Source of the DNA: Acidobacteriota bacterium
GTDB taxonomy: Bacteria; Acidobacteriota; Terriglobia; Bryobacterales; Bryobacteraceae
Direction of reading: 5' to 3'
NCBI GenBank assembly: GCA_029776225.1
Contig: JAKOTR010000054.1
Span: 62,001 to 126,000, forward strand
Length of the DNA stretch: 64,000 bases
Shown: one piece after another, positions 1 to 64,000 of the stretch
Layout of the letters: the number at the start of each line of letters is the position of its first letter
Numbering within the stretch: position 1 is the first letter of the stretch
Notes under the pieces: generated by a model
The model's input: only the letters and a program-made list of their open reading frames with translations
Databases searched by the model: none
What the model was told of the DNA's origin: nothing
Made by a program: the position numbers and the translations under genes

Positions 1-2802
1 GAGCGTGAGAAAGCCGAAATCCAGCGCGGCAAGATTGGACGCGGCCTGCAGGCCGATGTTGGTCGGCGAGGTGCGGCAAGCGGTACGGGGCGGATCCTCC
101 TGCACGTTGTCCGGCACAAGCCAGTTGTGCTCGGCGGCGGAGAGGTCGCCGAAATAGCGCCACGTGCGCAGCGCGATGTCGCGGAGGTAATCGGCATCCG
201 GAGCCTTCTTCCCTGCCCTGGGCGCCCGGTTCAGCCACGCGGCAACGAGCGGGGACAAGAGCCACAGTTCCAGCACCGCGACGGCCAGTATGTCCGTGGC
301 GAGGCCGGCGGGCAGGCACAAACACACGAACACCGCGGCCAAGGGACCAGCCAGCAGATAGCGCTCGAGCAGCCCCGCTTTTCGTCCCCCCTCCTCGGAC
401 TGGGCCATGGTTTCCCATTCAAGCAGCCTTCTCCGCGTGACGTGGACGCGGATGAGAGTGCGCACCACGGCGTCCGCCATCAGAACAGCCTGGTGGACAA
501 GGAATGTCAGCCGCATCAGCGCATCGGCGTGGCCGCGCAGGAGCTGAAAGCCGATTTCACGGAAATACGGCCGCCAAAAGCGAGCGGGCGGCAGCCGCAC
601 AAGCGCCCACGTCGCCTCGAAATACGCGGGCAGCAGGAGAAACGCGCACGCAAGCAGCGTCCAGCGGTACGCCGGAGGCGGCAAAAAGAACCAGCCCGCC
701 AGGATGAGGGCGAGCAGAGAAATTTCAAACAGGCTGCGCCGGAGATTGTCGGCGATTTTCCAGCGCGAGAGTACTGGCAGAGGGTTGGAAGTGCGCCCGC
801 CCCGAGGCGCCGGAACCGAAGGCAACAGCCACCTTGCGATCTGCCAGTCGCCCCGCGTCCAGCGGTGTTTGCGCTTTGACCAGGCCTGATATTTGGCGGG
901 AAAGTCGTCGATGAACTCCAGGTCGGTCACCAGCCCCGTGCGCGCGTACTCGCCCTCGAGGAGGTCGTGGCTGAGCAGAGTGTTTTCGGGGAAACGGCCG
1001 CCCGTCACGGCGTCAAACGCGCGCAGATCGTAGATGCCCTTGCCGGTGAAAATCGCCTGGCCGTACAGGTCCTGATAAACGTCGGAGACAGCGGTCGTGT
1101 AGGGATCGAACCCCGTCTGCCCGCTGAAGAACCGCGCCAGGCGCGAGCGGCAGGCCGAATCGACGCTCACCGAGATGCGCGGCTGGAGGATGGCGTAGCC
1201 TTCGCGAACCGTCCGCGTGGCGGGATCAATTACCGGCCGGTTGAGCGGGTGCGCGATTGTGGCCACCAGCATGCGCGCGGTGTCGCGCGGCAGTTGCGTG
1301 TCGCTGTCGAGCGTGATGACGAAGCGATACGAGTTCAAGTCTGAAAGGTCGCCGATCTTCAGCGAAAAGGCGTCGTCTCCGCCGAGCAACAGGCGGTTGA
1401 AATCTTCCAGCTTGCCGCGCTTGCGCTCGTGCCCCATCCAGACGGATTCCGATTCGTTCCATTCGCGGCGGCGGTGAAACAAATAGAACGGCGAACCGGC
1501 GGCGGAACGGTAGCGCTCATTGAGCAGTTGAATTCCCTTCGCGCAGACATCGAGCAGGTGATCGTTCTCACCGTAGGCATAGCGGGAATCGGCGAAGTCC
1601 GTCAGCAGCGCGAACGACAAGTTGGGATCGCGGTTAGCGAGATAGTGGATTTCCAGGCGCTCGAGCAGGCGTTCCACTCCCTGGCGGGAAAGCAGCAGCG
1701 TGGGGACCACCACGAACGTCCGGCAATCGTCGGGAATGCCCTCGGAGAAATCGAGTCTCGGGAGGCGGCGCGGCGGCAGCAGATGACTCACCAGCAGATT
1801 CATAAAGGCAACCGCTGCCTGGCTCGCCGGAATCAACAGCAGCACGGCCAGCCAAAGCGGCGCCTCTGGCAGCAAGGCGTACACCGCTGCGATGATCGCA
1901 AACGTGGTGAGTGAGATGCCGCCCAAATAAAGCGCATTCGGCCTGGCGTAGAAGGCGTCGCGCAGCCGGCCTGCAAGCGGCGGGCGGTACCCTGCGCGCT
2001 TCCGCAGCGTGTTCCGTCCCGGCCCCACCAGGTAGTAACCCACGTGGCGCGCGCGCCCCGTGGAATTCCCGGCAAGCTCTATGGCCAGCTCCGCGACGCC
2101 GGTCTCATCCAGGTCCGCCCGCCTCGCAATATCTTCCACCGCGTGCCTGTAGGCATCGCGGGTCTCGAAATCCATGCGGGGGTAAACACCGGAGGGATCC
2201 TCGCGCAGGATCTTCTCAACCAGCGAGACCGACTCGACGAAGTCGCGCCAGGAGACCAGTTCAAGCGCGCGAAGGGCAGTGATGGCTTCGCGCACCGCCG
2301 TCTCGTCTGCGCCCGGCGCTTCGATGCCCGCGACCAATTTTTCTATCAGCGCGATCTTGAGCATCGGGCCGACGGCCCAGACCTCCGCCAGCGTGAGCGG
2401 CATGGTCTCCTGGCGGGCATTGACGAATTCCCGGATGGCTTCGAGGCCGCCCGAAAGACCCGCAAGTTCCACCGCGAGCCAGTAGACCCGCGGCTCGCCA
2501 TCGATCGCGGGCAACTGGCGGCAGAACGAGCGCGGCATGCCCTCGCGTATTTCGCGTATCTGCGACTGCAAGAACTGGTAGTTGTCCAGGAGCCAGGAGG
2601 CTTTAGGCGAAGGCGCGCGCTCTGCCGCCTCGGAAAGGAAACGCTCGCACGCCTCCCTCAGTGCCCGCTCGGCCTGCGCGAACCTGACGAGAGGCCGGAT
2701 GCTTCCCTTGCCCTGACTCGCCTGGCGCGGCAGTCTGCCTGCGCCGCGGACGGTGTGCAATTTCTGCTTCATTACCTCCTTGAATGTCTTCGTGTCCCTC
2801 AT
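1..2802 (-). CDS. ndvB: Cyclic beta-1,2-glucan synthase-like protein (GT84), C-terminus cut by window edge
   Basis: An open frame of 934 codons runs from an ATG at 2802 to base 1 without a stop, so the gene is partial. The translation has hydrophobic segments around residues 290-340, a DxD-type glycosyltransferase motif (TLDSDTQLPRD) near residue 495, and RKHRWTRGDWQIARWL near 645, both typical of the NdvB/ChvB glycosyltransferase region. The last visible residues (RTSPTNIGLQAA) match the linker before the phosphorylase-like part of that family, which would lie outside the window. NdvB is a large inner-membrane enzyme that polymerises UDP-glucose into cyclic beta-1,2-glucan. The start is uncertain: an in-frame ATG at 2772 has an AAGGAGG just upstream but only 2 nt away. 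It follows the ABC exporter by 42 bp, so the two are probably co-transcribed. The exact glucan product in this organism is inferred. Confidence 0.85.
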   Translation of the reverse strand, partial: MRDTKTFKEVMKQKLHTVRGAGRLPRQASQGKGSIRPLVRFAQAERALREACERFLSEAAERAPSPKASWLLDNYQFLQSQIREIREGMPRSFCRQLPAIDGEPRVYWLAVELAGLSGGLEAIREFVNARQETMPLTLAEVWAVGPMLKIALIEKLVAGIEAPGADETAVREAITALRALELVSWRDFVESVSLVEKILREDPSGVYPRMDFETRDAYRHAVEDIARRADLDETGVAELAIELAGNSTGRARHVGYYLVGPGRNTLRKRAGYRPPLAGRLRDAFYARPNALYLGGISLTTFAIIAAVYALLPEAPLWLAVLLLIPASQAAVAFMNLLVSHLLPPRRLPRLDFSEGIPDDCRTFVVVPTLLLSRQGVERLLERLEIHYLANRDPNLSFALLTDFADSRYAYGENDHLLDVCAKGIQLLNERYRSAAGSPFYLFHRRREWNESESVWMGHERKRGKLEDFNRLLLGGDDAFSLKIGDLSDLNSYRFVITLDSDTQLPRDTARMLVATIAHPLNRPVIDPATRTVREGYAILQPRISVSVDSACRSRLARFFSGQTGFDPYTTAVSDVYQDLYGQAIFTGKGIYDLRAFDAVTGGRFPENTLLSHDLLEGEYARTGLVTDLEFIDDFPAKYQAWSKRKHRWTRGDWQIARWLLPSVPAPRGGRTSNPLPVLSRWKIADNLRRSLFEISLLALILAGWFFLPPPAYRWTLLACAFLLLPAYFEATWALVRLPPARFWRPYFREIGFQLLRGHADALMRLTFLVHQAVLMADAVVRTLIRVHVTRRRLLEWETMAQSEEGGRKAGLLERYLLAGPLAAVFVCLCLPAGLATDILAVAVLELWLLSPLVAAWLNRAPRAGKKAPDADYLRDIALRTWRYFGDLSAAEHNWLVPDNVQEDPPRTACRTSPTNIGLQAASNLAALDFGFLTL

Positions 2803-2844
2803 GCGCGATTGAAAGAAGCGATTAGACGGGCACGGCTGCACCGT

Positions 2845-4668
2845 TCATCGGTAATTCGCTGCCTGCATTTCGAATAGCCGCGCGTAACGCCCGCCGCGGG
2901 CGACGAGTTGGTGATGCGTGCCTTGCTCCCGTATATTCCCTCCTTCCAGCACGATGATTCTGTCCGACATGCGCACCGTGGAGAAGCGATGCGAGATGAG
3001 AATCGCCATGCGGCCCCGCGTGAGTTCGGAAAAGCGGCGAAACACTTCGTACTCGGCGGCGGCGTCGAGCGCGGCGGTCGGCTCGTCGAGCACGAGCACT
3101 TGGACATCGCGCAGATAGGCCCGCGCCAGCGCGAACTTCTGCCACTCTCCGCCGGAAAGATCCACGCCGCCTTCAAACCTTCGCCCCAACATCTGTTCGA
3201 ACTCGTTCGGCAGGCGCGCGATGATTTCATCGGCGCGGCTCTTGAAGGCAGCCTGCCAGAGCAGCGCATCATTGGCGGAATCCTCGATGCGGCCTACGGC
3301 GATGTTGGCGCGGGCGGTCATGTCGTAGCGCATGAAATCCTGAAAAATAATCCCGATTTCGCGGTGAAGATCTTCGACGCTGTACTCGCGCAAATCCACG
3401 CCGTCCAGCAGAATCGCGCCCGAGGTCGGTTCATACAGGCGCGCGATCAGCTTCACCAGCGTCGTCTTGCCCTGCCCGTTCTCACCGACGACGGCCACGC
3501 GCTCGCCCGGCTCGATGCGGAAATTCAAACGGTTCAGCACGAGCCGCGACGAGCCGGGATAGTGGAAACACACGTCCCGGAACTCGAATCCGTCGCGAAT
3601 GGGACGCGGCGCCGGCAAAGCGTTGACCTTGGATTGGATTCGAGGCTGCACGCGGAAAAATTCGTGGAGGTCGGTAAGAAACAGCGCCTGGTCGGCAATG
3701 CTCGAAAACGTCGAAAAGATGTTTTGAATTTGGCTGCTCGATCCGGCCAGCGCTCCGGCCAGAAACGTGAGTTCGCCCAGCGTCAGCCGGCCCTGTGCCG
3801 TTTGGAGCACCAGAAACGCGTACGCGCCGTAATAGCCCGCGGAGCTCAACAGCGCGAGCAGCGATCCCCATTTCAGCCGGCGGGTGAGCAGTTGCCGGTT
3901 GCGCGCGATCAAATCGCGGGTGAGCGCGGCATAGCGCTCGCGCAGGTGGCCGCTCAAACCGAAAATCTTGACTTCCTTTGCGGCTTCGCGGCTGGTGCCG
4001 AGCACGCGCAAGTAGTCCAGTTCCCGCCGCACGGGGGTCAGGCTGTGGGCCAGCGAATAGCCGAGAAACGCGAAGTGGCTCTCGCCGATGAACGCCGGCA
4101 CCACGCAGACCACCAGCACGGCGAACAACCACGGAGAGAATGCGATGACCCCGGCCGACAGCGACGCCAGCGTGACCGTCTGCTGGAGCAGCCTGCCGAT
4201 GCCGTTTAGCATGCCGATGCGGTCCGTAGCCTGCACGCGGGCCCGCTCGAGCTTGTCGTAAAAAGCCGGATCCTCGAAGCACGCCAGATCGAGTTTCGCC
4301 GCGTGGTCCATGATACGCAGGCTGATCTCAAGCGTGAACTGGTCGGCAAGCCGGGCGTCCAGGTAGTCGATCATGCGCCCCAGCGTCATTCCCAGACCCG
4401 CCAGGCCGAACTCGATCGCCACCAGCATCCAAATTCCCTCGGGCGGCTTGCCGGGCGACGCGAGCGTGGCGACAAGGGTATCCACGATCAACTTCGCCAC
4501 CCACATCACGGCCACCGGAATCAAGGCGGAAATAATCCGCAAAGCGATGCCGGCCGTCACGATCCACGGACCCGACGCCCACACAATGCCCAATACCGGG
4601 GGAATGTTGCGCAGGGCGCTCAGGCGTTGACGCCACGCGCTCCACTGTGCCGCGACGTGGGAGTTCAT
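2845..4668 (-). CDS. ABC exporter, fused permease and ATPase
   Basis: A half-transporter of 607 residues with an N-terminal six-helix membrane region and a C-terminal nucleotide-binding domain. The ATPase shows Walker A GENGQGKTT (near residue 393), Q-loop IIFQDF, signature LSGGEWQ (about 503), Walker B VLVLDEPTAALD (about 520) and H-loop ISHRFSTV (about 557), so it should be active as a dimer. The frame is open to an ATG at 4752, but the 28 extra residues look like leader sequence; neither start has a clear Shine-Dalgarno site. It lies directly upstream of the NdvB-like synthase, the arrangement expected of an NdvA/ChvA-type glucan exporter. That substrate is inferred from position only; a lipid or peptide exporter is possible. 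Confidence 0.88.
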   Translation of the reverse strand: MNSHVAAQWSAWRQRLSALRNIPPVLGIVWASGPWIVTAGIALRIISALIPVAVMWVAKLIVDTLVATLASPGKPPEGIWMLVAIEFGLAGLGMTLGRMIDYLDARLADQFTLEISLRIMDHAAKLDLACFEDPAFYDKLERARVQATDRIGMLNGIGRLLQQTVTLASLSAGVIAFSPWLFAVLVVCVVPAFIGESHFAFLGYSLAHSLTPVRRELDYLRVLGTSREAAKEVKIFGLSGHLRERYAALTRDLIARNRQLLTRRLKWGSLLALLSSAGYYGAYAFLVLQTAQGRLTLGELTFLAGALAGSSSQIQNIFSTFSSIADQALFLTDLHEFFRVQPRIQSKVNALPAPRPIRDGFEFRDVCFHYPGSSRLVLNRLNFRIEPGERVAVVGENGQGKTTLVKLIARLYEPTSGAILLDGVDLREYSVEDLHREIGIIFQDFMRYDMTARANIAVGRIEDSANDALLWQAAFKSRADEIIARLPNEFEQMLGRRFEGGVDLSGGEWQKFALARAYLRDVQVLVLDEPTAALDAAAEYEVFRRFSELTRGRMAILISHRFSTVRMSDRIIVLEGGNIREQGTHHQLVARGGRYARLFEMQAANYR

Positions 4669-5018
4669 TGGGTAATCCGGTTCCGATGCAGTGTAATTTC
4701 TGCCTTGCTGTTCACGAGGCGCGGCCGGGCTCAACCGCCCGCTGATCCGCATCCCTCTGAGTTCTCGAGCGCAACAGCCGACTTGACCGGATAGCGGTTA
4801 CTACAAGGTGCAGCACTCCTGGCTGCTGGAATGGAGGTTGTGCAAACGGAATGCCAATCCGTGCGCCGGGCGAGCGCTGCGGCGGACCGCTCTCAGCCCG
4901 CCGCAGCGAATTACCCGGCTTTGGTGGTGTGTCGCGCGCGCCGCGGATCAAACACTCCGCGGCCCCGCACGAATTTACCGGCTTCGCCGGTGGATGTTAA
5001 TGAAGAGCAAAGTGCCCG
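4669..5018. other. Intergenic region, no gene seen
   Basis: About 350 bp between the start of the ABC exporter and the end of the esterase gene, both on the minus strand. It should hold the exporter's promoter, but no convincing -35/-10 pair was found. A small perfect inverted repeat (ACCGGC-TTC-GCCGGT) lies near 4978-4992, about 25 bp beyond the esterase stop; it has no T-tract and is at best a weak terminator. Short frames here look like chance. Confidence 0.4.
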
Positions 5019-6596
<1,578 letters not shown>

Positions 6597-6698
6597 GAGC
6601 CGATCCTCCGATTCAGGACGACCCAGAAACATACCACATTTGGCCTGGGAAGCGAGCTACACGGAGAAGGACGATAATGGTGAGCAAGGAGGGACGGG

Positions 6699-7214
6699 AT
6701 GCCTGGCATTAGCGCGCCAATGTTTCAGACCAAAAGCGATCTGTCGCATGAGGTGCGGCAGAGAATGGTCGAATTGCTCAACCGGCAACTGGCTGAGACC
6801 TTCGACCTCTACTCGCAGACCAAACACGCGCACTGGAATGTAAAGGGCTCAAATTTCTTCCAGCTTCATGAGTTATTCGACGAACTGGCCGAGGGCGTCT
6901 TCAAGTTCATCGATCTGATCGCCGAAAGGGCAACCGCGCTCGGCGGGTACGCGAATGGCACCATCCGCATGGCCGCGGCCGATTCCGGTTTGCCCGAATA
7001 TCCGCGCGATGCCATCGACGGCCGCCAGCATGTGGAAGCGCTGATCGAGCGGTACTCAAAATACGCCGCCAGCTCGCGCAAAGCCATCGACATGGCCCAG
7101 GACGAAGACGATATGGCGACCGCCGACCTGTTCACGGACGTCGCCCGCGAGATCGACAAGAGCCTGTGGTTCCTCGAAGCGCACCTTCAGGGTGCGGCAC
7201 AGAAGGCCGGCTGA
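6699..7214 (+). CDS. dps: Dps-family ferritin-like DNA protection protein
   Basis: A 171-residue protein of typical Dps length. It contains the ferroxidase signature KHAHWNVKG (His43 and His45) followed by LHELFDE (His57, Asp61, Glu62), which bind iron at the subunit interface of the dodecamer. Dps oxidises and stores Fe(II) with peroxide and shields DNA in stress and stationary phase, in the cytoplasm. The ATG at 6699 is supported by AAGGAGG 6-7 nt upstream; the ATG at 6720 is a weaker alternative. It stands alone on the plus strand between two minus-strand genes, so it needs its own promoter, which was not identified. Confidence 0.92.
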   Translation: MPGISAPMFQTKSDLSHEVRQRMVELLNRQLAETFDLYSQTKHAHWNVKGSNFFQLHELFDELAEGVFKFIDLIAERATALGGYANGTIRMAAADSGLPEYPRDAIDGRQHVEALIERYSKYAASSRKAIDMAQDEDDMATADLFTDVAREIDKSLWFLEAHLQGAAQKAG

Positions 7215-7255
7215 GGCGTCCTACGACTCGCCGGCCTTTTGTCGCGATTTCCCGA

Positions 7256-9160
7256 TTACCTCACCTGCGCCATCCTCCGCGTCGGTTCGATTTTTCCCGC
7301 GTGGACGGCGTGAACGCGGCGATGTGTCTCCTTGGCGAAGCGCACGAGCTCGGCGTAAGGCAGGTCGACTACATTGAGAAAACCAAGGTTGTAGTTCTCG
7401 CCGTCGAACCTTCCCGTCACCGGCTGGTCGCATAGCTGGAAGTAATGCGTCCCGATGATAACCGGCTGAGCCGCGGCCCGCTCGACGTAATACTGGTAGG
7501 CGGCGCCGCGCTCGGTCTGGTTCTTCACCATGACCAGCGAGGGCGCCAGGCCGCGCTCGGGGGCTCCGAAGTGGAACTCGCCGATCATCACCGGCTTGCG
7601 AACCAGCTCGTAAATGCGGCGGATTTGATCGGCCGGCGGCTCGAAGCGGTAGATGTTGATGCTGAAGACGTCGAATACGTCGTTGGCGCGGAGCACAGGC
7701 TCGGGCGCGCTGCCGGCCCACCGGATGCCGAGCACCATGTGGTTCGGGTCAGCCTTGCGGATGGCGTCGACGGTCACTTTGAAATAGTGGCGTGAAATTG
7801 TCTCGAGCAGCGCTTCGCGGCTCCCCGGTGTGTCGCCTTTTTCCGCCAGGAACTTTCGAGCGAAACTGCGCGTCGCCGATTCCTCCGGGTCCGCCAGAAT
7901 TCTCTCGATGAGATTGCGGCCGGGCCAGCGCGGCTCATTGCCGATGAAATAGCCGATCAGCATCGGCTCATCGCGGAAGGGGCGGCACTGCCGGGCGGCG
8001 TCCTCCTCGGCAGACTTCACGAACTCTTCGGAATAGACGTCCGGAAAACCAACCCAGTTCTTCTTCGAGCGGCCCACCCGCACGTTGGTCACAAACGGCA
8101 TGGAGGGGTTCACGTGCAAAGCCGAGTCGGACCAGTTCGCGACCGTGTTGAATCCCCAAGCACGGAGCCGCTCGCTGATTTTCGCCTTCCAGTTCTCGAC
8201 GAAGTTTTCCTCGCCGTAACGCAGTCTGGCGTTGGCCGCATAGAAATCGACAGTATCGCCCGTGCCCGGCGGGAGTCTCACGAACAGCTTCTCCCGTCCC
8301 GGCATCATGGGACTCGGGTCGCGGTAGCGCACGCAGTCCATCCCGATGCTGAAAAACAGGTGGCCGTCGGGATCCACCAGCCACCAGCGCCCGTCGATCT
8401 GGGCGGTGCGGAAAAATCCCGTGGCGCGTTCCTTGCTCTCTCGCCAGCCGCCGTAGCGGCAGAAGCCGAAGTCCTCTTTCCTGGCCAGCTCGGCGTCTTC
8501 TTTCTTCCACGCCGCCCTGAGTTCTTCGAGGGAGCGGACCTTGCCCGGCCAGTCGTCAGAAATCCACTGGCCGAACTCATCAACCACCGGCTTATCGAGG
8601 TAGAACTCGTCGGACACCGTCCCAGTCTCCAGCCGCACCGGCCCAAGCCGCAGCGTCATCGGGCAGTTCGGCTCCACGCGGATCACCAGCGACTCCACCT
8701 CGGTGAGGTCGATATGGTTTCCCCAATTCGACAGCCAGTGCGCCTTGAACGCCCGGTTGTTCATAAACTCGCGCTGCAAGAAGGCCGAGGTAATCGCCGC
8801 CTTCGCCCGCACGCCTTTGTATGGCTGGACGCGGTAGCCAAACACTCTGCCGGCGCGGTTGCGGATGCCGATCTGCCAGCGAAGTGTCGAGTCCGAGAGG
8901 AACTCGAAGGTGAACGTCCCATAGCGGGTCCAGTCGCGCGCCGCCTCCGGAACCGGAATCGCCAACTCGGCCGGCTCCGCCTCGCCGGGGAAGCGGAGCA
9001 CCACCGTGTCGGGTTGATCGCCGGGGCGGACCTCGACGCCCTTGACGGTTGCCCGTTTCAGGTTTTCGGCGCTGAAGATGCCCTCCAGCGGATTAGCAGC
9101 GCCGCACAAGGAAACACACAACGCCAAAATGATCACAGACACAACGGGAGCGCCTCTCAT
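7256..9160 (-). CDS. Secreted agarase-like glycoside hydrolase (GH50-like TIM barrel)
   Basis: A 634-residue protein with a signal peptide, a beta-sandwich carbohydrate-binding-like region (about 30-190) and a clan GH-A TIM barrel. GRWWLVDPDGHLFFSIGMDC begins the barrel. IGNEPRWPG (Glu near 407) and MIGEFHFG (Glu near 526) fit the acid/base and nucleophile of a retaining hydrolase. The order of domains resembles GH50 beta-agarases, but many soil proteins of this group have unknown substrates, so agar should not be assumed. It is the third gene of a minus-strand set with a TonB receptor and a GH16 enzyme; the gap to GH16 is 30 bp, pointing to an operon. Confidence 0.72.
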   Translation of the reverse strand: MRGAPVVSVIILALCVSLCGAANPLEGIFSAENLKRATVKGVEVRPGDQPDTVVLRFPGEAEPAELAIPVPEAARDWTRYGTFTFEFLSDSTLRWQIGIRNRAGRVFGYRVQPYKGVRAKAAITSAFLQREFMNNRAFKAHWLSNWGNHIDLTEVESLVIRVEPNCPMTLRLGPVRLETGTVSDEFYLDKPVVDEFGQWISDDWPGKVRSLEELRAAWKKEDAELARKEDFGFCRYGGWRESKERATGFFRTAQIDGRWWLVDPDGHLFFSIGMDCVRYRDPSPMMPGREKLFVRLPPGTGDTVDFYAANARLRYGEENFVENWKAKISERLRAWGFNTVANWSDSALHVNPSMPFVTNVRVGRSKKNWVGFPDVYSEEFVKSAEEDAARQCRPFRDEPMLIGYFIGNEPRWPGRNLIERILADPEESATRSFARKFLAEKGDTPGSREALLETISRHYFKVTVDAIRKADPNHMVLGIRWAGSAPEPVLRANDVFDVFSINIYRFEPPADQIRRIYELVRKPVMIGEFHFGAPERGLAPSLVMVKNQTERGAAYQYYVERAAAQPVIIGTHYFQLCDQPVTGRFDGENYNLGFLNVVDLPYAELVRFAKETHRRVHAVHAGKIEPTRRMAQVR

Positions 9161-9190
9161 GATTCCCTTCCTTTCCGCACGTTCTCGCGT

Positions 9191-10009
9191 TTACTCTTTC
9201 TGATACACGCGCACGTAGTCCACCTCAAAGCGCGCGGGAAACTTGGTGTCCGAAGGATCCCCGCCCGCCGTGCCGCCGATCGCCAGATTCAAAATCATGT
9301 AGTGCGCGTGCCGGTAGGGATTTGTTCCATCGGGATTCAACGTCTTGTTCAGATCGGAATCGTTCAGCACCAGTCCGTCCACGGTGATCAGGATTCTGTT
9401 TTCATCCCAATCCATCCGCCACACATGAAACTTACTGGACCATTCCGGATCCTCGAACGAGGTAATGGGTTTTCTCACCGTGATGTCTCTGGTGCGCCGC
9501 TCGCCGGCCCAGATGAGGTTGGCAAGCAGCATTCCGCGGTAGTACTCCATGATGTCTACCTCGCCGTTGGCCGGCCAGCGCCCCTCGGCGCCCAGGGTCC
9601 AAAAGGCCGGCCAGATCCCGGCCCGGGTGTCGATCCGCCCGCGCATCTCGAAGCGGCCGTACTTCCACTTGTGCAAGCCTCTCGTAGTAACGCTGGCTGA
9701 GGTGTATTCGGCGTATTCCCGGTTTGTCCTCCAATCTTTGCTGCCGGGAATGTAGTTCGGGTTTTTCAACCGCTCCCGCCGCCCTTCGATGATCAACAGG
9801 CCCCGTTCGCACCACGCGTTTTCGGGCCGGTACCACTGGAGTTCCTGGTTCCTCACGAAACCGGTTTCGTAGGTCCACTTGGCTGGGTCAGGCCGCCCGT
9901 CTTTATCGAACTCATCCGAGAAGACCAGCTTCCACCCCTCGGCAGGCTGCGGCAGTGCGGAGCCTGCAAAAGCAATTCCTAGCGCTACAGCATGGAGCAG
10001 CAATCTCAT
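9191..10009 (-). CDS. Secreted GH16 beta-glucanase/galactanase
   Basis: A 272-residue protein with a signal peptide and a single GH16 jelly-roll domain. The catalytic ExDxxE motif appears as GEVDIMEY at about residues 147-154, giving nucleophile Glu148, assisting Asp150 and acid/base Glu153. The end (FEVDYVRVYQKE) is the usual GH16 terminus. GH16 enzymes cut internal beta-1,3/1,4 links in laminarin, lichenan, agar or carrageenan; the subfamily cannot be fixed by eye. It lies between the TonB receptor (74 bp upstream) and the agarase-like gene, suggesting it produces oligosaccharides for uptake. Confidence 0.9.
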   Translation of the reverse strand: MRLLLHAVALGIAFAGSALPQPAEGWKLVFSDEFDKDGRPDPAKWTYETGFVRNQELQWYRPENAWCERGLLIIEGRRERLKNPNYIPGSKDWRTNREYAEYTSASVTTRGLHKWKYGRFEMRGRIDTRAGIWPAFWTLGAEGRWPANGEVDIMEYYRGMLLANLIWAGERRTRDITVRKPITSFEDPEWSSKFHVWRMDWDENRILITVDGLVLNDSDLNKTLNPDGTNPYRHAHYMILNLAIGGTAGGDPSDTKFPARFEVDYVRVYQKE

Positions 10010-10083
10010 CTCCGCCTCTCTTATGCCGGCGGCGGATCTTTCCTTCCGGTTGAACCGCCGCCGGCTGTGAATTTCAAGGGTGT

Positions 10084-13000
10084 CTAGAAGTCTAATCTGG
10101 CGACGAGCTGTACGGTGCGATTTCCGCTGACGCTGGTCACCTGCCCGAACAGGGCATTGTTGATGTTGGTGTTGATGCCGCCAAGGTTATGCCGGTTGAA
10201 CGCGTTGAGGAACTCCGCGCGGATCTGAATGCGGTAGCGCTCCTGCACGCGGAAGTTCTTCATCAGCCCCAGGTCTTCGCTGATCGTGCCGAAGCCCCGG
10301 ATCTGCGTATAGCGCGGCGCCGCGGTTCCCAGCGTCAGCGGCGGCGGGTCGGAGAACAGGCTCTTGTTGATGTACGTGTTGGAAGGCGCGCTGGTGTTGG
10401 CAAGGTTGAAAGCATCCTTCCTAAACCCAGACGCCCGCATATTGCCGGGTGCGATGTTCGGGCGCTGACCGCCGTTCCAGCCGTTTGGCATCGGGCTGGA
10501 TGCGCCGCTGAAGCCCAACGGCGTCCCGCTGTAATAGTTCACGATGCCGGTCAGCGCCCAGCCGCCGATCAGCGCATCGAGAATTCGCCAGCGCGGCGCC
10601 CACATCTGCCCCTTGCCGACCGGCAGGTTCCACTGGCCGTAGGCCTTGAACATGTGCGGCCGGTCGTAAGAGGTCGGGGCCTTTTCCAGTTTCAGGTTGT
10701 AATAGTCCAGGGGGCCGGGGTTATCGCCGACAAACGACGACTCGGTGTTGCTCAGCGTTTTGGACCACACGTAGTTGGCATACAGGCTGAAGCCGCTGCC
10801 GAATTGCTTGTCGACGGTTACCTGCAAGGAGTGGTACGTCGAGAAGCCCAGCGGCGCCGCGTACGGAGAGACGGTGGTCTGTCCCTGCAACTGCGGGAAC
10901 TCCCGCAGCGCTCCGGCAACCGTGCCCGAATAGCCTGGGAATGGATAACGCACGCCGTTGGCTGCCGCTTCCTCCGGATTCCGGACCGCATTGGGAAGCC
11001 TGAGCCCATATTCGGTCAGCACGGAGGCCGGCAACTGGTTGAGCCGCGCCAGCGAGTTGTTCTTGATCCCAGTCGTCTTGTTCCCGACATAGCCGATGTC
11101 CAGCACCATCGTCGGCGTGAGCTGGCGCTGAATGTTGAAGTTCCATTGCTGGGTGTACGGGTTGCTTCCGTAGCTGGGGTGAATCATCGCCGGGCTTCCG
11201 CCGAGGTTGGCTCGCGAGACGTCAAACGCCGGCGGCACGTACCGGTCCGTCGGGAAGCCGTCGTCCCAGTTGAAAATTCCTGCCCACGGTGTCACCGGAT
11301 CGGCGCTCAGCCGGTAGCTTCCCTGCCAGGGGAAAGCGCTGGCTCCGGGAATAGGCCCGTAGGCGTTGAAGAGATCGCCCTCGAAAAAGATTCCGTAGGC
11401 CGCCCGGATCGTCCAAAGCGGCACCGGCTGCCAGGCCAGCCCGAAGCGCGGGCTGAACTCACGATACCGCTTCTGGCCAAAATAACGCTTTCCCGTGCAG
11501 ATGTCGCACTTACCCGCAAATTCGTACGCTCCGAGATATCCAGTTGTCGGATCCAGCTTGTAAGGCGACCAGCTTGCCATCCGGTCGGCCACTTCGACAT
11601 AAGGCGGCTGGAATTCCCACCGCACGCCGATATTCAGCGTGAGATTGCCGCTCACCTTGAAATCGTCCTGGAAGAACGCAGCGTAATAGCTCCGGCGCCC
11701 GCCAAGCCCCACCGGCGCGCTCAGCCCCGCGCTGTCCACGATCCCGAGCAGATAGCTGGCAAACGAGTAGCCCGTCTGGCTGCCGGAGAAGGTCTCGTTG
11801 GGAATCGCGGTGCCGCGCGCGGCGAACGTGAAACTGCCGCCGGGCGTCGGTCTCGAATTCAGTATGTTGCGGCGATGATCGAAGCCCCATTTGAGGAAGT
11901 GCCGTCCCTTCATCCAACTGAAGGTCGCCATCACACCGCTTCCCCCATACACCGAGAGGTCGTTCTGGGGATCCCCCGGTGAATCCAGAGTCACGAACGG
12001 CCCGCCGCCCCAGTTGACCGCCGGGTAGCCGTAGGTGCTCAGGTTCTTGATGCCCAGCTCCTTGGCGCCGTCCACGTCGACGTGAACGCTCCGGTTCGGG
12101 TTTTCCATCCGGTTGTAGGAGGCGTTGACGTTCATCAGTAACAGCGGCGTGATCGTCCAGTCGTATGCGATTCGGGCCAGGTACGACCGGATCGTCTGCC
12201 TGCGCGCCTTGGAGAGCGGCCCGCCCTCAGGGTCGTTCATGTCCCACATGCCGCCCTGGTCCAGCAGAAGCCGCGGCCGGCTGGTAACGCTGAACGAACC
12301 TGTCAGTTTGCGCGTGGAATCCAGTATTTGGTCTCCCTTGACCGAGAACTGGTGCTGGTCGAAAACCGGCGTGGTGCCCGTCGGAAAGTAGCTGTTGTTT
12401 TGCAACGCAATTTGCCCGCTGGCGTCGCGCACCGTAGGTTGATAGTACTGTCTTGCGATTGCATTCAGCCGCTCGGACACCTGGCTGAATCGAGATTTCG
12501 GAATCACGTTGTTCGGAAACATTTCGCCGATCCAGCGGCCGTTCTCAAGCTGGCGGAAGGTGGCCGGATCGTAGATCGCGCCGCGAAGCACCGGACGGCC
12601 CAGCGCGTCCGTGGCGTTGATCGCGGGTCCGAGCAGCCTGCTGAAGTCGCCCTCGTAGAACTCCGGCAGAGGCAGCGTGCGGTTCGGCGCGCCGAACCCG
12701 AGCGAGCGCTCGCGATATCGCTCGTAGGTCACGTAGAAAAATGTCCTGTCCCGCCCGTCGTAGATCTTCGGCAGGAACACCGGACCTCCAAGCGAACCGG
12801 CAAAGTTCTGCCGGCGGTCGGGCGAACGCTTCACGCCGCGGAAGTTATTGGCGAACGTGTTGGCGTTCAACGCCTCGTTCCGCAGCGCGCCATAAGCGGA
12901 ACCGCGAATCCGGTTATTGCCCGATTTCATCACGAAGTTGAACACACCGGCTTGCAGGCGCCCAAACTCGGCCGACATTCCGCTGGTTTGGATGCGGAAC

Positions 13001-13629
13001 TCCTCGACCGCTTCCATGGACACGGAGGATTCACCGAAGTGCCCGGCACGGTACGTGCTCACGCTGGCGCCGTCCAGGAGCACCTCCTTCGATGCCGTGG
13101 TTGACCCGTTGATGTGCGAGGTCCAGGAATCGCCCGTGACGCCCGGTGTCAGCCGGTAGGCAAACGACTCCGGAGACCGCGCGCCGGAAAAACTCAGCGG
13201 CAAATCGACAATGCTGGCGTTCGTGAGTGATGTGCCCACTTGCGGCGAGTCGGTCTGAATACGCGCCGCTTGCGCGGATACCTCCACGGTTTCAGACAAC
13301 GAACCCACCTCCAAGACCGCGTCCACCCTCAGCACGTCGGTGGCCCTCAGATCCAGCTTGGTCGACACGAACTTCTTAAACCCGCTCATTTCCACGGAGA
13401 CTTCATAGATGCCCACCGGAAGGTTGGGCATCGTGTACTGCCCGGTGGCTGTCGACTCGGTTTTGTAGACTGCGTTGGTGCCGACGTTGCGGATCACGAC
13501 CGTCGCGGATGGAACGGCTGCCCCGCTGCTATCTGTCACGTTGCCAGTGATTGTGCCGCGGTCCAATTGAGCGAATGCCGGCGTGCACAGAATTACAACG
13601 GCCAGAATTGTTGTTATTGTTTTTGCCAT
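10084..13629 (-). CDS. TonB-dependent receptor, Oar-like, with carboxypeptidase-regulatory domain
   Basis: An 1181-residue outer-membrane protein. After the signal peptide, residues 22-100 form a carboxypeptidase-regulatory-like fold (GTITGNVTDSSGAAVPSATV). A plug domain follows, then a long beta-barrel ending in an aromatic residue (VQLVARLDF), as needed for outer-membrane insertion. Proteins of this size and layout are abundant in Solibacter-like acidobacteria and are thought to import large or poorly soluble substrates. It heads the set with GH16 and the agarase-like hydrolase on the same strand, so polysaccharide uptake is the best guess. GAGAGGGA lies about 9 nt before the ATG. Confidence 0.9.
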   Translation of the reverse strand: MAKTITTILAVVILCTPAFAQLDRGTITGNVTDSSGAAVPSATVVIRNVGTNAVYKTESTATGQYTMPNLPVGIYEVSVEMSGFKKFVSTKLDLRATDVLRVDAVLEVGSLSETVEVSAQAARIQTDSPQVGTSLTNASIVDLPLSFSGARSPESFAYRLTPGVTGDSWTSHINGSTTASKEVLLDGASVSTYRAGHFGESSVSMEAVEEFRIQTSGMSAEFGRLQAGVFNFVMKSGNNRIRGSAYGALRNEALNANTFANNFRGVKRSPDRRQNFAGSLGGPVFLPKIYDGRDRTFFYVTYERYRERSLGFGAPNRTLPLPEFYEGDFSRLLGPAINATDALGRPVLRGAIYDPATFRQLENGRWIGEMFPNNVIPKSRFSQVSERLNAIARQYYQPTVRDASGQIALQNNSYFPTGTTPVFDQHQFSVKGDQILDSTRKLTGSFSVTSRPRLLLDQGGMWDMNDPEGGPLSKARRQTIRSYLARIAYDWTITPLLLMNVNASYNRMENPNRSVHVDVDGAKELGIKNLSTYGYPAVNWGGGPFVTLDSPGDPQNDLSVYGGSGVMATFSWMKGRHFLKWGFDHRRNILNSRPTPGGSFTFAARGTAIPNETFSGSQTGYSFASYLLGIVDSAGLSAPVGLGGRRSYYAAFFQDDFKVSGNLTLNIGVRWEFQPPYVEVADRMASWSPYKLDPTTGYLGAYEFAGKCDICTGKRYFGQKRYREFSPRFGLAWQPVPLWTIRAAYGIFFEGDLFNAYGPIPGASAFPWQGSYRLSADPVTPWAGIFNWDDGFPTDRYVPPAFDVSRANLGGSPAMIHPSYGSNPYTQQWNFNIQRQLTPTMVLDIGYVGNKTTGIKNNSLARLNQLPASVLTEYGLRLPNAVRNPEEAAANGVRYPFPGYSGTVAGALREFPQLQGQTTVSPYAAPLGFSTYHSLQVTVDKQFGSGFSLYANYVWSKTLSNTESSFVGDNPGPLDYYNLKLEKAPTSYDRPHMFKAYGQWNLPVGKGQMWAPRWRILDALIGGWALTGIVNYYSGTPLGFSGASSPMPNGWNGGQRPNIAPGNMRASGFRKDAFNLANTSAPSNTYINKSLFSDPPPLTLGTAAPRYTQIRGFGTISEDLGLMKNFRVQERYRIQIRAEFLNAFNRHNLGGINTNINNALFGQVTSVSGNRTVQLVARLDF

Positions 13630-13974
13630 TCGAGGTCCCTCTCACAATAAGCACACGTTTTTGGCCCCAAACTAGGAAAACCAGTGCTGCGAAGGGTGGA
13701 TGCGGCAGTCCCCGGCCTTCTCATGCTTGCGGGGTCCCTGTTCGCCCGCATGCAGGGTCCCTGTTCGCCGCGACATGGCTCCCATTAACCTGATTGCTGT
13801 ACCCGACCCTGAGGGAGTCCGGTCGTCAAACCACTTATCGCGGAAGTTTAAGGAGAGCTATTTTTCCAGTCAAGACTTTAGTGCAGCCCGCCACTCCCTC
13901 CACCGTGTTAAAACATTCCGGCCCCCGGGGCGTTCCGGTACAATGGGTAGTACTGGACCGTGGATAGGAGAACC
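13630..13974. other. Divergent intergenic region with a short direct repeat
   Basis: About 345 bp between the divergent TonB-receptor and VWFA-protein genes, so it must hold both promoters. A 15-nt sequence, GGGTCCCTGTTCGCC, occurs twice in the same direction at 13732-13746 and 13755-13769 (23-bp period). This spacing, about two helical turns, could fit a regulator site, but no family is recognised. A TACAAT hexamer at 13939-13944 is a possible -10 for the plus-strand gene; no good -35 was seen. Confidence 0.35.
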
Positions 13975-15081
13975 ATGGCCGCGGCAGGAAACGGGAATCG
14001 CCGGCCAGCCGTCTTGTCTTCGATGCCATTCATTCGATTCGTGATAGCCGGCGTGATTGCAGCCGGCCTTGCGTCATCCCAGGAGCCTGAGGAACCTTTC
14101 CGCACGGGCGTCAATGTGGTTATCGCCCCCACTGTGGTGACGGACAAGGACGGCAATTTCGTGGACGGGCTGCAACCGCACCAGTTCCGCCTGTTGGACA
14201 ACGGCAAGCTCCAGGACATCAAGGTGGACGTTACCTGGGCCCCTATCTCGCTGGTAGTGGCCATACAGGCAAACGCGGCCACGGAACCGGTTTTGCCGAA
14301 AATCAAGAAGATCGCGCCGCTGCTCGAAGGCCTGGTGGTAGGAGAACAGGGACAGGTAGCCATCCTGGCGTTCGACCACCGCCTGCAACTGCTTCAGGAC
14401 TTCACTTCGGACACCGAAAAACTCAAGGCGGCCCTGGAGAAGCTGAAGCCCGGCGGCACGATGAGCTGCATGGTCGATGCCGTGACCCACGCCGCCCGCA
14501 TGCTCAGAAAGCAGCCGCCGGGGCGGCGCCGGGTCCTGCTGCTGATCAGCGAAACGCGCGACCAGGGCAGCGAGGGCAGAGTGCGCGAGGCGCTGACCGA
14601 TCTCCAGTTCGCAAACGTCAGCGTGTACTCGGTCAATATCAACCGCCTGGTGGGTACTCTGCTGGCCAAGCCGCAGCCACCCCGTCCGGATCCGATCCCG
14701 CCCACTGCCCGGCACTATCCGGCCGGCGTGCCGCCCACGCCGTCCGCTGCCGCGCAGATTACCGGCAACGCCACCAATTCCGCGAACTTCGTCCCCCTCT
14801 TCGTCGAAATCTTCAAGCAGGTGAAGGGGCTTTTCATCGACAACCCGGTGGAAGTATTTACCGCCTACACCGGAGGCCGGGAGCACTCCTTCCTGACGCA
14901 GAGGGATTTGGAAAAGGCCATCTCCGATATTGGCGCCGAGCTGCACGCGGAGTACATCATCTCTTACACGCCTAACAACATGGAGGAGGGCGGCTACCAC
15001 GAAATCCAGGTGACCATACCGGGCCGCGAGGATCTGAAGATACGCACACGCCCGGGCTACTGGATGGCGGCGAAGTACTGA
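13975..15081 (+). CDS. VWFA-related protein of the acidobacterial type, secreted
   Basis: A 368-residue protein with a hydrophobic export signal (IRFVIAGVIAAGLASSQ), a short N-terminal region typical of the 'VWFA-related acidobacterial domain' family (VVTDKDGNFVDGL, FRLLDNGKLQ) and a von Willebrand A-like fold. The metal-site motif is largely degenerate: SLVVAIQAN stands where DxSxS is usual. Family members are numerous in Solibacter-like genomes and have no settled function; an extracytoplasmic binding role is inferred. The ATG at 13975 has AGGAGA just upstream and is preferred to 13960. It ends 3 bp from the oppositely oriented Memo-like gene. Confidence 0.82.
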   Translation: MAAAGNGNRRPAVLSSMPFIRFVIAGVIAAGLASSQEPEEPFRTGVNVVIAPTVVTDKDGNFVDGLQPHQFRLLDNGKLQDIKVDVTWAPISLVVAIQANAATEPVLPKIKKIAPLLEGLVVGEQGQVAILAFDHRLQLLQDFTSDTEKLKAALEKLKPGGTMSCMVDAVTHAARMLRKQPPGRRRVLLLISETRDQGSEGRVREALTDLQFANVSVYSVNINRLVGTLLAKPQPPRPDPIPPTARHYPAGVPPTPSAAAQITGNATNSANFVPLFVEIFKQVKGLFIDNPVEVFTAYTGGREHSFLTQRDLEKAISDIGAELHAEYIISYTPNNMEEGGYHEIQVTIPGREDLKIRTRPGYWMAAKY

Positions 15082-15084
15082 GCC

Positions 15085-16302
15085 TCAGTTCCGGAACGAC
15101 AGGGCGCCGAACGTGACGACACTCTCCCTGTCAATGTTCCACTGCTTGTAGTTAAGCAGTTCCCCCTTGGCGCCCGGAACCGCCCTCAAAAAGGTGTAGA
15201 ACGCCGAGGAGCCGCACCACTTCAGCTCGTCGTGGTTTTCCCGAACGGCTGCCCAGAAGGCGTCCGCGTCGCCCCTTACCAGGCAATCGATGCGCGCGTG
15301 ATCCAGCTCGCGGACGCGAACCATGTGCCCTTCCTCGGCCGCCGCGGGGAACGGATCGCCGTAGCGGCGCCCGACGTGCGCCATGTCTACTCCCAGCACC
15401 CAAAACAGCCGGTTGCCCTCGCGCGCGGCCAGGTCCCCAAGCGCTCCGAGAAAACGGCGGACGTTCTCATCATCCTCCGGCAGCCCTCCATTCTGTATGC
15501 TCTTCACGAAAGCGCCGCACAGAATCGGCAGGATGCGAATGCCGGGTCCGAAAATGTGTTGCAGGAACACGACCTGGAATTCGATCGAATGCTCCACCGC
15601 ATGGCAGTAATCCTCGAGGACGGCGCCCTCGCCCGCGGCGCCGGCCAGCCGTTCCACCAGAGCGCAGTCCGTCTCCGCCGTCCCCAGCGGCGTAGCGAAT
15701 GGCTTGCGGGTGAGCCCGAAACGCTCCGGCCGCCCGTAGTGCGAGGTGCCGAGCACCACAAACACCCGGTTCCAGAGTTCGCGCCTAAGGGCGCCATAAG
15801 CTGCCCGGTAGCACGCCACGCCGCCATCCGGGCTCACGTGGGGCGCGGCGATGCCTATGAGGGAATCGGCCGGGGCGTCGCTCACCAAGCCGTCCATCCA
15901 GGTGGCCAGCGTGGTGAAGAGCTCTACTTTGTCCGCCGGATACGCGCCTCCGGCGTGAACGGCTTCGCGCACCGGCAGGGTGGCGAAGCGCGCCTGCTGC
16001 TCCTCCTTCAAGCGGCGGTAGTTATCGTCTTCGAGGAAGCCTGCCTCGCTGAGCGCTGAAAGGAGTTGCCGCTGCAGATCGCCTACCTGCAAGTCGCCCG
16101 TGATCCGCACGAGCGCCTCGCGCAGGTCCAGATCCGTAGAGTTGCCATCGAACAGTTGCAGGCATTCCACAAGACGGGGCGGAATGATCAGCGTGGTGTC
16201 CGAATAGCGTAGAGGGTCCCGGATCAAGAGGCCTGGCCGGTCGGTCAGTGGCGATGGCCCGAAGTCCAGGTCCATGCGCAGTCGGGGAAGTGTCTCAGCC
16301 AT
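15085..16302 (-). CDS. Memo-like protein (AmmeMemoRadiSam protein B) with N-terminal extension
   Basis: A 405-residue protein. The C-terminal 280 residues are a MEMO1-type domain, with GIAAPHVSPDGGVACYRAAYG, VVLGTSHYG and WVLGVDMAHVG as recognisable blocks; the conserved histidines lie in these. About 110 residues in front (RPGLLIRDPLRYSDTTLI onward) look like a small helical/winged domain. In other organisms Memo proteins are encoded with AMMECR1 and a radical SAM partner; neither is visible here. MEMO1 resembles class III dioxygenases and binds metal, but its bacterial reaction is not established. The ATG at 16302 is chosen because the 55 residues upstream look unlike the family; its ribosome site is weak. 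It diverges from the nitroreductase gene. Confidence 0.85.
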   Translation of the reverse strand: MAETLPRLRMDLDFGPSPLTDRPGLLIRDPLRYSDTTLIIPPRLVECLQLFDGNSTDLDLREALVRITGDLQVGDLQRQLLSALSEAGFLEDDNYRRLKEEQQARFATLPVREAVHAGGAYPADKVELFTTLATWMDGLVSDAPADSLIGIAAPHVSPDGGVACYRAAYGALRRELWNRVFVVLGTSHYGRPERFGLTRKPFATPLGTAETDCALVERLAGAAGEGAVLEDYCHAVEHSIEFQVVFLQHIFGPGIRILPILCGAFVKSIQNGGLPEDDENVRRFLGALGDLAAREGNRLFWVLGVDMAHVGRRYGDPFPAAAEEGHMVRVRELDHARIDCLVRGDADAFWAAVRENHDELKWCGSSAFYTFLRAVPGAKGELLNYKQWNIDRESVVTFGALSFRN

Positions 16303-16398
16303 GCAAATTCCATGATCGCACGGCTCACGCCCGCTCATGCTCCGAGCTGAACGCAGACTCTTCCACAGCCCTGCGTCTACAATATCTGGGGATAGGAA

Positions 16399-16911
16399 AT
16401 GGACTTTTTCGACGTATTGCAATCCCGCAGATCGATTCGGAACTTCGCGAACAGACCCGTTGAGCAAGACAAGGTGCGGGCAGTTCTCGAGGCGGCAAAC
16501 TCTGCGCCGTCCGCCGGCAATTTGCAGGCCTACGAAATCTACCTGGCAACCCGCAAAGAAGACCGCACGATGCTGGCGCGGGCGGCACTCGAGCAGTGGT
16601 TCATCGCCGAAGCACCCATCGCCCTGGTGTTCTGCACCAACCCGGAGCGAGCGCGGCGCTATGGAAAGCGCGGAGCGGAGCGGTACGCACTCCAGGACGC
16701 AACCATCGCCTGCACGTTTGCAATGCTGGCCGCAACGGCTCTGGGGCTAAGCACCGTCTGGGTGGGCGCCTTCGACGACGACTCCGTAAGGCGCATCATC
16801 AAGGCGCCGTCCACGGAGACGCCCGTGGCCATCCTTCCCATTGGTTACCCGGCGGAATCGCCCGAGAAAACGCCCCGGCGGCCGCTGGCTGACCTGGTGC
16901 ATGAAGTTTAG
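16399..16911 (+). CDS. Nitroreductase-family flavoprotein
   Basis: A compact 170-residue nitroreductase. It begins MDFFDVLQSRRSIRNFANRP, where the paired arginines and serine bind FMN phosphate, and continues SAPSAGNLQAYEIYL, the second FMN contact. GLSTVWVGAFDDDSVRRI and ILPIGYPAE are the usual C-terminal blocks. Such enzymes use NAD(P)H to reduce nitro compounds, quinones or flavins as FMN-bound dimers in the cytoplasm. The substrate is unknown. A purine-rich GGGGATAGGAA precedes the ATG. The ChrA gene begins 25 bp downstream, so the two may be co-transcribed. Confidence 0.88.
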   Translation: MDFFDVLQSRRSIRNFANRPVEQDKVRAVLEAANSAPSAGNLQAYEIYLATRKEDRTMLARAALEQWFIAEAPIALVFCTNPERARRYGKRGAERYALQDATIACTFAMLAATALGLSTVWVGAFDDDSVRRIIKAPSTETPVAILPIGYPAESPEKTPRRPLADLVHEV

Positions 16912-16936
16912 AGTTGGGCTTGTCAGGTAGGACACT

Positions 16937-18109
16937 TTGCCGGACGATCGCGCAGATATCGCGGACGGACCGTGGTCCCGCATCCGCGAGTTGTGCTGGA
17001 CATTCCTGAAGCTCGGCGTCATCGGATTCGGCGGCCCGGCCGCTCACATGGCGCTCATGCGGCAGGAGCTCGTGGTTCGCAAGCGCTGGCTGTCCGACCA
17101 CGACTTCATCGACCTGATCGGCGCAGCAAACCTCATTCCGGGCCCCAACTCCACGGAGGTTGCCATACACGTCGGCAACCTCAGAGCCGGATGGAGAGGT
17201 TTGCTGGCCGCGGGAATCTGCTTCATCCTCCCCGCCGCCGTGATCGTCGGCTGGATCGCCTCGCTCTATGTTCAATACGGCCGGCTGCCCGAATTCGAGG
17301 GGATACTGCGAGGCATCAAGCCGGTCGTGATAGTGATCATTCTCCAGGCGCTATGGGGACTGGGGCGCGCGGTCCTCAGGCGTCCGGTGATGATGGCGGC
17401 AGCAGGAGCCGCCGCGGTTCTCAATATTCTGGGCATCCACGAGCTTGTCCTTCTGTTCGGAACCGGCGCGGCGCTGGCCCTCTTGCGCCTGATGAGGCGG
17501 CCTTCGAAGACGCTGCTTAGCGGAGCGCTCCCGCTGCCTGGCCTGCTGCTTGCCGCGCCGAAGACGCTGGCCTCTTTCAGCCTGGGCGGGCTGTTTTTGA
17601 CGTTCCTCAAGATCGGCTCGGTATTGTTCGGCAGCGGCTACGTCTTGCTGGCCTTCCTACGGGCTGATTTCATCGAAAGGTCCGGCTGGTTGACCGAGGC
17701 CCAGCTTCTCGACGCGGTGGCAGTCGGACAGGCGACCCCGGGCCCGCTCTTCACGACCGCCACGTTCATCGGCTACCTGCTCGGCGGGCTGCCGGGCGCG
17801 GTGGTGTCCACCATGGGCATTTTCCTGCCTGCTTTCGTTTTCGTTGCCCTGAGCGGGCTGCTTATCACGCGGATCCGGCGCTCGCCCGTTGCCGGCGCTT
17901 TCCTCGACGGCGTGAACGCGGCCTCGCTGGCGCTGATGGCGGTTGTTACGGGACAACTTGCGCGAAGCGCGGTTGTGGACGTCCCATCGGCCGCGATCGC
18001 GCTGGCAGCGGCCGCCGCGCTGCTCTGGCTCCGGCTCAATGTGACCTGGATCGTAGTGGGCGGGGCCGCCGCCGGGCTCCTGCTTGCCAACCCGCACTGG
18101 ATCCGGTAA
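16937..18109 (+). CDS. chrA: Chromate/anion efflux transporter, ChrA family
   Basis: A 390-residue membrane protein with two homologous halves, the long-chain ChrA form. The first half has FLKLGVIGFGGPAAHMALM and NLIPGPNSTEVAIHVG. The second repeats the pattern with FLKIGSVLFGSGYVLLAFL and AVGQATPGPLFTTATFIGYL. About ten hydrophobic helices are seen. ChrA exports chromate driven by the proton or sulfate gradient; many members have not been tested on chromate. The start is a TTG at 16937 with AGGTAGGA upstream; this start keeps the conserved N-terminus, and the first ATG would cut into it. The 3' end is followed by an imperfect copy of its last bases. Confidence 0.88.
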   Translation: MPDDRADIADGPWSRIRELCWTFLKLGVIGFGGPAAHMALMRQELVVRKRWLSDHDFIDLIGAANLIPGPNSTEVAIHVGNLRAGWRGLLAAGICFILPAAVIVGWIASLYVQYGRLPEFEGILRGIKPVVIVIILQALWGLGRAVLRRPVMMAAAGAAAVLNILGIHELVLLFGTGAALALLRLMRRPSKTLLSGALPLPGLLLAAPKTLASFSLGGLFLTFLKIGSVLFGSGYVLLAFLRADFIERSGWLTEAQLLDAVAVGQATPGPLFTTATFIGYLLGGLPGAVVSTMGIFLPAFVFVALSGLLITRIRRSPVAGAFLDGVNAASLALMAVVTGQLARSAVVDVPSAAIALAAAAALLWLRLNVTWIVVGGAAAGLLLANPHWIR

Positions 18110-18180
18110 TCGGCCGGGCCACCCCGGCGTGCCGTAATAGATGCCACCGGTCAGACCCCGCACTGGCTCCGGTATCGACC
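18091..18180 (+). repeat. Imperfect direct repeat at the 3' end of chrA
   Basis: The last codons of chrA, beginning CCCGCACTGG at 18091, are echoed at 18157 with CCCGCACTGG followed by a similar CTCCGGTATCG; the match then fades over about 24 bp. The 66-bp offset suggests an old duplication of the gene's tail. The second copy has no coding role that can be seen. Confidence 0.4.
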
Positions 18181-18238
18181 CGGACGCCGCAATGACCCAC
18201 AAAGCCGTTTGTTCCGCAGTGATCATCCAGCCGAGGGC

Positions 18239-18281
18239 AAAAAAAAACCGGTTGAGCGCGCGATTGCGCGCGCCCAACCGG
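18239..18281 (-). terminator. Rho-independent terminator of the hsp20 gene
   Basis: On the minus strand, 10 bp past the stop of the Hsp20 gene, a 15-bp stem with one mismatch (CCGGTTG/GCGCGCG arms) closes a short CAAT loop and is followed by a run of nine T. This is a textbook intrinsic terminator. On the plus strand the stem follows an A-run, so it serves the minus-strand gene. Confidence 0.9.
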
Positions 18282-18290
18282 CTGCGGCGC

Positions 18291-18761
18291 TTATTCCACC
18301 TTCACGTCGATGACCTTGGTCTTTGCCTTCTCGGTCTTGGGCAGGTGTACGAGCAGCATCCCGTCCTTGAATTCCGCCCTGAGCTTCTCCTCGTCCACGC
18401 CGTCCGGCAGATCGAACGACCGCATGAAGGCGCCATAGGTGCGCTCGACGCGGTGGTACTTCACGCCCTTCTCCTCCTTCTCCTGCCGGCGCTCACCCTG
18501 AATCGTCAGGGTTCCGTCCTGAACCGTCACTTTGACGTCCTTCTTGTCGACCTCCGGGATCTCGGCTTTGATCAGGAACTCAGAGTCGCTTTCCGAGATG
18601 TCCACCGACGGGGTCCACTGGACGGTCAGGCCTTCGCGCTCCTCACGGAAGGGCCACCGGGTCAGCAGACGGCTGAACCGGTTGGAAAGGTCTTCCATTT
18701 CTCTCTCGATTTCCCTGAAGGGATCCCAACGAAAAGGATCCCACCGCACAAGATTGCGCAT
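18291..18761 (-). CDS. Small heat-shock protein, Hsp20/alpha-crystallin family
   Basis: A 156-residue chaperone. It starts MRNLVRWDPFRWDPFREIER, the usual N-terminal region, followed by an alpha-crystallin domain (about 48-140) with VDISESDSEFLIKAEIPEV and the conserved A-x-x-x-D-G-x-L element as FKDGMLLVHLP. Hsp20 proteins form ATP-independent oligomers that hold unfolding proteins in the cytoplasm. AAAGGAGG lies 9 nt before the ATG, and a strong terminator follows the gene. The leader between 18770 and 18880 is rich in GC stems, which might affect translation, but no known RNA thermometer is recognised. A second Hsp20 gene is at 21046. Confidence 0.94.
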   Translation of the reverse strand: MRNLVRWDPFRWDPFREIEREMEDLSNRFSRLLTRWPFREEREGLTVQWTPSVDISESDSEFLIKAEIPEVDKKDVKVTVQDGTLTIQGERRQEKEEKGVKYHRVERTYGAFMRSFDLPDGVDEEKLRAEFKDGMLLVHLPKTEKAKTKVIDVKVE

Positions 18762-18950
18762 GTTAACTACCTCCTTTTCGTTCTCGAGTAATGAGCCTGG
18801 GGGGCAACGCCCGTGGCCGGGCGGGCGGCCCAGGCGGGCCCAAGGGGTTTACCCTTCGGGTTCCAGCTTCAGGATATCAAAAGGAGCGCAAACCTGTCAA
18901 GAGCACAGGCAACAAATTTTAGTGCTTTATGCTCAGATATTGCGCGTCTG

Positions 18951-19781
18951 CTACTTTAAGGTGAAATCCTCCGGCAGGCCCGCCTTCTGATAAAGGCGCC
19001 GGCGGGTTGCATTGTCGCCAGAGCGGATTTCGTGCGCGATCTTCGCCACCACCTCCGCTTTGGCGCGCGGAACCACCGCCACCCCGTCCTTGTCGGCGAC
19101 GATGACGTCACCCGGCATGACCAGGACTCCTCCGACCACAACCGGCGTGTTGTAGGACTCCACCGCGATCGTGCCCTCGTTGATGAACCGGGTGGAATCC
19201 CTCTGGTAAACGGGGATTTTCGCTTTCTCAATCTCGTCGGAGTCGCGGCAGCCGGCGTTCGTGACGATTCCCCGCATCCCTCGCACCTTCCAGCTCAGGG
19301 CATTGTTGGAACCGCACCAGCCGTTGTCCGCCCGGATCGGAGCGTCAATGACCAGCACCGTATCCGGCCCGAGGAACGACTGAAAATCCATTCTCAGGTG
19401 GCGCTTCGCCCACGTCCGCTGCCATTGTTCCATTTCCGCGTTGGAGGTGAAATTGAGCTGAGGACCCATCTCCTGCGGGGGCACCAGCCGCAGAGTCACC
19501 GCCACGCCGTAGACCACATGGCTGAAATCCTCGTTGTTGGTCCACATCGGCCCGATTTCGCGGTCCATAACTGTTACCTTGTGCAGCCCGACGGCCTGCA
19601 GCGCGTCATATACGTCCGTGGTGCGCAGGCCCTTGAACTTGGCGACAATCGCCTCGTTCTCGGCTTGGGAGTACTGCTTCACCTCCAGGAAGTGCCTGGA
19701 GAAAGGCGGCGCCTGCCTTGTACCCTGCTGCTGCCCCAGCGCCAGGACAGCGGCGAAGAAAAGAAAAGCTGTCGTTCTCAT
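18951..19781 (-). CDS. RraA/HMG-aldolase-like protein with signal peptide
   Basis: A 276-residue protein with an N-terminal signal peptide (RTTAFLFFAAVLALG) and a RraA-like domain. GIVTNAGCRDSDEI and PGDVIVADKDGVAVVP are the characteristic blocks; the Arg-Asp pair in GCRDSDE binds metal and oxaloacetate/pyruvate-type ligands in HMG/CHA aldolases. Most bacterial members are not RNase E regulators but class II aldolase-like enzymes for keto acids. Export of such a protein is unusual. AGGAGG lies 7 nt before the ATG at 19781. It follows a hydroxyacid dehydrogenase by 44 bp in the same direction, fitting a shared pathway for small oxo-acids. Confidence 0.82.
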   Translation of the reverse strand: MRTTAFLFFAAVLALGQQQGTRQAPPFSRHFLEVKQYSQAENEAIVAKFKGLRTTDVYDALQAVGLHKVTVMDREIGPMWTNNEDFSHVVYGVAVTLRLVPPQEMGPQLNFTSNAEMEQWQRTWAKRHLRMDFQSFLGPDTVLVIDAPIRADNGWCGSNNALSWKVRGMRGIVTNAGCRDSDEIEKAKIPVYQRDSTRFINEGTIAVESYNTPVVVGGVLVMPGDVIVADKDGVAVVPRAKAEVVAKIAHEIRSGDNATRRRLYQKAGLPEDFTLK

Positions 19782-19825
19782 GGTTTTCCTCCTAGGAATG
19801 CTGAGCAAACGGTCATTGTTCCACA

Positions 19826-20731
19826 TTAAGCGGTCTTTCCCGCTCTGTCGAGCTTTACTCCGGCAGCGCCGGCCAGGAAATCCGCCGCGGCCGCGAAGTC
19901 CTCGGCGCCGCGGCCGGCCGCGCTCGCCGCCGCGAACACCTGCGAGGCGAGAGCGCCGAACATCAGCGGGATAGAAAGGGCCTGCGCGGAACCGAGCGCC
20001 AGGTTCACGTCCTTCTTCATCAGATCGAGCTTAAAGCCGGGCTCGAACTTGCCTTCGAAAAGGAACCCGGGCAGCCGCGCATCCATCATCCGGGAATAGC
20101 CGGACGAGGACTTGATTACCTCGTACAGCACCTTTGGATCGGCGCCGCACCTGACGCCGAGCGCGAATGCTTCGCCCATCGCCAGCAGATTGACCGCAGC
20201 CATGAGCTGGTTCACCATCTTGACAACTTTGCCTTGTCCAACCGGCCCCACGTGGATGATGTTCTTTCCCATCGTCTCGAGCACCGGCCGGACCTCCTCG
20301 AGCAGCTCGGGCATTCCGCCCGCCATGATCGTAAGCGTCGCGTTCGCGGCGCCGGTTGTCCCGCCGCTCACCGGAGCATCGAGCACGCGCCCACCGCGCC
20401 CGGCAATCGCTTTCTCGACCTCGATTACGGTCTCCGGCATCGCCGTAGTCATCTCGATGAGAACCTTGCCCCGACCAAATGCCTCCAGCAGTCCGTTCGG
20501 GCCAAAGACGATTTCCTTGAGCTCCGCGTCGGCGGGGACGATGGTGATGACGATCTCGGCATTCCGGGCGATCGCCGCGGGGCTGTCGAGAATCGTTGCG
20601 CCCAGGGAAGCAAGCTCGTCTGCAGGGGCGCGCCGGCGATGAAACATGGTGTAGACCCGGTGGCCAGCCGCGATGACATTCTTTGCCATGGGCAGGCCCA
20701 TAGCGCCCAGTCCGATGAATCCGATGTTCAT
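19826..20731 (-). CDS. 3-hydroxyisobutyrate dehydrogenase-type NAD(P)-dependent oxidoreductase
   Basis: A 301-residue beta-hydroxyacid dehydrogenase. The Rossmann motif is GFIGLGAMGLPMAKN at residues 4-18, the substrate loop is DAPVSGGTTGA, and the catalytic lysine is in GQGKVVKMVNQ. Relatives oxidise 3-hydroxyisobutyrate or reduce tartronate semialdehyde (GlxR/GarR) or glyoxylate. The substrate is not decided here; the RraA-like aldolase next door favours a tartronate or oxo-acid route. The ATG at 20731 opens directly on the Rossmann strand and has GGGAGG about 13 nt upstream, a rather long spacing. Confidence 0.88.
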   Translation of the reverse strand: MNIGFIGLGAMGLPMAKNVIAAGHRVYTMFHRRRAPADELASLGATILDSPAAIARNAEIVITIVPADAELKEIVFGPNGLLEAFGRGKVLIEMTTAMPETVIEVEKAIAGRGGRVLDAPVSGGTTGAANATLTIMAGGMPELLEEVRPVLETMGKNIIHVGPVGQGKVVKMVNQLMAAVNLLAMGEAFALGVRCGADPKVLYEVIKSSSGYSRMMDARLPGFLFEGKFEPGFKLDLMKKDVNLALGSAQALSIPLMFGALASQVFAAASAAGRGAEDFAAAADFLAGAAGVKLDRAGKTA

Positions 20732-21045
20732 GAAAGAAAAACACCTCCCGTATATCGATTGGTCGCCGATTCCGTGGCGGAGCCGGCGAAAGGCCGCCGG
20801 TCCCTCCAGCAAGCGTATTTACTTAATCACATGAGGCTCGCGGAATGAAAGTTTTCGAAAAAAAAACACACAATTCCCCGAAGCTCGTCCGGTGTTGCGC
20901 GAAATCGTGCCCCGAAGCAGCCCCTACAAAGATTGAGATTTTATAATCGAAGCAAGGGGTAACGGAGATCGCCTGCAGTAACCACTTCCATTCCAAGCTA
21001 TCTTGTCCACCCGCGTAACCCCGGTTTCATCAAGGAGGAAGCATC
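20732..21045. other. Divergent intergenic region upstream of the second hsp20
   Basis: About 314 bp between the dehydrogenase and the plus-strand Hsp20 gene. A TATAAT at 20942-20947 is a good -10 candidate for the Hsp20 gene, but no TTGACA-like box lies 16-18 bp before it, and the usual heat-shock sigma pattern is not evident. A homopurine A-run occurs near 20862. No open frame worth calling. Confidence 0.4.
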
Positions 21046-21594
21046 GTGTCGGAAGAAAAGGAGGAAAGGCAAATGGAACGGCGCCACCGTGGACTGGCCC
21101 GGCGCGGTGAGTGGGGACCAAACCTCTTCGCGATGTCGCCTCGCGAATTCTTTTCCGCAAGCCCGTTCGAAGTCATGCGGAGATTTTCCGAGGAGATGGA
21201 TCGCCTGTTTAAGGGCGGACGCGAATACGGCGAGGTCTGGACGCCCGACATCGAGGTGAAGGAGGAAAACAGCAATCTTGTCGTCTGCGCGGATCTGCCG
21301 GGGCTCAGCAAGGACGACGTGAAGGTCGAAGCCACCGACGAAGGGCTGGTGATTCAGGGCGAGCGGAAGCGCGAAGAGGAGCACCGCGAGCGGGGCTATT
21401 ATCGCTCCGAACGCGCCTATGGCCGCTTCTACCGGCTGATTCCTCTTCCGGAAAGCGCTCAACTGGAAAACGCCAAAGCTCAATTCAGCAACGGCGTGCT
21501 GGAGGTTGTCATTCCCATAAGCGAAGCCGAGCACAAGAAACGTGAGATCCCGATCGAGGTGGAACAAGCCAAGACCTCTGGCGGCGGAGCATAG
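21046..21594 (+). CDS. Small heat-shock protein, Hsp20/alpha-crystallin family (second copy)
   Basis: A 182-residue chaperone with a longer charged N-terminus (EEKEERQMERRHRGLARR) than the copy at 18291. The alpha-crystallin domain spans about residues 62-165, with VWTPDIEVKEENSNLVVCAD and the conserved FSNGVLEVVIP near the C-terminus. The start is GTG at 21046, with AAGGAGGA 6 nt upstream; this is a strong site and decides the start. The two Hsp20 proteins share little outside the core domain, so they are not recent duplicates. A possible -10 box lies 100 bp upstream. Confidence 0.93.
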   Translation: MSEEKEERQMERRHRGLARRGEWGPNLFAMSPREFFSASPFEVMRRFSEEMDRLFKGGREYGEVWTPDIEVKEENSNLVVCADLPGLSKDDVKVEATDEGLVIQGERKREEEHRERGYYRSERAYGRFYRLIPLPESAQLENAKAQFSNGVLEVVIPISEAEHKKREIPIEVEQAKTSGGGA

Positions 21595-21691
21595 GACTCG
21601 AATGCAGCCGCGCCCGCTCCGGCCCAAGTTCCCGGAGCGGGCCTGGTCCGCCGCGCTTGCGTTGCCTCGCGCTTCGGGCGACGATGAAAAG

Positions 21692-22552
21692 GTGAAAAAC
21701 GCTGGGGTTTTCCTCCTCCTGGCGGCTGTTCCCACCTGTGCCGCAACTCTAAGACCCGAAACCAATCAGGCTTTCGACCGCTACATCCGCGCCGCCGAAG
21801 CCCGCATGGAGAAGCAGCGCCGTACCGGTCCCTTTCTCTGGGCCGACGAGTCGCCGCAGCGCCTGAAGGAAGTACGCAGCGGCACGGTGGTGGTTCAACC
21901 CTGGACTGGAAAAGGAGACATCGACGCGCCCGGCGGCCTGATTCACGACTGGATCGGCGCCGTGTTCATTCCGGGCGCCACGCTCTCCCGCACCCTGGCC
22001 TGGGCGCAGAACTACGACGCGCATGAGGAAGTGTACCCGGAAGTTCTCGAGTCCAAAACTCTCAGCCGCAACGGCAACGCGTACCGCATGTACATGCGGT
22101 ATTTCAAGAAGAAAGTCATCAGCGTCGTGCTCGACACCGAGCACGAAGTCCGCTACTTTCAACTGGACCCCACGCGCTGGTACAGCCAGTCCTGCACCAC
22201 GAAAATCAGCGAGGTGAAGGACGCGGGAGAGCCCACCGAGCAGCGGTTGCCTCCCGGTGAGGGGCACGGCTTCATGTGGCGCCTTAACAGCTACTGGAGA
22301 TTCGAGGAGCGCGACGGCGGCGTGTACGTGGAGTGCGAGGCGATATCGCTCTCTCGCGGCATTCCAGCGGGCCTGGGATGGTTGATCGGTCCCATTGTCC
22401 GGGAGCTGCCCAAGCAGTCGCTCGAGGGCACGCTCGAATTCACCCGCAAGGCCGTGCTGGAAGGCCGCGGAAAGGGCACGCAGGCCGCCGCCGGCAATAT
22501 TTCTGGCGCGCGGTCTACTGCTCCGGCGCCAGCCGGTACGCCCGCGCTTTAG
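21692..22552 (+). CDS. SRPBCC/START-like secreted protein of unknown function
   Basis: About 286 residues. The preferred start is a GTG at 21692, which gives a signal peptide (VKNAGVFLLLAAVPTCAA); the frame runs back to 21542 inside the Hsp20 gene. The body has RTGPFLWADESPQRLKEVR, WIGAVFIPGATLSR and WRLNSYWRFEERDGGVYVE, a pattern seen in acidobacterial proteins with a START/SRPBCC-like ligand-binding fold. No catalytic residues are recognised. The last 38 bp overlap, tail to tail, the end of the SGNH hydrolase gene on the other strand. Confidence 0.7.
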   Translation: MKNAGVFLLLAAVPTCAATLRPETNQAFDRYIRAAEARMEKQRRTGPFLWADESPQRLKEVRSGTVVVQPWTGKGDIDAPGGLIHDWIGAVFIPGATLSRTLAWAQNYDAHEEVYPEVLESKTLSRNGNAYRMYMRYFKKKVISVVLDTEHEVRYFQLDPTRWYSQSCTTKISEVKDAGEPTEQRLPPGEGHGFMWRLNSYWRFEERDGGVYVECEAISLSRGIPAGLGWLIGPIVRELPKQSLEGTLEFTRKAVLEGRGKGTQAAAGNISGARSTAPAPAGTPAL

Positions 22553-23771
22553 GCTGCGCCTGAGCCCTCTGCTGCAATACGATTTCGGCTTCGAGCTTAT
22601 CCAGCGCATCCATCGCGGGTCGAATCGTTTTCAGCTTGAGGCTTTCGAGCGGCACTTCGACCTGCCTCCACCGCGCGTAGTGGATGTTGTTGTGTTTCAG
22701 CGTGAGGTCATGGACCGCCGCCGCCTGCTCCGCCATCGGCGTAGGTAGGGATGCCAGGTTGATACCCTCCGCGAGCTCCCGGCTCGTGAACGTGCCCACC
22801 TTCTCGCCGTCGATGCTCAATGAATACCGCCCCTCGGCGAGGCCGGTGACTTTGAGAGGCTGCTGGTTCATCGTCTCCATGAAGTCCGAGGATTGAACCG
22901 CGAGCATCAGGGCGCGGTCTTTCCGGTTGAGCGGCATCGGAAGCGCCCCGTCCCGCTGAACCCAGGTCAGCCCGCTGCCATCTGCCTTAAGTTCGGTCAC
23001 TGACGTATTCACTGCCTCCGTAACGCTCCGGTTCGCCGCGTCGATCGTCACGGAAGTGACCACCGCCGGAGCGTTCCACGCTTTCAGCAGCGCCGCCGCC
23101 ATAAGGAGGTGCCCGCCGGCGCCCGGATGAACGCGGTCGGGAATGATCCGGCTGGCCAGCTGGGGGTTCACCTCCTTGGCCTTGACCAGCGCGGCGACCA
23201 CCGGAGTGTTCAGGTCCGCCACGTTCAGGTTCTCCTCTCTTGCGAGATCGGCAACGAACTTCGCATAGCGCACGAGAACCGCGTTGTAACCGCCGGGGAA
23301 GCCCGGTTCGCGGGTTACGTCGTCGTACGGCGATGGCTGAAGCACGGTGATCCGGATGCCGGGCAGCGTCTGCTTCACCGACCTGATAATGTGCCGGTAG
23401 CCGTTTGCATATGTGTCAAAAATGCTCTGGTCAAAGGCACGATAGCGGCCGTCGTTCATGCCGAGCATGATCGTCATCACGGTGGGCTTATACGCGAACA
23501 CGTCGCGCTTCAGCCTCACGTCAATCGAGCCGCCGCCTCCGCCGGTGACGCGGTCGCCGCCCCAGCCCGAGTGAACAAAGGAGACATTGAGCTTCGGGAA
23601 ACGGGTCAGCACGTATGTCTCGGCGAAGGTGGTGTACAGGCGCTGTTCGGTGATGCTATCCCCGTAGAACACCACCCGGTCGCCATTCTTGAGATGGAAG
23701 TTTTCCGGAGCGGCCCCGAGGGCAGCCACGGCAAAAATAAAAAGCGCGATATGGCGAAAGTATGTGATCAT
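22515..23771 (-). CDS. Secreted SGNH/GDSL-type hydrolase
   Basis: A 418-residue protein with a signal peptide (ALFIFAVAALGA) and an N-terminal SGNH domain. Block I is FYGDSITEQ (nucleophile Ser), block II has SGWGGDRV (Gly), block III is MLGMNDGRY (Asn), and block V is DRVHPGAGGH (Asp and His), so the catalytic set is complete. The C-terminal 170 residues have no recognised domain. SGNH enzymes remove acetyl or acyl esters from sugars and lipids. The ATG at 23771 is chosen for the signal peptide; the frame extends to 24005. The gene diverges from the ADP-ribosylglycohydrolase-like gene. Confidence 0.85.
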   Translation of the reverse strand: MITYFRHIALFIFAVAALGAAPENFHLKNGDRVVFYGDSITEQRLYTTFAETYVLTRFPKLNVSFVHSGWGGDRVTGGGGGSIDVRLKRDVFAYKPTVMTIMLGMNDGRYRAFDQSIFDTYANGYRHIIRSVKQTLPGIRITVLQPSPYDDVTREPGFPGGYNAVLVRYAKFVADLAREENLNVADLNTPVVAALVKAKEVNPQLASRIIPDRVHPGAGGHLLMAAALLKAWNAPAVVTSVTIDAANRSVTEAVNTSVTELKADGSGLTWVQRDGALPMPLNRKDRALMLAVQSSDFMETMNQQPLKVTGLAEGRYSLSIDGEKVGTFTSRELAEGINLASLPTPMAEQAAAVHDLTLKHNNIHYARWRQVEVPLESLKLKTIRPAMDALDKLEAEIVLQQRAQAQPKARAYRLAPEQ

Positions 23772-23817
23772 AGGTGGTCCAAATGTAGAGGGTAACACCG
23801 AATCACGGAGGTGATAC

Positions 23818-24945
23818 ATGATGAACCGGCGCAATTTCATAAGGAGCGGCACTCTTGCCGCTGCCGCGCCCGCCATGCCTGCCGCCCCGAAGGTCACCCT
23901 TCGCGACAAGTTTTTTGGATGCATTGCCGGCTGCCATATCGGCTCCTCGATGGGAGCGGCGGTGGAAGGCTGGCCTTTCGAGCGCATCGAACAGACGTAC
24001 GGCACTGTGGACAGGCTGATGTCCTACGAGCACTACGGCAACAAATGGAAGCGCGAGCCGGGCACCACCGAGGACGGGGTGGAACGCCAGAAGCTCATGA
24101 TCACCGCGATCATTGAGAAGCAGGACCGCGTGACCGCCGAAGACGTGCGCAAAATCTGGGTCCGCGATATTAAGCCCGAATCGGCCGGCATGGTTTCCGA
24201 GCCTTTCGAAGCCACGCTGCTGGCGATGGCGAAGACCCCCATCCCCGCGGTCGATCTCGGCAAGTACTGCGACTACGCCGGCCTGGTTTCGATGGCGCGC
24301 TCCTGCCACCCGATCGGGCTCATCAATGCCGGCGATGTGGCCGGCGCGATTCAGGACGTCTACGAAGTCGGCCAGCTATATCAGACCGCCTACAGCCGCG
24401 GTCTGCACTGGGCCGCGGTGACCGCCATGGCGATCGCCGCCGCCACGCGCCCGGACGCCACGGTGGACAGCGTCATCGGCACGATTATGGACAACGCCGA
24501 GCGTTCCGTTGCGCGGGAAATCGACCGCGCGCTGAAGCGCACCGCCAGCGCCCGGGATTTTCGCGAGTTGAGACAGATCTTCGCGTCCATGTACGGGGGC
24601 CACGGCATCCCCTACGCGGCAGCTTATGCGAACGAAGTCGTGACCAAGGGCGTTTGCGTCTTCCGCATGACGAAAGGCAACCTCAAGGACACGATCATCG
24701 CCGCCGTCAACATGGGACGCGACACGGACTGCCTCGCCGCGGTTTCGGCCGGCATCGCCGGCGCCCTTACCGGCAGCGCTTCCCTGCCCGAGGAGTGGAT
24801 CAAACAGGTGGACTACGCCACCACGCTGAACAAGTACACGAATTCCCAGCGCACGCTTCGCGAGCACGCCGACGGGCTCTACAACGCTTTCAAGGCGCGC
24901 CTGCGGCGCCTGAAGGCGTACGCCGAGCAGATGGACGTGGCTTGA
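23818..24945 (+). CDS. ADP-ribosylglycohydrolase-family protein with Tat-like leader
   Basis: A 375-residue protein. The leader MMNRRNFIRSGTLAAAA has a twin-arginine-like motif, suggesting folded export. The body begins LRDKFFGCIAGCHIGSSMGA, the usual first helix of the DraG/ARH fold, and carries NMGRDTDCLAAVSAGIAGAL, where the Asp pair binds metal. ARH enzymes remove ADP-ribose from proteins or small molecules; secreted members of this family have no settled substrate. A GGAGG lies 7 nt before the ATG. It ends 3 bp from the convergent gamma-glutamyltransferase gene. Confidence 0.85.
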   Translation: MMNRRNFIRSGTLAAAAPAMPAAPKVTLRDKFFGCIAGCHIGSSMGAAVEGWPFERIEQTYGTVDRLMSYEHYGNKWKREPGTTEDGVERQKLMITAIIEKQDRVTAEDVRKIWVRDIKPESAGMVSEPFEATLLAMAKTPIPAVDLGKYCDYAGLVSMARSCHPIGLINAGDVAGAIQDVYEVGQLYQTAYSRGLHWAAVTAMAIAAATRPDATVDSVIGTIMDNAERSVAREIDRALKRTASARDFRELRQIFASMYGGHGIPYAAAYANEVVTKGVCVFRMTKGNLKDTIIAAVNMGRDTDCLAAVSAGIAGALTGSASLPEEWIKQVDYATTLNKYTNSQRTLREHADGLYNAFKARLRRLKAYAEQMDVA

Positions 24946-24948
24946 GCG

Positions 24949-26733
24949 CTACCAGGCGAGCGCGTAAGCGTCCACGCGGGGATCGGCGCCCGCGCTGAGG
25001 ACGCCGGTCTCAGGATCGATCACGATGGCGCCGTTCGAGCCGATCGACCAGGGGCCTTCGACCCGGGCCTTGTGGCCCTTGGCGCTGAGAGCGTCCCGCA
25101 CCTCCTGCGGGATACGGTCTTCCAGTCCGAGGTCGTTCGGACACACGACGTGCGGAAACGGCGAAGACGGGAAAGCCCGCGACGTCCACCGCGGCGCCTC
25201 GATCGCCTGCTGCACGTCCATTCCGAACTCCACGATGTTCAAAAACGTCTGCATCGTGCGCAGGCACTGATCGTCGCCGCCGGGGCTGCCCAGCGCCATC
25301 ACCGGCTTTCCGTCCTTGGTCACCAAAGAGGATTGCAGCGTGCTGCGCGGCCTCTTCCCCGGCGCGAGCGCGTTGGCCGTCCCCGGAACCAGAGAGAAAT
25401 AATCTCCGCGGCAATTGAAGCTGAACCCCAGCTCTCCCATGAAGACTCCGGTGCCGAACGCCATGTGCAGGCTCGGGGTGAACGAAACCACGTTGCGGTC
25501 CTTGTCCACAACGGCGATGTAGCTGGTGTCGCCCTCGTGATTGGATTCCTCCGCAATCGTGTAATCGAGCGGCCGCTCGAGCGGCTCCATGCCGGCGAAT
25601 TTCTCCGGAACGCCGGGCCGTAACTCGGGCGAGGCGCGATTCTCGTCGATAAGCTTGCGCCGCTCCCTGGCGTACTCCTTCGAGAGCAGGCCCTTGTACG
25701 GGATGGTGATGAAATCCATGTCGCCGAGATACTTGTCGCGGTCGGCAAACGCCAGTTTGGCCGCCTCCGCGCTGATGTGCAGATACTCGGCCGAGTTCAG
25801 CTTGAGGGCCTTCAGATCGTAACCCTCAAGCAGGTTCAGGATGAACAATTCGGTGGGAGCCTGGGTCGCGGAGGGGTTCTTGTGCACACGGTATCCCCGG
25901 TAGTCCACAAAAACCGGCTCTTCGATCTTGGCCGTGTACTCGGCGAAATCCTCGTAGCGGAACAGCCCGCCGTTCTCCTCGGAAAAGCGCGCCATCTCGC
26001 GGGCGATGTCGCCCTTGTAGAAGCGGTCGCGCGCGGCCTTGAGCGCGGCGCGCCTGCCCTGGCCCGCAGCGGCGCGTTCGGCTTCCACGAGCCTGCGCAG
26101 AGTCCGCGCAAGTTGCGGATTCCTCCACACCTGGCCGGCTTGCGGTTCGCGGCCGTCCGGGAAGAGCACCTTCACGGTGGAGGGATACTTGCGGAGCTTC
26201 TCCGTCTTCGCCATGGCGTGGGCCACGCTCTCGCTGAGCGGGAACCCCCTCTCGGCGATTTCAATGGCGGGCGCGAGCACCTCGGCGAACGTCATCGTGC
26301 CCCACCGGTCGAGCAGGATGTACCAGGCGTCCACTACCCCCGGCACGGTGCCCGCAAGCAATGTGTCGTCTACAGGAAGCTTTCCGCCCTGGTTGGCCTT
26401 GTACCACTCGATGGTGGCCAGCTTGGGCGCGGTGCCCTCGGCGTTGATCGAAACCACCTTGCCCGTCTTCGCATCGTAGACGAGCAGCACCGCGTCGCTG
26501 CCCACGCCGTTGTTGTGCATATCGACGATGGCGAGCACCGCCTGGCCCGCCACCGCGGCGTCAAAAGCGTTTCCGCCTGCGCGCAGGATGCGCTCGGCTG
26601 CCTGGGTCGCCTCCGGCTTCATCGACACCACAGCGTACTGGGTGCCGCGAATCACCGGTCGCATTGTGAGGCGCTGCGGTTGGGCCGCAAGCGCAGTCGT
26701 AGCCACCGTCATCGCCACAATAGCCGCCTTCAC
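24949..26733 (-). CDS. ggt: Gamma-glutamyltransferase
   Basis: A 594-residue preprotein with a signal peptide (AAIVAMTVATTALA). The self-processing site is in NHEGDTSYIAVVDKD, where the Thr becomes the N-terminal nucleophile of the small subunit after cleavage. The GSPGGDDQ block that forms the oxyanion site and the early NAFDAAVAGQAVLAIVD helix are present. GGT removes the glutamyl group of glutathione and other gamma-glutamyl compounds in the periplasm. The threonine normally found after the nucleophile is serine here, a conservative change. The precise donor is not known. Confidence 0.92.
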   Translation of the reverse strand: MKAAIVAMTVATTALAAQPQRLTMRPVIRGTQYAVVSMKPEATQAAERILRAGGNAFDAAVAGQAVLAIVDMHNNGVGSDAVLLVYDAKTGKVVSINAEGTAPKLATIEWYKANQGGKLPVDDTLLAGTVPGVVDAWYILLDRWGTMTFAEVLAPAIEIAERGFPLSESVAHAMAKTEKLRKYPSTVKVLFPDGREPQAGQVWRNPQLARTLRRLVEAERAAAGQGRRAALKAARDRFYKGDIAREMARFSEENGGLFRYEDFAEYTAKIEEPVFVDYRGYRVHKNPSATQAPTELFILNLLEGYDLKALKLNSAEYLHISAEAAKLAFADRDKYLGDMDFITIPYKGLLSKEYARERRKLIDENRASPELRPGVPEKFAGMEPLERPLDYTIAEESNHEGDTSYIAVVDKDRNVVSFTPSLHMAFGTGVFMGELGFSFNCRGDYFSLVPGTANALAPGKRPRSTLQSSLVTKDGKPVMALGSPGGDDQCLRTMQTFLNIVEFGMDVQQAIEAPRWTSRAFPSSPFPHVVCPNDLGLEDRIPQEVRDALSAKGHKARVEGPWSIGSNGAIVIDPETGVLSAGADPRVDAYALAW

Positions 26734-26815
26734 GGCTTCTCATTGTAGCTGAACGGTGGAAACGCAAAGGGACCGTAGAACGCGGTTTTATCCACGGTCC
26801 CCCTTCAAACCGGTG

Positions 26816-27406
26816 TTAAGAAGGCCGGGCCGTGGTACCCGCTGTTCCCTTCGCTCCGCCCAGCCAGGACGATATCGCGGACAGCAGCACTCCGATGAAC
26901 AGAATCAGCGCCAGCATCCAGCCGCCCCTCATGACCTGTTCGGTGAAGTTTGCAGGCGCCTGGGCCTGGGCGGCGGCAGCCTGTCCCTGCGGCGTCTGGG
27001 TGACAGCGGTCGCGAGCAGCCCCGCACTCGCGCTCAAAACGTTGAAGGCCGACGTCGTCAGGAAAATGGCGGTCGCCAGCGTGGTCAGCCCCCAAGTGAC
27101 CAGCCCGTGCAACTGAGCGCCGCGCCGGTCGTAAGTTCCCGACAGCCTTCCAGCTACCCATCCGCCTATGTACAGCGAAACGATCGCGGTCACGAGATAC
27201 CAGATCACGGACCACGCCTGCATCCCGCCCCGACTGCCGATCGCAAACGCAATAAACAGCCCGAACAGGATGAACAGGATCATTGTTCCCAAGGCAACCA
27301 TCGTCCCGCCGAATATGGCAGGCCACGATACGCGCTTTACCGGCCGCACTTCCGTGCCGACAAGGCGTTCGCCTTCGCTACCGGTGTAGTTGATTTCCTC
27401 TGGCAT
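26816..27406 (-). CDS. Membrane protein of the PhnA-like/YrzE type
   Basis: A 196-residue protein with four predicted helices: FGGTMVALGTMILFILFGLF, WYLVTAIVSLYIGGWVAG, GLVTWGLTTLATAIFLTTS and MLALILFIGVLLSAISSWL. The order VSWPAIFGGTMVAL, GGWVAGRLSG and LHGLVTWGLTT is shared by a group of uncharacterised bacterial membrane proteins labelled PhnA-like or YrzE-like; no function is known. The ATG at 27406 is preferred; the frame begins at 27445. It lies 82 bp upstream of ggt on the same strand but probably has no functional tie. Confidence 0.75.
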   Translation of the reverse strand: MPEEINYTGSEGERLVGTEVRPVKRVSWPAIFGGTMVALGTMILFILFGLFIAFAIGSRGGMQAWSVIWYLVTAIVSLYIGGWVAGRLSGTYDRRGAQLHGLVTWGLTTLATAIFLTTSAFNVLSASAGLLATAVTQTPQGQAAAAQAQAPANFTEQVMRGGWMLALILFIGVLLSAISSWLGGAKGTAGTTARPS

Positions 27407-27645
27407 AGAAGCCCCCGCCTCGTTACGGTGCATTCGCATGGCCAAGGCCGCCCGGAACCGCCCGCAATGGAAGGTTCAGCTTTCCACCGCCCCTAACGCG
27501 CTGTCGATTGAATAGGATTGCGGAAGCACTCGAACCCAAGCGGAGCCGGGTAGAAGGTTTTTAAAAGCGGCTGCCTGGAAAAAATTCATAGCTGAGCGCG
27601 CTTGGAAGGGCTGGAAACGCGCCGCATCCGGGTTACACTGCGTTC

Positions 27646-29298
27646 ATGAACGTAAGTCCGCTTGCCGGGCATCCCCCAAAACCGGAGATGCTGGCCAACA
27701 TTCCCCGGCTCGTTACCGCCTATTACACCGGGCATCCTGACGTCTCCAATCCCGCTCAGCTCGTTTCCTTCGGCACTTCCGGGCACCGCGGATCGTCGCT
27801 CACGAATTCCTTCAACGAAGATCATATCCTGGCGATCAGCGCGGCCATTTCGAGCTACAGGAAACAGCAGGGGATAGATGGACCGCTGTTCCTGGGCATG
27901 GACACGCACGCGCTTTCCGAACCGGCGTTCGCGACAGCGCTGGAGGTGCTCGCGGCCGCCGGCGTTGAGGTAATGATCGACCAGGATCTCGGTTACACGC
28001 CCACTCCGGCGATCTCGCACGCGATCCTGACTTACAACCGCGGGCGCTCGTCCGGCCTCGCCGACGGCATCGTGATCACTCCGTCGCACAATCCGCCAGA
28101 GGACGGCGGCTTCAAGTACAACCCTCCGCACGGCGGACCGGCCGATACCCACGTCACGAGCTGGATTCAGAACGAAGCCAATCGCCTGCTTGCCGCCGGC
28201 ACGCGGAACATCGCCCGGATGCCGTTCGAAAGGGCGCTCCGCGCCTCCAGCACCCACCGCCACGATTACGTCTCGGCCTATGTGAACGACCTCGGCTCCG
28301 TGGTCGATCTGGACGCGGTGCGCGATGCCCGCATCGAGCTGGCGGCGGACCCGCTCGGCGGCGCCGGCGTGGCGTACTGGGGCCGGATCGCGGAACGCTA
28401 CGGGCTGAATCTCACCGTCCTTAACGACAGCGTGGATCCCACCTTCCGCTTCATGACCGTGGACTGGGACGGCAAGATCCGCATGGACTGCTCGTCGCGC
28501 TACGCCATGGCCGGGCTGATCGCGCTCAAGGACCGCTTTTCGCTCGCCGTCGCCTGCGACACCGACCACGACCGCCACGGCATCGTCACACGCAGTTCCG
28601 GGCTGATGAATCCCAACCACTACCTCACCGCCGCGATCTGGCACCTGTACCGGAACCGCGCCGGCTGGCCTCCCGGAGCGGGGATCGGCAAAACGGTGGT
28701 GAGCAGCAGCATGATCGATCGCGTCGCGGCTTCGCTCGGCAGGCGGCTGGTGGAGACCCCGGTCGGGTTCAAGTGGTTTTCGCCAGGACTGCAGGACGGC
28801 TCGCTCGGGTTCGGCGGCGAAGAGAGCGCCGGGGCATCGTTCCTGCGCCGGGACGGGACCGTGTGGACCACCGACAAAGACGGCATCATTATGGGCCTGC
28901 TGGCGGCTGAGATTCTCGCCCGCACGGGGCGCGATCCCGGCGAACTGTATCACGATCTCACGCGCGAATTTGGCGATCCGGTCTACGAACGCATCGATGC
29001 CCCGGCGACGCCCGCCGAAAAAGCCGTGCTCGCGAAGCTCTCCGCCGCACAGGTCAGGGAAACAGAACTCGCGGGAGAGAGAATCCAGCAGGTCCTCACC
29101 CACGCGCCGGGCAACGGAGCCCCTATCGGAGGCGTGAAAGTCATCACGGCCAACGGCTGGTTTGCCGCCCGCCCCTCGGGCACGGAGGACGTCTACAAAA
29201 TCTACGCCGAAAGCTTTCTCGATACTGAACACCTCCGCCGCATCCAGGAGGAAGCACGGGAGTTGATCGCCAACACGCTATCCGGAGTTGATGTATGA
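27646..29298 (+). CDS. pgm: Phosphoglucomutase, alpha-D-glucose specific
   Basis: A 550-residue enzyme of full length. The phosphoserine loop is ITPSHNPPEDGG (Ser near 147), the metal loop is CDTDHDRHG, the sugar loop is GGEESAGAS and the phosphate loop is RPSGTEDVYKIYAES. It interconverts glucose-1-phosphate and glucose-6-phosphate in the cytoplasm. It is followed by an esterase (10 bp) and then galT, so it fits a Leloir-type route for galactose, and it could also supply UDP-glucose for the glucan synthase at the left of the window. Confidence 0.96.
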   Translation: MNVSPLAGHPPKPEMLANIPRLVTAYYTGHPDVSNPAQLVSFGTSGHRGSSLTNSFNEDHILAISAAISSYRKQQGIDGPLFLGMDTHALSEPAFATALEVLAAAGVEVMIDQDLGYTPTPAISHAILTYNRGRSSGLADGIVITPSHNPPEDGGFKYNPPHGGPADTHVTSWIQNEANRLLAAGTRNIARMPFERALRASSTHRHDYVSAYVNDLGSVVDLDAVRDARIELAADPLGGAGVAYWGRIAERYGLNLTVLNDSVDPTFRFMTVDWDGKIRMDCSSRYAMAGLIALKDRFSLAVACDTDHDRHGIVTRSSGLMNPNHYLTAAIWHLYRNRAGWPPGAGIGKTVVSSSMIDRVAASLGRRLVETPVGFKWFSPGLQDGSLGFGGEESAGASFLRRDGTVWTTDKDGIIMGLLAAEILARTGRDPGELYHDLTREFGDPVYERIDAPATPAEKAVLAKLSAAQVRETELAGERIQQVLTHAPGNGAPIGGVKVITANGWFAARPSGTEDVYKIYAESFLDTEHLRRIQEEARELIANTLSGVDV

Positions 29299-29308
29299 TT
29301 TTGACGCT

Positions 29309-30421
29309 ATGAACCGTGCTGTATTGATTGCTTTCGCGGCCGCCCTTCCCGTGCTGGGCCAGGCGCCGCGCCCGATCATTTCTCCCGAAGTCCACCCGGA
29401 CCGGAGCGTGACGTTCCGGTTCCGCGCCCCCAACGCCCAACAGGTCTTTCTCGCCCGCGAAGGCGCGGAGCGAATTGCCATGCAGAAGGACGAGAACGGC
29501 GTGTGGTCCGTGACCACAGGCCCGCTCGAACCGGATCTCTACGGCTATACGTTCGTAGCGGACGGCGTCGCGTACCTCGATCCCGCCAACACGCTGATGA
29601 AGCCCAACCTGCTCAACGTTCAGAGCATGGTGCATGTGCCCGGCCCGCCCTCCTTGCCCTGGGAGGTGAATAACGTGCCGCACGGCACGATCCACCGGCA
29701 CTTCTACAAGTCGGAGATCGTTGGCGATGAACGCGACTTTTTCGTTTACACCCCGCCGGGGTACGACCCGAAGGCAAACAGGCGCTACCCAGTGCTCTAC
29801 CTGCTTCACGGCTTCAGCGATGACGCCAGCGCATGGACCGCGGTCGGGCGCGCTCACGTGATCATGGACAACCTGATCGCCCAGGGCAAGGCAAAGCCCA
29901 TGATTGTGGTCATGCCGCTGGGCTATGGCGCGCCGGAGATCGTTTCCCGCACCGGGCAGGGAATGCGCGGTCCAGAACTTCGTGAGCGCAACTTTACCCG
30001 GTTCCGCGAGGCTCTGCTCAAAGAAGTGGTGCCAATGGTCGAGAAGACCTACTCGGTGGATACCAACCGCGCCGCGCGCGCCATCGCCGGACTCTCGATG
30101 GGCGGCGCCGAGTCGCTCCTTACCGGCCTCAATGCGATCGACCGCTTCGCCTGGGTGGGCGCGTTCAGTGCCGGTGGTGTGGGCGAAGACTTCAACGCCG
30201 CCTTCCCCAAGCTCGACGCAAAGGCGGCTTCGCAACTGCGCCTGCTGTGGATAGCCTGCGGCACGGAGGACCGCCTCATCGACGGCTCTCGCAAGTTTGT
30301 CGCGTGGCTGAAGAGCAAGCAAATCGAGCCGGTGTGGGTCGAAACTCCCGGCGCGCACACCTGGATGGTGTGGCGGCGCTATCTGGCCGAGTTCGCTCCT
30401 CTTCTGTTTACGGGAAAGTGA
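29309..30421 (+). CDS. Secreted alpha/beta-hydrolase esterase (paralogue of the one at 5019)
   Basis: A 370-residue protein with a signal peptide (RAVLIAFAAALPVLG), an E-set/CBM48-like domain with VTFRFRAPNAQQVFL, and an esterase domain. The nucleophile motif is GLSMGGAES (Ser near 262) and the catalytic His is in GAHTWMVW near 350. HGTIHRHFYKS and DFFVYTPPGYDPK match the paralogue's [11 protein letters not shown] and [12 protein letters not shown]. It probably removes acyl groups from plant polysaccharides. The start at 29309 leaves 10 bp after pgm; an ATG at 29288 would overlap it. A 20-bp tandem duplication covers the stop codon. Confidence 0.85.
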   Translation: MNRAVLIAFAAALPVLGQAPRPIISPEVHPDRSVTFRFRAPNAQQVFLAREGAERIAMQKDENGVWSVTTGPLEPDLYGYTFVADGVAYLDPANTLMKPNLLNVQSMVHVPGPPSLPWEVNNVPHGTIHRHFYKSEIVGDERDFFVYTPPGYDPKANRRYPVLYLLHGFSDDASAWTAVGRAHVIMDNLIAQGKAKPMIVVMPLGYGAPEIVSRTGQGMRGPELRERNFTRFREALLKEVVPMVEKTYSVDTNRAARAIAGLSMGGAESLLTGLNAIDRFAWVGAFSAGGVGEDFNAAFPKLDAKAASQLRLLWIACGTEDRLIDGSRKFVAWLKSKQIEPVWVETPGAHTWMVWRRYLAEFAPLLFTGK

Positions 30422-30443
30422 GCCTGTTTACGGGAAAGTGAGC
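30404..30443 (+). repeat. 20-bp perfect tandem duplication over a stop codon
   Basis: The unit ctgtttacgggaaagtgagc occurs twice back to back at 30404-30423 and 30424-30443. The first copy ends the esterase gene (TGA at 30419-30421). The perfect identity points to a recent slip or an assembly effect; it does not change the protein. Confidence 0.9.
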
Positions 30444-30516
30444 CGGCCCGCAACGGGCCGCAATTCACAACCGCTGCGGCTGCTAGGTCATAATTGTTAA
30501 GTCTTGGACCAAAACA

Positions 30517-31548
30517 ATGTTTGACTGGAAACAGCAGCCGCACCGCCGGTATAACCCGCTCACCGGAGACTGGGTGCTGGTGTCGCCCCACCGCACCCAG
30601 CGACCCTGGCAAGGTCAGGTGGAAGCAACTCCGAAGGCGCAGCAACCGGCCTACGATCCCGAGTGCTATCTCTGCCCGGGGAACGCCCGCGCGGGCGGCG
30701 TGCGCAATCCCGCCTACACTACCACGTTTGTCTTCGACAACGACTTCGCCGCGCTGCTTCCCTGCACCGAACCCGGCCGGTTCGAAGAAGGCCGGCTGCT
30801 GATCGCCGAAGCCGAACCGGGCATCTGCCGCGTGGTCTGCTTCTCTCCCCGCCACGATCTCACCGTTGCGCAGATGGACCTCCCGGCATTGCGGCGAGTA
30901 GTCGATACCTGGATTGAGCAGTACGAGGAACTCGGCGCGCGCCCGTCCATCAATCACGTGCAGATTTTCGAAAACCGCGGCGCGATGATGGGCGCAAGCA
31001 ACCCGCACCCTCACTGCCAGATCTGGGCCAATCGCATTATTCCCAACGAGCCGCTTAAGGAGCAGCAGGCGCAGGCGGCGCACCTCCGCGACACCGGGCA
31101 ATGCCTCCTGTGTGAATACGCCGCCATCGAGTTGAGAGCCGCCGAGCGCATCGTGTGCCGCAACGAATCGTTCATCGCTTTGGTTCCGTTCTGGGCCGTT
31201 TGGCCGTTCGAGACACTCGTGCTCTCCACGCGCCATCTCGCATCCATCGAACAGTTGAGCGACCGCGAGCGGGACGATCTCGCCGGAATCCTCAAGCGCC
31301 TCACCAGCCGGTACGACCGCCTGTTCCAGGTCTCGTTCCCCTACACCATGGGTTTTCACCAGCGGCCCACGGACGGCTTGCCGCACGAGGAGTGGCACTT
31401 CCACGCGCACTTCTACCCGCCGCTGCTCCGCTCGGCAACCGTCCGGAAGTTCATGGTGGGATACGAAATGCTCGCGATGCCGCAGCGCGACATCACGCCT
31501 GAGAGTGCGGCGGAGCGCTTGCGGGCACTCGCGGAGGAAAACGAATAG
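30517..31548 (+). CDS. galT: Galactose-1-phosphate uridylyltransferase
   Basis: A 343-residue HIT-superfamily enzyme. The N-terminus ([17 protein letters not shown]) and zinc ligands in CYLCPGN are typical. The active site is NPHPHCQIW near residues 161-169, whose second His is uridylylated, and [16 protein letters not shown] gives the second zinc/His region. It swaps galactose-1-phosphate with UDP-glucose to give UDP-galactose and glucose-1-phosphate, the pgm substrate. The gene follows pgm and the esterase; galK and galE are not seen in the window. An ATG at 30517 has no strong ribosome site. Confidence 0.95.
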
Positions 31549-31565
31549 CCGTAAGCGGAGGCTCT

Positions 31566-33734
31566 ATGCTGCGGCGTCACTTTCTCGGTGGCTCGGCCGC
31601 CGCGCTCTTGCGGAAACCATCCCCGGCAGAGCAGCCTTTTCCGGAGAGCTGGTTCAAGTCCCCGGTCATTCACGCGCCGGACGATCCCGCCGAATGGCCC
31701 GCCTGGCGCGAGAAGCTCACGCTCTGGCGGCGCGAGGCGAAAGCTCGCCTGAACTACGACGATTCTCTTTACCGCCGCGACGATTTCGCATGGGTCCCCT
31801 CGTCGTTCGCCTGCTGTTTTCTGATGCTGTTCGACGAGAAGTTCCTCAACCGCGAACGGGGCACGTACATGGTCGATGAGTTCCTGGACGAGGGCGAGCG
31901 CGAATTCGGCGGCTGGGATTCGGTCGTCCTGTGGCACGCGTATCCCAGAATCGGGCTGGACGAGCGAAACCAGTTCGATTTTTACCGCGACATGCCGGGC
32001 GGCCTCGACGGGCTTCGTGAAGCCACCCGCCGCTTCCAGGCACGCGGCGTCAGGGTGTTCCTGAATTACAATCCCTGGGACACCGGCACCCGCCGGGAAG
32101 AAGTCTCCGACATCGACGCCCTGGTCCGGCTGGTGCAGTCGCTCGGAGCGGATGGAATTTTTCTCGACACCCTGCACCGGGGTTCGGCCGAATTCCGCGC
32201 CAAACTGGATTCCGTCAGGCGCGGCGTCGTCCTCGAAAGCGAACTCGAACTGCCGCTGGAAAACGTAAAGGACCATCACATGTCCTGGGCGCAGGGCTTC
32301 ATCGACAGCCGTGTGCCCGGCGTGCTGCGGAACAAGTGGTTCGAGCGCCGCCACATGCAGCACCAGATCCGCCGGTGGAACCACGACCACACGGACGAAC
32401 TGCACGCCGCCTGGATGAACGGCAGCGGCATCATGGTCTGGGAAAACGTATTCGGCAGTTGGGTCGGCTGGAACGCCCGCGACCGCTCGATCCTGCGCTC
32501 GATGCTGCCCATCCAGCGGCGGTACTGGCAACTGTTTGCCGGCGAGGGCTGGACGCCGCTGGTGCCAACGGAAATGCCCGGTGTCTATGCCAGCCTGTGG
32601 GAGCTGGGCGGGATCCGGCTTTGGACGGTGGTCAACCGCACCCAGGAACAGCGCGAGGGCGTCGTCATTCGCGCGCCGCATGTCGAGCGGGCGCGCTACT
32701 TCGACCTGATTCGCGGCCGGGAGATCAAGGCGTCTCCTAAAGCGGGCGCCGTCCCTCTGCCCGGCTCAATCCGGCCTCGAGGTATCGCCTGTTTTCTGGC
32801 CGCGGCCGGTCCCTCACTGGGGCCGGACTTCGAGCGCTTTCTGCAGGCGCAGGCCGCCATCGACGCGCGCGCCGACTTCAGAGCGGGGTTCCCCCGGCGC
32901 CAGGTGTCTCCCAGGCTGCTAGGTTCCAGAGCCAGGGAACGGGGAACGCTCGAGGGAATGGTCGAGATTGGACCTGCGCGCTACACGATGACGGTGGAGT
33001 TCCGGGTCCGCGAAACGGGTTTCTACACCGGTCAGGAGTACTGCGAGTCGGTCACAAATCCAGGCCCTCCCGTGCAAGACTACCGCCCGGCGAGCGGCGC
33101 GCGGATGTTCCAACTCGACCGGCTGAAACGCCAGGTAAAGTTAGCCCCATACGCCATCGACCTGACGCCCGTCACGAACGCCCAGTTCGCCGAGTTCCTC
33201 AAGCGCTCCGGTTACCGGCCGAAGCGCACGGCGAATTTCCTCCGGCACTGGAAAAACGGCGCGCCGCCCCCGGGTTTGGAGGACCACCCGGTAGTCTGGG
33301 TGGACCTGGACGATGCCCGCGCCTACGCCGCCTGGGCCGGCAAGCGGCTCCCCACCGAAGAAGAATGGCAGTATGCCGCTCAGGGGCCGGACGGCTTGCG
33401 CTACCCCTGGGGCAACGCCATCAGGCACGGAGTGTGCAATGCAGGCCAAACCGGCGGAACCACGCCGGTCAAGGCCTTCCCCGGCGGGCGCTCCCCGTTC
33501 GGCTGCTGGGATATGTGCGGCAATACCTGGGAGTGGACGGAAAGCGAACGCAGCGACGGCCGGACGCGGTTCGCCATCATCCGCGGCGGCTCGTATTTCG
33601 AAGCCAGGGGATCCCGCTGGTACATGGATGGCGGCCCTCAGCCGTGCAACTTCGCCGCCAAGATGATCCTGATATGGCCGGGACTGGACCGCTGCTCCAC
33701 TATCGGGTTCCGGTGCGCCGTCTCATTGCTGTAA
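31566..33734 (+). CDS. TIM-barrel hydrolase-like protein fused to a formylglycine-generating-enzyme-like domain
   Basis: A 722-residue, probably exported protein (leader MLRRHFLGGSAAALL, Tat-like). Residues 40-400 resemble a glycosidase TIM barrel: GVRVFLNYNPWDTGTR, LGADGIFLDTLHRGS (a candidate catalytic Asp) and VVLESELELP. Residues 520-722 are a C-type-lectin-like FGE/sulfatase-modifying fold: DLTPVTNAQFAEFLKRSGY, WAGKRLPTEEEWQYAAQG, GNTWEWTES and GFRCAV. The two cysteines used by FGE for catalysis are not in place (GGSYFEARGSRWYM stands there), so this domain may bind rather than modify. It lies 17 bp after galT and may act on the same glycans. The exact GH family is not recognised. Confidence 0.72.
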   Translation: MLRRHFLGGSAAALLRKPSPAEQPFPESWFKSPVIHAPDDPAEWPAWREKLTLWRREAKARLNYDDSLYRRDDFAWVPSSFACCFLMLFDEKFLNRERGTYMVDEFLDEGEREFGGWDSVVLWHAYPRIGLDERNQFDFYRDMPGGLDGLREATRRFQARGVRVFLNYNPWDTGTRREEVSDIDALVRLVQSLGADGIFLDTLHRGSAEFRAKLDSVRRGVVLESELELPLENVKDHHMSWAQGFIDSRVPGVLRNKWFERRHMQHQIRRWNHDHTDELHAAWMNGSGIMVWENVFGSWVGWNARDRSILRSMLPIQRRYWQLFAGEGWTPLVPTEMPGVYASLWELGGIRLWTVVNRTQEQREGVVIRAPHVERARYFDLIRGREIKASPKAGAVPLPGSIRPRGIACFLAAAGPSLGPDFERFLQAQAAIDARADFRAGFPRRQVSPRLLGSRARERGTLEGMVEIGPARYTMTVEFRVRETGFYTGQEYCESVTNPGPPVQDYRPASGARMFQLDRLKRQVKLAPYAIDLTPVTNAQFAEFLKRSGYRPKRTANFLRHWKNGAPPPGLEDHPVVWVDLDDARAYAAWAGKRLPTEEEWQYAAQGPDGLRYPWGNAIRHGVCNAGQTGGTTPVKAFPGGRSPFGCWDMCGNTWEWTESERSDGRTRFAIIRGGSYFEARGSRWYMDGGPQPCNFAAKMILIWPGLDRCSTIGFRCAVSLL

Positions 33735-33752
33735 ACCGCGGCCGTCCCGCGC

Positions 33753-33866
33753 TCAGAATTCCTCGAGCCAGACCCGGATCCGGGCCGTCAACCCGAAAAT
33801 TTCGTCCAGCAGATAGGAAAGGATTGCGCCAAGCAAGATGAACAATGACGCGTCGATGATTTCCAT
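33753..33866 (-). CDS. Possible 37-residue single-span membrane peptide
   Basis: A short frame on the strand opposite both neighbours reads MEIIDASLFILLGAILSYLL then DEIFGLTARIRVWLEEF. One clear hydrophobic segment and an amphipathic, charged tail resemble known small membrane proteins. No Shine-Dalgarno site precedes the ATG and no homologue is recalled, so it is a candidate only. It lies in the gap between the fusion protein and the GlsB-like gene. Confidence 0.3.
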   Translation of the reverse strand: MEIIDASLFILLGAILSYLLDEIFGLTARIRVWLEEF

Positions 33867-33943
33867 AAGACTGAAACAGATGATTGTATCAGTACTGCAC
33901 CAGTGTGGTCCTTAGCGTGCTTTAACACTTGCGAGGAGGGAAC

Positions 33944-34204
33944 ATGTGGGGAATTCTGGGCTGGATCGTGTTTGGAGCGATCGTAGGCGTGATCGCAAAG
34001 CTCTTGATGCCGGGTAGGGATCCCGGCGGGTTCATCGTCACCATTCTGCTGGGTATCGCGGGAGCCATTCTGGGCGGCTGGATTGGACGCGCGCTCGGCC
34101 TTTACGGACCCGGTGAAGGCGCCGGCTACATAATGTCGATCATCGGTGCGATCATCCTGCTCTTCATTTACCGCATGTTTCGCCGGCGCCGGCCCGCCAC
34201 ATAA
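33944..34204 (+). CDS. GlsB/YeaQ/YmgE-family stress membrane protein
   Basis: An 86-residue protein with three short glycine-rich helices: WGILGWIVFGAIVGVIAKLL, then PGGFIVTILLGIAGAILGGW, and SIIGAIILLFIYRMF. This is the transglycosylase-associated/GlsB family, small inner-membrane proteins often induced by stress; the molecular role is unknown. GAGGAGGGA lies 3 nt before the ATG at 33944; an ATG at 33929 is possible but less well placed. Confidence 0.88.
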   Translation: MWGILGWIVFGAIVGVIAKLLMPGRDPGGFIVTILLGIAGAILGGWIGRALGLYGPGEGAGYIMSIIGAIILLFIYRMFRRRRPAT

Positions 34205-34293
34205 CGAACCGGTGAGCGGGGGCAGGGCTGGGCACCGGACGACGGAACACCTGCCCCTTCGCCCGCGAAAGCCGGGGCCGGGTGAGGTGGCAT

Positions 34294-34321
34294 GAACGGC
34301 CGGCCTTCTGCTCCGGAGGCA
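34294..34321 (+). repeat. 28-nt partial copy of the nearby tRNA-Arg gene
   Basis: These 28 bases match 35354-35381, the T-arm to anticodon-arm section of tRNA-Arg(CCG), at 27 of 28 positions and in the same direction. The rest of the tRNA is absent, so this is not a gene. Such fragments can be left by integration at a tRNA; the segment enclosed is about 1.03 kb and holds the frameshifted membrane protein and its regulator. Confidence 0.7.
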
Positions 34322-34363
34322 TTCAATTCGGGCCATAAGAGGGCGAAGCGGTGCGGGCTGACA

Positions 34364-34828
34364 TTACTGCCGCTTGAAATGACAGAGCGTTCCCGCCGAG
34401 TGCCCGAGCAGCGTGACCAGGAGGAAATAGGGGAACCAGAGCGCCGGATCGAACAGCCCGGCGTCGAACAGGCTGGAAGCGCAAAACATGGCCGGAATCG
34501 AAAGCGTCCAGGCCAGGGCGGCGCCTTCTGCTTCTCGTCAATCACGTCCCTGGTCCGCGCCCGGCGCATAACGGCCATCCAATAGGCGTATACCAAAACC
34601 AGGGGCATGACTGTGAGTTCCCACAGATGCCACGCGAGTCTGTTGGGGCCAGGCGAACAAAACGATCAGGCCGGCCGCAGCGCACAAGATTCCAGTCACG
34701 AAGGTCGCGACGAACAGCTTGTCGCCAATGCTTCTCCGAGACGCCAGACGCGTCTTCGGAAGTAGCCACACCCCCAGCCCCGCAATAGCCAGCAACCCGA
34801 GCAGGATCAACTTGCTCGCAATGTTCAC
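34364..34828 (-). pseudogene. Frameshifted four-helix membrane protein
   Basis: From a GTG at 34828 (AAAGGAGG 6 nt upstream) the frame reads a good membrane helix (LILLGLLAIAGLGVWLLP) and a second one ending VLFAWPQQTR. Sense then moves to the next frame (WHLWELTVMPLVLVYAYWM, VMRRARTRDVIDEK) near 34640, and returns to the first frame near 34530 (GAALAWTLSIPAMFCASSLF onward, ending GHSAGTLCHFKRQ at a TAA). The two shifts cancel, so the whole length is 154 codons. The uninterrupted first frame ends early at 34538. Either two indels destroyed the gene or the assembly has two errors. Its start lies 31 bp after the XRE regulator. Confidence 0.7.
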
Positions 34829-34859
34829 GGTATGCCTCCTTTCAATCCGCCGGAACGGG

Positions 34860-35108
34860 TTATTCGCCCGTCCCTGCGGGGCCATCCTCGACGATGTGGA
34901 ATATTTCTTCCACGGGCCTGCCGAAAAAGCGAGCGATCCTCAGCGCCAGCAGAGTGCTGGGAACGAAACGTCCCTTTTCGATGGAGATGATTGTCTGCCT
35001 GCTTACCGAGACAGCGTTTGCCAGCTCCTCCTGAGACATGTCTCCCCGCTCGAAGCGGAGCCGTTTCAGGTGGTTTGCAAGCCGTACGCCTTTTTCGCCG
35101 CTTGCCAT
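34860..35108 (-). CDS. XRE-family HTH transcriptional regulator
   Basis: A compact 82-residue repressor-type protein. The helix-turn-helix is MSQEELANAVSVSRQTIISI, followed by EKGRFVPSTLLALRIARFF, the usual Cro/CI-like layout of short regulators that are paired with a membrane protein. A GGAG lies 6 nt before the ATG at 35108; the frame extends upstream to 35216 but that part is promoter-like. An inverted repeat 30 bp upstream is a likely operator for self-control. It is followed by the frameshifted membrane protein, whose expression it probably governed. Confidence 0.85.
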   Translation of the reverse strand: MASGEKGVRLANHLKRLRFERGDMSQEELANAVSVSRQTIISIEKGRFVPSTLLALRIARFFGRPVEEIFHIVEDGPAGTGE

Positions 35109-35137
35109 CGCAATCTCCAGTTCCAACTGTAAGCCAT

Positions 35138-35156
35138 ACTTTACTTGTTGTAAAGT
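35138..35156. promoter_or_regulatory. Inverted repeat, probable operator of the XRE gene
   Basis: ACTTTAC-TTGTT-GTAAAGT is a perfect 7-bp inverted repeat with a 5-bp spacer, immediately followed by a second palindrome (AGTATACT). The AT-rich pair stands out in GC-rich DNA, 30 bp before the regulator's ATG. Autoregulation is inferred from position. Confidence 0.6.
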
Positions 35157-35333
35157 ATACTTGACTATAAAAGCACCCGCCGATGCCGAAGCTGCCGCCG
35201 GTTCTGCGGGCGGCACGCTGTAGAGAGGCGCGCTATTAGCGGAGGAGCAAGCAAGAAAAAATCTAGTAGGTTCGTGAATCAGCCACGCGATCGGGTCTGC
35301 TTATTTGGTTGCGGAGGGCTGGCGGGAGGGATG

Positions 35334-35410
35334 TGGTACGCCCGGGCCGATTCGAACGGCCGACCTTCTGCTCCGGAGGCAGACGCTCTATCCAGCTGAG
35401 CTACGGGCGC
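35334..35410 (-). tRNA. tRNA-Arg (anticodon CCG)
   Basis: On the minus strand the sequence folds as a full cloverleaf: acceptor GCGCCCG with CGGGCGT (G1-U72 wobble), D-arm GCTC/GAGC, anticodon stem TCTGC/GCAGA with loop CTCCGGA (anticodon CCG), T-stem GGCCG/CGGCC with TTCGAAT loop, and an encoded CCA. It reads CGG codons. A 28-nt fragment of the gene occurs about 1 kb away at 34294. Confidence 0.96.
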
Positions 35411-35551
35411 ACAGAAGACAACTACTATTCTAGTGCCTGCGGGCCAGGGAAGGAAAGCCCGCTCACCGCTTTTTCGGCAGCGCCTCAAATCGCGTGGTGG
35501 TACCATTGGGGGCGAACCGAATCCATCCACACGACGAAAGGCCTCTGGAAA

Positions 35552-36275
35552 TTGGACATCCCACGCATCTTCAACATCACCGAAAGCGCTCACCGCATCC
35601 ATAACCCCCTTCACACCCGAAAAGCTCGCCACTCTCGGAGCGGCGTTGCGCCTGGAACCGGGAACCCGCGTGCTCGATCTCGGCAGCGGTTCGGGCGAGA
35701 TGCTCTGCACCTGGGCACGCGATTACGGAATCTGCGGCACCGGTATCGACCTGAGCCGGTTGTTCACTGAACAAGCCCGACGCCGCGCCGAAGAACTCGG
35801 CGTTGGCTTCCGGGTCGAGTTCATCCACGGCGACGCTGCCGGCTATGTCCACGGCGAAAAGGTCGATGTGGCAGCCTGTGTCGGCGCCACGTGGATCGGC
35901 GGGGGAGTCGCCGGCACCATCCGGCTTCTGGCGGAAAGCCTCCGCCCGGGAGGGATCATCCTCATCGGGGAACCGTACTGGCGCCGGTTGCCGCCGCCGG
36001 AAGACGTCGCCAGGAAATGCGAGGCCAGCGCGATCTCCGACTTTCTCGTGCTTCCGGACCTCCTCGCCTCTTTCGGCGATCTCGGCTACGACGTTGTGGA
36101 AATGGTTCTTGCGGACCAGGACAGTTGGGACAGGTACGAGGCGGCCAAGTGGCTCACCATGCGCCGCTGGCTCGACGCGAATCCTGGCGACGACTTCGCG
36201 CCAGAGGTTCGAGCCCTATTGACTTCAGAACCGCAGTATTTGGGCTGGGGCGTATTCGCGCTGATGGCGCGGTGA
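35552..36275 (+). CDS. SAM-dependent methyltransferase with a frameshift near its start
   Basis: The body, in the frame open to 36275, is a class I methyltransferase: motif I is VLDLGSGSGEML, followed by GTGIDLSRLFTEQARRRAEE, VEFIHGDAAGYV and LRPGGIILIGEPYW. The natural N-terminus lies in another frame from about 35552 (TTG): LDIPRIFNITESAHRIHNP. The two meet at a run of five C (35605-35609), where four C would restore FTPEKLATLG. So one extra base, real or an assembly error, breaks the gene. If unrepaired, translation from an upstream start in the body frame is possible but has unlikely N-terminal sequence. The methyl acceptor is unknown. Confidence 0.75.
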
Positions 36276-36290
36276 AGTTGGGCGTCCGGC

Positions 36291-36851
36291 CTACTTTGCC
36301 GCTTGGGAGCGCTTCTTCGGCGTGCTGCTGGTGCTTTCATTCAGCAGCGCCTCGATCTGCTTGCGCATATTCGCTTCTTCGTTCTTGAAGAAGTCGCTTC
36401 CGCCCGCGTGCTGCGCCCTGATCACCCCCTTGCGGTCGATGAAGACCAGTTGCGGAACATACATGATCTCCATCACGGGGTGCTGGAGGAAGCCCACCAC
36501 CTCATCGCGGGTCCCCACTCCAATCGGGAACTTCAGGCCAAGCTGCTTCACGTAGTCGGGCACGAGCATGGTGGCCATGTCGTTGAATGCGATGCCGATC
36601 GGCTGGAACCCGCGCGGCCCGTATTCCTGGTACATCTTGTTCAGCAGCGCCGAGCATGTCTGGCAATGGGGGCAAGTCGTCTGCAGAAACTCGACCGCAA
36701 CCACCTTGCCGCGAAACTGGCTTAGCAGAAGCTGCTTGCCGTTTACCTGCCGGATAACCAGCTCCGGAGCGGGACGCGGAACCTGGGCGGCGAAAAGCGC
36801 CGGACTTACCAGTCCAAAGCCGATTGCATGAGCGAAAAGGCGACGGGTCAA
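36291..36851 (-). CDS. Secreted thioredoxin-like (redoxin/TlpA) protein
   Basis: A 186-residue protein with a signal peptide and a redoxin fold. VVAVEFLQTTCPHCQTC carries the CPHC active site (Cys60 and Cys63), and YVPQLVFIDRKGVI provides the cis-Pro loop. Such proteins reduce disulfides or heme-apocytochrome cysteines outside the cytoplasm. The C-terminus is long and lysine-rich. It follows the metallopeptidase-like gene on the same strand by 22 bp and may be co-transcribed with it; it ends 15 bp from the convergent methyltransferase. Confidence 0.85.
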   Translation of the reverse strand: MTRRLFAHAIGFGLVSPALFAAQVPRPAPELVIRQVNGKQLLLSQFRGKVVAVEFLQTTCPHCQTCSALLNKMYQEYGPRGFQPIGIAFNDMATMLVPDYVKQLGLKFPIGVGTRDEVVGFLQHPVMEIMYVPQLVFIDRKGVIRAQHAGGSDFFKNEEANMRKQIEALLNESTSSTPKKRSQAAK

Positions 36852-36873
36852 CCTCCCTATCCTCCTCGAATCT

Positions 36874-38142
36874 TCAGTTTAACGCGTTGACTGATGTCTT
36901 TGGGCGCGCGGGCGCGTCCAGGCCTTCCAGGCTCGAGACCCGCGTTCCATCGCGGCTTAGCAGAAAATATCCGTCATCGCCGCGGCCCGCCACCGCGTGC
37001 TCGGTCTCGGACATCACCTCGAAGGTCTTCCACTTGCCCCGCAGCACTTTTTGGTACAGCTCGAAAAATTTCTTCGCGGCATCCTCGCCGGCCCACTCCG
37101 AGGCGTACACCAATGCCATGCGCTTGTCCGCCTTGTGCTCCAGCATGCGGTAATACCCGCCCCGCCAGCTCGCAGCCAAACCCTCCGACTCCTCCGGGGC
37201 ATACTGCTTGAGCAGAATCGCGTGCTCCAGTTCTCCCAGATCGCCTTCCGTGAACTTCCGCCACGCACGGCTGTTTTCCAGCTCCGGCAGCGGCGGCCGC
37301 ACCGGTTTCGCGTTCTCGAAATACTTTTCCGGATGCAGGATCTGCTGCGTGCTCACTGGCGGGCGGCGGAACACCTCCGCGAAGCCGGCCTTATCGAGTT
37401 TTTCTATCACGGCGTGCTGGAACAACAGCCCCTGCGCGTAGGGGAACAGCAGCGTCTCGCGGAGGTACAGCGGGGCGCGGTCGAACACCGGATACTGCCC
37501 GCTCATCACTTCGGTGGCGCTGCTCATCAGCTTCAGCAGCACCGGGGAGTCCTTGAGCGATTGCCCGGTGCGCCGCGTGAGATACTCCGACATCAGCCAG
37601 GTCGCCTGGCCCTCCATGACCGCCAGCCGGGCGAACGAAGCGTCGTCCTCATTCGCCACGCGGTCCACGTATCTTTTCAGATTGAAATGCTGGTCCGCGA
37701 GCGCGTGGGCCAGTTCGTGCACCAGCACCGAATGCTGCAAAAGACCGGACGCCGAGTCCACCATGAACAGTTTCTTTTTGCGGTAGTCGTAGAACGCCGC
37801 CGCCTGCTCGGAGAGCAGCTCGATCATGGCGCCCTTCAGGTCGAAATCCGCGGGCACGAAGCCGAATTTTCTCAGCATCAGTTCCTCGGCGCGGATCTCC
37901 TCCGGCTTCACCGCCTCCTTCACCCGGTCTTCCAGGAACTGCTTGACGTCGGCTTTGCCGATGCGCGCGTATTCCACTTTCTTGAGCTGTTTCAGACCGG
38001 TGATCTCGCTCAACTCGGCCATGATCTCGTCGATCTCTGAGAAGAACGGGTCGGGCGCCTGGGCGTGCGCGCGGTAGAAGAGGGCGCCAACCGCCAGATG
38101 AATCCCGATCGCAATCGCGGCTAGTTTTCTTATCCGAATCAC
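36874..38142 (-). CDS. HELAH-motif metallopeptidase-like protein
   Basis: A 422-residue exported protein (signal IAIGIHLAVGALFYRAHAQ). VLVHELAHALADQHFNL near residue 138 is a gluzincin HExxH zinc motif with a further His, and VMEGQATWLMSEYL about 40 residues later supplies the usual Glu ligand region. A family is not recognised. The start is a GTG at 38142 that overlaps the MFS gene's stop (GTGA), with GGAG 5 nt upstream, suggesting translational coupling; the longer frame to 38214 lies inside the MFS gene. Substrate unknown. Confidence 0.75.
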   Translation of the reverse strand: MIRIRKLAAIAIGIHLAVGALFYRAHAQAPDPFFSEIDEIMAELSEITGLKQLKKVEYARIGKADVKQFLEDRVKEAVKPEEIRAEELMLRKFGFVPADFDLKGAMIELLSEQAAAFYDYRKKKLFMVDSASGLLQHSVLVHELAHALADQHFNLKRYVDRVANEDDASFARLAVMEGQATWLMSEYLTRRTGQSLKDSPVLLKLMSSATEVMSGQYPVFDRAPLYLRETLLFPYAQGLLFQHAVIEKLDKAGFAEVFRRPPVSTQQILHPEKYFENAKPVRPPLPELENSRAWRKFTEGDLGELEHAILLKQYAPEESEGLAASWRGGYYRMLEHKADKRMALVYASEWAGEDAAKKFFELYQKVLRGKWKTFEVMSETEHAVAGRGDDGYFLLSRDGTRVSSLEGLDAPARPKTSVNALN

Positions 38143-39434
38143 TTTAGCTCCGGAAGGTTCCGCACGCGAAGCCGGAAGAGGATCGCGGCGAGGAGGCACA
38201 GCAGGCCCCCGCACATCACCGTTGCGCGAACGCCGAAACGCCCCGCCAGCGCGCCCGTGGCCAGACTGCCGAAGGGGCCGATGCCCACTACGGTCATCGA
38301 GTAGAGCGCCATGATGCGCCCCCGGTACTCATCCGGGATGAGCGTCTGGATCAGCGTGTTCGCCGAGGCGTTGTGCCGCATGATGCTGAAGCCGATCACC
38401 GGCATGATCGCCAGCGCCAGATAGAAAGACGGCGACCATGCCAAAACCAAGTAACTCGCGCCGAAACACAGCGCGCCCAGAAAGATAACCCCGACGAGGC
38501 CGGAGGTCTTTGTCCGCCGGGCGAGCACCAGCGTCCCGATCACCGCGCCGATTCCCATCGCGCCCGTCAGAAAGCCCAGCCCCTGCGAGCCGCGATGAAA
38601 GATTTCGTCGGCGAAAAAGGGCATCAGGACCATCACCGGCATTCCCGAAAGATTGGTTACGGCGACCATGGTCAACAGCGACTTGATGGCCGGTTGCCGG
38701 TACGCGTAGCGGAATCCGCCCACCAGGTGCGCCCAGGGCGACTGCCGGGCCCGCGGGACGAACTTCGGCAGCCTCATCGCCAGCAGGGAGGCGATCACGG
38801 CCACATAACTGATCGCATTCGCCAGGAAGCACAAGCCCTCGCCCACCGCCGCCACAGCCATGCCGGCCACAGAGGGGCCTACGACGCGCGCCATGTTAAA
38901 GATCGCCGAATTCAACGCAATGGCGCTCAGCAAATCCTCCTTGCCGGTCATCTGGATGATGAGGGACTGCCGCCCGGGCATGTCGAAGGCATTGATTACA
39001 CCCAGCGAGGTTGCCAGCACCATGACATGCCACACCTGGACGGTTCCAGTCAGCGTCAAAACGGCCAGCAGAAGCGCCTGAAACATCGAAAGAGTTTGCG
39101 TGAGGACGACGATGCGGTGGCGCGAGTGCCGGTCCGCCGCCAGACCGCCCAGCGGGCCAAGAATGAATACCGGAATCTGCGTGCAGAACCAGGTGGCGCC
39201 CAAGAGCCACTCCGATCGCGTCAGGCGGTAGACCAGCCAGCTCTGGGCCACCGTCTGCATGAAGGTCCCCACCAGGGAGATGGTTTGTCCCGCGGCGAAG
39301 AGCCGGAAATTTCGGTGGCGCAGCGCGCGAAACACTTGCGCCCAGCCTGGTCTGGCTATGTCGGGCTCGGCGCTGACAGCGCTGATGCCTTCCGCCTCCG
39401 GCGACAGCTCGGCGGACACCAGGGAGGACGGCAT
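38139..39434 (-). CDS. Major facilitator superfamily exporter (DHA3/EntS type)
   Basis: A 431-residue protein with twelve predicted helices. LFAAGQTISLVGTFMQTVAQSWLV opens the first helix, GPLGGLAADRHSRHRIVVL is the conserved loop 2-3 motif, and SIMRHNASANTLIQTLIPDEYRGRIMALY is typical of DHA3 exporters such as EntS. Substrates in this family are drugs or siderophores; the one here is unknown. The ATG at 39434 is chosen over 39518 since the extra residues look non-native. It couples to the HELAH protein through a 4-bp overlap. Confidence 0.86.
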   Translation of the reverse strand: MPSSLVSAELSPEAEGISAVSAEPDIARPGWAQVFRALRHRNFRLFAAGQTISLVGTFMQTVAQSWLVYRLTRSEWLLGATWFCTQIPVFILGPLGGLAADRHSRHRIVVLTQTLSMFQALLLAVLTLTGTVQVWHVMVLATSLGVINAFDMPGRQSLIIQMTGKEDLLSAIALNSAIFNMARVVGPSVAGMAVAAVGEGLCFLANAISYVAVIASLLAMRLPKFVPRARQSPWAHLVGGFRYAYRQPAIKSLLTMVAVTNLSGMPVMVLMPFFADEIFHRGSQGLGFLTGAMGIGAVIGTLVLARRTKTSGLVGVIFLGALCFGASYLVLAWSPSFYLALAIMPVIGFSIMRHNASANTLIQTLIPDEYRGRIMALYSMTVVGIGPFGSLATGALAGRFGVRATVMCGGLLCLLAAILFRLRVRNLPELK

Positions 39435-39541
39435 TTCGTTGTCTGGCTCTCGGGCTTCGCTCGGACTCAACCTACAGGATAATGCACTTGCGGTAAAATC
39501 GAGTACAGCCACCGGCAAATTACAACTGCAAGGAGAAGTTC

Positions 39542-39673
39542 TTGGCGGACGAAAAACTCTATTCGGCCACGTATGTTGGCAGCGGCACTTTTATCATTAG
39601 CAAACCGAAGCGTCGGCGGACAAAACTCCGCCAGTCCCGCGTGAAAAACCCGCAGCGGGGCGCCCGCAAGTAA
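39542..39673 (+). CDS. Possible 43-residue basic small protein
   Basis: A TTG at 39542 has AAGGAGAAG 3-4 nt upstream and opens a frame reading LADEKLYSATYVGSGTFIIS then a strongly basic tail (KPKRRRTKLRQSRVKNPQRG) and a TAA. The acidic-hydrophobic start and the arginine/lysine tail suggest a nucleic-acid binder. It lies alone between two minus-strand genes, in a 468-bp gap. No homologue is recalled, so this rests on ribosome site and composition only. Confidence 0.4.
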   Translation: MADEKLYSATYVGSGTFIISKPKRRRTKLRQSRVKNPQRGARK

Positions 39674-39675
39674 CG

Positions 39676-39780
39676 CGCGGATCGATCCGGCGGTATGATT
39701 GGGCACTGTGATGAGGGGATTGGGTAGGCCTTTGAGGGCTGTTTGAGGTCAACAACTGACTGGACCGGATCGATCCACGC
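39676..39780. repeat. Inverted repeat with GGATCGATCC ends
   Basis: CGCGGATCGATCCGG at 39676-39690 and CCGGATCGATCC at 39765-39776 face each other across about 75 bp. Each contains the self-complementary GGATCGATCC. Besides this, the rest of the gap 39674-39902 holds nothing recognised. The element could form a stem in RNA or mark a small mobile remnant; neither is shown. Confidence 0.45.
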
Positions 39781-39902
39781 ACACCCACCATAAGCCCGCG
39801 GGCCGCCCCCTCCAGGGCCGCACCCCTCGTAAGCCTTAGAAACAAATAGGGTAAAAATCTTAGATTAGCGGTGACCGCTTGAGAGTGGGTGCGTGCGGAT
39901 CG

Positions 39903-41687
39903 CTAGAAAATGAAGCTCAGACCGCCGCGCAGGCTGCGAGGCGTGTGCATGAGGTATGACCGGCGACCGGTGACTGTGAGCGGCACGTAGCCTTGCTCCA
40001 GCAGATTTCGCAGGTCGGCCGTCGCCTCCAGGCGGCCCGGAAGCCCGCCGAAATGCGGGATGGGCTGCCTTAGCTGTATATTCAGCCCCATGTTCTCGCG
40101 CACCGCCTGCGTGAGGTAGACGCGCTGCGGGGTGAGCGCAGCCAAATCGGCCCACTGATAGCTGGTCGAAAACTGGGTGCCGGTCTTCGGCAGCGCCCCG
40201 GCCAGCCGCATGGTGAGGGAATGGCGCCTGCTCGCGCGGATCTTGGCGCGCAACTCGTCCGGACTGCCAGTTTCCGGGACGCCGTTAGCCGTCAGAACGC
40301 TCGCGCTGCCGAACGTCACGGTGCCGTCCAGGTGCTCGCCCAATTTCTGGGTGAAGGACACCGCGTAGCCCATCCCACCGTAATCCCCTACGTTGACGAT
40401 CCAGCTATTGGAGAACACGTCGGGGAGAAGATCCGGCCCCTGGAATCCAACGGGGCCGACCATGATCACCGCAGCGTTCGAGACCGTTTCGTCATAGAAC
40501 GCCGCGCCGATAGTCCGCGAGCCGATCGTCCGGCTGTAGGCAACCTCCCAGCTCTGGTTGCGCTGCACGCGCGCCCTGCCATCGCGCAGGCTCACGCGAG
40601 GGAAAGCGGCCAGGCCGTTCAGATCCTGCTGGAACTCCCGGCGGCCCTCGACGCCCTGCGTGAGCAAGTCCGTCGGCGGCGCACCCGAAGCATAGCTGAC
40701 CTGAATCACCTCACCACTGCCGTTGTCGTAGGTAATCCGGCCATAGGGGCTCACGTAGTTCAGATGCTGGAGGAAGCTAACCGAATCCAGCGTGGCGCCG
40801 TATTCGAACCGGACCGCCTCGGTCAGCCTCGTCTGGTCGGCGAAGCTGGCGGAAAGCGTACGCAGCACCGGCGCCGAATCGGGCATCCCGCTCAACACCG
40901 CGACTCCCGCACGCACCGGCATGGATAGCTGCCGCATGGTGAGCTTGACTTCCGGAGCGTCGCCGCCCGCCAGTTCGGGCCGGAAACTGGTGCGAAAAGC
41001 CGCCGTCGGAAGCCCGGAAACCGCCGAGTAGCCGAAATTCCCGCTGAAACGGAGCTGGTTTTCTCCAAGGAAGGAGGTTGCCAAAGCAAAGGCCGTGCCG
41101 AGATCGGGTTCGTTGTTGAGGATCGACCCCGAGTCTCCGCCGGAAACCTTCACCACTCCTGAAGTTGAAGAAAACAGGCCCTTTGAAGACTGCTCCCGCG
41201 TGCGGCGGTCATATTCCGGAAGGAGGCGCAGCACAGGGCGGGTGGAAGCCGAACTCCGCAACACCCATTTCCACTCGTCGCTCATCAGAGAGCTTTCGCT
41301 GGGCGAAACCGCCACGAGTTGAATGGAACTGAACACCGTCGCCAGGCTCACGTTCAGCAGGCTCTGCATGCCCGGCTGAACCACGATGTTGCGCTTCAGC
41401 GCGGGAAGGTAGCTGGCCAGCGAGACCTGGACGGTGTAGACGCCCGGAGGAAGGGCGTCGAATCCAAAGGTGCCCTTTTCGGAAGTCAGGGAACGCTGAA
41501 GCAGGCGGTCAAACCTGTTGAAGAGCGAGACGGTAGCGCCCATCTGGGGCATGCCCGAGGGGTCGCTCACCATCCCGACTATGCTGCCGGAGACTTTCGT
41601 GGAGGCGGCCGCACCGTGGCAGAGAGTAATCCCCCACAGTGTGCCCGCAAGCACGCCAACCGTCTTGATGGACATTCTGGCGCTCAT
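39903..41687 (-). CDS. Outer-membrane beta-barrel with carboxypeptidase-regulatory domain
   Basis: A 594-residue protein with a signal peptide, a carboxypeptidase-regulatory-like fold at about 30-120 (GSIVGMVSDPSGMPQMGATV, FGFDALPPGVYTVQVSL), and a barrel of alternating strands ending in LRGGLSFIF, a C-terminal aromatic anchor. No TonB plug is recognised, and it is half the length of a typical Oar-like receptor, so it may not be a transporter. It is 28 bp after the GWxTD gene on the same strand; in acidobacteria these two types often sit together, which points to a shared cell-envelope role. Confidence 0.75.
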   Translation of the reverse strand: MSARMSIKTVGVLAGTLWGITLCHGAAASTKVSGSIVGMVSDPSGMPQMGATVSLFNRFDRLLQRSLTSEKGTFGFDALPPGVYTVQVSLASYLPALKRNIVVQPGMQSLLNVSLATVFSSIQLVAVSPSESSLMSDEWKWVLRSSASTRPVLRLLPEYDRRTREQSSKGLFSSTSGVVKVSGGDSGSILNNEPDLGTAFALATSFLGENQLRFSGNFGYSAVSGLPTAAFRTSFRPELAGGDAPEVKLTMRQLSMPVRAGVAVLSGMPDSAPVLRTLSASFADQTRLTEAVRFEYGATLDSVSFLQHLNYVSPYGRITYDNGSGEVIQVSYASGAPPTDLLTQGVEGRREFQQDLNGLAAFPRVSLRDGRARVQRNQSWEVAYSRTIGSRTIGAAFYDETVSNAAVIMVGPVGFQGPDLLPDVFSNSWIVNVGDYGGMGYAVSFTQKLGEHLDGTVTFGSASVLTANGVPETGSPDELRAKIRASRRHSLTMRLAGALPKTGTQFSTSYQWADLAALTPQRVYLTQAVRENMGLNIQLRQPIPHFGGLPGRLEATADLRNLLEQGYVPLTVTGRRSYLMHTPRSLRGGLSFIF

Positions 41688-41715
41688 GGGCGTGAAGCCC
41701 TAGTACTCCTGCACC

Positions 41716-43410
41716 TCAGTTTACAGTAAAAGTGGCGGACGGGGTTAGCACCTGATTCCGCAACTTGTCCGTCACTTTCAAATTCAGAGTGTACTGCCCC
41801 GGTTCAAAGGTCTTGAGAGGCAGCAATTTCTCTATCGTCACCTGCTGGGCGGAAGCGCCCGATAAAGACTGTAAATCCTCCGTGTATTGGAAAATCTTCT
41901 CGTTGGTGCCATTCCGGACCACTTCGTATTCGATGGTCCCGACGGGCTTGTGGGTCTTCTCATCCGGCTGGAAATTATAGAGCTGGAAGTAGATACCCAT
42001 TTTTTCGTCGCGGCTGAAGGTGTTGCCGACGCGCGGGCGCACCTTGGAGTCCGCGATCACAAACTGGCCGGTGCCGATGTTCCTTGTGGGCACTTTCTCG
42101 ATCAAATCGGCGAGAATGATGCTGCTGCAGCCCAGCGTGTCCTCCTCGAACCGCGGCACGTGCATTGCCATTTCATAGTTGTTCATCGTGCCGCCGATCA
42201 CGTCCTTCACGACCACGTTCAGACGGTAGGTGCCCGGAGCCAGGAACACCGAGTGGTTGTAGACCGACTTGCGATTGACAGCCTGCTGGAGCATCTCAGT
42301 CGGTGTCTCGATCACTACCGGCTCTTCCCAGACGTTCACCGGGCGGCGCGACATCGACGTGATGCGCGCGTACATGTTCACCATGGCCTTGCTCACGCCG
42401 TCCTTAGCCTGGAATTGAAGGTCCTTATTATCCAGTTGCACCGTTACGCTGGCCAGGACGGTGGACTCGGTCATCCGGATGTAGTCCACCCGCACCTGCA
42501 CCGGCAGCAGGTTATACGTGATGCGGGTGTTCACCACGGCTTCCAGGTCCTTGAACTTGATAGCCGGAGGCTTCTGCAGTTTGGCGTACTGCTCAAGCCG
42601 GTTGAACTGGTTCATCCGCGAGGTGAGCGGCTGGTCGCCAACGCCAAGGCGCGTGCCGTCAGTTCGGTTGAAGCGGTCCGCCTTGTCGGCCAAACCCATC
42701 TGCTCGAAGAGCGTGAGACCGGCGCCAGGCACATAGAGCAGAGCGTCCTTTTCGGACGGGTCCATGGTCATGCGGTATTCGCCGGTCATGGTGGGATCGA
42801 CGAACTCGATGATCACGTCGGTTCCGATACCCTCGATCCAGCGGTAGCGCCACTTCTCAAAGGGGTACGTGGAAGTGGTTCCGCCGCCCTCTTCGATCGG
42901 CCTCTCGTAGGTGCCGCCTGAAGGATGGGACTCGATCTCGTCCGGCGGCCCGAACGTGATGTAAATCCTCCCGCGGTCGGTCTTCCAGCCGGGAATTCCG
43001 GACGCGAAGCGCTCGTTGGCATAAGCGATGCGCCGGTAGTGCTCTTCCCTGTACTCGTTTTCCAGCGTGTCGGGAGTGGGATCGCGCCGCAGCCAAAACT
43101 GTTCGATAAACTGCTCGCGTTCCTCGTCGGTGCTGAGGCGCTTGAACGCGGCCCGCTCCTCATCCGTGATGATGTAGGCGACGTCCTCGTCCAGCCACTT
43201 TTTAAACGGGCTCTCGAGCTCTTTCTTAAGCCGCGCCTCCCGCCGGCGCCGCTCCCGCTCGCTCATCGGCTTGGCAGTCGTTTCGCGGCGCTGTGCCATC
43301 AGGACAGGTTCCGATTTGCCGCCCTGGTTTGCACCGTTGGCCTGGGCACTCGGCAACGCCGCGGCCAGACCGACCACCCACAGGCAGACGCACACGTTCC
43401 TCGCCTTCAT
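41716..43410 (-). CDS. GWxTD domain-containing secreted protein
   Basis: A 564-residue protein with a signal peptide (ARNVCVCLWVVGLAAALPS). KWLDEDVAYIITDEERAAF and the family motif GWKTDRGRIYITFGPPDE (about residues 140-160) place it in the GWxTD family, common in acidobacteria and related phyla and of unknown function. The C-terminal half is beta-rich and repetitive (QLYNFQPDEKTHKPVGTIEY), like an extracellular binding domain. The ATG at 43410 is supported by GGAG about 8 nt upstream. It is followed by the outer-membrane barrel gene. Confidence 0.88.
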   Translation of the reverse strand: MKARNVCVCLWVVGLAAALPSAQANGANQGGKSEPVLMAQRRETTAKPMSERERRRREARLKKELESPFKKWLDEDVAYIITDEERAAFKRLSTDEEREQFIEQFWLRRDPTPDTLENEYREEHYRRIAYANERFASGIPGWKTDRGRIYITFGPPDEIESHPSGGTYERPIEEGGGTTSTYPFEKWRYRWIEGIGTDVIIEFVDPTMTGEYRMTMDPSEKDALLYVPGAGLTLFEQMGLADKADRFNRTDGTRLGVGDQPLTSRMNQFNRLEQYAKLQKPPAIKFKDLEAVVNTRITYNLLPVQVRVDYIRMTESTVLASVTVQLDNKDLQFQAKDGVSKAMVNMYARITSMSRRPVNVWEEPVVIETPTEMLQQAVNRKSVYNHSVFLAPGTYRLNVVVKDVIGGTMNNYEMAMHVPRFEEDTLGCSSIILADLIEKVPTRNIGTGQFVIADSKVRPRVGNTFSRDEKMGIYFQLYNFQPDEKTHKPVGTIEYEVVRNGTNEKIFQYTEDLQSLSGASAQQVTIEKLLPLKTFEPGQYTLNLKVTDKLRNQVLTPSATFTVN

Positions 43411-43530
43411 ACACATCTCCGCATCTGAGCCACGCTCGTACCCTAATTCTATGCTCACCAATCGTGAGCGTCAACCCAGAGCGGTCCTGGCATTCCGGAC
43501 CTTCCGGGCTGCCTGGTTATACGGAGAGCC

Positions 43531-43725
43531 GGCCGGAGCGGTTTCAATGAAAGCTGTGCCGGTTGCGAGGAAACTTGCAAGACAGTCCGTCCTTCGCCCG
43601 GACGGAACCGGAGTGTTTTCAATGCAAGCCGTACCGGTTTCGAGGAAACTCGCTGGACAGTTCTTCGCCCCGGCGGAATCGGAGCAATTTCAACAAAGGC
43701 TGCCCCGGTTTCGAAAGCCGTGCCG
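43531..43725. repeat. Tandem repeat of about 71-75 bp, 2.6 copies
   Basis: Three imperfect copies begin near 43531, 43604 and 43675, each containing GGAG, then TTTCAA, AAGC, CCGGTT and CGAGGAAACT-like blocks. The third copy is cut short near 43725. The array lies in the 386-bp gap between the divergent GWxTD and HDOD genes. No open frame runs through it in a form that looks natural. It could be a regulatory or RNA element. Confidence 0.75.
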
Positions 43726-43796
43726 CCTCGTGCATAAATCCTTCGAAAGCTAAAGCTTTCCGCGGCCGCTCCGATATGGCAAGGGAGGCACAACAC

Positions 43797-44654
43797 ATGG
43801 CGGTTGCCGAATCGGCCGAAAGGCCTTGGGCTTTCAAGAATTTGCCTCCGCTCCCCCGGCTGGCCGCCCAGCTCATGCGCATGGTGTCGACCGACGAGGC
43901 GTCGTTTGCGCACCTCTCAGAGCTGGTGCGCGCCGATTCGGCGTTCTCCGCCGAGGTGCTGCGGATCGCAAACTCTCCCTTGCTGGGCTGCCGGCAGCAG
44001 ATAAACAGCATTCACCACGCCTTGACGCTGATTGGCCTGGGGAAGCTGAAGTCGCTGGTGCTGGCGGTTGCATTGCGCGACTTCTTATCCTTCCGGTTGC
44101 ACGAGCCGGCACTGTACCGGTGCTGGCGCCACAGCATGGCCTGCGCCTGGATCGCCGAGGAACTTGCGGGCTCGACGACGCTGAACAAAGACTCAGCATA
44201 CAGCGCCGGACTGCTGCACGACGTCGGGCGCCTGGCTTTACTGGCAGCGTTCCCCGCCGAGTACTCGCGGGTGCTCGAAATCTCGGAAGGATACGCCTGG
44301 GACGTGCTCAGCTGTGAGGAAGACCTCTTCGAGATTGACCACTGCCGGGCGGGAGAATGGCTTGTCCGGGACTGGCAGCTGCCCGAGGAGTTTGCCGAAG
44401 TTGCAGGCGCGCATCACAGGATGCCGGCAAACGGCAAGATGGATCTTGTGGGCGTTGTGCAGCACTCGTGCAGGCTGGCCGCAGCGTGCGGTTTTCCCGT
44501 GCTCAAATCGTCGGAGGAAGAGCTGCAGCACGTGGTGGAGACGCTGCCCGCCACCTTTGCCTCGCTCATTGGCAAGGCGGAAGAGTTTAAGGCACGGGTA
44601 TCACAATCCGTGAGCGCGGTCGAGAATTCCCTCAGAAAGGGGCGGACCTCCTGA
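43797..44654 (+). CDS. HDOD-domain protein
   Basis: A 285-residue protein made of one HDOD domain. LVRADSAFSAEVLRIANSPL, INSIHHALTLIGLGKLKSL, HSMACAWIAEELA and SAGLLHDVGRLALL are its conserved blocks; HDOD proteins descend from HD phosphohydrolases but usually lack catalysis and act as signalling scaffolds, often with c-di-GMP systems. The residual HD pair (HDVGR) is present. The ATG at 43797 has GGGAGG 8 nt upstream; the open frame extends back to 43563 through the tandem repeat. A perfect hairpin covers the stop codon. Confidence 0.88.
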   Translation: MAVAESAERPWAFKNLPPLPRLAAQLMRMVSTDEASFAHLSELVRADSAFSAEVLRIANSPLLGCRQQINSIHHALTLIGLGKLKSLVLAVALRDFLSFRLHEPALYRCWRHSMACAWIAEELAGSTTLNKDSAYSAGLLHDVGRLALLAAFPAEYSRVLEISEGYAWDVLSCEEDLFEIDHCRAGEWLVRDWQLPEEFAEVAGAHHRMPANGKMDLVGVVQHSCRLAAACGFPVLKSSEEELQHVVETLPATFASLIGKAEEFKARVSQSVSAVENSLRKGRTS

Positions 44655-44667
44655 GACGGAGGTCCGC
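44642..44667. terminator. Perfect hairpin between convergent genes
   Basis: GCGGACCTCC-TGAGAC-GGAGGTCCGC forms a 10-bp perfect stem with a 6-nt loop that includes the HDOD stop codon. It lies between the ends of two convergent genes. No T-run follows on either strand, so termination is likely but not certain. Confidence 0.55.
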
Positions 44668-44674
44668 GCGGCGC

Positions 44675-45310
44675 TTAAAATCGCTCGGACTGCGTCGGGC
44701 TGGTCGCCAGCAGCAGGCGCTCGATCTGCTTGAGCGCGGCCAACTGCTTCTCCATCCTCCGAATTCGCTCCTGGAGATCGGCGAGGGAACCAGCTTCCGC
44801 GGGCGCAGGCTGGTTAAACGCGATGTGGGTCACGCCGGCGCCGCTGACTTCCTTCTTCTTCCGCTGCGGTTTTCCGTTTCCGTCCAGCCTTTCACCCTGA
44901 CCCTGGTCCCACCAGATCGTGGAATCGGCTGCGTACTTCGCAACCAGGTCCATGAGGACGTGAACGTTGGCAGCTTCCTGTTTACTGAAGCCGCGCGTCT
45001 CGCCGTTGAAGGTCATGGTGGCTTCGTCCAGCTTGATCAGGTAAGTGTCTTTGGAGATCGGGCGGAATTCCGTGCCCTGTTTCTCTCCCCTGGCAATCAC
45101 CCAGGTCAACTCGTGGGTCACGGCGTTCCAGCTAACGGTTTCCAGCCGGCGCGTGTCCGGAGTCGCGGGCGTGTGATCGGGATCCTGGTTCTGGGCGACG
45201 TTCTGTCTGGCGGCGAGGCGGCCATTCCGGGCCGTCGTTTGATCCTGGGCGCAACTCAGTGCCGGCATTACCAGCAAACAAGCTGCGCTGATAGCAACGA
45301 AAGCTTTCAT
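44675..45310 (-). CDS. Exported protein of unknown function with C-terminal coiled coil
   Basis: A 211-residue protein with a signal peptide (AFVAISAACLLVMPALSCA), a low-complexity linker rich in Asn/Gln/Thr, a beta-rich core (VSWNAVTHELTWVIARGEKQ, YLIKLDEATMTF) and a helical end with heptads (LADLQERIRRMEKQLAALKQI). No family is recognised. GGGGGAG lies 8 nt before the ATG at 45310, fixing the start. It is convergent with the HDOD gene. Confidence 0.7.
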   Translation of the reverse strand: MKAFVAISAACLLVMPALSCAQDQTTARNGRLAARQNVAQNQDPDHTPATPDTRRLETVSWNAVTHELTWVIARGEKQGTEFRPISKDTYLIKLDEATMTFNGETRGFSKQEAANVHVLMDLVAKYAADSTIWWDQGQGERLDGNGKPQRKKKEVSGAGVTHIAFNQPAPAEAGSLADLQERIRRMEKQLAALKQIERLLLATSPTQSERF

Positions 45311-45636
45311 CTTAGCTCTCCCCCTGCGAGTGGCGGCTGCCGGTGTGCCTCGAGCCACAGTCGGCAGATCCTGATCTTCAGCGAGCAATCTTCAGACCAC
45401 TGTTGAGGCTGAAGAATAAGTCCCGTTACTTCATTGGATTCAAGGGATGCCCGGAAGTTTCGCTTCTGTTGCGAAAAAAATACCGGGCTATTGAGCGCGG
45501 CATGCGGCTGACGCCTCAGGCTTTTCCGGACTGCGCTGCCGTGGCGGGCCGCGCGCCGGGCGCTTCCCCGGGGGCTGTTTTCGCGCGTATTGACTCTCAT
45601 CTCCGGAGCCTCACGAGTGTTGGACAATAAATAACA
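45311..45636. other. Divergent intergenic region, nothing specific seen
   Basis: About 326 bp between two divergent genes for exported proteins. It should contain both promoters. A TTGACT at about 45589 is a possible -35 for the plus-strand gene, but no -10 lies at the right distance. The plus-strand frame across it has no ribosome site or recognisable sequence. Confidence 0.35.
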
Positions 45637-46605
45637 ATGATACGTTCCTTTTATATCTCGCTGGCTTTGGCCGCGCTGCTTCCGGGACTTGCGGCGGATC
45701 CCGCGCCGCGTCTGGTTGAAGTCGAGCGCATCGTGGGTATGGCGCCTCACAATGCCTTCACCGACCTGGTGAGGTTCAAGGGGCGCTGGTATTGCAGCCT
45801 GCGAGAGGGGAAGGCCCATGTTTCGCCCGACGGCGCGATACGCGTGCTGAGCTCCGCCGACGGCGTGCGCTGGGATCCGGCGGCGCTGATTTCCTCTCCG
45901 GCCGGCGATTTGCGCGACCCGAAGCTGAGCGTCACGCCGGACAACATGCTGATGCTGAACGCGGCGATCACGTATCCGCCCGGTTCGCCCATCCGGCGGC
46001 AGTCGCTCACGTGGTTTTCCTCCGACGGGCGCACCTGGGGAGAAGCCCTGGAGATCGGGGATCCCGATGTCTGGCTGTGGGGAGTGGTCTGGCACCAGAG
46101 CCGGGCTTACGGAATCGGCTACGGCGATGGCGTGGCGCGGCTCTACACGAGCCGCGACGGCATGCGTTACGAGAAGCTGGCTGACAGGCTGTATGACCAG
46201 GGTTCGCCGAGCGAGGGCGTGATCGTCTTCACCGGGGAGAACACGGCGTTGTGCGTGCTGCGCCGGGACGGCGAGGGCGCCAACGCGCTGCTCGGCCGCT
46301 CGCAGGCTCCCTATCGCGCGTGGACGTGGCAGGACCTCGGTGTGCGCATCGGCGGCCCGCGGCTGCTGCGGCTCGACGATGGCCGCATTATTGTAGGAGG
46401 GCGGCTGTACGACGGCAGGCAGCGGACCGCGCTCTGCTGGCTCGATCCCGAAAGCGGCAAGCTGACCGAGTTCCTCACGCTTCCCTCGGGCGGCGACACC
46501 GGTTATCCGGGCCTTGTATTTCACGACGGCCTGCTGTGGGTCAGTTACTACTCATCGCACGAAGGTAAAACGAGCCTTTATATCGCAAAAGTAGCGCTCC
46601 GCTAA
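45637..46605 (+). CDS. Secreted sialidase-like beta-propeller protein
   Basis: A 322-residue protein with a signal peptide (SFYISLALAALLPGLA). Repeated blades carry Asp-box-like elements: SSADGVRWDPA, FSSDGRTWGEA and YTSRDGMRYEKL, as in sialidases and related exo-glycosidases. The arginine triad of true sialidases cannot be confirmed by eye, so it may bind or cut another sugar. It ends 67 bp before actA and is probably not part of that operon. Confidence 0.7.
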   Translation: MIRSFYISLALAALLPGLAADPAPRLVEVERIVGMAPHNAFTDLVRFKGRWYCSLREGKAHVSPDGAIRVLSSADGVRWDPAALISSPAGDLRDPKLSVTPDNMLMLNAAITYPPGSPIRRQSLTWFSSDGRTWGEALEIGDPDVWLWGVVWHQSRAYGIGYGDGVARLYTSRDGMRYEKLADRLYDQGSPSEGVIVFTGENTALCVLRRDGEGANALLGRSQAPYRAWTWQDLGVRIGGPRLLRLDDGRIIVGGRLYDGRQRTALCWLDPESGKLTEFLTLPSGGDTGYPGLVFHDGLLWVSYYSSHEGKTSLYIAKVALR

Positions 46606-46672
46606 TCGGGCAGCCCCTTTTCGGAGATAATAAGTACAACAGCGCTGGGGAGTGCTGGAGGGGGCCGGGGGG

Positions 46673-47323
46673 ATGCCGCAACTCTTCCATCGGGGCGCGA
46701 ATACTATCGCCCGCGCCAGCATTTACGGCGGACTTGGCATTATTGGTCTCTTCTTCTGGGTCATTTACGCCGTAAACGATTCTCCTTACTTTGATTTTGT
46801 CGGCGTGCCCCGCCCGCAGCCGGTGCAGTTCAGCCACAAACACCACGTGCAGGACGATGGAATCGACTGCCGCTACTGCCACACCACGGTCGAAACTCAG
46901 GCGTTCGCCGGGATGCCTCCCACGCACACCTGCATGACTTGCCACTCCGTGCTGTTTGCCGACAGCCCGGCGCTGGCGCCCGTGCGGCAGAGCTATGCAG
47001 ACAACACGCCGCTAGCCTGGACGCGCGTCTACGACCTGCCCGACTACGTCTACTTCAACCACTCCATCCACGTGAACAAAGGCGTGGCCTGCATCACCTG
47101 CCATGGGCGCGTCGATGAGATGCCGCTGATGTGGCGGCAAAAGACGCTGCGCATGAACTGGTGCCTGAGCTGCCACCGCAGCCCGGAGCTGTTTGTCACC
47201 CCGCGGGAGCACGTGTTCGACATGACTTGGGTGCGCGACGGAGACCAGCGCGATATGGGCGCAAGGCTTGTGAAAGAGTACGACATCAAAAGACTCACGG
47301 ATTGCTACACATGCCACCGATGA
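46673..47323 (+). CDS. actA: Alternative complex III subunit A, pentaheme cytochrome c
   Basis: A 216-residue membrane-anchored cytochrome. One N-terminal helix (ASIYGGLGIIGLFFWVIY) anchors a periplasmic region with five CxxCH sites: CRYCH, CMTCH, CITCH, CLSCH and CYTCH. Alternative complex III oxidises quinol and passes electrons to c-type carriers, replacing the bc1 complex. The ATG at 46673 is chosen for its purine-rich upstream; a GTG at 46652 is possible. ActB starts within its stop codon (ATGA overlap), so this is the first gene of a coupled operon that continues to the oxidase. Confidence 0.94.
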   Translation: MPQLFHRGANTIARASIYGGLGIIGLFFWVIYAVNDSPYFDFVGVPRPQPVQFSHKHHVQDDGIDCRYCHTTVETQAFAGMPPTHTCMTCHSVLFADSPALAPVRQSYADNTPLAWTRVYDLPDYVYFNHSIHVNKGVACITCHGRVDEMPLMWRQKTLRMNWCLSCHRSPELFVTPREHVFDMTWVRDGDQRDMGARLVKEYDIKRLTDCYTCHR

Positions 47324-50238
47324 AAGACAACCGGCAGGAATTCTGGCGCGCGCTCGAACCGGTGGAGGAAACGGCGGAGTTCGGGGGCATAGATCGCCGG
47401 GAGTTCGCCCGCCTGATAGGGGCTTCGCTGGCCGCGTCGGGCCTTGCGGGCTGCGTGCGCCAGCCGCCCGAGCACATTCTGCCCTATGTCGATCAGCCGG
47501 AAGGCATGGTCCAGGACAAGCCTCTTTATTTCGCCACCGCAGTGCCGCTGCCCGGCTACGCCGCCGGCCTGCTGGTGAAGAGCGTGATGGGCCGCCCGAT
47601 CAAGATTGAGGGAAACCCGCGGCACCCGGCTACCCTTGGCCGTTCCGATGCGTTCTCGCAGGCTTCTCTGCTGGGCCTCTACGATCCCGCGCGCCGAGGC
47701 GCGGTGTTGTACAGGAACCGGATCGACTCGTGGCCGTCGTTTCTCGCCGCGTTCACCAACGCGCTCGCGACACAAGCGGTGAAGAGAGGCGCCGGCTTGC
47801 ACATCCTGACCGAAACGGTGATTTCGCCGGCGCTCGGCGACCAGCTCCGGCAGGTGCTCGAAAGATTTCCCGAAGCAAGGTGGCATCAGTGGGAGCCGGT
47901 TAACCGCGATAACATCCGCGCGGGATCCCTGCTCGCGTTCGGCAGCTATGTTCATACGATCTACGATTTCAGCAAGGCGGCGCGGATTCTCTCGTTAGGC
48001 TCCGATTTCCTGCTCTGCGGCGCGTATCCCTCCCGGTACGCGCGCGACTTCGCCAGCCGCCGCGGCGGGCGCGTTCCGCCGGATCAGGTGAACCGCCTGT
48101 ACGCCGTCGAGACCGAATACTCCTCCACGGGCGCCTGCGCCGACCACCGGTTGCCGCTTCGCGACCGCGAAATGGAGAATTTTGCGCGGGCGGTTGCGCA
48201 AAGAGTGGGAGTGCCCGGCATCGCCGCGCCGGAGCTGAGCGATCCGAAACAGAGGAAGTGGGCGGAAGTCGTCGCTAAGGATCTGCTGCAGCACCGCGGA
48301 GCCTCCATCGTCATTCCGGGGAGAGAGCAGGCGCCCGCAGTACACGCGCTCGCGCACGCCATGAACCACCAGCTTGGCGCCGCGGGCACGACGGTGATCC
48401 ACACCGATCCGGTCGAGATCACCCCGGTGGATCAGTTGGCATCGCTCCGGGAGCTGACCGACAGCCTGAGGGCGGGCCGCGTGGACCTGCTCGTGATTCT
48501 GGGCGGCAACCCGGTGTACACCGCGCCGGCGGATCTCGGCTTTGCCGATGCGCTCGCGAGAGCGCAAATCAGCGTGCACCTGGGCCAGTATGCAGACGAG
48601 ACCGCAACCGCCTGCACATGGCACGTGCCGCAGACCCACTACCTGGAGGAGTGGAGCGACGCGCTTGCCTTCGACGGAACGGCGTCGATCATTCAGCCGC
48701 TCATCGATCCGCTGTACGGGGGAAAGACGGCGCACGAAGTGGCTGCCGCGATGCTCGGAATGCTCGACCGTCCTTCGCGCGAGATTGTGCGCGATTACTG
48801 GCGGCGGCGCTCGGCGGCAGCCGACTTCGAGCGGTTCTGGCGCGAGGCGCTGTATCTCGGCGTAGTTTCCGGCACGGCGCTTCCGCCCCGCACCGTCGCG
48901 CCGGTGAATCTCGCCGAACGCCTGCCACCTCCCCGGCCGCCGGCTGAGGAGGGCTACGAAGTGATCTTCCGCCCGGACCCGACCGTCTGGGACGGCAGGT
49001 TCGCCAGCAACGGCTACCTGCAGGAGCTGCCGAAACCAGTCAGCAAGCTAACCTGGGACAACGCGGTGCTCGTGAGCCCGGCGACCGCCTCGCGGCTGGG
49101 CGTCTACAGCTACGGCACGGTCGACGTGGAACTCGGCGGCCGTACGGTCCGCGGCACGATTTGGGTGCAGCCGGGCCACGCGGACGATTCGATCACCTTG
49201 ACGCTCGGCTACAAGCAGGCGGCCAATGGATCCGAAGGGGGCAGCTACAACGCATATCAATTGCGTACTTCGAAAGATTTGTGGTCGGCTTCGGGGCTCC
49301 GGATCACGAAGACGGGCGGCGACTTCATGCTCGCCTGCACGCAGACGCACGGCGCGCTGACGGAACGCTACCCGGTGCGGGTGGGCACGGTCGAGGACTT
49401 CCGGACGAACCCGGACTTCGCCCACCAGGAACCGTTCGAGCACGCCCCACCGCCCGGCCACACGCTGTATCCGCCATGGAAGTACGAAGGCTACAAGTGG
49501 GGCATGGCGGTGGACCTGAACGCCTGCGTCGGCTGCAACGCGTGCGTGATGGCGTGCAACACCGAGAACAACATCGCCATCGTCGGCAGGGAGCAGGTCT
49601 ACAAGTACCGCGAGATGCACTGGCTGCGCGTCGACCGTTATTACCACGGCGACGCAGGCAACCCGCGCGCGTTTTTCCAGCCGCTGATGTGCGTGCATTG
49701 CGAACTGGCGCCCTGCGAACCGGTGTGCCCGGTGGCGGCGACGCTGCACACCGAAGAGGGCCTGAACGCGATGGTCTACAACCGCTGCGTCGGCACGCGC
49801 TACTGCTCGAACAACTGCCCGTACAAGGTGCGCCGCTTCAACTTCCTGCTCTACACGGACTGGCACGCGGACAGCCTGGCGCTGATGCGCAATCCCGAGG
49901 TCACGCCGCGATCGCGAGGCGTGATGGAGAAGTGCACGTTTTGCATCCAGCGCATCGAGCGCGCGAGGATCGAGGCGAAGCTCGAAAACCGCCGCGTGCG
50001 CGACGGCGAGGTGGTGACCGCCTGCCAGCAGGCGTGCCCCACGGACGCGATCGTTTTCGGCGATTTGAACGACCCCTCGGCCCGGGTGAACCGGCTGAAG
50101 AGCAGCCGGCTCAACTACTCGCTGCTGGGTGAGCTGAACACACGCCCGCGGCTGACGCACCTGGCGAAGCTGGTCAACTTCAATCGTGAACTGGGCGAAG
50201 AGCCGATCCGGTTGAAGCCCGAGGAGCGAGGCGCCTGA
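47320..50238 (+). CDS. actB: Alternative complex III subunit B, molybdopterin-like and iron-sulfur protein
   Basis: A 972-residue protein with a Tat-type leader (DRREFARLIGASLAASGLAG). The N-terminal two-thirds are related to molybdopterin oxidoreductases, although ActB in known complexes binds no cofactor there. The C-terminal third is a ferredoxin-like domain with CVGCNACVMACN, CVHCELAPCEPVCP, CVGTRYCSNNCP and CTFCIQRIE/CQQACP, enough for three 4Fe-4S and one 3Fe-4S cluster. It wires electrons through the peripheral arm. ATG at 47320 overlaps the actA stop; the upstream open frame to 47131 is a shadow. Confidence 0.95.
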   Translation: MKDNRQEFWRALEPVEETAEFGGIDRREFARLIGASLAASGLAGCVRQPPEHILPYVDQPEGMVQDKPLYFATAVPLPGYAAGLLVKSVMGRPIKIEGNPRHPATLGRSDAFSQASLLGLYDPARRGAVLYRNRIDSWPSFLAAFTNALATQAVKRGAGLHILTETVISPALGDQLRQVLERFPEARWHQWEPVNRDNIRAGSLLAFGSYVHTIYDFSKAARILSLGSDFLLCGAYPSRYARDFASRRGGRVPPDQVNRLYAVETEYSSTGACADHRLPLRDREMENFARAVAQRVGVPGIAAPELSDPKQRKWAEVVAKDLLQHRGASIVIPGREQAPAVHALAHAMNHQLGAAGTTVIHTDPVEITPVDQLASLRELTDSLRAGRVDLLVILGGNPVYTAPADLGFADALARAQISVHLGQYADETATACTWHVPQTHYLEEWSDALAFDGTASIIQPLIDPLYGGKTAHEVAAAMLGMLDRPSREIVRDYWRRRSAAADFERFWREALYLGVVSGTALPPRTVAPVNLAERLPPPRPPAEEGYEVIFRPDPTVWDGRFASNGYLQELPKPVSKLTWDNAVLVSPATASRLGVYSYGTVDVELGGRTVRGTIWVQPGHADDSITLTLGYKQAANGSEGGSYNAYQLRTSKDLWSASGLRITKTGGDFMLACTQTHGALTERYPVRVGTVEDFRTNPDFAHQEPFEHAPPPGHTLYPPWKYEGYKWGMAVDLNACVGCNACVMACNTENNIAIVGREQVYKYREMHWLRVDRYYHGDAGNPRAFFQPLMCVHCELAPCEPVCPVAATLHTEEGLNAMVYNRCVGTRYCSNNCPYKVRRFNFLLYTDWHADSLALMRNPEVTPRSRGVMEKCTFCIQRIERARIEAKLENRRVRDGEVVTACQQACPTDAIVFGDLNDPSARVNRLKSSRLNYSLLGELNTRPRLTHLAKLVNFNRELGEEPIRLKPEERGA

Positions 50239-51620
50239 TGCCCGAGCGGCCAACCACAGGGCAACTGGTCCCGAGGCCACCCGTGATCGCGCCGGACTAC
50301 ACGCCCGGCAGCGTAACGGACGCGATATCCGAAATCGTGCTGAAGAAGCCGCACACCGTGCCGTGGCTGGCCGCGTTCGCCGTGACGTCGCTCGTGGTGC
50401 TCGGGTTTCTGGCCGGCATCGGCGTTCTGTTGTTTGTCGGCGTGGGGATCTGGGGCATAAACATTCCGGTGGCGTGGGGTTTCGCCATCACGAATTTCGT
50501 GTGGTGGATCGGAATCGGTCACGCGGGCACGCTGATTTCGGCGATTCTGCTTCTGCTGCACCAGGAATGGCGAAACTCCATCAACCGCTTTGCGGAAGCC
50601 ATGACGGTGTTCGCGGTGACCTGCGCGGCGCTATTTCCGCTCCTGCACCTCGGGCGGGCGTGGCTGTTCTACTGGCTGATTCCCTATCCGAACCTGATGT
50701 CGCTGTGGCCGCAGTTCCGCAGCCCGCTCGTGCTGGACGTGTTCGCCATCAGCACGTACTTCACGATTTCGCTGTTGTTCTGGTACCTGGGGTTGATACC
50801 GGACTTTGCCACCCTCCGCGACCAGGCCACATCGCGCTTCCAGCGCATCTTTTACGGGATTTTCGCAATGGGATGGCGGGGAGCAGGCCGTCACTGGCAC
50901 CACTACCAGATGGGCTACCTGCTGCTGGCCGGCCTGGCAACGCCGTTAGTGGTTTCAGTCCACAGCGTGGTCAGCATCGACTTCGCGTACGCGCTTCTTC
51001 CCGGGTGGCACTCCAGCATCTTTCCTCCATACTTTGTCGCCGGCGCCATTTACTCGGGCTTCGCCATGGTGATCACGCTGACGATTCCGCTGCGCAAATT
51101 CTACGGGCTCGATGGGCTGGTGACCGACCGCCACATCGACAACATGGCGAAGCTGCTGCTCGCCACCGGACTCGTCGTCGATTATGGCTACCTGATGGAA
51201 ATGTTCACGGCCTGGTACAGCGCCGAGCGGTACGAAATGTTCACGTTGTACAACCGCATGACCGGTCCGTACGCCGCCGTGTTCTGGCTCGTGCTGGCCA
51301 TCAATATCGGCGTGCTGCAACTGCTCTGGATACGCAGGGTGCGGAGGCATCTGCTTTCGCTGTTCGTCCTCTCGCTTGTCATACAGTCAGCCATGTGGCT
51401 GGAGCGGTACATGATCATCATCACGGCGCTGCATCGCGATTTTCTGCCCAGGTCGTGGGGGATGTTTGCGGGGACGTTCTGGGACTGGCTGCTGGTCATC
51501 GGCTCGATCGGGCTGTTTTTCTGGCTGTTCTTGCTGTTCGTTCGCTACATTCCGATGATTTCGATTTTTGAGGGCCGCGAAATGGTGCACAAAGCGGCTC
51601 GGGAAGCCGGCGTCCGGTAG
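50238..51620 (+). CDS. actC: Alternative complex III subunit C, NrfD-like membrane protein
   Basis: A 460-residue integral membrane protein with about ten helices, of the NrfD/PsrC fold. AWGFAITNFVWWIGIGHAGT and PLVVSVHSVVSIDFAYALL are conserved in ActC. This subunit forms the quinol site and proposed proton path beside ActF. It starts one base into the actB stop (TGATG), showing translational coupling. Confidence 0.94.
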   Translation: MPERPTTGQLVPRPPVIAPDYTPGSVTDAISEIVLKKPHTVPWLAAFAVTSLVVLGFLAGIGVLLFVGVGIWGINIPVAWGFAITNFVWWIGIGHAGTLISAILLLLHQEWRNSINRFAEAMTVFAVTCAALFPLLHLGRAWLFYWLIPYPNLMSLWPQFRSPLVLDVFAISTYFTISLLFWYLGLIPDFATLRDQATSRFQRIFYGIFAMGWRGAGRHWHHYQMGYLLLAGLATPLVVSVHSVVSIDFAYALLPGWHSSIFPPYFVAGAIYSGFAMVITLTIPLRKFYGLDGLVTDRHIDNMAKLLLATGLVVDYGYLMEMFTAWYSAERYEMFTLYNRMTGPYAAVFWLVLAINIGVLQLLWIRRVRRHLLSLFVLSLVIQSAMWLERYMIIITALHRDFLPRSWGMFAGTFWDWLLVIGSIGLFFWLFLLFVRYIPMISIFEGREMVHKAAREAGVR

Positions 51621-51635
51621 CGCCGGCATGCGCCG

Positions 51636-52163
51636 ATGAGCCTGCACGGACTGATAGCGGAATTTGAGAACTCGGAGGAGTTGCTGCACGCAGCGCGCAG
51701 CGCCCGCGCGGAGGGATATCGCCGGTTCGAGGCTTACTGTCCAGAACCGGTGGAGGGGCTGGCCGAGGCCATGGGACTGAAGGACTCCGGGGTGGCGTTC
51801 GCGGTGCTGTTCGCGGCACTGATCGGGGCGGCGATCGGATACATGCTGCAGTATTACGCGCTGGGGCTCGACTACCCGATCAACACGGGCGGCCGCCCGC
51901 TGAATAGCTGGCCGATTTTCATCGTGATCACTTTCGAGCTGGCCATATTGTTCGGCGGAATCGCGGCGTTCCTCGCCGTGCTGATTCTGAGCGGGCTGCC
52001 GCGCCCGTACCACCCGGTGTTCAACGTTCCGGGCTTCGAGCGGGTGTCGCGCGACCGCTTTTTTCTTGTGATCGAGTCGGCCGACGAACGGTTCGACGAG
52101 GAGCGGACGCGGCGCTTCCTGCTCTCATTGGGGCCGAGGGAGGTTTCCGAAGTTGCGGACTAG
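51636..52163 (+). CDS. actD: Alternative complex III subunit D (DUF3341)
   Basis: A 175-residue protein with a short soluble N-terminus (GLIAEFENSEELLHAARSAR) and two helices (AVLFAALIGAAIGYMLQYYA; FELAILFGGIAAFLAVLILS). The HPVFNVPGFERVSRDRFFLVIE stretch is the family mark. ActD tethers the peripheral arm to the membrane; no cofactor is expected. It begins 15 bp after actC and overlaps actE. Confidence 0.92.
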   Translation: MSLHGLIAEFENSEELLHAARSARAEGYRRFEAYCPEPVEGLAEAMGLKDSGVAFAVLFAALIGAAIGYMLQYYALGLDYPINTGGRPLNSWPIFIVITFELAILFGGIAAFLAVLILSGLPRPYHPVFNVPGFERVSRDRFFLVIESADERFDEERTRRFLLSLGPREVSEVAD

Positions 52164-52728
52164 ATGCGTACTGACGATGTGCGCCGTTCTGCTGCTCGCG
52201 TCCTGCCGCCGCGACATGCAGGATACGCCGCGCGCGAGGACGTTCCAGGAATCGAAGTTCTTCGATGACAGGATGTCGGCGCGTCCCTTGCCCGCCGGAA
52301 CGGTGAGCCAGGACTACGGGAGTTACGACGAACTGCTGGAAACCGGAAAGATCGGGCAGCGCGTTTCCGAGGTGTTTCCATTTGAGATCACCGCGGAGGT
52401 GTTTGCGCGGGGACGGGAGCGCTTCAACATATTCTGCGCTCCGTGCCACGGCAGGACGGGCGACGGCGACGGCATGGTGGTGCGCCGCGGATTCCGGCGG
52501 CCTCCCTCGTATCACATCGAGCGCCTGCGCAATGCGCCCGCTGGCCACTTCTTCGACGTGATCACCAACGGCTACGGCTCGATGTACAGTTACGCCGACC
52601 GCGTGCCCGTTCGCGACCGCTGGGCCATCGCCGCGTACATCCGCGCGCTGCAACTCAGCCAGGGCGCGACCATCGCTGACGTTCCCGCGGACAAGCGCGC
52701 GGAGTTGACGGGCGGAGGGCCGCAATGA
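52153..52728 (+). CDS. actE: Alternative complex III subunit E, monoheme cytochrome c lipoprotein
   Basis: A 191-residue lipoprotein: LTMCAVLLLASC gives a lipobox Cys. The single heme site is FCAPCHGRTGDGDG, with a probable Met ligand in GYGSMYSYADRV. ActE carries electrons from ActA to the oxidase. The start is a TTG at 52153, 9 nt after GGGAGG and overlapping the actD stop; an ATG at 52177 would shorten the leader too much. Confidence 0.92.
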   Translation: MRTRCVLTMCAVLLLASCRRDMQDTPRARTFQESKFFDDRMSARPLPAGTVSQDYGSYDELLETGKIGQRVSEVFPFEITAEVFARGRERFNIFCAPCHGRTGDGDGMVVRRGFRRPPSYHIERLRNAPAGHFFDVITNGYGSMYSYADRVPVRDRWAIAAYIRALQLSQGATIADVPADKRAELTGGGPQ

Positions 52729-53876
52729 ACAAGGTGCAGCGCATCAGCCTCATTGCCGGAGTTGCCGGGCTCGCGCTCTGCCTGATCGGCGTGATCGTCA
52801 ACCCGGCGCAGTTCTTCCGCTCGTACCTGTGGAGCTGGATTTTCTGGTTGGGACTTTCGATCGGCTGCGGCCAGGTGCTGATGCTTCAATTCCTGATCAC
52901 GAGCCGGTGGGGATTCCTCACTCGCAGCATCCTGGTGAGCGGCCTGCGGGTGCTGCCGCTGATGTTCCTGTTTGTTGTCCCGGTGATCGCCGGCATCCCC
53001 GCGCTGTACCCCTTCGCGATGCCGGACGTTGTTCGCGAGAGCGGCGCCCTGCAGTGGAAGGCGCCGTACCTGAACACCACTTTCTGGCTCGTGCGCGTGG
53101 CGGCGTACTTTCTCATCTGGTGGCTGATCGCCCGTCTGCTGTGCAAATGGACCGACGCGCTGGACCGCACGGGGGACTTGGAATACGTGATGAAAGCGCG
53201 GGCGCTGAGCGGGCCCGGCATCATCGCGTACTCGCTGGCAATGTCGTTCGCGGCGGTGGATTGGGCGATGGCGCTCGAGCCGGAGTGGTACTCGTCGATC
53301 TATCCGTCGTTTTATCTTGTGGGCCAGGCGCTTGCCGCCTTCGCGCTGGTAATCGTGGCGCTGCGCTATCTCGCGGAGGATCCGCCGCTTTCGGATCACG
53401 TCACGTCGAAACACTTCCACGACCTGGGCAATCTTCTTTTTACGTTCGTGATCCTCTGGGCTTATCTCCAGACGGCGCAACTAATCATCATTTGGGCGGC
53501 CAATCTGCCGCGCGAGATCATCTGGTATCTGAACCGGACTGTGGGCGGCTGGGCGTGGCTCACCGCCGCGCTGGCGGTCTTTCACTTCTTCGTGCCGTTT
53601 TTCATACTGCTGTCGCGAAAGGCCAAGCAGAATGCCCGCAAATTGGCCGTGATTGCGGCGTTCGTGTTCTTGATGCGCCTCGTGGACCACTTCTGGCTGA
53701 TCGCGCCGGCGTTTTATCACGACTACGAACAGGGCATGGTTGTAAGTTGGCTCGATTTCGCGGCGCCTGTTGGATTGGGGGGCATCTGGGTGGCGTACTT
53801 CCTCCAGCAGCTCAAGAGCGCGCGGCTGGCGCCCGGACATGAATTCGAACTGGAACAGAGCCTGCAACGGGCGTAG
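52725..53876 (+). CDS. actF: Alternative complex III subunit F, NrfD-like membrane protein
   Basis: A 383-residue membrane protein with about ten helices, the second NrfD-like subunit. SLIAGVAGLALCLIGVIVNP opens the first helix, and AMSFAAVDWAMALEPEWYSS is a conserved ActF block. It pairs with ActC in the membrane arm. The ATG overlaps the actE stop by four bases (ATGA). Confidence 0.93.
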   Translation: MNKVQRISLIAGVAGLALCLIGVIVNPAQFFRSYLWSWIFWLGLSIGCGQVLMLQFLITSRWGFLTRSILVSGLRVLPLMFLFVVPVIAGIPALYPFAMPDVVRESGALQWKAPYLNTTFWLVRVAAYFLIWWLIARLLCKWTDALDRTGDLEYVMKARALSGPGIIAYSLAMSFAAVDWAMALEPEWYSSIYPSFYLVGQALAAFALVIVALRYLAEDPPLSDHVTSKHFHDLGNLLFTFVILWAYLQTAQLIIIWAANLPREIIWYLNRTVGGWAWLTAALAVFHFFVPFFILLSRKAKQNARKLAVIAAFVFLMRLVDHFWLIAPAFYHDYEQGMVVSWLDFAAPVGLGGIWVAYFLQQLKSARLAPGHEFELEQSLQRA

Positions 53877-53890
53877 CGGCGGGAGGTTGA

Positions 53891-54331
53891 GTGCCTGAAC
53901 CGCAGCAACAGGGGCGCTATGAACGCAAAGACGTGGAAGGCACGCACGTCCTCCGCTTCTTTGCCGTGTTCTTTGTGGCGCTGGCCGTTTGCGTCGTCGC
54001 GCTGGTCTGGGTTTTCGGTCTGTTCAAGCTCGTCTACAACCCGGTGGGGCAGTTCGACGAATCGAGCCAGATTCCGCCGCCGCCGCACATACAGACTCAG
54101 CCGCAACAGGAGATGGAAATGCTGAGGTTGCGCGAAGAGCAAATTCTGAGCACTTACGGCTGGAAGGACGAGGCCGCGGGAACCGTGCGGATTCCGGTTG
54201 ACCGCGCGATCGAACTGCTTTTGAAACGCGGACTGCCGGTACGGCGCGGGGGTGAAGTGCCGACAGCGCCGCGATACGCCGGCGCGCCCACGACGCATTC
54301 CGGATCGGCCCCGGAGAGGCGGCAACCATGA
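53891..54331 (+). CDS. Small single-helix protein between actF and the SCO gene, unknown function
   Basis: A 146-residue protein starting with GTG at 53891 (GGGAGG 7 nt upstream). One membrane helix (FFAVFFVALAVCVVALVWVF) is followed by a Pro/Gln-rich linker and a compact periplasmic region, LREEQILSTYGWKDEAAGTV then IPVDRAIELLLKRGLPVR. The latter segment is seen in genes next to Act operons in related bacteria, so a minor subunit or assembly role is plausible; it is not experimentally assigned as far as recalled. Its stop overlaps the SCO start by four bases. Confidence 0.8.
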   Translation: MPEPQQQGRYERKDVEGTHVLRFFAVFFVALAVCVVALVWVFGLFKLVYNPVGQFDESSQIPPPPHIQTQPQQEMEMLRLREEQILSTYGWKDEAAGTVRIPVDRAIELLLKRGLPVRRGGEVPTAPRYAGAPTTHSGSAPERRQP

Positions 54332-55122
54332 CTTCTTTCGCGTTGTTTCTGGCGCTGCTCTCAACGGCTCCCACGACGGGCGCACCGCCCATCCTTCGCC
54401 GGGTCGGCTACGATCAGCGGCTCGGCGCGCGCGTGCCGCTTGATCTCGAGTTTCGCGACGAGGCCGGGCGGCCGGTGACGCTGGGACAGTACTTCGGAAA
54501 ACGGCCGGTGGTTTTGGCGCTCGCCTACTACGAGTGCCCGAGCCTCTGCACTCTGGTGCTGAACGGAATGCTGCGCGCGTTCCGCATGCTGTCATTCAAC
54601 GTCGGCGCCGAGTACGAAGTGATCGTCGTGAGCATCGATCCGCACGAGACGCCCGCGCTTGCGGCGCAGAAAAAGCAGACGTACCTCGAGAAGTACGGCA
54701 GGGAAGGCGCTGGCCGCGGGTGGCATTTCCTCACCGGAGAGGAGCCCTCGATCGCGGAACTGGCGGGCGCGGTGGGATTCCGCTACGCCTACGACGCCGC
54801 GAGCGGCCAGTACGCCCATCCTGCGGGCCTCGTTGTGCTGACCCCGGCGGGACAAGTGGCGCGCTACCAATTCGGAGTGGAGTTCTCGCCGCGCGATCTG
54901 CGGCTGAGCCTGATCGAAGCCGCGGACGAAAAGATCGGCACGCCGGTAGACGGCCTGCTGCTCTACTGCTTCGCTTACGACCCGGCGGCCGCAAAATACA
55001 CTCCCGTTGTCATGAACCTGGTCCGCGCGGGCGGAGTGATTACGGTGCTGCTGCTGGGCGGGCTGATCGCCGTGCTGCTCCGGCGCGACCGCCTGGCCCG
55101 CGCACAGCTTCGCGTGAGGTGA
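54328..55122 (+). CDS. SCO1/SenC-family copper chaperone
   Basis: A 264-residue periplasmic protein with a signal peptide and a C-terminal helix (GGVITVLLLGGLIAVLL). The copper site is YYECPSLC (Cys71, Cys75) with a His ligand in YAHPAGLVVL near 163. SCO proteins deliver copper to the CuA centre of oxidase subunit II, encoded just 2 bp downstream, which fits well. A start codon overlapping the previous gene shows coupling. Confidence 0.92.
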   Translation: MTSFALFLALLSTAPTTGAPPILRRVGYDQRLGARVPLDLEFRDEAGRPVTLGQYFGKRPVVLALAYYECPSLCTLVLNGMLRAFRMLSFNVGAEYEVIVVSIDPHETPALAAQKKQTYLEKYGREGAGRGWHFLTGEEPSIAELAGAVGFRYAYDAASGQYAHPAGLVVLTPAGQVARYQFGVEFSPRDLRLSLIEAADEKIGTPVDGLLLYCFAYDPAAAKYTPVVMNLVRAGGVITVLLLGGLIAVLLRRDRLARAQLRVR

Positions 55123-55123
55123 C

Positions 55124-56107
55124 ATGGCCGGCGCCGCGCTTGCCGTTCCGTTCTGGCCGCCCCCAGCCGCGCAGTCGGCCACCGCGGTCGACCACCTCTT
55201 TATCTTTCTGCTGGCGATCTGCGGCACGGTGGCGGCAGGAATTTTCATAACGATTCTGTATTTCGCCGCCAGGTACCGGCGGCGTGCGGACGATGAAATC
55301 GGGAGCCTCCGGCCGAGCCCTCTCTGGGTGGAACTCACGTGGACCGCGATTCCAGCGGCGATTTTCCTGTTCATCTTCGGCTGGGGCGCAAGAGTGTATT
55401 TCTCGATCTACAGCCCGCAGGTGGGCGCGCTTCAGATCTACGTCGTCGGCAAGCAATGGATGTGGGAAGTCCAGCATCCGAACGGCCAGCGTGAAATCAA
55501 CCAACTGCACCTGCCGGTAAACCGCCAGGTGCAACTCGTGCTGACGTCGCAGGATGTCATCCACAGCTTTTTCGTGCCCGCGTTTCGCGTCAAGCGGGAC
55601 GCCGTTCCCGGCATGTACACCACCGTGCAGTTTCATCCCACCAAAGCCGGCGAGTATCACCTGTTCTGCGCCGAGTACTGCGGCACGGAGCACTCGCGCA
55701 TGATCGGCACGGTCACTGTTATGGAGCCCCGTGACTACGAGCGGTGGCTGGCGGGCACGCCCCGCGGCGAACCGCTGGCCGCCACCGGAGAACGGCTTTT
55801 CACCAAGTACGGATGCGTGAATTGCCACGGCAACATCGCCCCGGCGCTGGACGGCGTGTACATGAAGGGCATCGGCCTGGCCGACGGCCGCGTGGTGACC
55901 GCTGACGATCAGTATCTGCGCGAATCGATTCTCGACCCCGGCGCGAAGATCGTCGGCGGTTTCCCGAACATCATGCCCTCTTTCCGCGGCGTCGTGAACG
56001 AGGTTGAGTTGCAGGCGCTGATCGAGTACCTCAAATCGCTCGGCGCGCCTGCCGCGGGCTACGCCGGGGAGGAACGCCGTCCCAGGAGACCGGTGACGAG
56101 GCCCTGA
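55124..56107 (+). CDS. coxB: Cytochrome c oxidase subunit II with fused cytochrome c (caa3 type)
   Basis: A 327-residue protein with two N-terminal helices, a CuA domain and a C-terminal cytochrome c. The CuA ligands are in [12 protein letters not shown] (Cys183, Cys187, His191, Met194) with an upstream His in [10 protein letters not shown]. The heme site is CVNCH near residue 232, with a Met ligand in NIMPSFRG. This fusion allows direct entry of electrons from ActE or another cytochrome. Its stop overlaps the coxA start by one base. Confidence 0.94.
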
Positions 56108-57732
56108 TGAGCACACACCCCCATCTGCATCGCGACGACCCCAAAGATTACTTGCACTGCGAGTACGGGATCCGCTCCTGGCTGTTCACAACGGACCACA
56201 AACGCATCGCTATTCTCTACCTGGTCTCGATTACGCTCATGTTCTTTGTGGGCGGCGCGTTCGCCACGCTCGTCCGTTTGGAACTGATCACTCCTCAGAG
56301 CGACCTGCTCCAGCCGGAAACTTACAACCGGATGTTTACGATGCACGGCATCGTGATGGTCTGGTTTTTCCTGATCCCGTCCATTCCCGCTGTGCTCGGG
56401 AATTTTCTGATCCCAATGATGGTCGGCGCTCGGGACCTGGCCTTTCCGCGAATCAACCTTCTGAGCTGGTGGCTGTTTACGGCGAGCGGGGTGTTCGTGC
56501 TGATCACGATCTTCATTGGCGGGGTGGATACCGGCTGGACGTTCTACACGCCTTTCAGCACGTTCTACAGTAACAGCTACGCAGTCGCCGCCGCGCTTGC
56601 GATTTTCATCAACGGATTTTCGACCATTCTCACCGGGCTGAACTTCATCGTGACGGTTCACACCATGCGCGCTCCCGGCATGACGTGGTTGCGGCTACCG
56701 TTGTTCGTGTGGTCGAACTACGCCACCGCGGTGATCATGGTTCTGGCGACGCCGGTGCTCGCGATCACGCTGCTGCTGGTGGGCATCGAGCGCGTGTTCC
56801 GCGTGGGCATTTTCGATCCCGCGCTCGGCGGCGACCCCATCCTGTTCCAGCACCTCTTCTGGTTCTATTCGCATCCGGCGGTTTACATCATGATCCTGCC
56901 CGGAATGGGAGTGGTGAGCGAGCTGGTGACGGCATTCTCGCGCAAGCGCATCTTCGGCTACCACTTTGTGGCGTTCGCGAGCATGGCGATCGCGCTGTTC
57001 GGGTTTCTGGTCTGGGGTCATCACTTATTTGTTTCTGGGCAATCGCTCTATGCGGGGCTGGTCTTCTCGCTGCTGAGTTACCTGGTGGCGGTTCCCTCAG
57101 CCATCAAGGTATTTAACTGGACGGCCACTCTGTACAAGGGTTCCGTCCTCCTGGCGACCCCGATGCTATATGCGCTCGCTTTCATCGGCCTGTTCACGAT
57201 GGGCGGGCTTACGGGGCTGTTTGTGGCGGCGCTGGGAGTAGATGTGCACGTCCACGACACTTACTTTGTCGTCGCCCACTTCCACTACATCATGGTCGGC
57301 GGGATGGTCACGGCGTACATGGGAGGGCTTCATTTCTGGTGGCCGAAGATCAGCGGGCGCATGTATCCGGAGGGTTGGGCAAAAATCGCGGCCGGGCTGA
57401 TCTTCTTCGGGTTCAACCTGACCTTCTTCCCGCAGTTCGTCCTGGGTTATCTCGGGATGCCGCGGCGCTACGCCACCTACCCGCCCGAGTTCCAGGTGTG
57501 GAATGTGCTCTCCACGGCGGGCGCTTCGATTCTGGCCGTTGGGTACGTTGTGCCTCTGTTCTATCTCTTCTGGTCGATGCGCTACGGGAAAATCGCGCCG
57601 CGGAATCCCTGGCGGGCGAGCGGGCTTGAATGGGAGGAAGCGGACTCTCCGCCAATCAAGCACAACTTTGAAGAGGTTCCCACGGTGACCAAAGAGGCGT
57701 ATCACTACCACGAGGGGGTGCGGCTTGGTTGA
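56107..57732 (+). CDS. coxA: Cytochrome c oxidase subunit I, A2-type
   Basis: A 541-residue heme-copper oxidase with twelve helices. [14 protein letters not shown] near residue 253 carries the CuB His and the cross-linked Tyr. The D-channel Glu of A1 enzymes (GHPEV) is replaced by Ala, and the YSHPxV pattern marks the A2 subfamily. WGHHLF near 305 gives two more CuB His, and [15 protein letters not shown] near 381-395 gives the heme ligands. It reduces oxygen and pumps protons. It starts in the coxB stop (TGATG). Confidence 0.95.
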
Positions 57733-58384
57733 AGCGGAACCTGTCGGGCCGCATCACACCCCTCTGCGCGAGCAGTTCGAGGCGCTCGGCCAGCAGCGCG
57801 AAGCGGATACGCTCGGCATGTGGGTGTTCCTCTCGACTGAAATTCTCTTTTTCGGCGGGGTGATCACGTCGTACATGATCTACCGTTCCCTTTTTGCGCC
57901 GGCGTTCCACATTGGCAGCGGGCATCTCGACCTCGTGTCGGGTACGGCGATGACGGTAATTCTGCTGGCCAGCAGCTTCACCATGGCGCTTTCGGTTCAT
58001 GCGGCCGAGCACGGGCTGCGGCGCCGGCTAATGCTGTGCCTCGCCCTTACGCTGGTTCTCGGGCTCGCCTTTCTCGGCCTCAAGGCGCACGAATACTACC
58101 ACGTCTACCAGGAGAGGCTCGTCCCGGGGAGCCGGTTCCACTTGGAGGGACCCCATGCGCGCGAGGTGCAGCTATTCATGATGCACTACTTCATCATGAC
58201 CGGCATGCACGCCCTGCACATGATCATCGGGGCGGGGATGCTTATCTTCCTTATTACTTACGCCGCTCGCAATACTTATAAGAACTATACAGTGGAGATC
58301 TGCGGGCTTTACTGGCACTTTGTCGACATAGTCTGGTTGTTTTTATTTCCGCTGCTCTATTTATTCGAGCTGCGAACCCGGTGA
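57725..58384 (+). CDS. coxC: Cytochrome c oxidase subunit III
   Basis: A 219-residue membrane protein with five or more helices. [34 protein letters not shown] and [20 protein letters not shown] are subunit III hallmarks; the Glu in STEILF stabilises the proton path. The start is a TTG at 57725 overlapping the coxA stop, which keeps the conserved N-terminus. Confidence 0.93.
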
Positions 58385-58394
58385 GGATAGCGCC

Positions 58395-58703
58395 ATGCCA
58401 AGATTAGCCAGCCCACGTACGTTCTTGAAAGTTTTCATCGCGCTGCTGGCGCTGACCGCGCTCACCACCGGCGCGGCCTTCGTTCCGCTCGGGCCTTTCA
58501 ACGACGCCGTCGCCCTTCTCATAGCGGCTTCAAAGGCCACGCTGGTGGTGCTGTTCTTTATGAACGTGAGGTACTCGAGCAGGCTCACCTGGGCCTTTGC
58601 CGTTGCCGGCTTCTGCTGGCTGGCGGTCCTGCTCGGCCTCAGCGCGACAGACTTTTTCACGCGGCACTGGATTCCAAGTCCGTCCGCGTTCCCGTGGCGT
58701 TAG
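58395..58703 (+). CDS. Cytochrome c oxidase subunit IV-family protein
   Basis: A 102-residue protein with three helices, including KATLVVLFFMNVRYSSRLTW, the prokaryotic COX IV signature. It probably supports the assembly of subunits I and III. GAGGAT precedes the ATG. It is the last gene of the respiratory operon, and its stop overlaps by four bases the end of the convergent rhamnosidase. Confidence 0.88.
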   Translation: MPRLASPRTFLKVFIALLALTALTTGAAFVPLGPFNDAVALLIAASKATLVVLFFMNVRYSSRLTWAFAVAGFCWLAVLLGLSATDFFTRHWIPSPSAFPWR

Positions 58704-61435
58704 CGGTCAGGCAGTTTCGAAGCGAACCGGTAGTTGCCCGATGTCAGCTCGAAGATGGCTACGCCCTTTTCCTGCCCCACAGCTTTCACACCCTGGGCGC
58801 GCGCAACCGGGCGTCCGCTCTCGGTGACGGCGTCCGGCGCGGCGCTCGGCAGGTGAAGCACGGCGGTCGTGCCGGGCGGAACGGTGACGTCCATGTTCAG
58901 CGTGCCGTTCCGAATCTCCCAGTTGCTCACGATCGGGCCGTGGATGGAGTTGTACCGCGTGCGCGCGAACGTGAGGTCGCCCACCAGGGCGGGCTTCAGG
59001 ATGAAGCGGCGGAATCCCGGAGCCTTCTCGTCGATTCTGATGCCGCCAATGCCCTGGATGAACCAGGAGCCGATCGAGATCAGCGTGTCGTGAATATACG
59101 ACCCGCCCGACCAGTTCTCCCAGGAGGTTGTGGCGCCCTGCTCGAGCATGTAGCCCCAACTCGGGTAAGTCCGCTTCGAGGTCATCAGGTAAATGAGGTC
59201 GTTGCGGTCGTCCTCCATCAGTTGCTTGAGGAGGAAATACGTGCCGTGCATGCCGCTGTCGAAGTGGCCCTTGTCCTTCACCGCAATGGTGTGCTCGAGA
59301 TTCTTCATCACCGCCTCGCGCACGTCCGGCGGAGCGATTCCGAGCAGGAGCGCCAGCGAGAGATAGGGCTGCTCGCCGGTGGCGTAGCTGTTGTTGGCGG
59401 GGTCATAGAAGCGCTGGTGCAGCGTGCGCTGGAGCGCGTCCGCCCGCTGTGTGTACAGCGCCGCGTCCGCCGGCCGGTTGAGAATCTCCGCGATTCTGGC
59501 GGCCAGGCGCAGCGTGTAGAGATAGTGCGCGTTGTTGATGAACCGGGCGCTGACTTCGTGCCGCGAGAGATCCCTGCGGCCCTCCTTGCGCGGTGTCACC
59601 CAGTCGCCCAGGTAATTCCACTGCGGCATCTTGATCCCGATGCTGATGTACGGCTCAAGGATGCCGTCCTTCACCTTGGAGTTGGCGAAGTTCAGCCACT
59701 TCTGGATCATCTCGTAGTTGGTTTCGAGAACCCGCTTGTCGCCGTAATGCAGATAAACCTGCCAGGGCATGGTCACGACGAAACCGCTCCACATGGGCCC
59801 GCCGCCGCCCTGGTCCGGATAGTTGGGGGCCGTATACGGGAGATCGCCGGACTGCGGATCCTGCGCATCACGCCAGTTCGCGGCCCACCGGCTGTACAGA
59901 CCTCCGGTATCGAAATTGAACAGGCCGGTCTCAAGCGACGTACCCGCGTCGCCGCCGTAGCCGAGCCGCTCGCGCGTGGGGCAATCCACCACGTAGCCGC
60001 CCAGGCTCAGGCATTCGAATGTCCACGTGACCATCCGGTAGATGCGGTTCAGCAGGTCGTTCGAGGATTCAAATTCGCCCGCGCGCCCGTAGGCGGTGCG
60101 GATGAAATGACCCGTAATGTCCGCGGCGCTGGGCTCCTGATCCAATCCGGTGACGTGAGCCCAACGGAACGCGTGATAGTTGAAGCGCGAACGGATGAGC
60201 TGCCCCGCCCCCGCGCGGGTGATGTACTCATCCCGCTGGTTGTAGGTACCGTAGCGATTGCGGACCGGCGGGCGGGTATCGGCGTACTCGATCTTGATGG
60301 TGCGCCCCGCCTCTATGTTGGCCGGCAGGCGCAGGTCCAGCCAGCCGGTGTAATTCTTGCCCATGTCGATCAGCCAGCCGCCCGCGGCTGACTTTTCAAT
60401 CTTCACCGGCTTGAGCGTTTGCAGGATGCGGTTGGGTTCAACCATGTCGGCGGAGGTCCTCACCTTCGGAGGATCGAACAACGCCGCGGCCTCCCAGCCG
60501 GAATCGTCCAGTTTGACGCTGTTCCAGCCCTCGACTTCCAGGCGCGCATCGTAGCGCTCCCCGCCGTAGTCGCCGAACGCCGTGCCCCGGCCCAGCGGAG
60601 TAATGGGGCTGGCCTTCACTTTCCACGTGGCGTCCGTGCCCACCTTGACTTCCTGGCCGCCGGCCAGGGTGATATCGAACTGCGCGCGCACGAGCGGGCC
60701 GTCGTGGATCACGCCCGGGTGCCCGCGAACGTACCATCCGCGCCCCAGCCACAAGGCCAACGTGTTATCGCCCTGGACCAGGTAGTTGGTGATGTCGTGC
60801 GTCACATACCAGTTGCGCTTGGAGTAGTCCACTACCGTCGGCATGAGGACGTAGTCGTCCACCTTTTTGCCATTGACGTAGAGTTCGTAGTAGCCCAGCG
60901 CGTTCACGTAGGCGGTGGCTCGCTGCGGCTTGCCCTCAAGCCGCACGTTCTTGCGCAGCCAGGGGAACGGCAGCGGCGTACCCTCTTTCACTCCGCTGGG
61001 ATGCCGCATGCCGATCCAGCGCGCCCACCAGTCGGATTCCTTGAGCAGGCCCATGGACCAGTACGCGGGGCGGCTCCACGCCGAGGCGCGGCCTTTCTCG
61101 TCCCAGACGCGCACCTTCCACCACACCCGCTGGCCCGAGGTCAGCGGCTGGCCGGCGTACTCCACAAACGTTGTGTTGCCCGACGCCGTTTTGCCGGAGT
61201 CCCAAAGATCGCCCCGGTTCTTCTGGAGGTTTTCCAGGCTGCTGGCTACCAGCACGTGGTACGCGCTCTGCTGGCGCCCGCGCGGGCCGGGCGTCAACTG
61301 CCAGGACAGCCGCGGCTTCTCCACGTCGATACCCAGGGGATTGACCAGATACTCGCACCGCATGTTTTGAACGGCCAACGTTTGGCCGGAAGCCAGCGGC
61401 GCCAAAGCCAGAAGTGCGATTATGATTCCTCTCAT
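58700..61435 (-). CDS. Secreted alpha-L-rhamnosidase (GH78)
   Basis: A 911-residue protein with a signal peptide (IIIALLALAPLASG). MRCEYLVNPLGIDVEKPRLS is the N-terminal fibronectin-like part of GH78. SFNYHAFRWAHVTG and VDCPTRERLGYGGDAGTS (Asp and Glu of the active site) mark the alpha/alpha barrel, and YMLEQGATTSWENWSGG carries the second catalytic Glu. It frees terminal rhamnose from pectin (RG-I) or flavonoid glycosides. The ATG at 61435 gives the signal peptide; the frame reaches 61483. It diverges from the quinoprotein gene. Confidence 0.93.
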   Translation of the reverse strand: MRGIIIALLALAPLASGQTLAVQNMRCEYLVNPLGIDVEKPRLSWQLTPGPRGRQQSAYHVLVASSLENLQKNRGDLWDSGKTASGNTTFVEYAGQPLTSGQRVWWKVRVWDEKGRASAWSRPAYWSMGLLKESDWWARWIGMRHPSGVKEGTPLPFPWLRKNVRLEGKPQRATAYVNALGYYELYVNGKKVDDYVLMPTVVDYSKRNWYVTHDITNYLVQGDNTLALWLGRGWYVRGHPGVIHDGPLVRAQFDITLAGGQEVKVGTDATWKVKASPITPLGRGTAFGDYGGERYDARLEVEGWNSVKLDDSGWEAAALFDPPKVRTSADMVEPNRILQTLKPVKIEKSAAGGWLIDMGKNYTGWLDLRLPANIEAGRTIKIEYADTRPPVRNRYGTYNQRDEYITRAGAGQLIRSRFNYHAFRWAHVTGLDQEPSAADITGHFIRTAYGRAGEFESSNDLLNRIYRMVTWTFECLSLGGYVVDCPTRERLGYGGDAGTSLETGLFNFDTGGLYSRWAANWRDAQDPQSGDLPYTAPNYPDQGGGGPMWSGFVVTMPWQVYLHYGDKRVLETNYEMIQKWLNFANSKVKDGILEPYISIGIKMPQWNYLGDWVTPRKEGRRDLSRHEVSARFINNAHYLYTLRLAARIAEILNRPADAALYTQRADALQRTLHQRFYDPANNSYATGEQPYLSLALLLGIAPPDVREAVMKNLEHTIAVKDKGHFDSGMHGTYFLLKQLMEDDRNDLIYLMTSKRTYPSWGYMLEQGATTSWENWSGGSYIHDTLISIGSWFIQGIGGIRIDEKAPGFRRFILKPALVGDLTFARTRYNSIHGPIVSNWEIRNGTLNMDVTVPPGTTAVLHLPSAAPDAVTESGRPVARAQGVKAVGQEKGVAIFELTSGNYRFASKLPDR

Positions 61436-61644
61436 ACGAGCACACATCTCCGCTCGCATGATTCTCTCTAGTGGAGGAAACATGTGTCAAGCGGGTGCCC
61501 GCCGATAACCGGATTAAGAAATGGACTTCAAACTCGCGAACGCGCGGAAAACTTGAGGCGGGCAAGGAGTATCATAGCGGGTATCACGGTACTTGCGAGG
61601 CGATCGGAGTGGCGGTCGCCCGAATTCAACGAGGGGCTTTGCCA

Positions 61645-63417
61645 GTGTGGCGTCTGGGATGTCTGCTCATCCTTTCCGCGGCTGCGTTCGCTCAGCCGTC
61701 CATCCGCTTAATCAAGGTGGGCGGGGGCTTCAGCCAGCCGTCTCATATCACGGGCGCGGGCGACGGCAGCGGCCGTCTGTTCATCACCGAGCAGCGCGGG
61801 CGCATCCGTATCCTGCACAACGGCGCTGTTCAGCCCGAGCCGTTTCTGGACATTTCCGAGAAGGTCCGTTGCTGCGGTGAACGCGGCCTGCTCAGCACCG
61901 CATTTCCGCCCGACTACGCGGAGAGCGGGGAGTTTTACGTCTATTACACGAATCTGGCCGGCGACATCGTCGTCGCGCGCTACCGGCGCGGCGCTTCCGC
62001 TGATGTGGCCGATCCGGCGAGCGAAACCATCCTGCTGACGATTCCCCACCGCCAGTTCGCAAACCACAACGGCGGCCAGCTTGCTTTCGCCCCCGACGGC
62101 GCGCTCATGATCGGCACGGGAGACGGAGGGGGCGGCGGCGACCCGCTCGGCAACGCGCAGAACCCCGCCTCGCTGCTCGGCAAGCTGCTGCGGATGGACG
62201 TGAAACGCGGCTCGTTGAACCCTGAAATCGTGGCGATCGGCCTGCGGAATCCGTGGCGCTTCTCGTTCGACCGCGCGACCGGCGACCTCTACATCGCCGA
62301 TGTCGGGCAGGGCCAGTATGAAGAGGTGAATTTCCAGCCCGCGGGCGAAACCGCTGTACGAAATTACGGCTGGAACATCATGGAGGGCTTGCACTGCTTT
62401 CAGCCGGGGTGCAATCCAGCCGGCCTTACCCTGCCGGTGGCCGAATACAGCCACAACGCGGGCGACTGCTCCGTCACCGGCGGCTTTGTCTACCGCGGCA
62501 CGCGCTATCCCAGCCTCCAGGGGATTTATTTCTACGGCGACTATTGCAGCGGGCGCATACGCACCCTGACCCGCGCGAACGGCGCCTGGCAAAGCGCCGT
62601 CGCCTTGCAAACAAACCTCCTCATTTCCACCTTCGGCGAGGACGACTCCGGGGAACTGTACGTCGCCGACCACGGGAGCGGGGACATCTACCAGATCGCC
62701 GGCGGCCCGCCCGCATTTCAAGCCGCCGGCGTGGTGAACGCCGCCAGCTACGAGCCGGGCATCACCCCGGGCGGCATCGCCGCGCTGTTCGGCTCGGGAC
62801 TGACCACGGTACAGGGAATCGTCGAGGGAGGCGATCCCCTGCCCCGCCAGTTGCTCAATACCTCTGTCACGGTGAACGGCATAGCCGCTCCGCTGTTCGC
62901 GGTGGCTTTCGTGAACGGGCAGGAACAGATCAATTTCCAGGTCCCCTACGAGATTCCGGCGGGCGGAAAAGCAACCGTGGTAGTGACCAACAACGGCATG
63001 GCGAGCGCGCCGGTCGAGGTTGACGTCTTTCCGGTTCAGCCAGGAATCTTTACAACCGACGGCGAGCGCGCAGCGGCGCTGCACGGCTTCACACTCGAGC
63101 CCGTTACGGCGGCGAATCCCGCCTCCCCCGGCGAGGTGATCGCGCTTTACGCGACCGGCCTGGGTCCGGTGGATAATCCGGTGGAAACGGGCGCGCTCGC
63201 GCCGCTGGCGCCGCTTTCGCGAACCGCGCTGCAGCCGCTGGTGACCATCGGCGGGCAGGACGCGGCGGTGGAGTTTGCCGGACTGGCGCCTTTATTCGCG
63301 GGTCTTTACCAGTTGAACGTGCGTGTGCCCGCGGGCGCGGCGGCGGGAGAGTTGGAGGTCGTGATCACCTCGGGAGGCCGTTCCAGCAGGCCCGCCAAGA
63401 TCCCGGTGGGCCCGTAG
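61645..63417 (+). CDS. PQQ-type sugar dehydrogenase fused to a Solibacter C-terminal domain
   Basis: A 590-residue exported protein. The start is a GTG at 61645 (GAGGGG 9 nt upstream), giving a signal peptide (LGCLLILSAAAFA). Residues 25-360 form a soluble glucose/sorbosone dehydrogenase propeller: GDGSGRLFITEQRGRI, HNGGQLAFAPDGALMIGTGD, GLRNPWRFSFDRATGDLYIA. Residues 370-590 match the 'Solibacter uncharacterised C-terminal domain' (VVNAASYEPGITPGGIAALF, IALYATGLGPVDNP). PQQ genes are not in the window. The added domain probably aids sorting or binding outside the cell; this is inferred. Confidence 0.88.
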   Translation: MWRLGCLLILSAAAFAQPSIRLIKVGGGFSQPSHITGAGDGSGRLFITEQRGRIRILHNGAVQPEPFLDISEKVRCCGERGLLSTAFPPDYAESGEFYVYYTNLAGDIVVARYRRGASADVADPASETILLTIPHRQFANHNGGQLAFAPDGALMIGTGDGGGGGDPLGNAQNPASLLGKLLRMDVKRGSLNPEIVAIGLRNPWRFSFDRATGDLYIADVGQGQYEEVNFQPAGETAVRNYGWNIMEGLHCFQPGCNPAGLTLPVAEYSHNAGDCSVTGGFVYRGTRYPSLQGIYFYGDYCSGRIRTLTRANGAWQSAVALQTNLLISTFGEDDSGELYVADHGSGDIYQIAGGPPAFQAAGVVNAASYEPGITPGGIAALFGSGLTTVQGIVEGGDPLPRQLLNTSVTVNGIAAPLFAVAFVNGQEQINFQVPYEIPAGGKATVVVTNNGMASAPVEVDVFPVQPGIFTTDGERAAALHGFTLEPVTAANPASPGEVIALYATGLGPVDNPVETGALAPLAPLSRTALQPLVTIGGQDAAVEFAGLAPLFAGLYQLNVRVPAGAAAGELEVVITSGGRSSRPAKIPVGP

Positions 63418-63469
63418 CCCCGGGGCCGTGCCGAGGCCATGCAACCATCACTTTCCCGGCCTGCTTGCT

Positions 63470-64000
63470 ATGATGGACTCTATCGGCAGCAAGCTTACAA
63501 TTCCAAGACTTTATCCCATTTTGGACACCGAGGCGCTTTCGCGCCGGGGGTGCCCTGTAGAAACGGCCGCGGAAGCGATGCTGGAGGGAGGGGCGCGCAT
63601 TTTGCAGTTCCGCCATAAGGGCCACTATTCGCGCGCCGTCTTTGAGCAGTGCGAGCGCGTTGCCGAACTGGCCCGCCGCGCGGGCGCCCTATTTATCGTC
63701 AACGACCGCGCCGACTTCGCGCTGCTCGTCGACGCCGGCCTGCACGTGGGCCAGGACGATTTGCCGCCCTGCGACGCGCGCCGCCTGATCGGACCCGGCC
63801 GCATCCTCGGCTTCTCAACCCATAACCCCGCTCAGTTGGCCGCCGCCGCTTCCGAACCGCTCAACTACGTGGCTTTCGGTCCCGTCTTTGCAACCCGGTC
63901 GAAGCAGAACCCGGACCCCGTCGTTGGTCTGGCCGGGCTTGCGGAGGCAAAGCGGCAAATCAGCCTCCCCCTGGTGGCCATCGGCGGGATCACACGCGCC
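63470..64000 (+). CDS. thiE: Thiamine phosphate synthase, C-terminus cut by window edge
   Basis: The first 177 codons of a ThiE-type TIM barrel. LQFRHKGHYSR, FIVNDRADFALLVDAGLHVGQ (the pyrophosphate site), FSTHNPAQL, YVAFGPVFATRSKQNPDPVVG and VAIGGITRA are in the family order. The enzyme joins hydroxymethylpyrimidine diphosphate with thiazole phosphate. Two adjacent ATGs (63470, 63473) are possible starts. The final 25-40 residues lie outside the window. Confidence 0.92.
   Translation, partial: MMDSIGSKLTIPRLYPILDTEALSRRGCPVETAAEAMLEGGARILQFRHKGHYSRAVFEQCERVAELARRAGALFIVNDRADFALLVDAGLHVGQDDLPPCDARRLIGPGRILGFSTHNPAQLAAAASEPLNYVAFGPVFATRSKQNPDPVVGLAGLAEAKRQISLPLVAIGGITRA

Follow-up and report, generated by a model that had tools for sequence, protein, structure and literature searches.

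The window, the whole stretch of 64,000 nucleotides analysed here, carries on its + strand an open reading frame of 722 amino acids at 31566-33734, stop codon included, confirmed by an ORF check and encoding a barrel-FGE fusion protein whose architecture is kept in its relatives. The gene starts 17 bases past galT (30517-31548; TIGR00209, 478 bits against a cut-off of 102.1), and upstream of galT lie an esterase with a CBM48-like N-terminus (29288-30421, by profile matches) and the phosphoglucomutase gene pgm (27646-29298; TIGR01132, 896.1 bits against 778.05), all on the same + strand. The preliminary description had reported a barrel-like front and a tail resembling formylglycine-generating enzyme (FGE), situated directly after pgm-esterase-galT; the coordinates, length, PF03781 match and setting all hold. 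The window genome contains one copy of the fusion, its second match covering the FGE part only.

The protein opens with 25 residues (31566-31640, +) bearing a twin-arginine motif, MLRRHFLGG, a probable Tat-type signal that is uncertain in the window copy because it is only weakly hydrophobic, with 0.86 as the highest mean over 12 residues. The barrel region as aligned, residues 63-387 (31752-32726, +), takes in a putative GH13-like (beta/alpha)8 core and runs into an all-beta region, which in the model extends over approximately residues 328-414 (32547-32807, +) and resembles domain C of GH13/GH27. The FGE/SUMF1-like domain occupies residues 519-717 (33120-33716, +), with SUMF2 as its nearest solved sequence. 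Searched against Pfam up to E = 1, the window protein matched only FGE-sulfatase PF03781, over residues 519-684 at 4.4e-41, passing the cut-off.

For the front half, 19 barrel members scanned singly gave no significant match in Pfam or NCBIfam, and a 19-sequence barrel profile gave none among PDB sequences, the best hit (E 0.013) being a designed protein; the earlier statement that this half has no named family is borne out. The first alignments (A1-A3) consist of 17 of the 29 loci L005-L033 together with the window and L003. The nearest Pfam hint, GHL6, appeared below significance in two of the 19 members (best E 0.18). In the window protein and the 19 members, the GH13 Pfam model PF00128 does not recognise the barrel, and neither the GHL6 nor the DUF6259 model (PF14871, PF19773) scores it over cut-off. 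The preliminary description had asked whether the fusion is common and already described: it is common, and in the part of the PMC full-text literature that our search covered, no description of it was found.

A query of residues 1-522, run on a sample of 396 genomes from the phylum, hit 32 of these, one weakly, and a query of residues 27-440 hit 54 in a sample of 200 from the family, with weak matches in two (G517, G524). Both counts include the window's own genome. The 33 matches of the phylum search were all looked at except G256 and G339, the latter weak (9.1e-4) and interrupted by internal stops, and the architecture was read in 20 matches of the family search besides the window. A single-protein contig search returned one locus, L003, in a Planctomycetota MAG, while plasmids of Spirosoma and Sphingopyxis carry members annotated as SUMF1/EgtB/PvdO family nonheme iron enzyme; a plasmid search with the relative L014 recovered the same two full-length members among the best 10 of 210 records. 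Scans of viral contigs located relatives on two distinct contigs, one holding L054 and L056 and the other L055, and 4 of the 20 longer proteins fetched among the PF03781 matches listed belong to the fusion family. Besides the window's own phylum, which its general likeness suggests is Acidobacteriota, members are known in Planctomycetota, Bacteroidota and Pseudomonadota (Alphaproteobacteria). Because 40 distinct barrel sequences from four phyla share the motifs, a set that grew to 60 with a later batch, the barrel family is not a chance reading frame. The fusion family is real and widespread, and none of the libraries searched gives it a family name. With its front half unnamed in Pfam and NCBIfam, the protein is labelled by its FGE-like tail only, and the nonheme iron enzyme label is probably misleading.

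The linkage of the two parts is highly constant. The FGE-like domain follows in the same frame in 39 of the 40 barrel ORFs of the first set, the remaining one being cut by a contig end, and in 58 of all 60 barrel loci, with L221 carrying it in a neighbouring frame and L055 cut by the contig end. Frame breaks occur within the domain in L012 and L017, and the contig is cut within it in L005. Among the loci examined together with the first set, FGE domains of the fusion type (at least 250 bits against the A3 profile) were present only behind a barrel, the best domain without one reaching 127. A tree combined 35 FGE domains from fusions with 28 others, leaving out L012, L017, L011, L019, L002 and weak or short non-fusion domains. 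A single branch set the fusion domains apart in 96% of 200 bootstrap replicates; the support of that branch (93/50) is not firm, and the EgtB-like row forms a long branch. A subgroup, L022-L033, possesses an extra N-terminal region of about 230 residues or more, which gave no significant Pfam match in the three members scanned.

Within the barrel, W76, G115, D118, W123, G130, D132, R134, Q136, PGG144-146, W171, D172, D196, G197, D201, T202 and E226 are invariant in all 60 sequences. D132, R134 and Q136 form the DxRNQ motif after strand 2 (31959-31973, +), and W171-D172 (32076-32081, +) belong to an NPWD/MMWD motif after strand 3. D201-T202 (32166-32171, +), at the end of strand 4, include the candidate nucleophile, and E226 (32241-32243, +), probably at the end of strand 5 in an unreliable part of the model, is the candidate acid/base. 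When the 19-row barrel profile was compared by local hhalign with a GH13 group of four sequences (L140-L143), it scored 84.7% (E 6.7e-6), the best among 48 profile pairs compared. The match spans strands 3 to 5 and lines up D201 with the nucleophile, and E226 with the acid/base, of this one GH13 group. The D-to-E spacing of 25 likewise follows GH13 regions II and III.

The same comparison is weaker elsewhere. Two other GH13 groups scored 3.1% and 3.9% against the barrel profile, three narrower barrel profiles scored 3.0-24.9% against the favourable group, and L140-L143 taken singly scored 25.0, 12.4, 0.6 and 0.3%, with the two highest of these matches confined to strand 3. Twelve other proteins taken singly, comprising other TIM barrels, other glycosidases and a kinase, reached at most 0.9%. 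None of 30 column shuffles attained 84.7% (maximum 0.3%), and a reversed profile likewise fell short; since the real profile beat 30 of 30 shuffles for each of six target groups, GH36 included, the shuffle test reveals genuine barrel-type order and not GH13 in particular. GH13 enzymes carry an Arg two residues before the nucleophile as a family rule, and a region IV Asp at strand 7. The Arg is present in none of the 60 barrels, position 199 being N in 35, F in 11, V in 7, I in 5, and M and Y in one each, and no third carboxylate was identified at strand 7, a part that lies beyond the end of the GH13 alignment and where the model is unreliable. The alignment of the Asp of FLDTLHRG (D201) with a glycosidase nucleophile, a point that the preliminary description had wanted checked, and the wider description of the barrel as glycosidase-like, are thus upheld with reserve by one GH13 profile, with other GH13 groups and single sequences remaining weak.

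Structure prediction gave a partial view of the fold. An AlphaFold model from four sequences had a mean pLDDT of 57.6, with the second half of the barrel mostly under 50 and the blocks holding D201 and E226 at 49 and 42; the all-beta region after the barrel was modelled best (block means of 60-93), and a two-sequence model was poorer (49.9). Foldseek ranked maltogenic amylases and neopullulanase highest, the first at 7.9e-11 with a TM-score of 0.26, followed by trehalose synthases, alpha-amylases, GH27-type alpha-galactosidases and CD98hc. The best VIA-align result had a Z of 9.2 over 274 residues with an rmsd of 14.1, on a scale where best Z values of 7 to 8 are common for queries with no clear match. 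With so poor a model, an rmsd near 14 puts no more than part of the fold to the test. That a family is missing from the fold lists does not count against it. We take the GH13 likeness for a single superfamily signal reached in two ways that are partly independent; it stops short of proving membership, the Arg before the GH13 nucleophile being absent.

The presence of GH27-type alpha-galactosidases in the fold list raises the question of whether the barrel instead belongs to clan GH-D (GH27/31/36) or to the DUF6259/GHL6 group and uses a different acid/base. DUF6259 reached 75.9% across 61 columns, and the highest GHL6 score was 38.6%, both above their shuffles. These matches of the 19-row profile stop short of E226, however, two narrower DUF6259 groups reached only 1.6% and 7.6%, GH36 groups reached at most 14.9%, and the Asp-Glu spacing fits the GH13 regions, making this assignment quite unlikely.

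The FGE-like domain has lost the residues required for FGE chemistry. Canonical FGEs of the same class carry a C...SYC pair in the loop after RGGS/KGGS (5 of 5, L155-L159), whereas none of 56 readable fusion domains, the window included, has a Cys at either position, as the preliminary description had observed for the window. The corresponding loop (33600-33623, +) contains E679 and R684 in the window protein, followed by W685-Y686, a Trp-Tyr pair that is invariant in all 56 readable domains, whose loop is longer. The end of the domain is kept, with P705, D708, R709 and GFRC in 55 of 55 readable sequences. NCBIfam equivalog cut-offs are missed by the window protein (SenA, 75.8 of 420; EgtB, 68.6 of 360), with GldK, OvoA and PvdO matching far below theirs. 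The preliminary description had found it odd that a domain usually occurring alone or linked to kinases should follow a barrel; FGE-like domains outside true FGE are in fact ordinary, as the matches EgtB, PvdO, SenA and SUMF2 illustrate, all of which we take to lack the FGE Cys pair, and the unusual part is the front half.

The window genome has 16 sulfatase-domain matches, some of them pieces of one gene, with a Cys-type signature in 5 of 5 inspected, and its single other PF03781 protein reads as EgtB. This setting could call for the fusion itself to serve as a formylglycine-generating enzyme for sulfatases or other proteins, the barrel being a targeting domain. The loss of the Cys pair nearly refutes such a role, no sulfatase occurs among the annotated neighbours, and two radical-SAM sulfatase maturases over cut-off are encoded in the genome, so that nothing calls for the FGE-like domain in sulfatase maturation. 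Sulfatase activation was consequently rejected, an explanation that we rate as extremely improbable.

The FGE-like domain might instead be active in some other chemistry, modifying a sugar or the barrel itself by an oxygen- or metal-dependent reaction, with the barrel supplying the substrate. Mean pairwise identity is 56.6% in the FGE-like domain and 43.9% in the barrel over 36 sequences (the broken or cut L012, L017, L005 and L055 left out), and the higher conservation of the domain may be partly ordinary for the fold. The domain is also related to EgtB, SenA, OvoA and PvdO, which act on other substrates. Against an active domain stand the missing Cys pair in all 56 readable sequences, the lack of any new invariant Cys/His cluster (C717 is invariant but sits in the GFRC end shared with true FGE), the lack of His among the listed invariants, and the fact that EgtB-type enzymes hold their metal site in a domain other than the FGE-like one. 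We consider this activity distinctly improbable. The FGE-like part may, as first suggested, have become a sugar- or protein-binding module; being better conserved than the barrel, it does not look like one that is only loosely attached.

Export is indicated for much of the family. A signal test restricted to ATG-type starts was passed by 23 of 40 members as against 0 of 483 internal Met windows, and the twin-arginine motif occurs in 10 of 10 same-phylum members read from the window's subgroup, the start of L213 being uncertain. The window protein is, on these signals, probably exported; in the Sphingopyxis copy the same test revealed no signal peptide.

Gene neighbours were counted at 43 loci with a called barrel gene, within about 8 kb at most on each side (12 kb for plasmids, some shorter at contig ends), leaving out L048, where an antisense ORF was called over the barrel. 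A ribokinase-like gene lies directly upstream on the same strand at 11 of the 43. Nine of these belong to family f2, which has eleven loci in all (L035-L045); the other two are L230 of the window's own family and L058 on the Sphingopyxis plasmid. The typical f2 order is a LacI regulator, an OMP_b-brl_4 receptor, a RhaT/GlcU-like transporter, the ribokinase and the fusion. The f2 ribokinases exceeded the NCBIfam cut-off in 4 of 4 tested, while the kinases of L058 and L230 scored 259.8 and 253.4 against 299.65. As the Sphingopyxis protein, 50.8% identical to an f2 member, falls inside the f2 clade of the tree, L058 is hardly an independent case, and its operon may share an origin with that of f2; its kinase is only 35-42% identical to the f2 kinases. 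Given this distribution, the pentose reading leans on one bacterial family and one or two separate cases.

Other neighbours were recorded as well. A GRP-type sugar transporter occurs at 10 of 43 loci, receptor-type outer-membrane protein genes within the stretch examined at 14, and ADP-ribosyl-GH genes at two (L003, L243). LacZ stands over cut-off beside one relative (L034), GH127 and GH106 genes lie each near a single relative and GH28 near two, and LacI is likewise found near relatives. The 20 loci of the window's family are mostly without a shared operon, and at the window locus galT adjoins and there is no ribokinase. Among the 42 other loci in the comparison, of which some lie on short contigs, the pgm-esterase-galT context does not recur; it is peculiar to the window genome, which weakens a galactose role based on pgm and galT. 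A role in glycan use, as first proposed, thus finds partial backing in the receptors, transporter, ribokinases and glycoside hydrolases near relatives, not in the context from which it was drawn.

The outer-membrane receptors also fit a different account, in which the barrel is a non-enzymatic sugar-binding or receptor-assembly module of GH13-like fold and the whole protein a glycan-binding partner of an outer-membrane receptor. CD98hc (4F2hc), which we take to be GH13-like and non-catalytic, appears among the fold matches, and an FGE-like domain better conserved than the barrel would accord with binding. Eight pocket-type residues, including the GH13-aligned Asp and Glu, are nevertheless invariant in 60 of 60 barrels, where some loss would be expected, and the Sphingopyxis copy seems to have no signal peptide. 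Binding without catalysis appears to us an unlikely function.

The observed architecture, residue invariance, alignment with one GH13 profile, Cys loss and gene neighbours point, with slightly better than an even chance in our judgement, to a glycoside hydrolase, or a transglycosidase, that is exported and belongs to an unclassified GH13-related family, carrying a fixed non-catalytic FGE-like module and releasing a sugar that is imported and phosphorylated. We infer hydrolysis by a Tat- or Sec-exported retaining glycosidase acting through double displacement. In the front half, a (beta/alpha)8 barrel would be followed by an all-beta domain, the whole being a distant relative of GH13. D201 would be the likely nucleophile, attacking the anomeric carbon, while E226 would likely serve as acid/base, protonating the leaving group and then activating water. 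The invariant or nearly invariant DxRNQ and (N/M)xWD motifs may line the pocket and hold the sugar. The FGE-like domain, lacking oxidase chemistry, could act as a fixed substrate-recognition or pocket-completing module, its invariant Trp-Tyr in place of the catalytic loop being suited to stacking on sugar. The released sugar would then be taken in and phosphorylated, in one relative group by a ribokinase-type kinase. The ribokinase neighbours make a pentoside, possibly a riboside, the foremost candidate substrate in that group. In a bolder version, the FGE-derived domain would have become a permanent part of the active site and would build, with the barrel, a single composite sugar pocket. The protein would then stand for a new family of glycoside hydrolases that act on ribosides or similar pentosides and span four phyla or more, a version that is in our estimation unlikely.

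If the protein is an enzyme, it represents a glycosidase family frequent in its own bacterial family (the 54 of 200 genomes given above, two weak) and invisible to Pfam and NCBIfam, and the fusion may mark an unrecognised bacterial route for feeding on sugars. Between them, the fixed fusion and the ribokinases found next to one group of relatives open the way to testing the biochemistry directly. Pending a measured activity, we read the fusion, at the level of a superfamily signal, as a GH13-like barrel with a recycled FGE fold.

Known systems share some features with the protein and differ in others. Like GH13 (PF00128), it would combine a barrel with an all-beta domain behind it and has its strand-4 Asp and strand-5 Glu aligned with one GH13 group; unlike GH13, its barrel is missed by the Pfam model, lacks the Arg before the nucleophile, and carries the DxRNQ and (N/M)xWD motifs and an attached FGE-like domain. 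GHL6 and DUF6259 show a sub-threshold barrel likeness over strands 2 to 4, but their own Pfam models fail to detect the fusion family. EgtB/SenA/PvdO-type proteins share the superfamily of the C-terminal domain, as the annotation of the two plasmid members reflects, whereas the front half of the fusion is a barrel, and the window protein shows no other Pfam domain up to E = 1. With SUMF1/FGE (PF03781), the fusion shares the C-terminal match, the GFRC end and the WAGKRLPTE core, differing in the loss of both catalytic Cys, an RGGS-to-GFRC stretch about nine residues longer and the invariant Trp-Tyr. SUMF2 (pFGE, PDB 1y4j), a human protein presumably also without FGE activity, offers the nearest solved sequence to the FGE-like domain, and unlike the fusion it stands alone, with no barrel.

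The reading frame is disrupted within or ahead of the FGE-like part in three relatives (L012, L017 and L221) of the gene for the fusion of a glycosidase-like barrel with an FGE-like domain (31566-33734, forward strand), and these disruptions may reflect either sequencing error or decay. One subgroup of the family, L022-L033, carries an additional region of approximately 230 residues or more N-terminal to the barrel, for which a Pfam scan of three members returned no significant match. The fusion gene also occurs on an IMG/VR contig classed as viral (L054), where, from reading of the ORFs, its neighbours are a gene for a BipA/TypA-like GTPase on one side and one of GH2 type on the other; this contig looks bacterial despite its filing.

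Within the window, the gene at 29288-30421 (forward strand) is annotated by Pfam and NCBIfam likeness as an esterase with a CBM48-like N-terminus, its best NCBIfam likeness being to a xylanase/feruloyl esterase model, far under that model's cut-off.

The window's own genome (loci L150-L154, L185 and L186) exhibits 16 sulfatase-domain matches, some of them pieces of one gene, and all five sulfatases inspected are Cys-type. A canonical FGE was sought in this genome and none was found, while two radical-SAM sulfatase maturases scored above the cut-off. The sole PF03781 protein there besides the fusion, L148, reads as EgtB and is adjoined, from reading of the frames, by an EgtD-like ORF, a pairing that points to ergothioneine synthesis.
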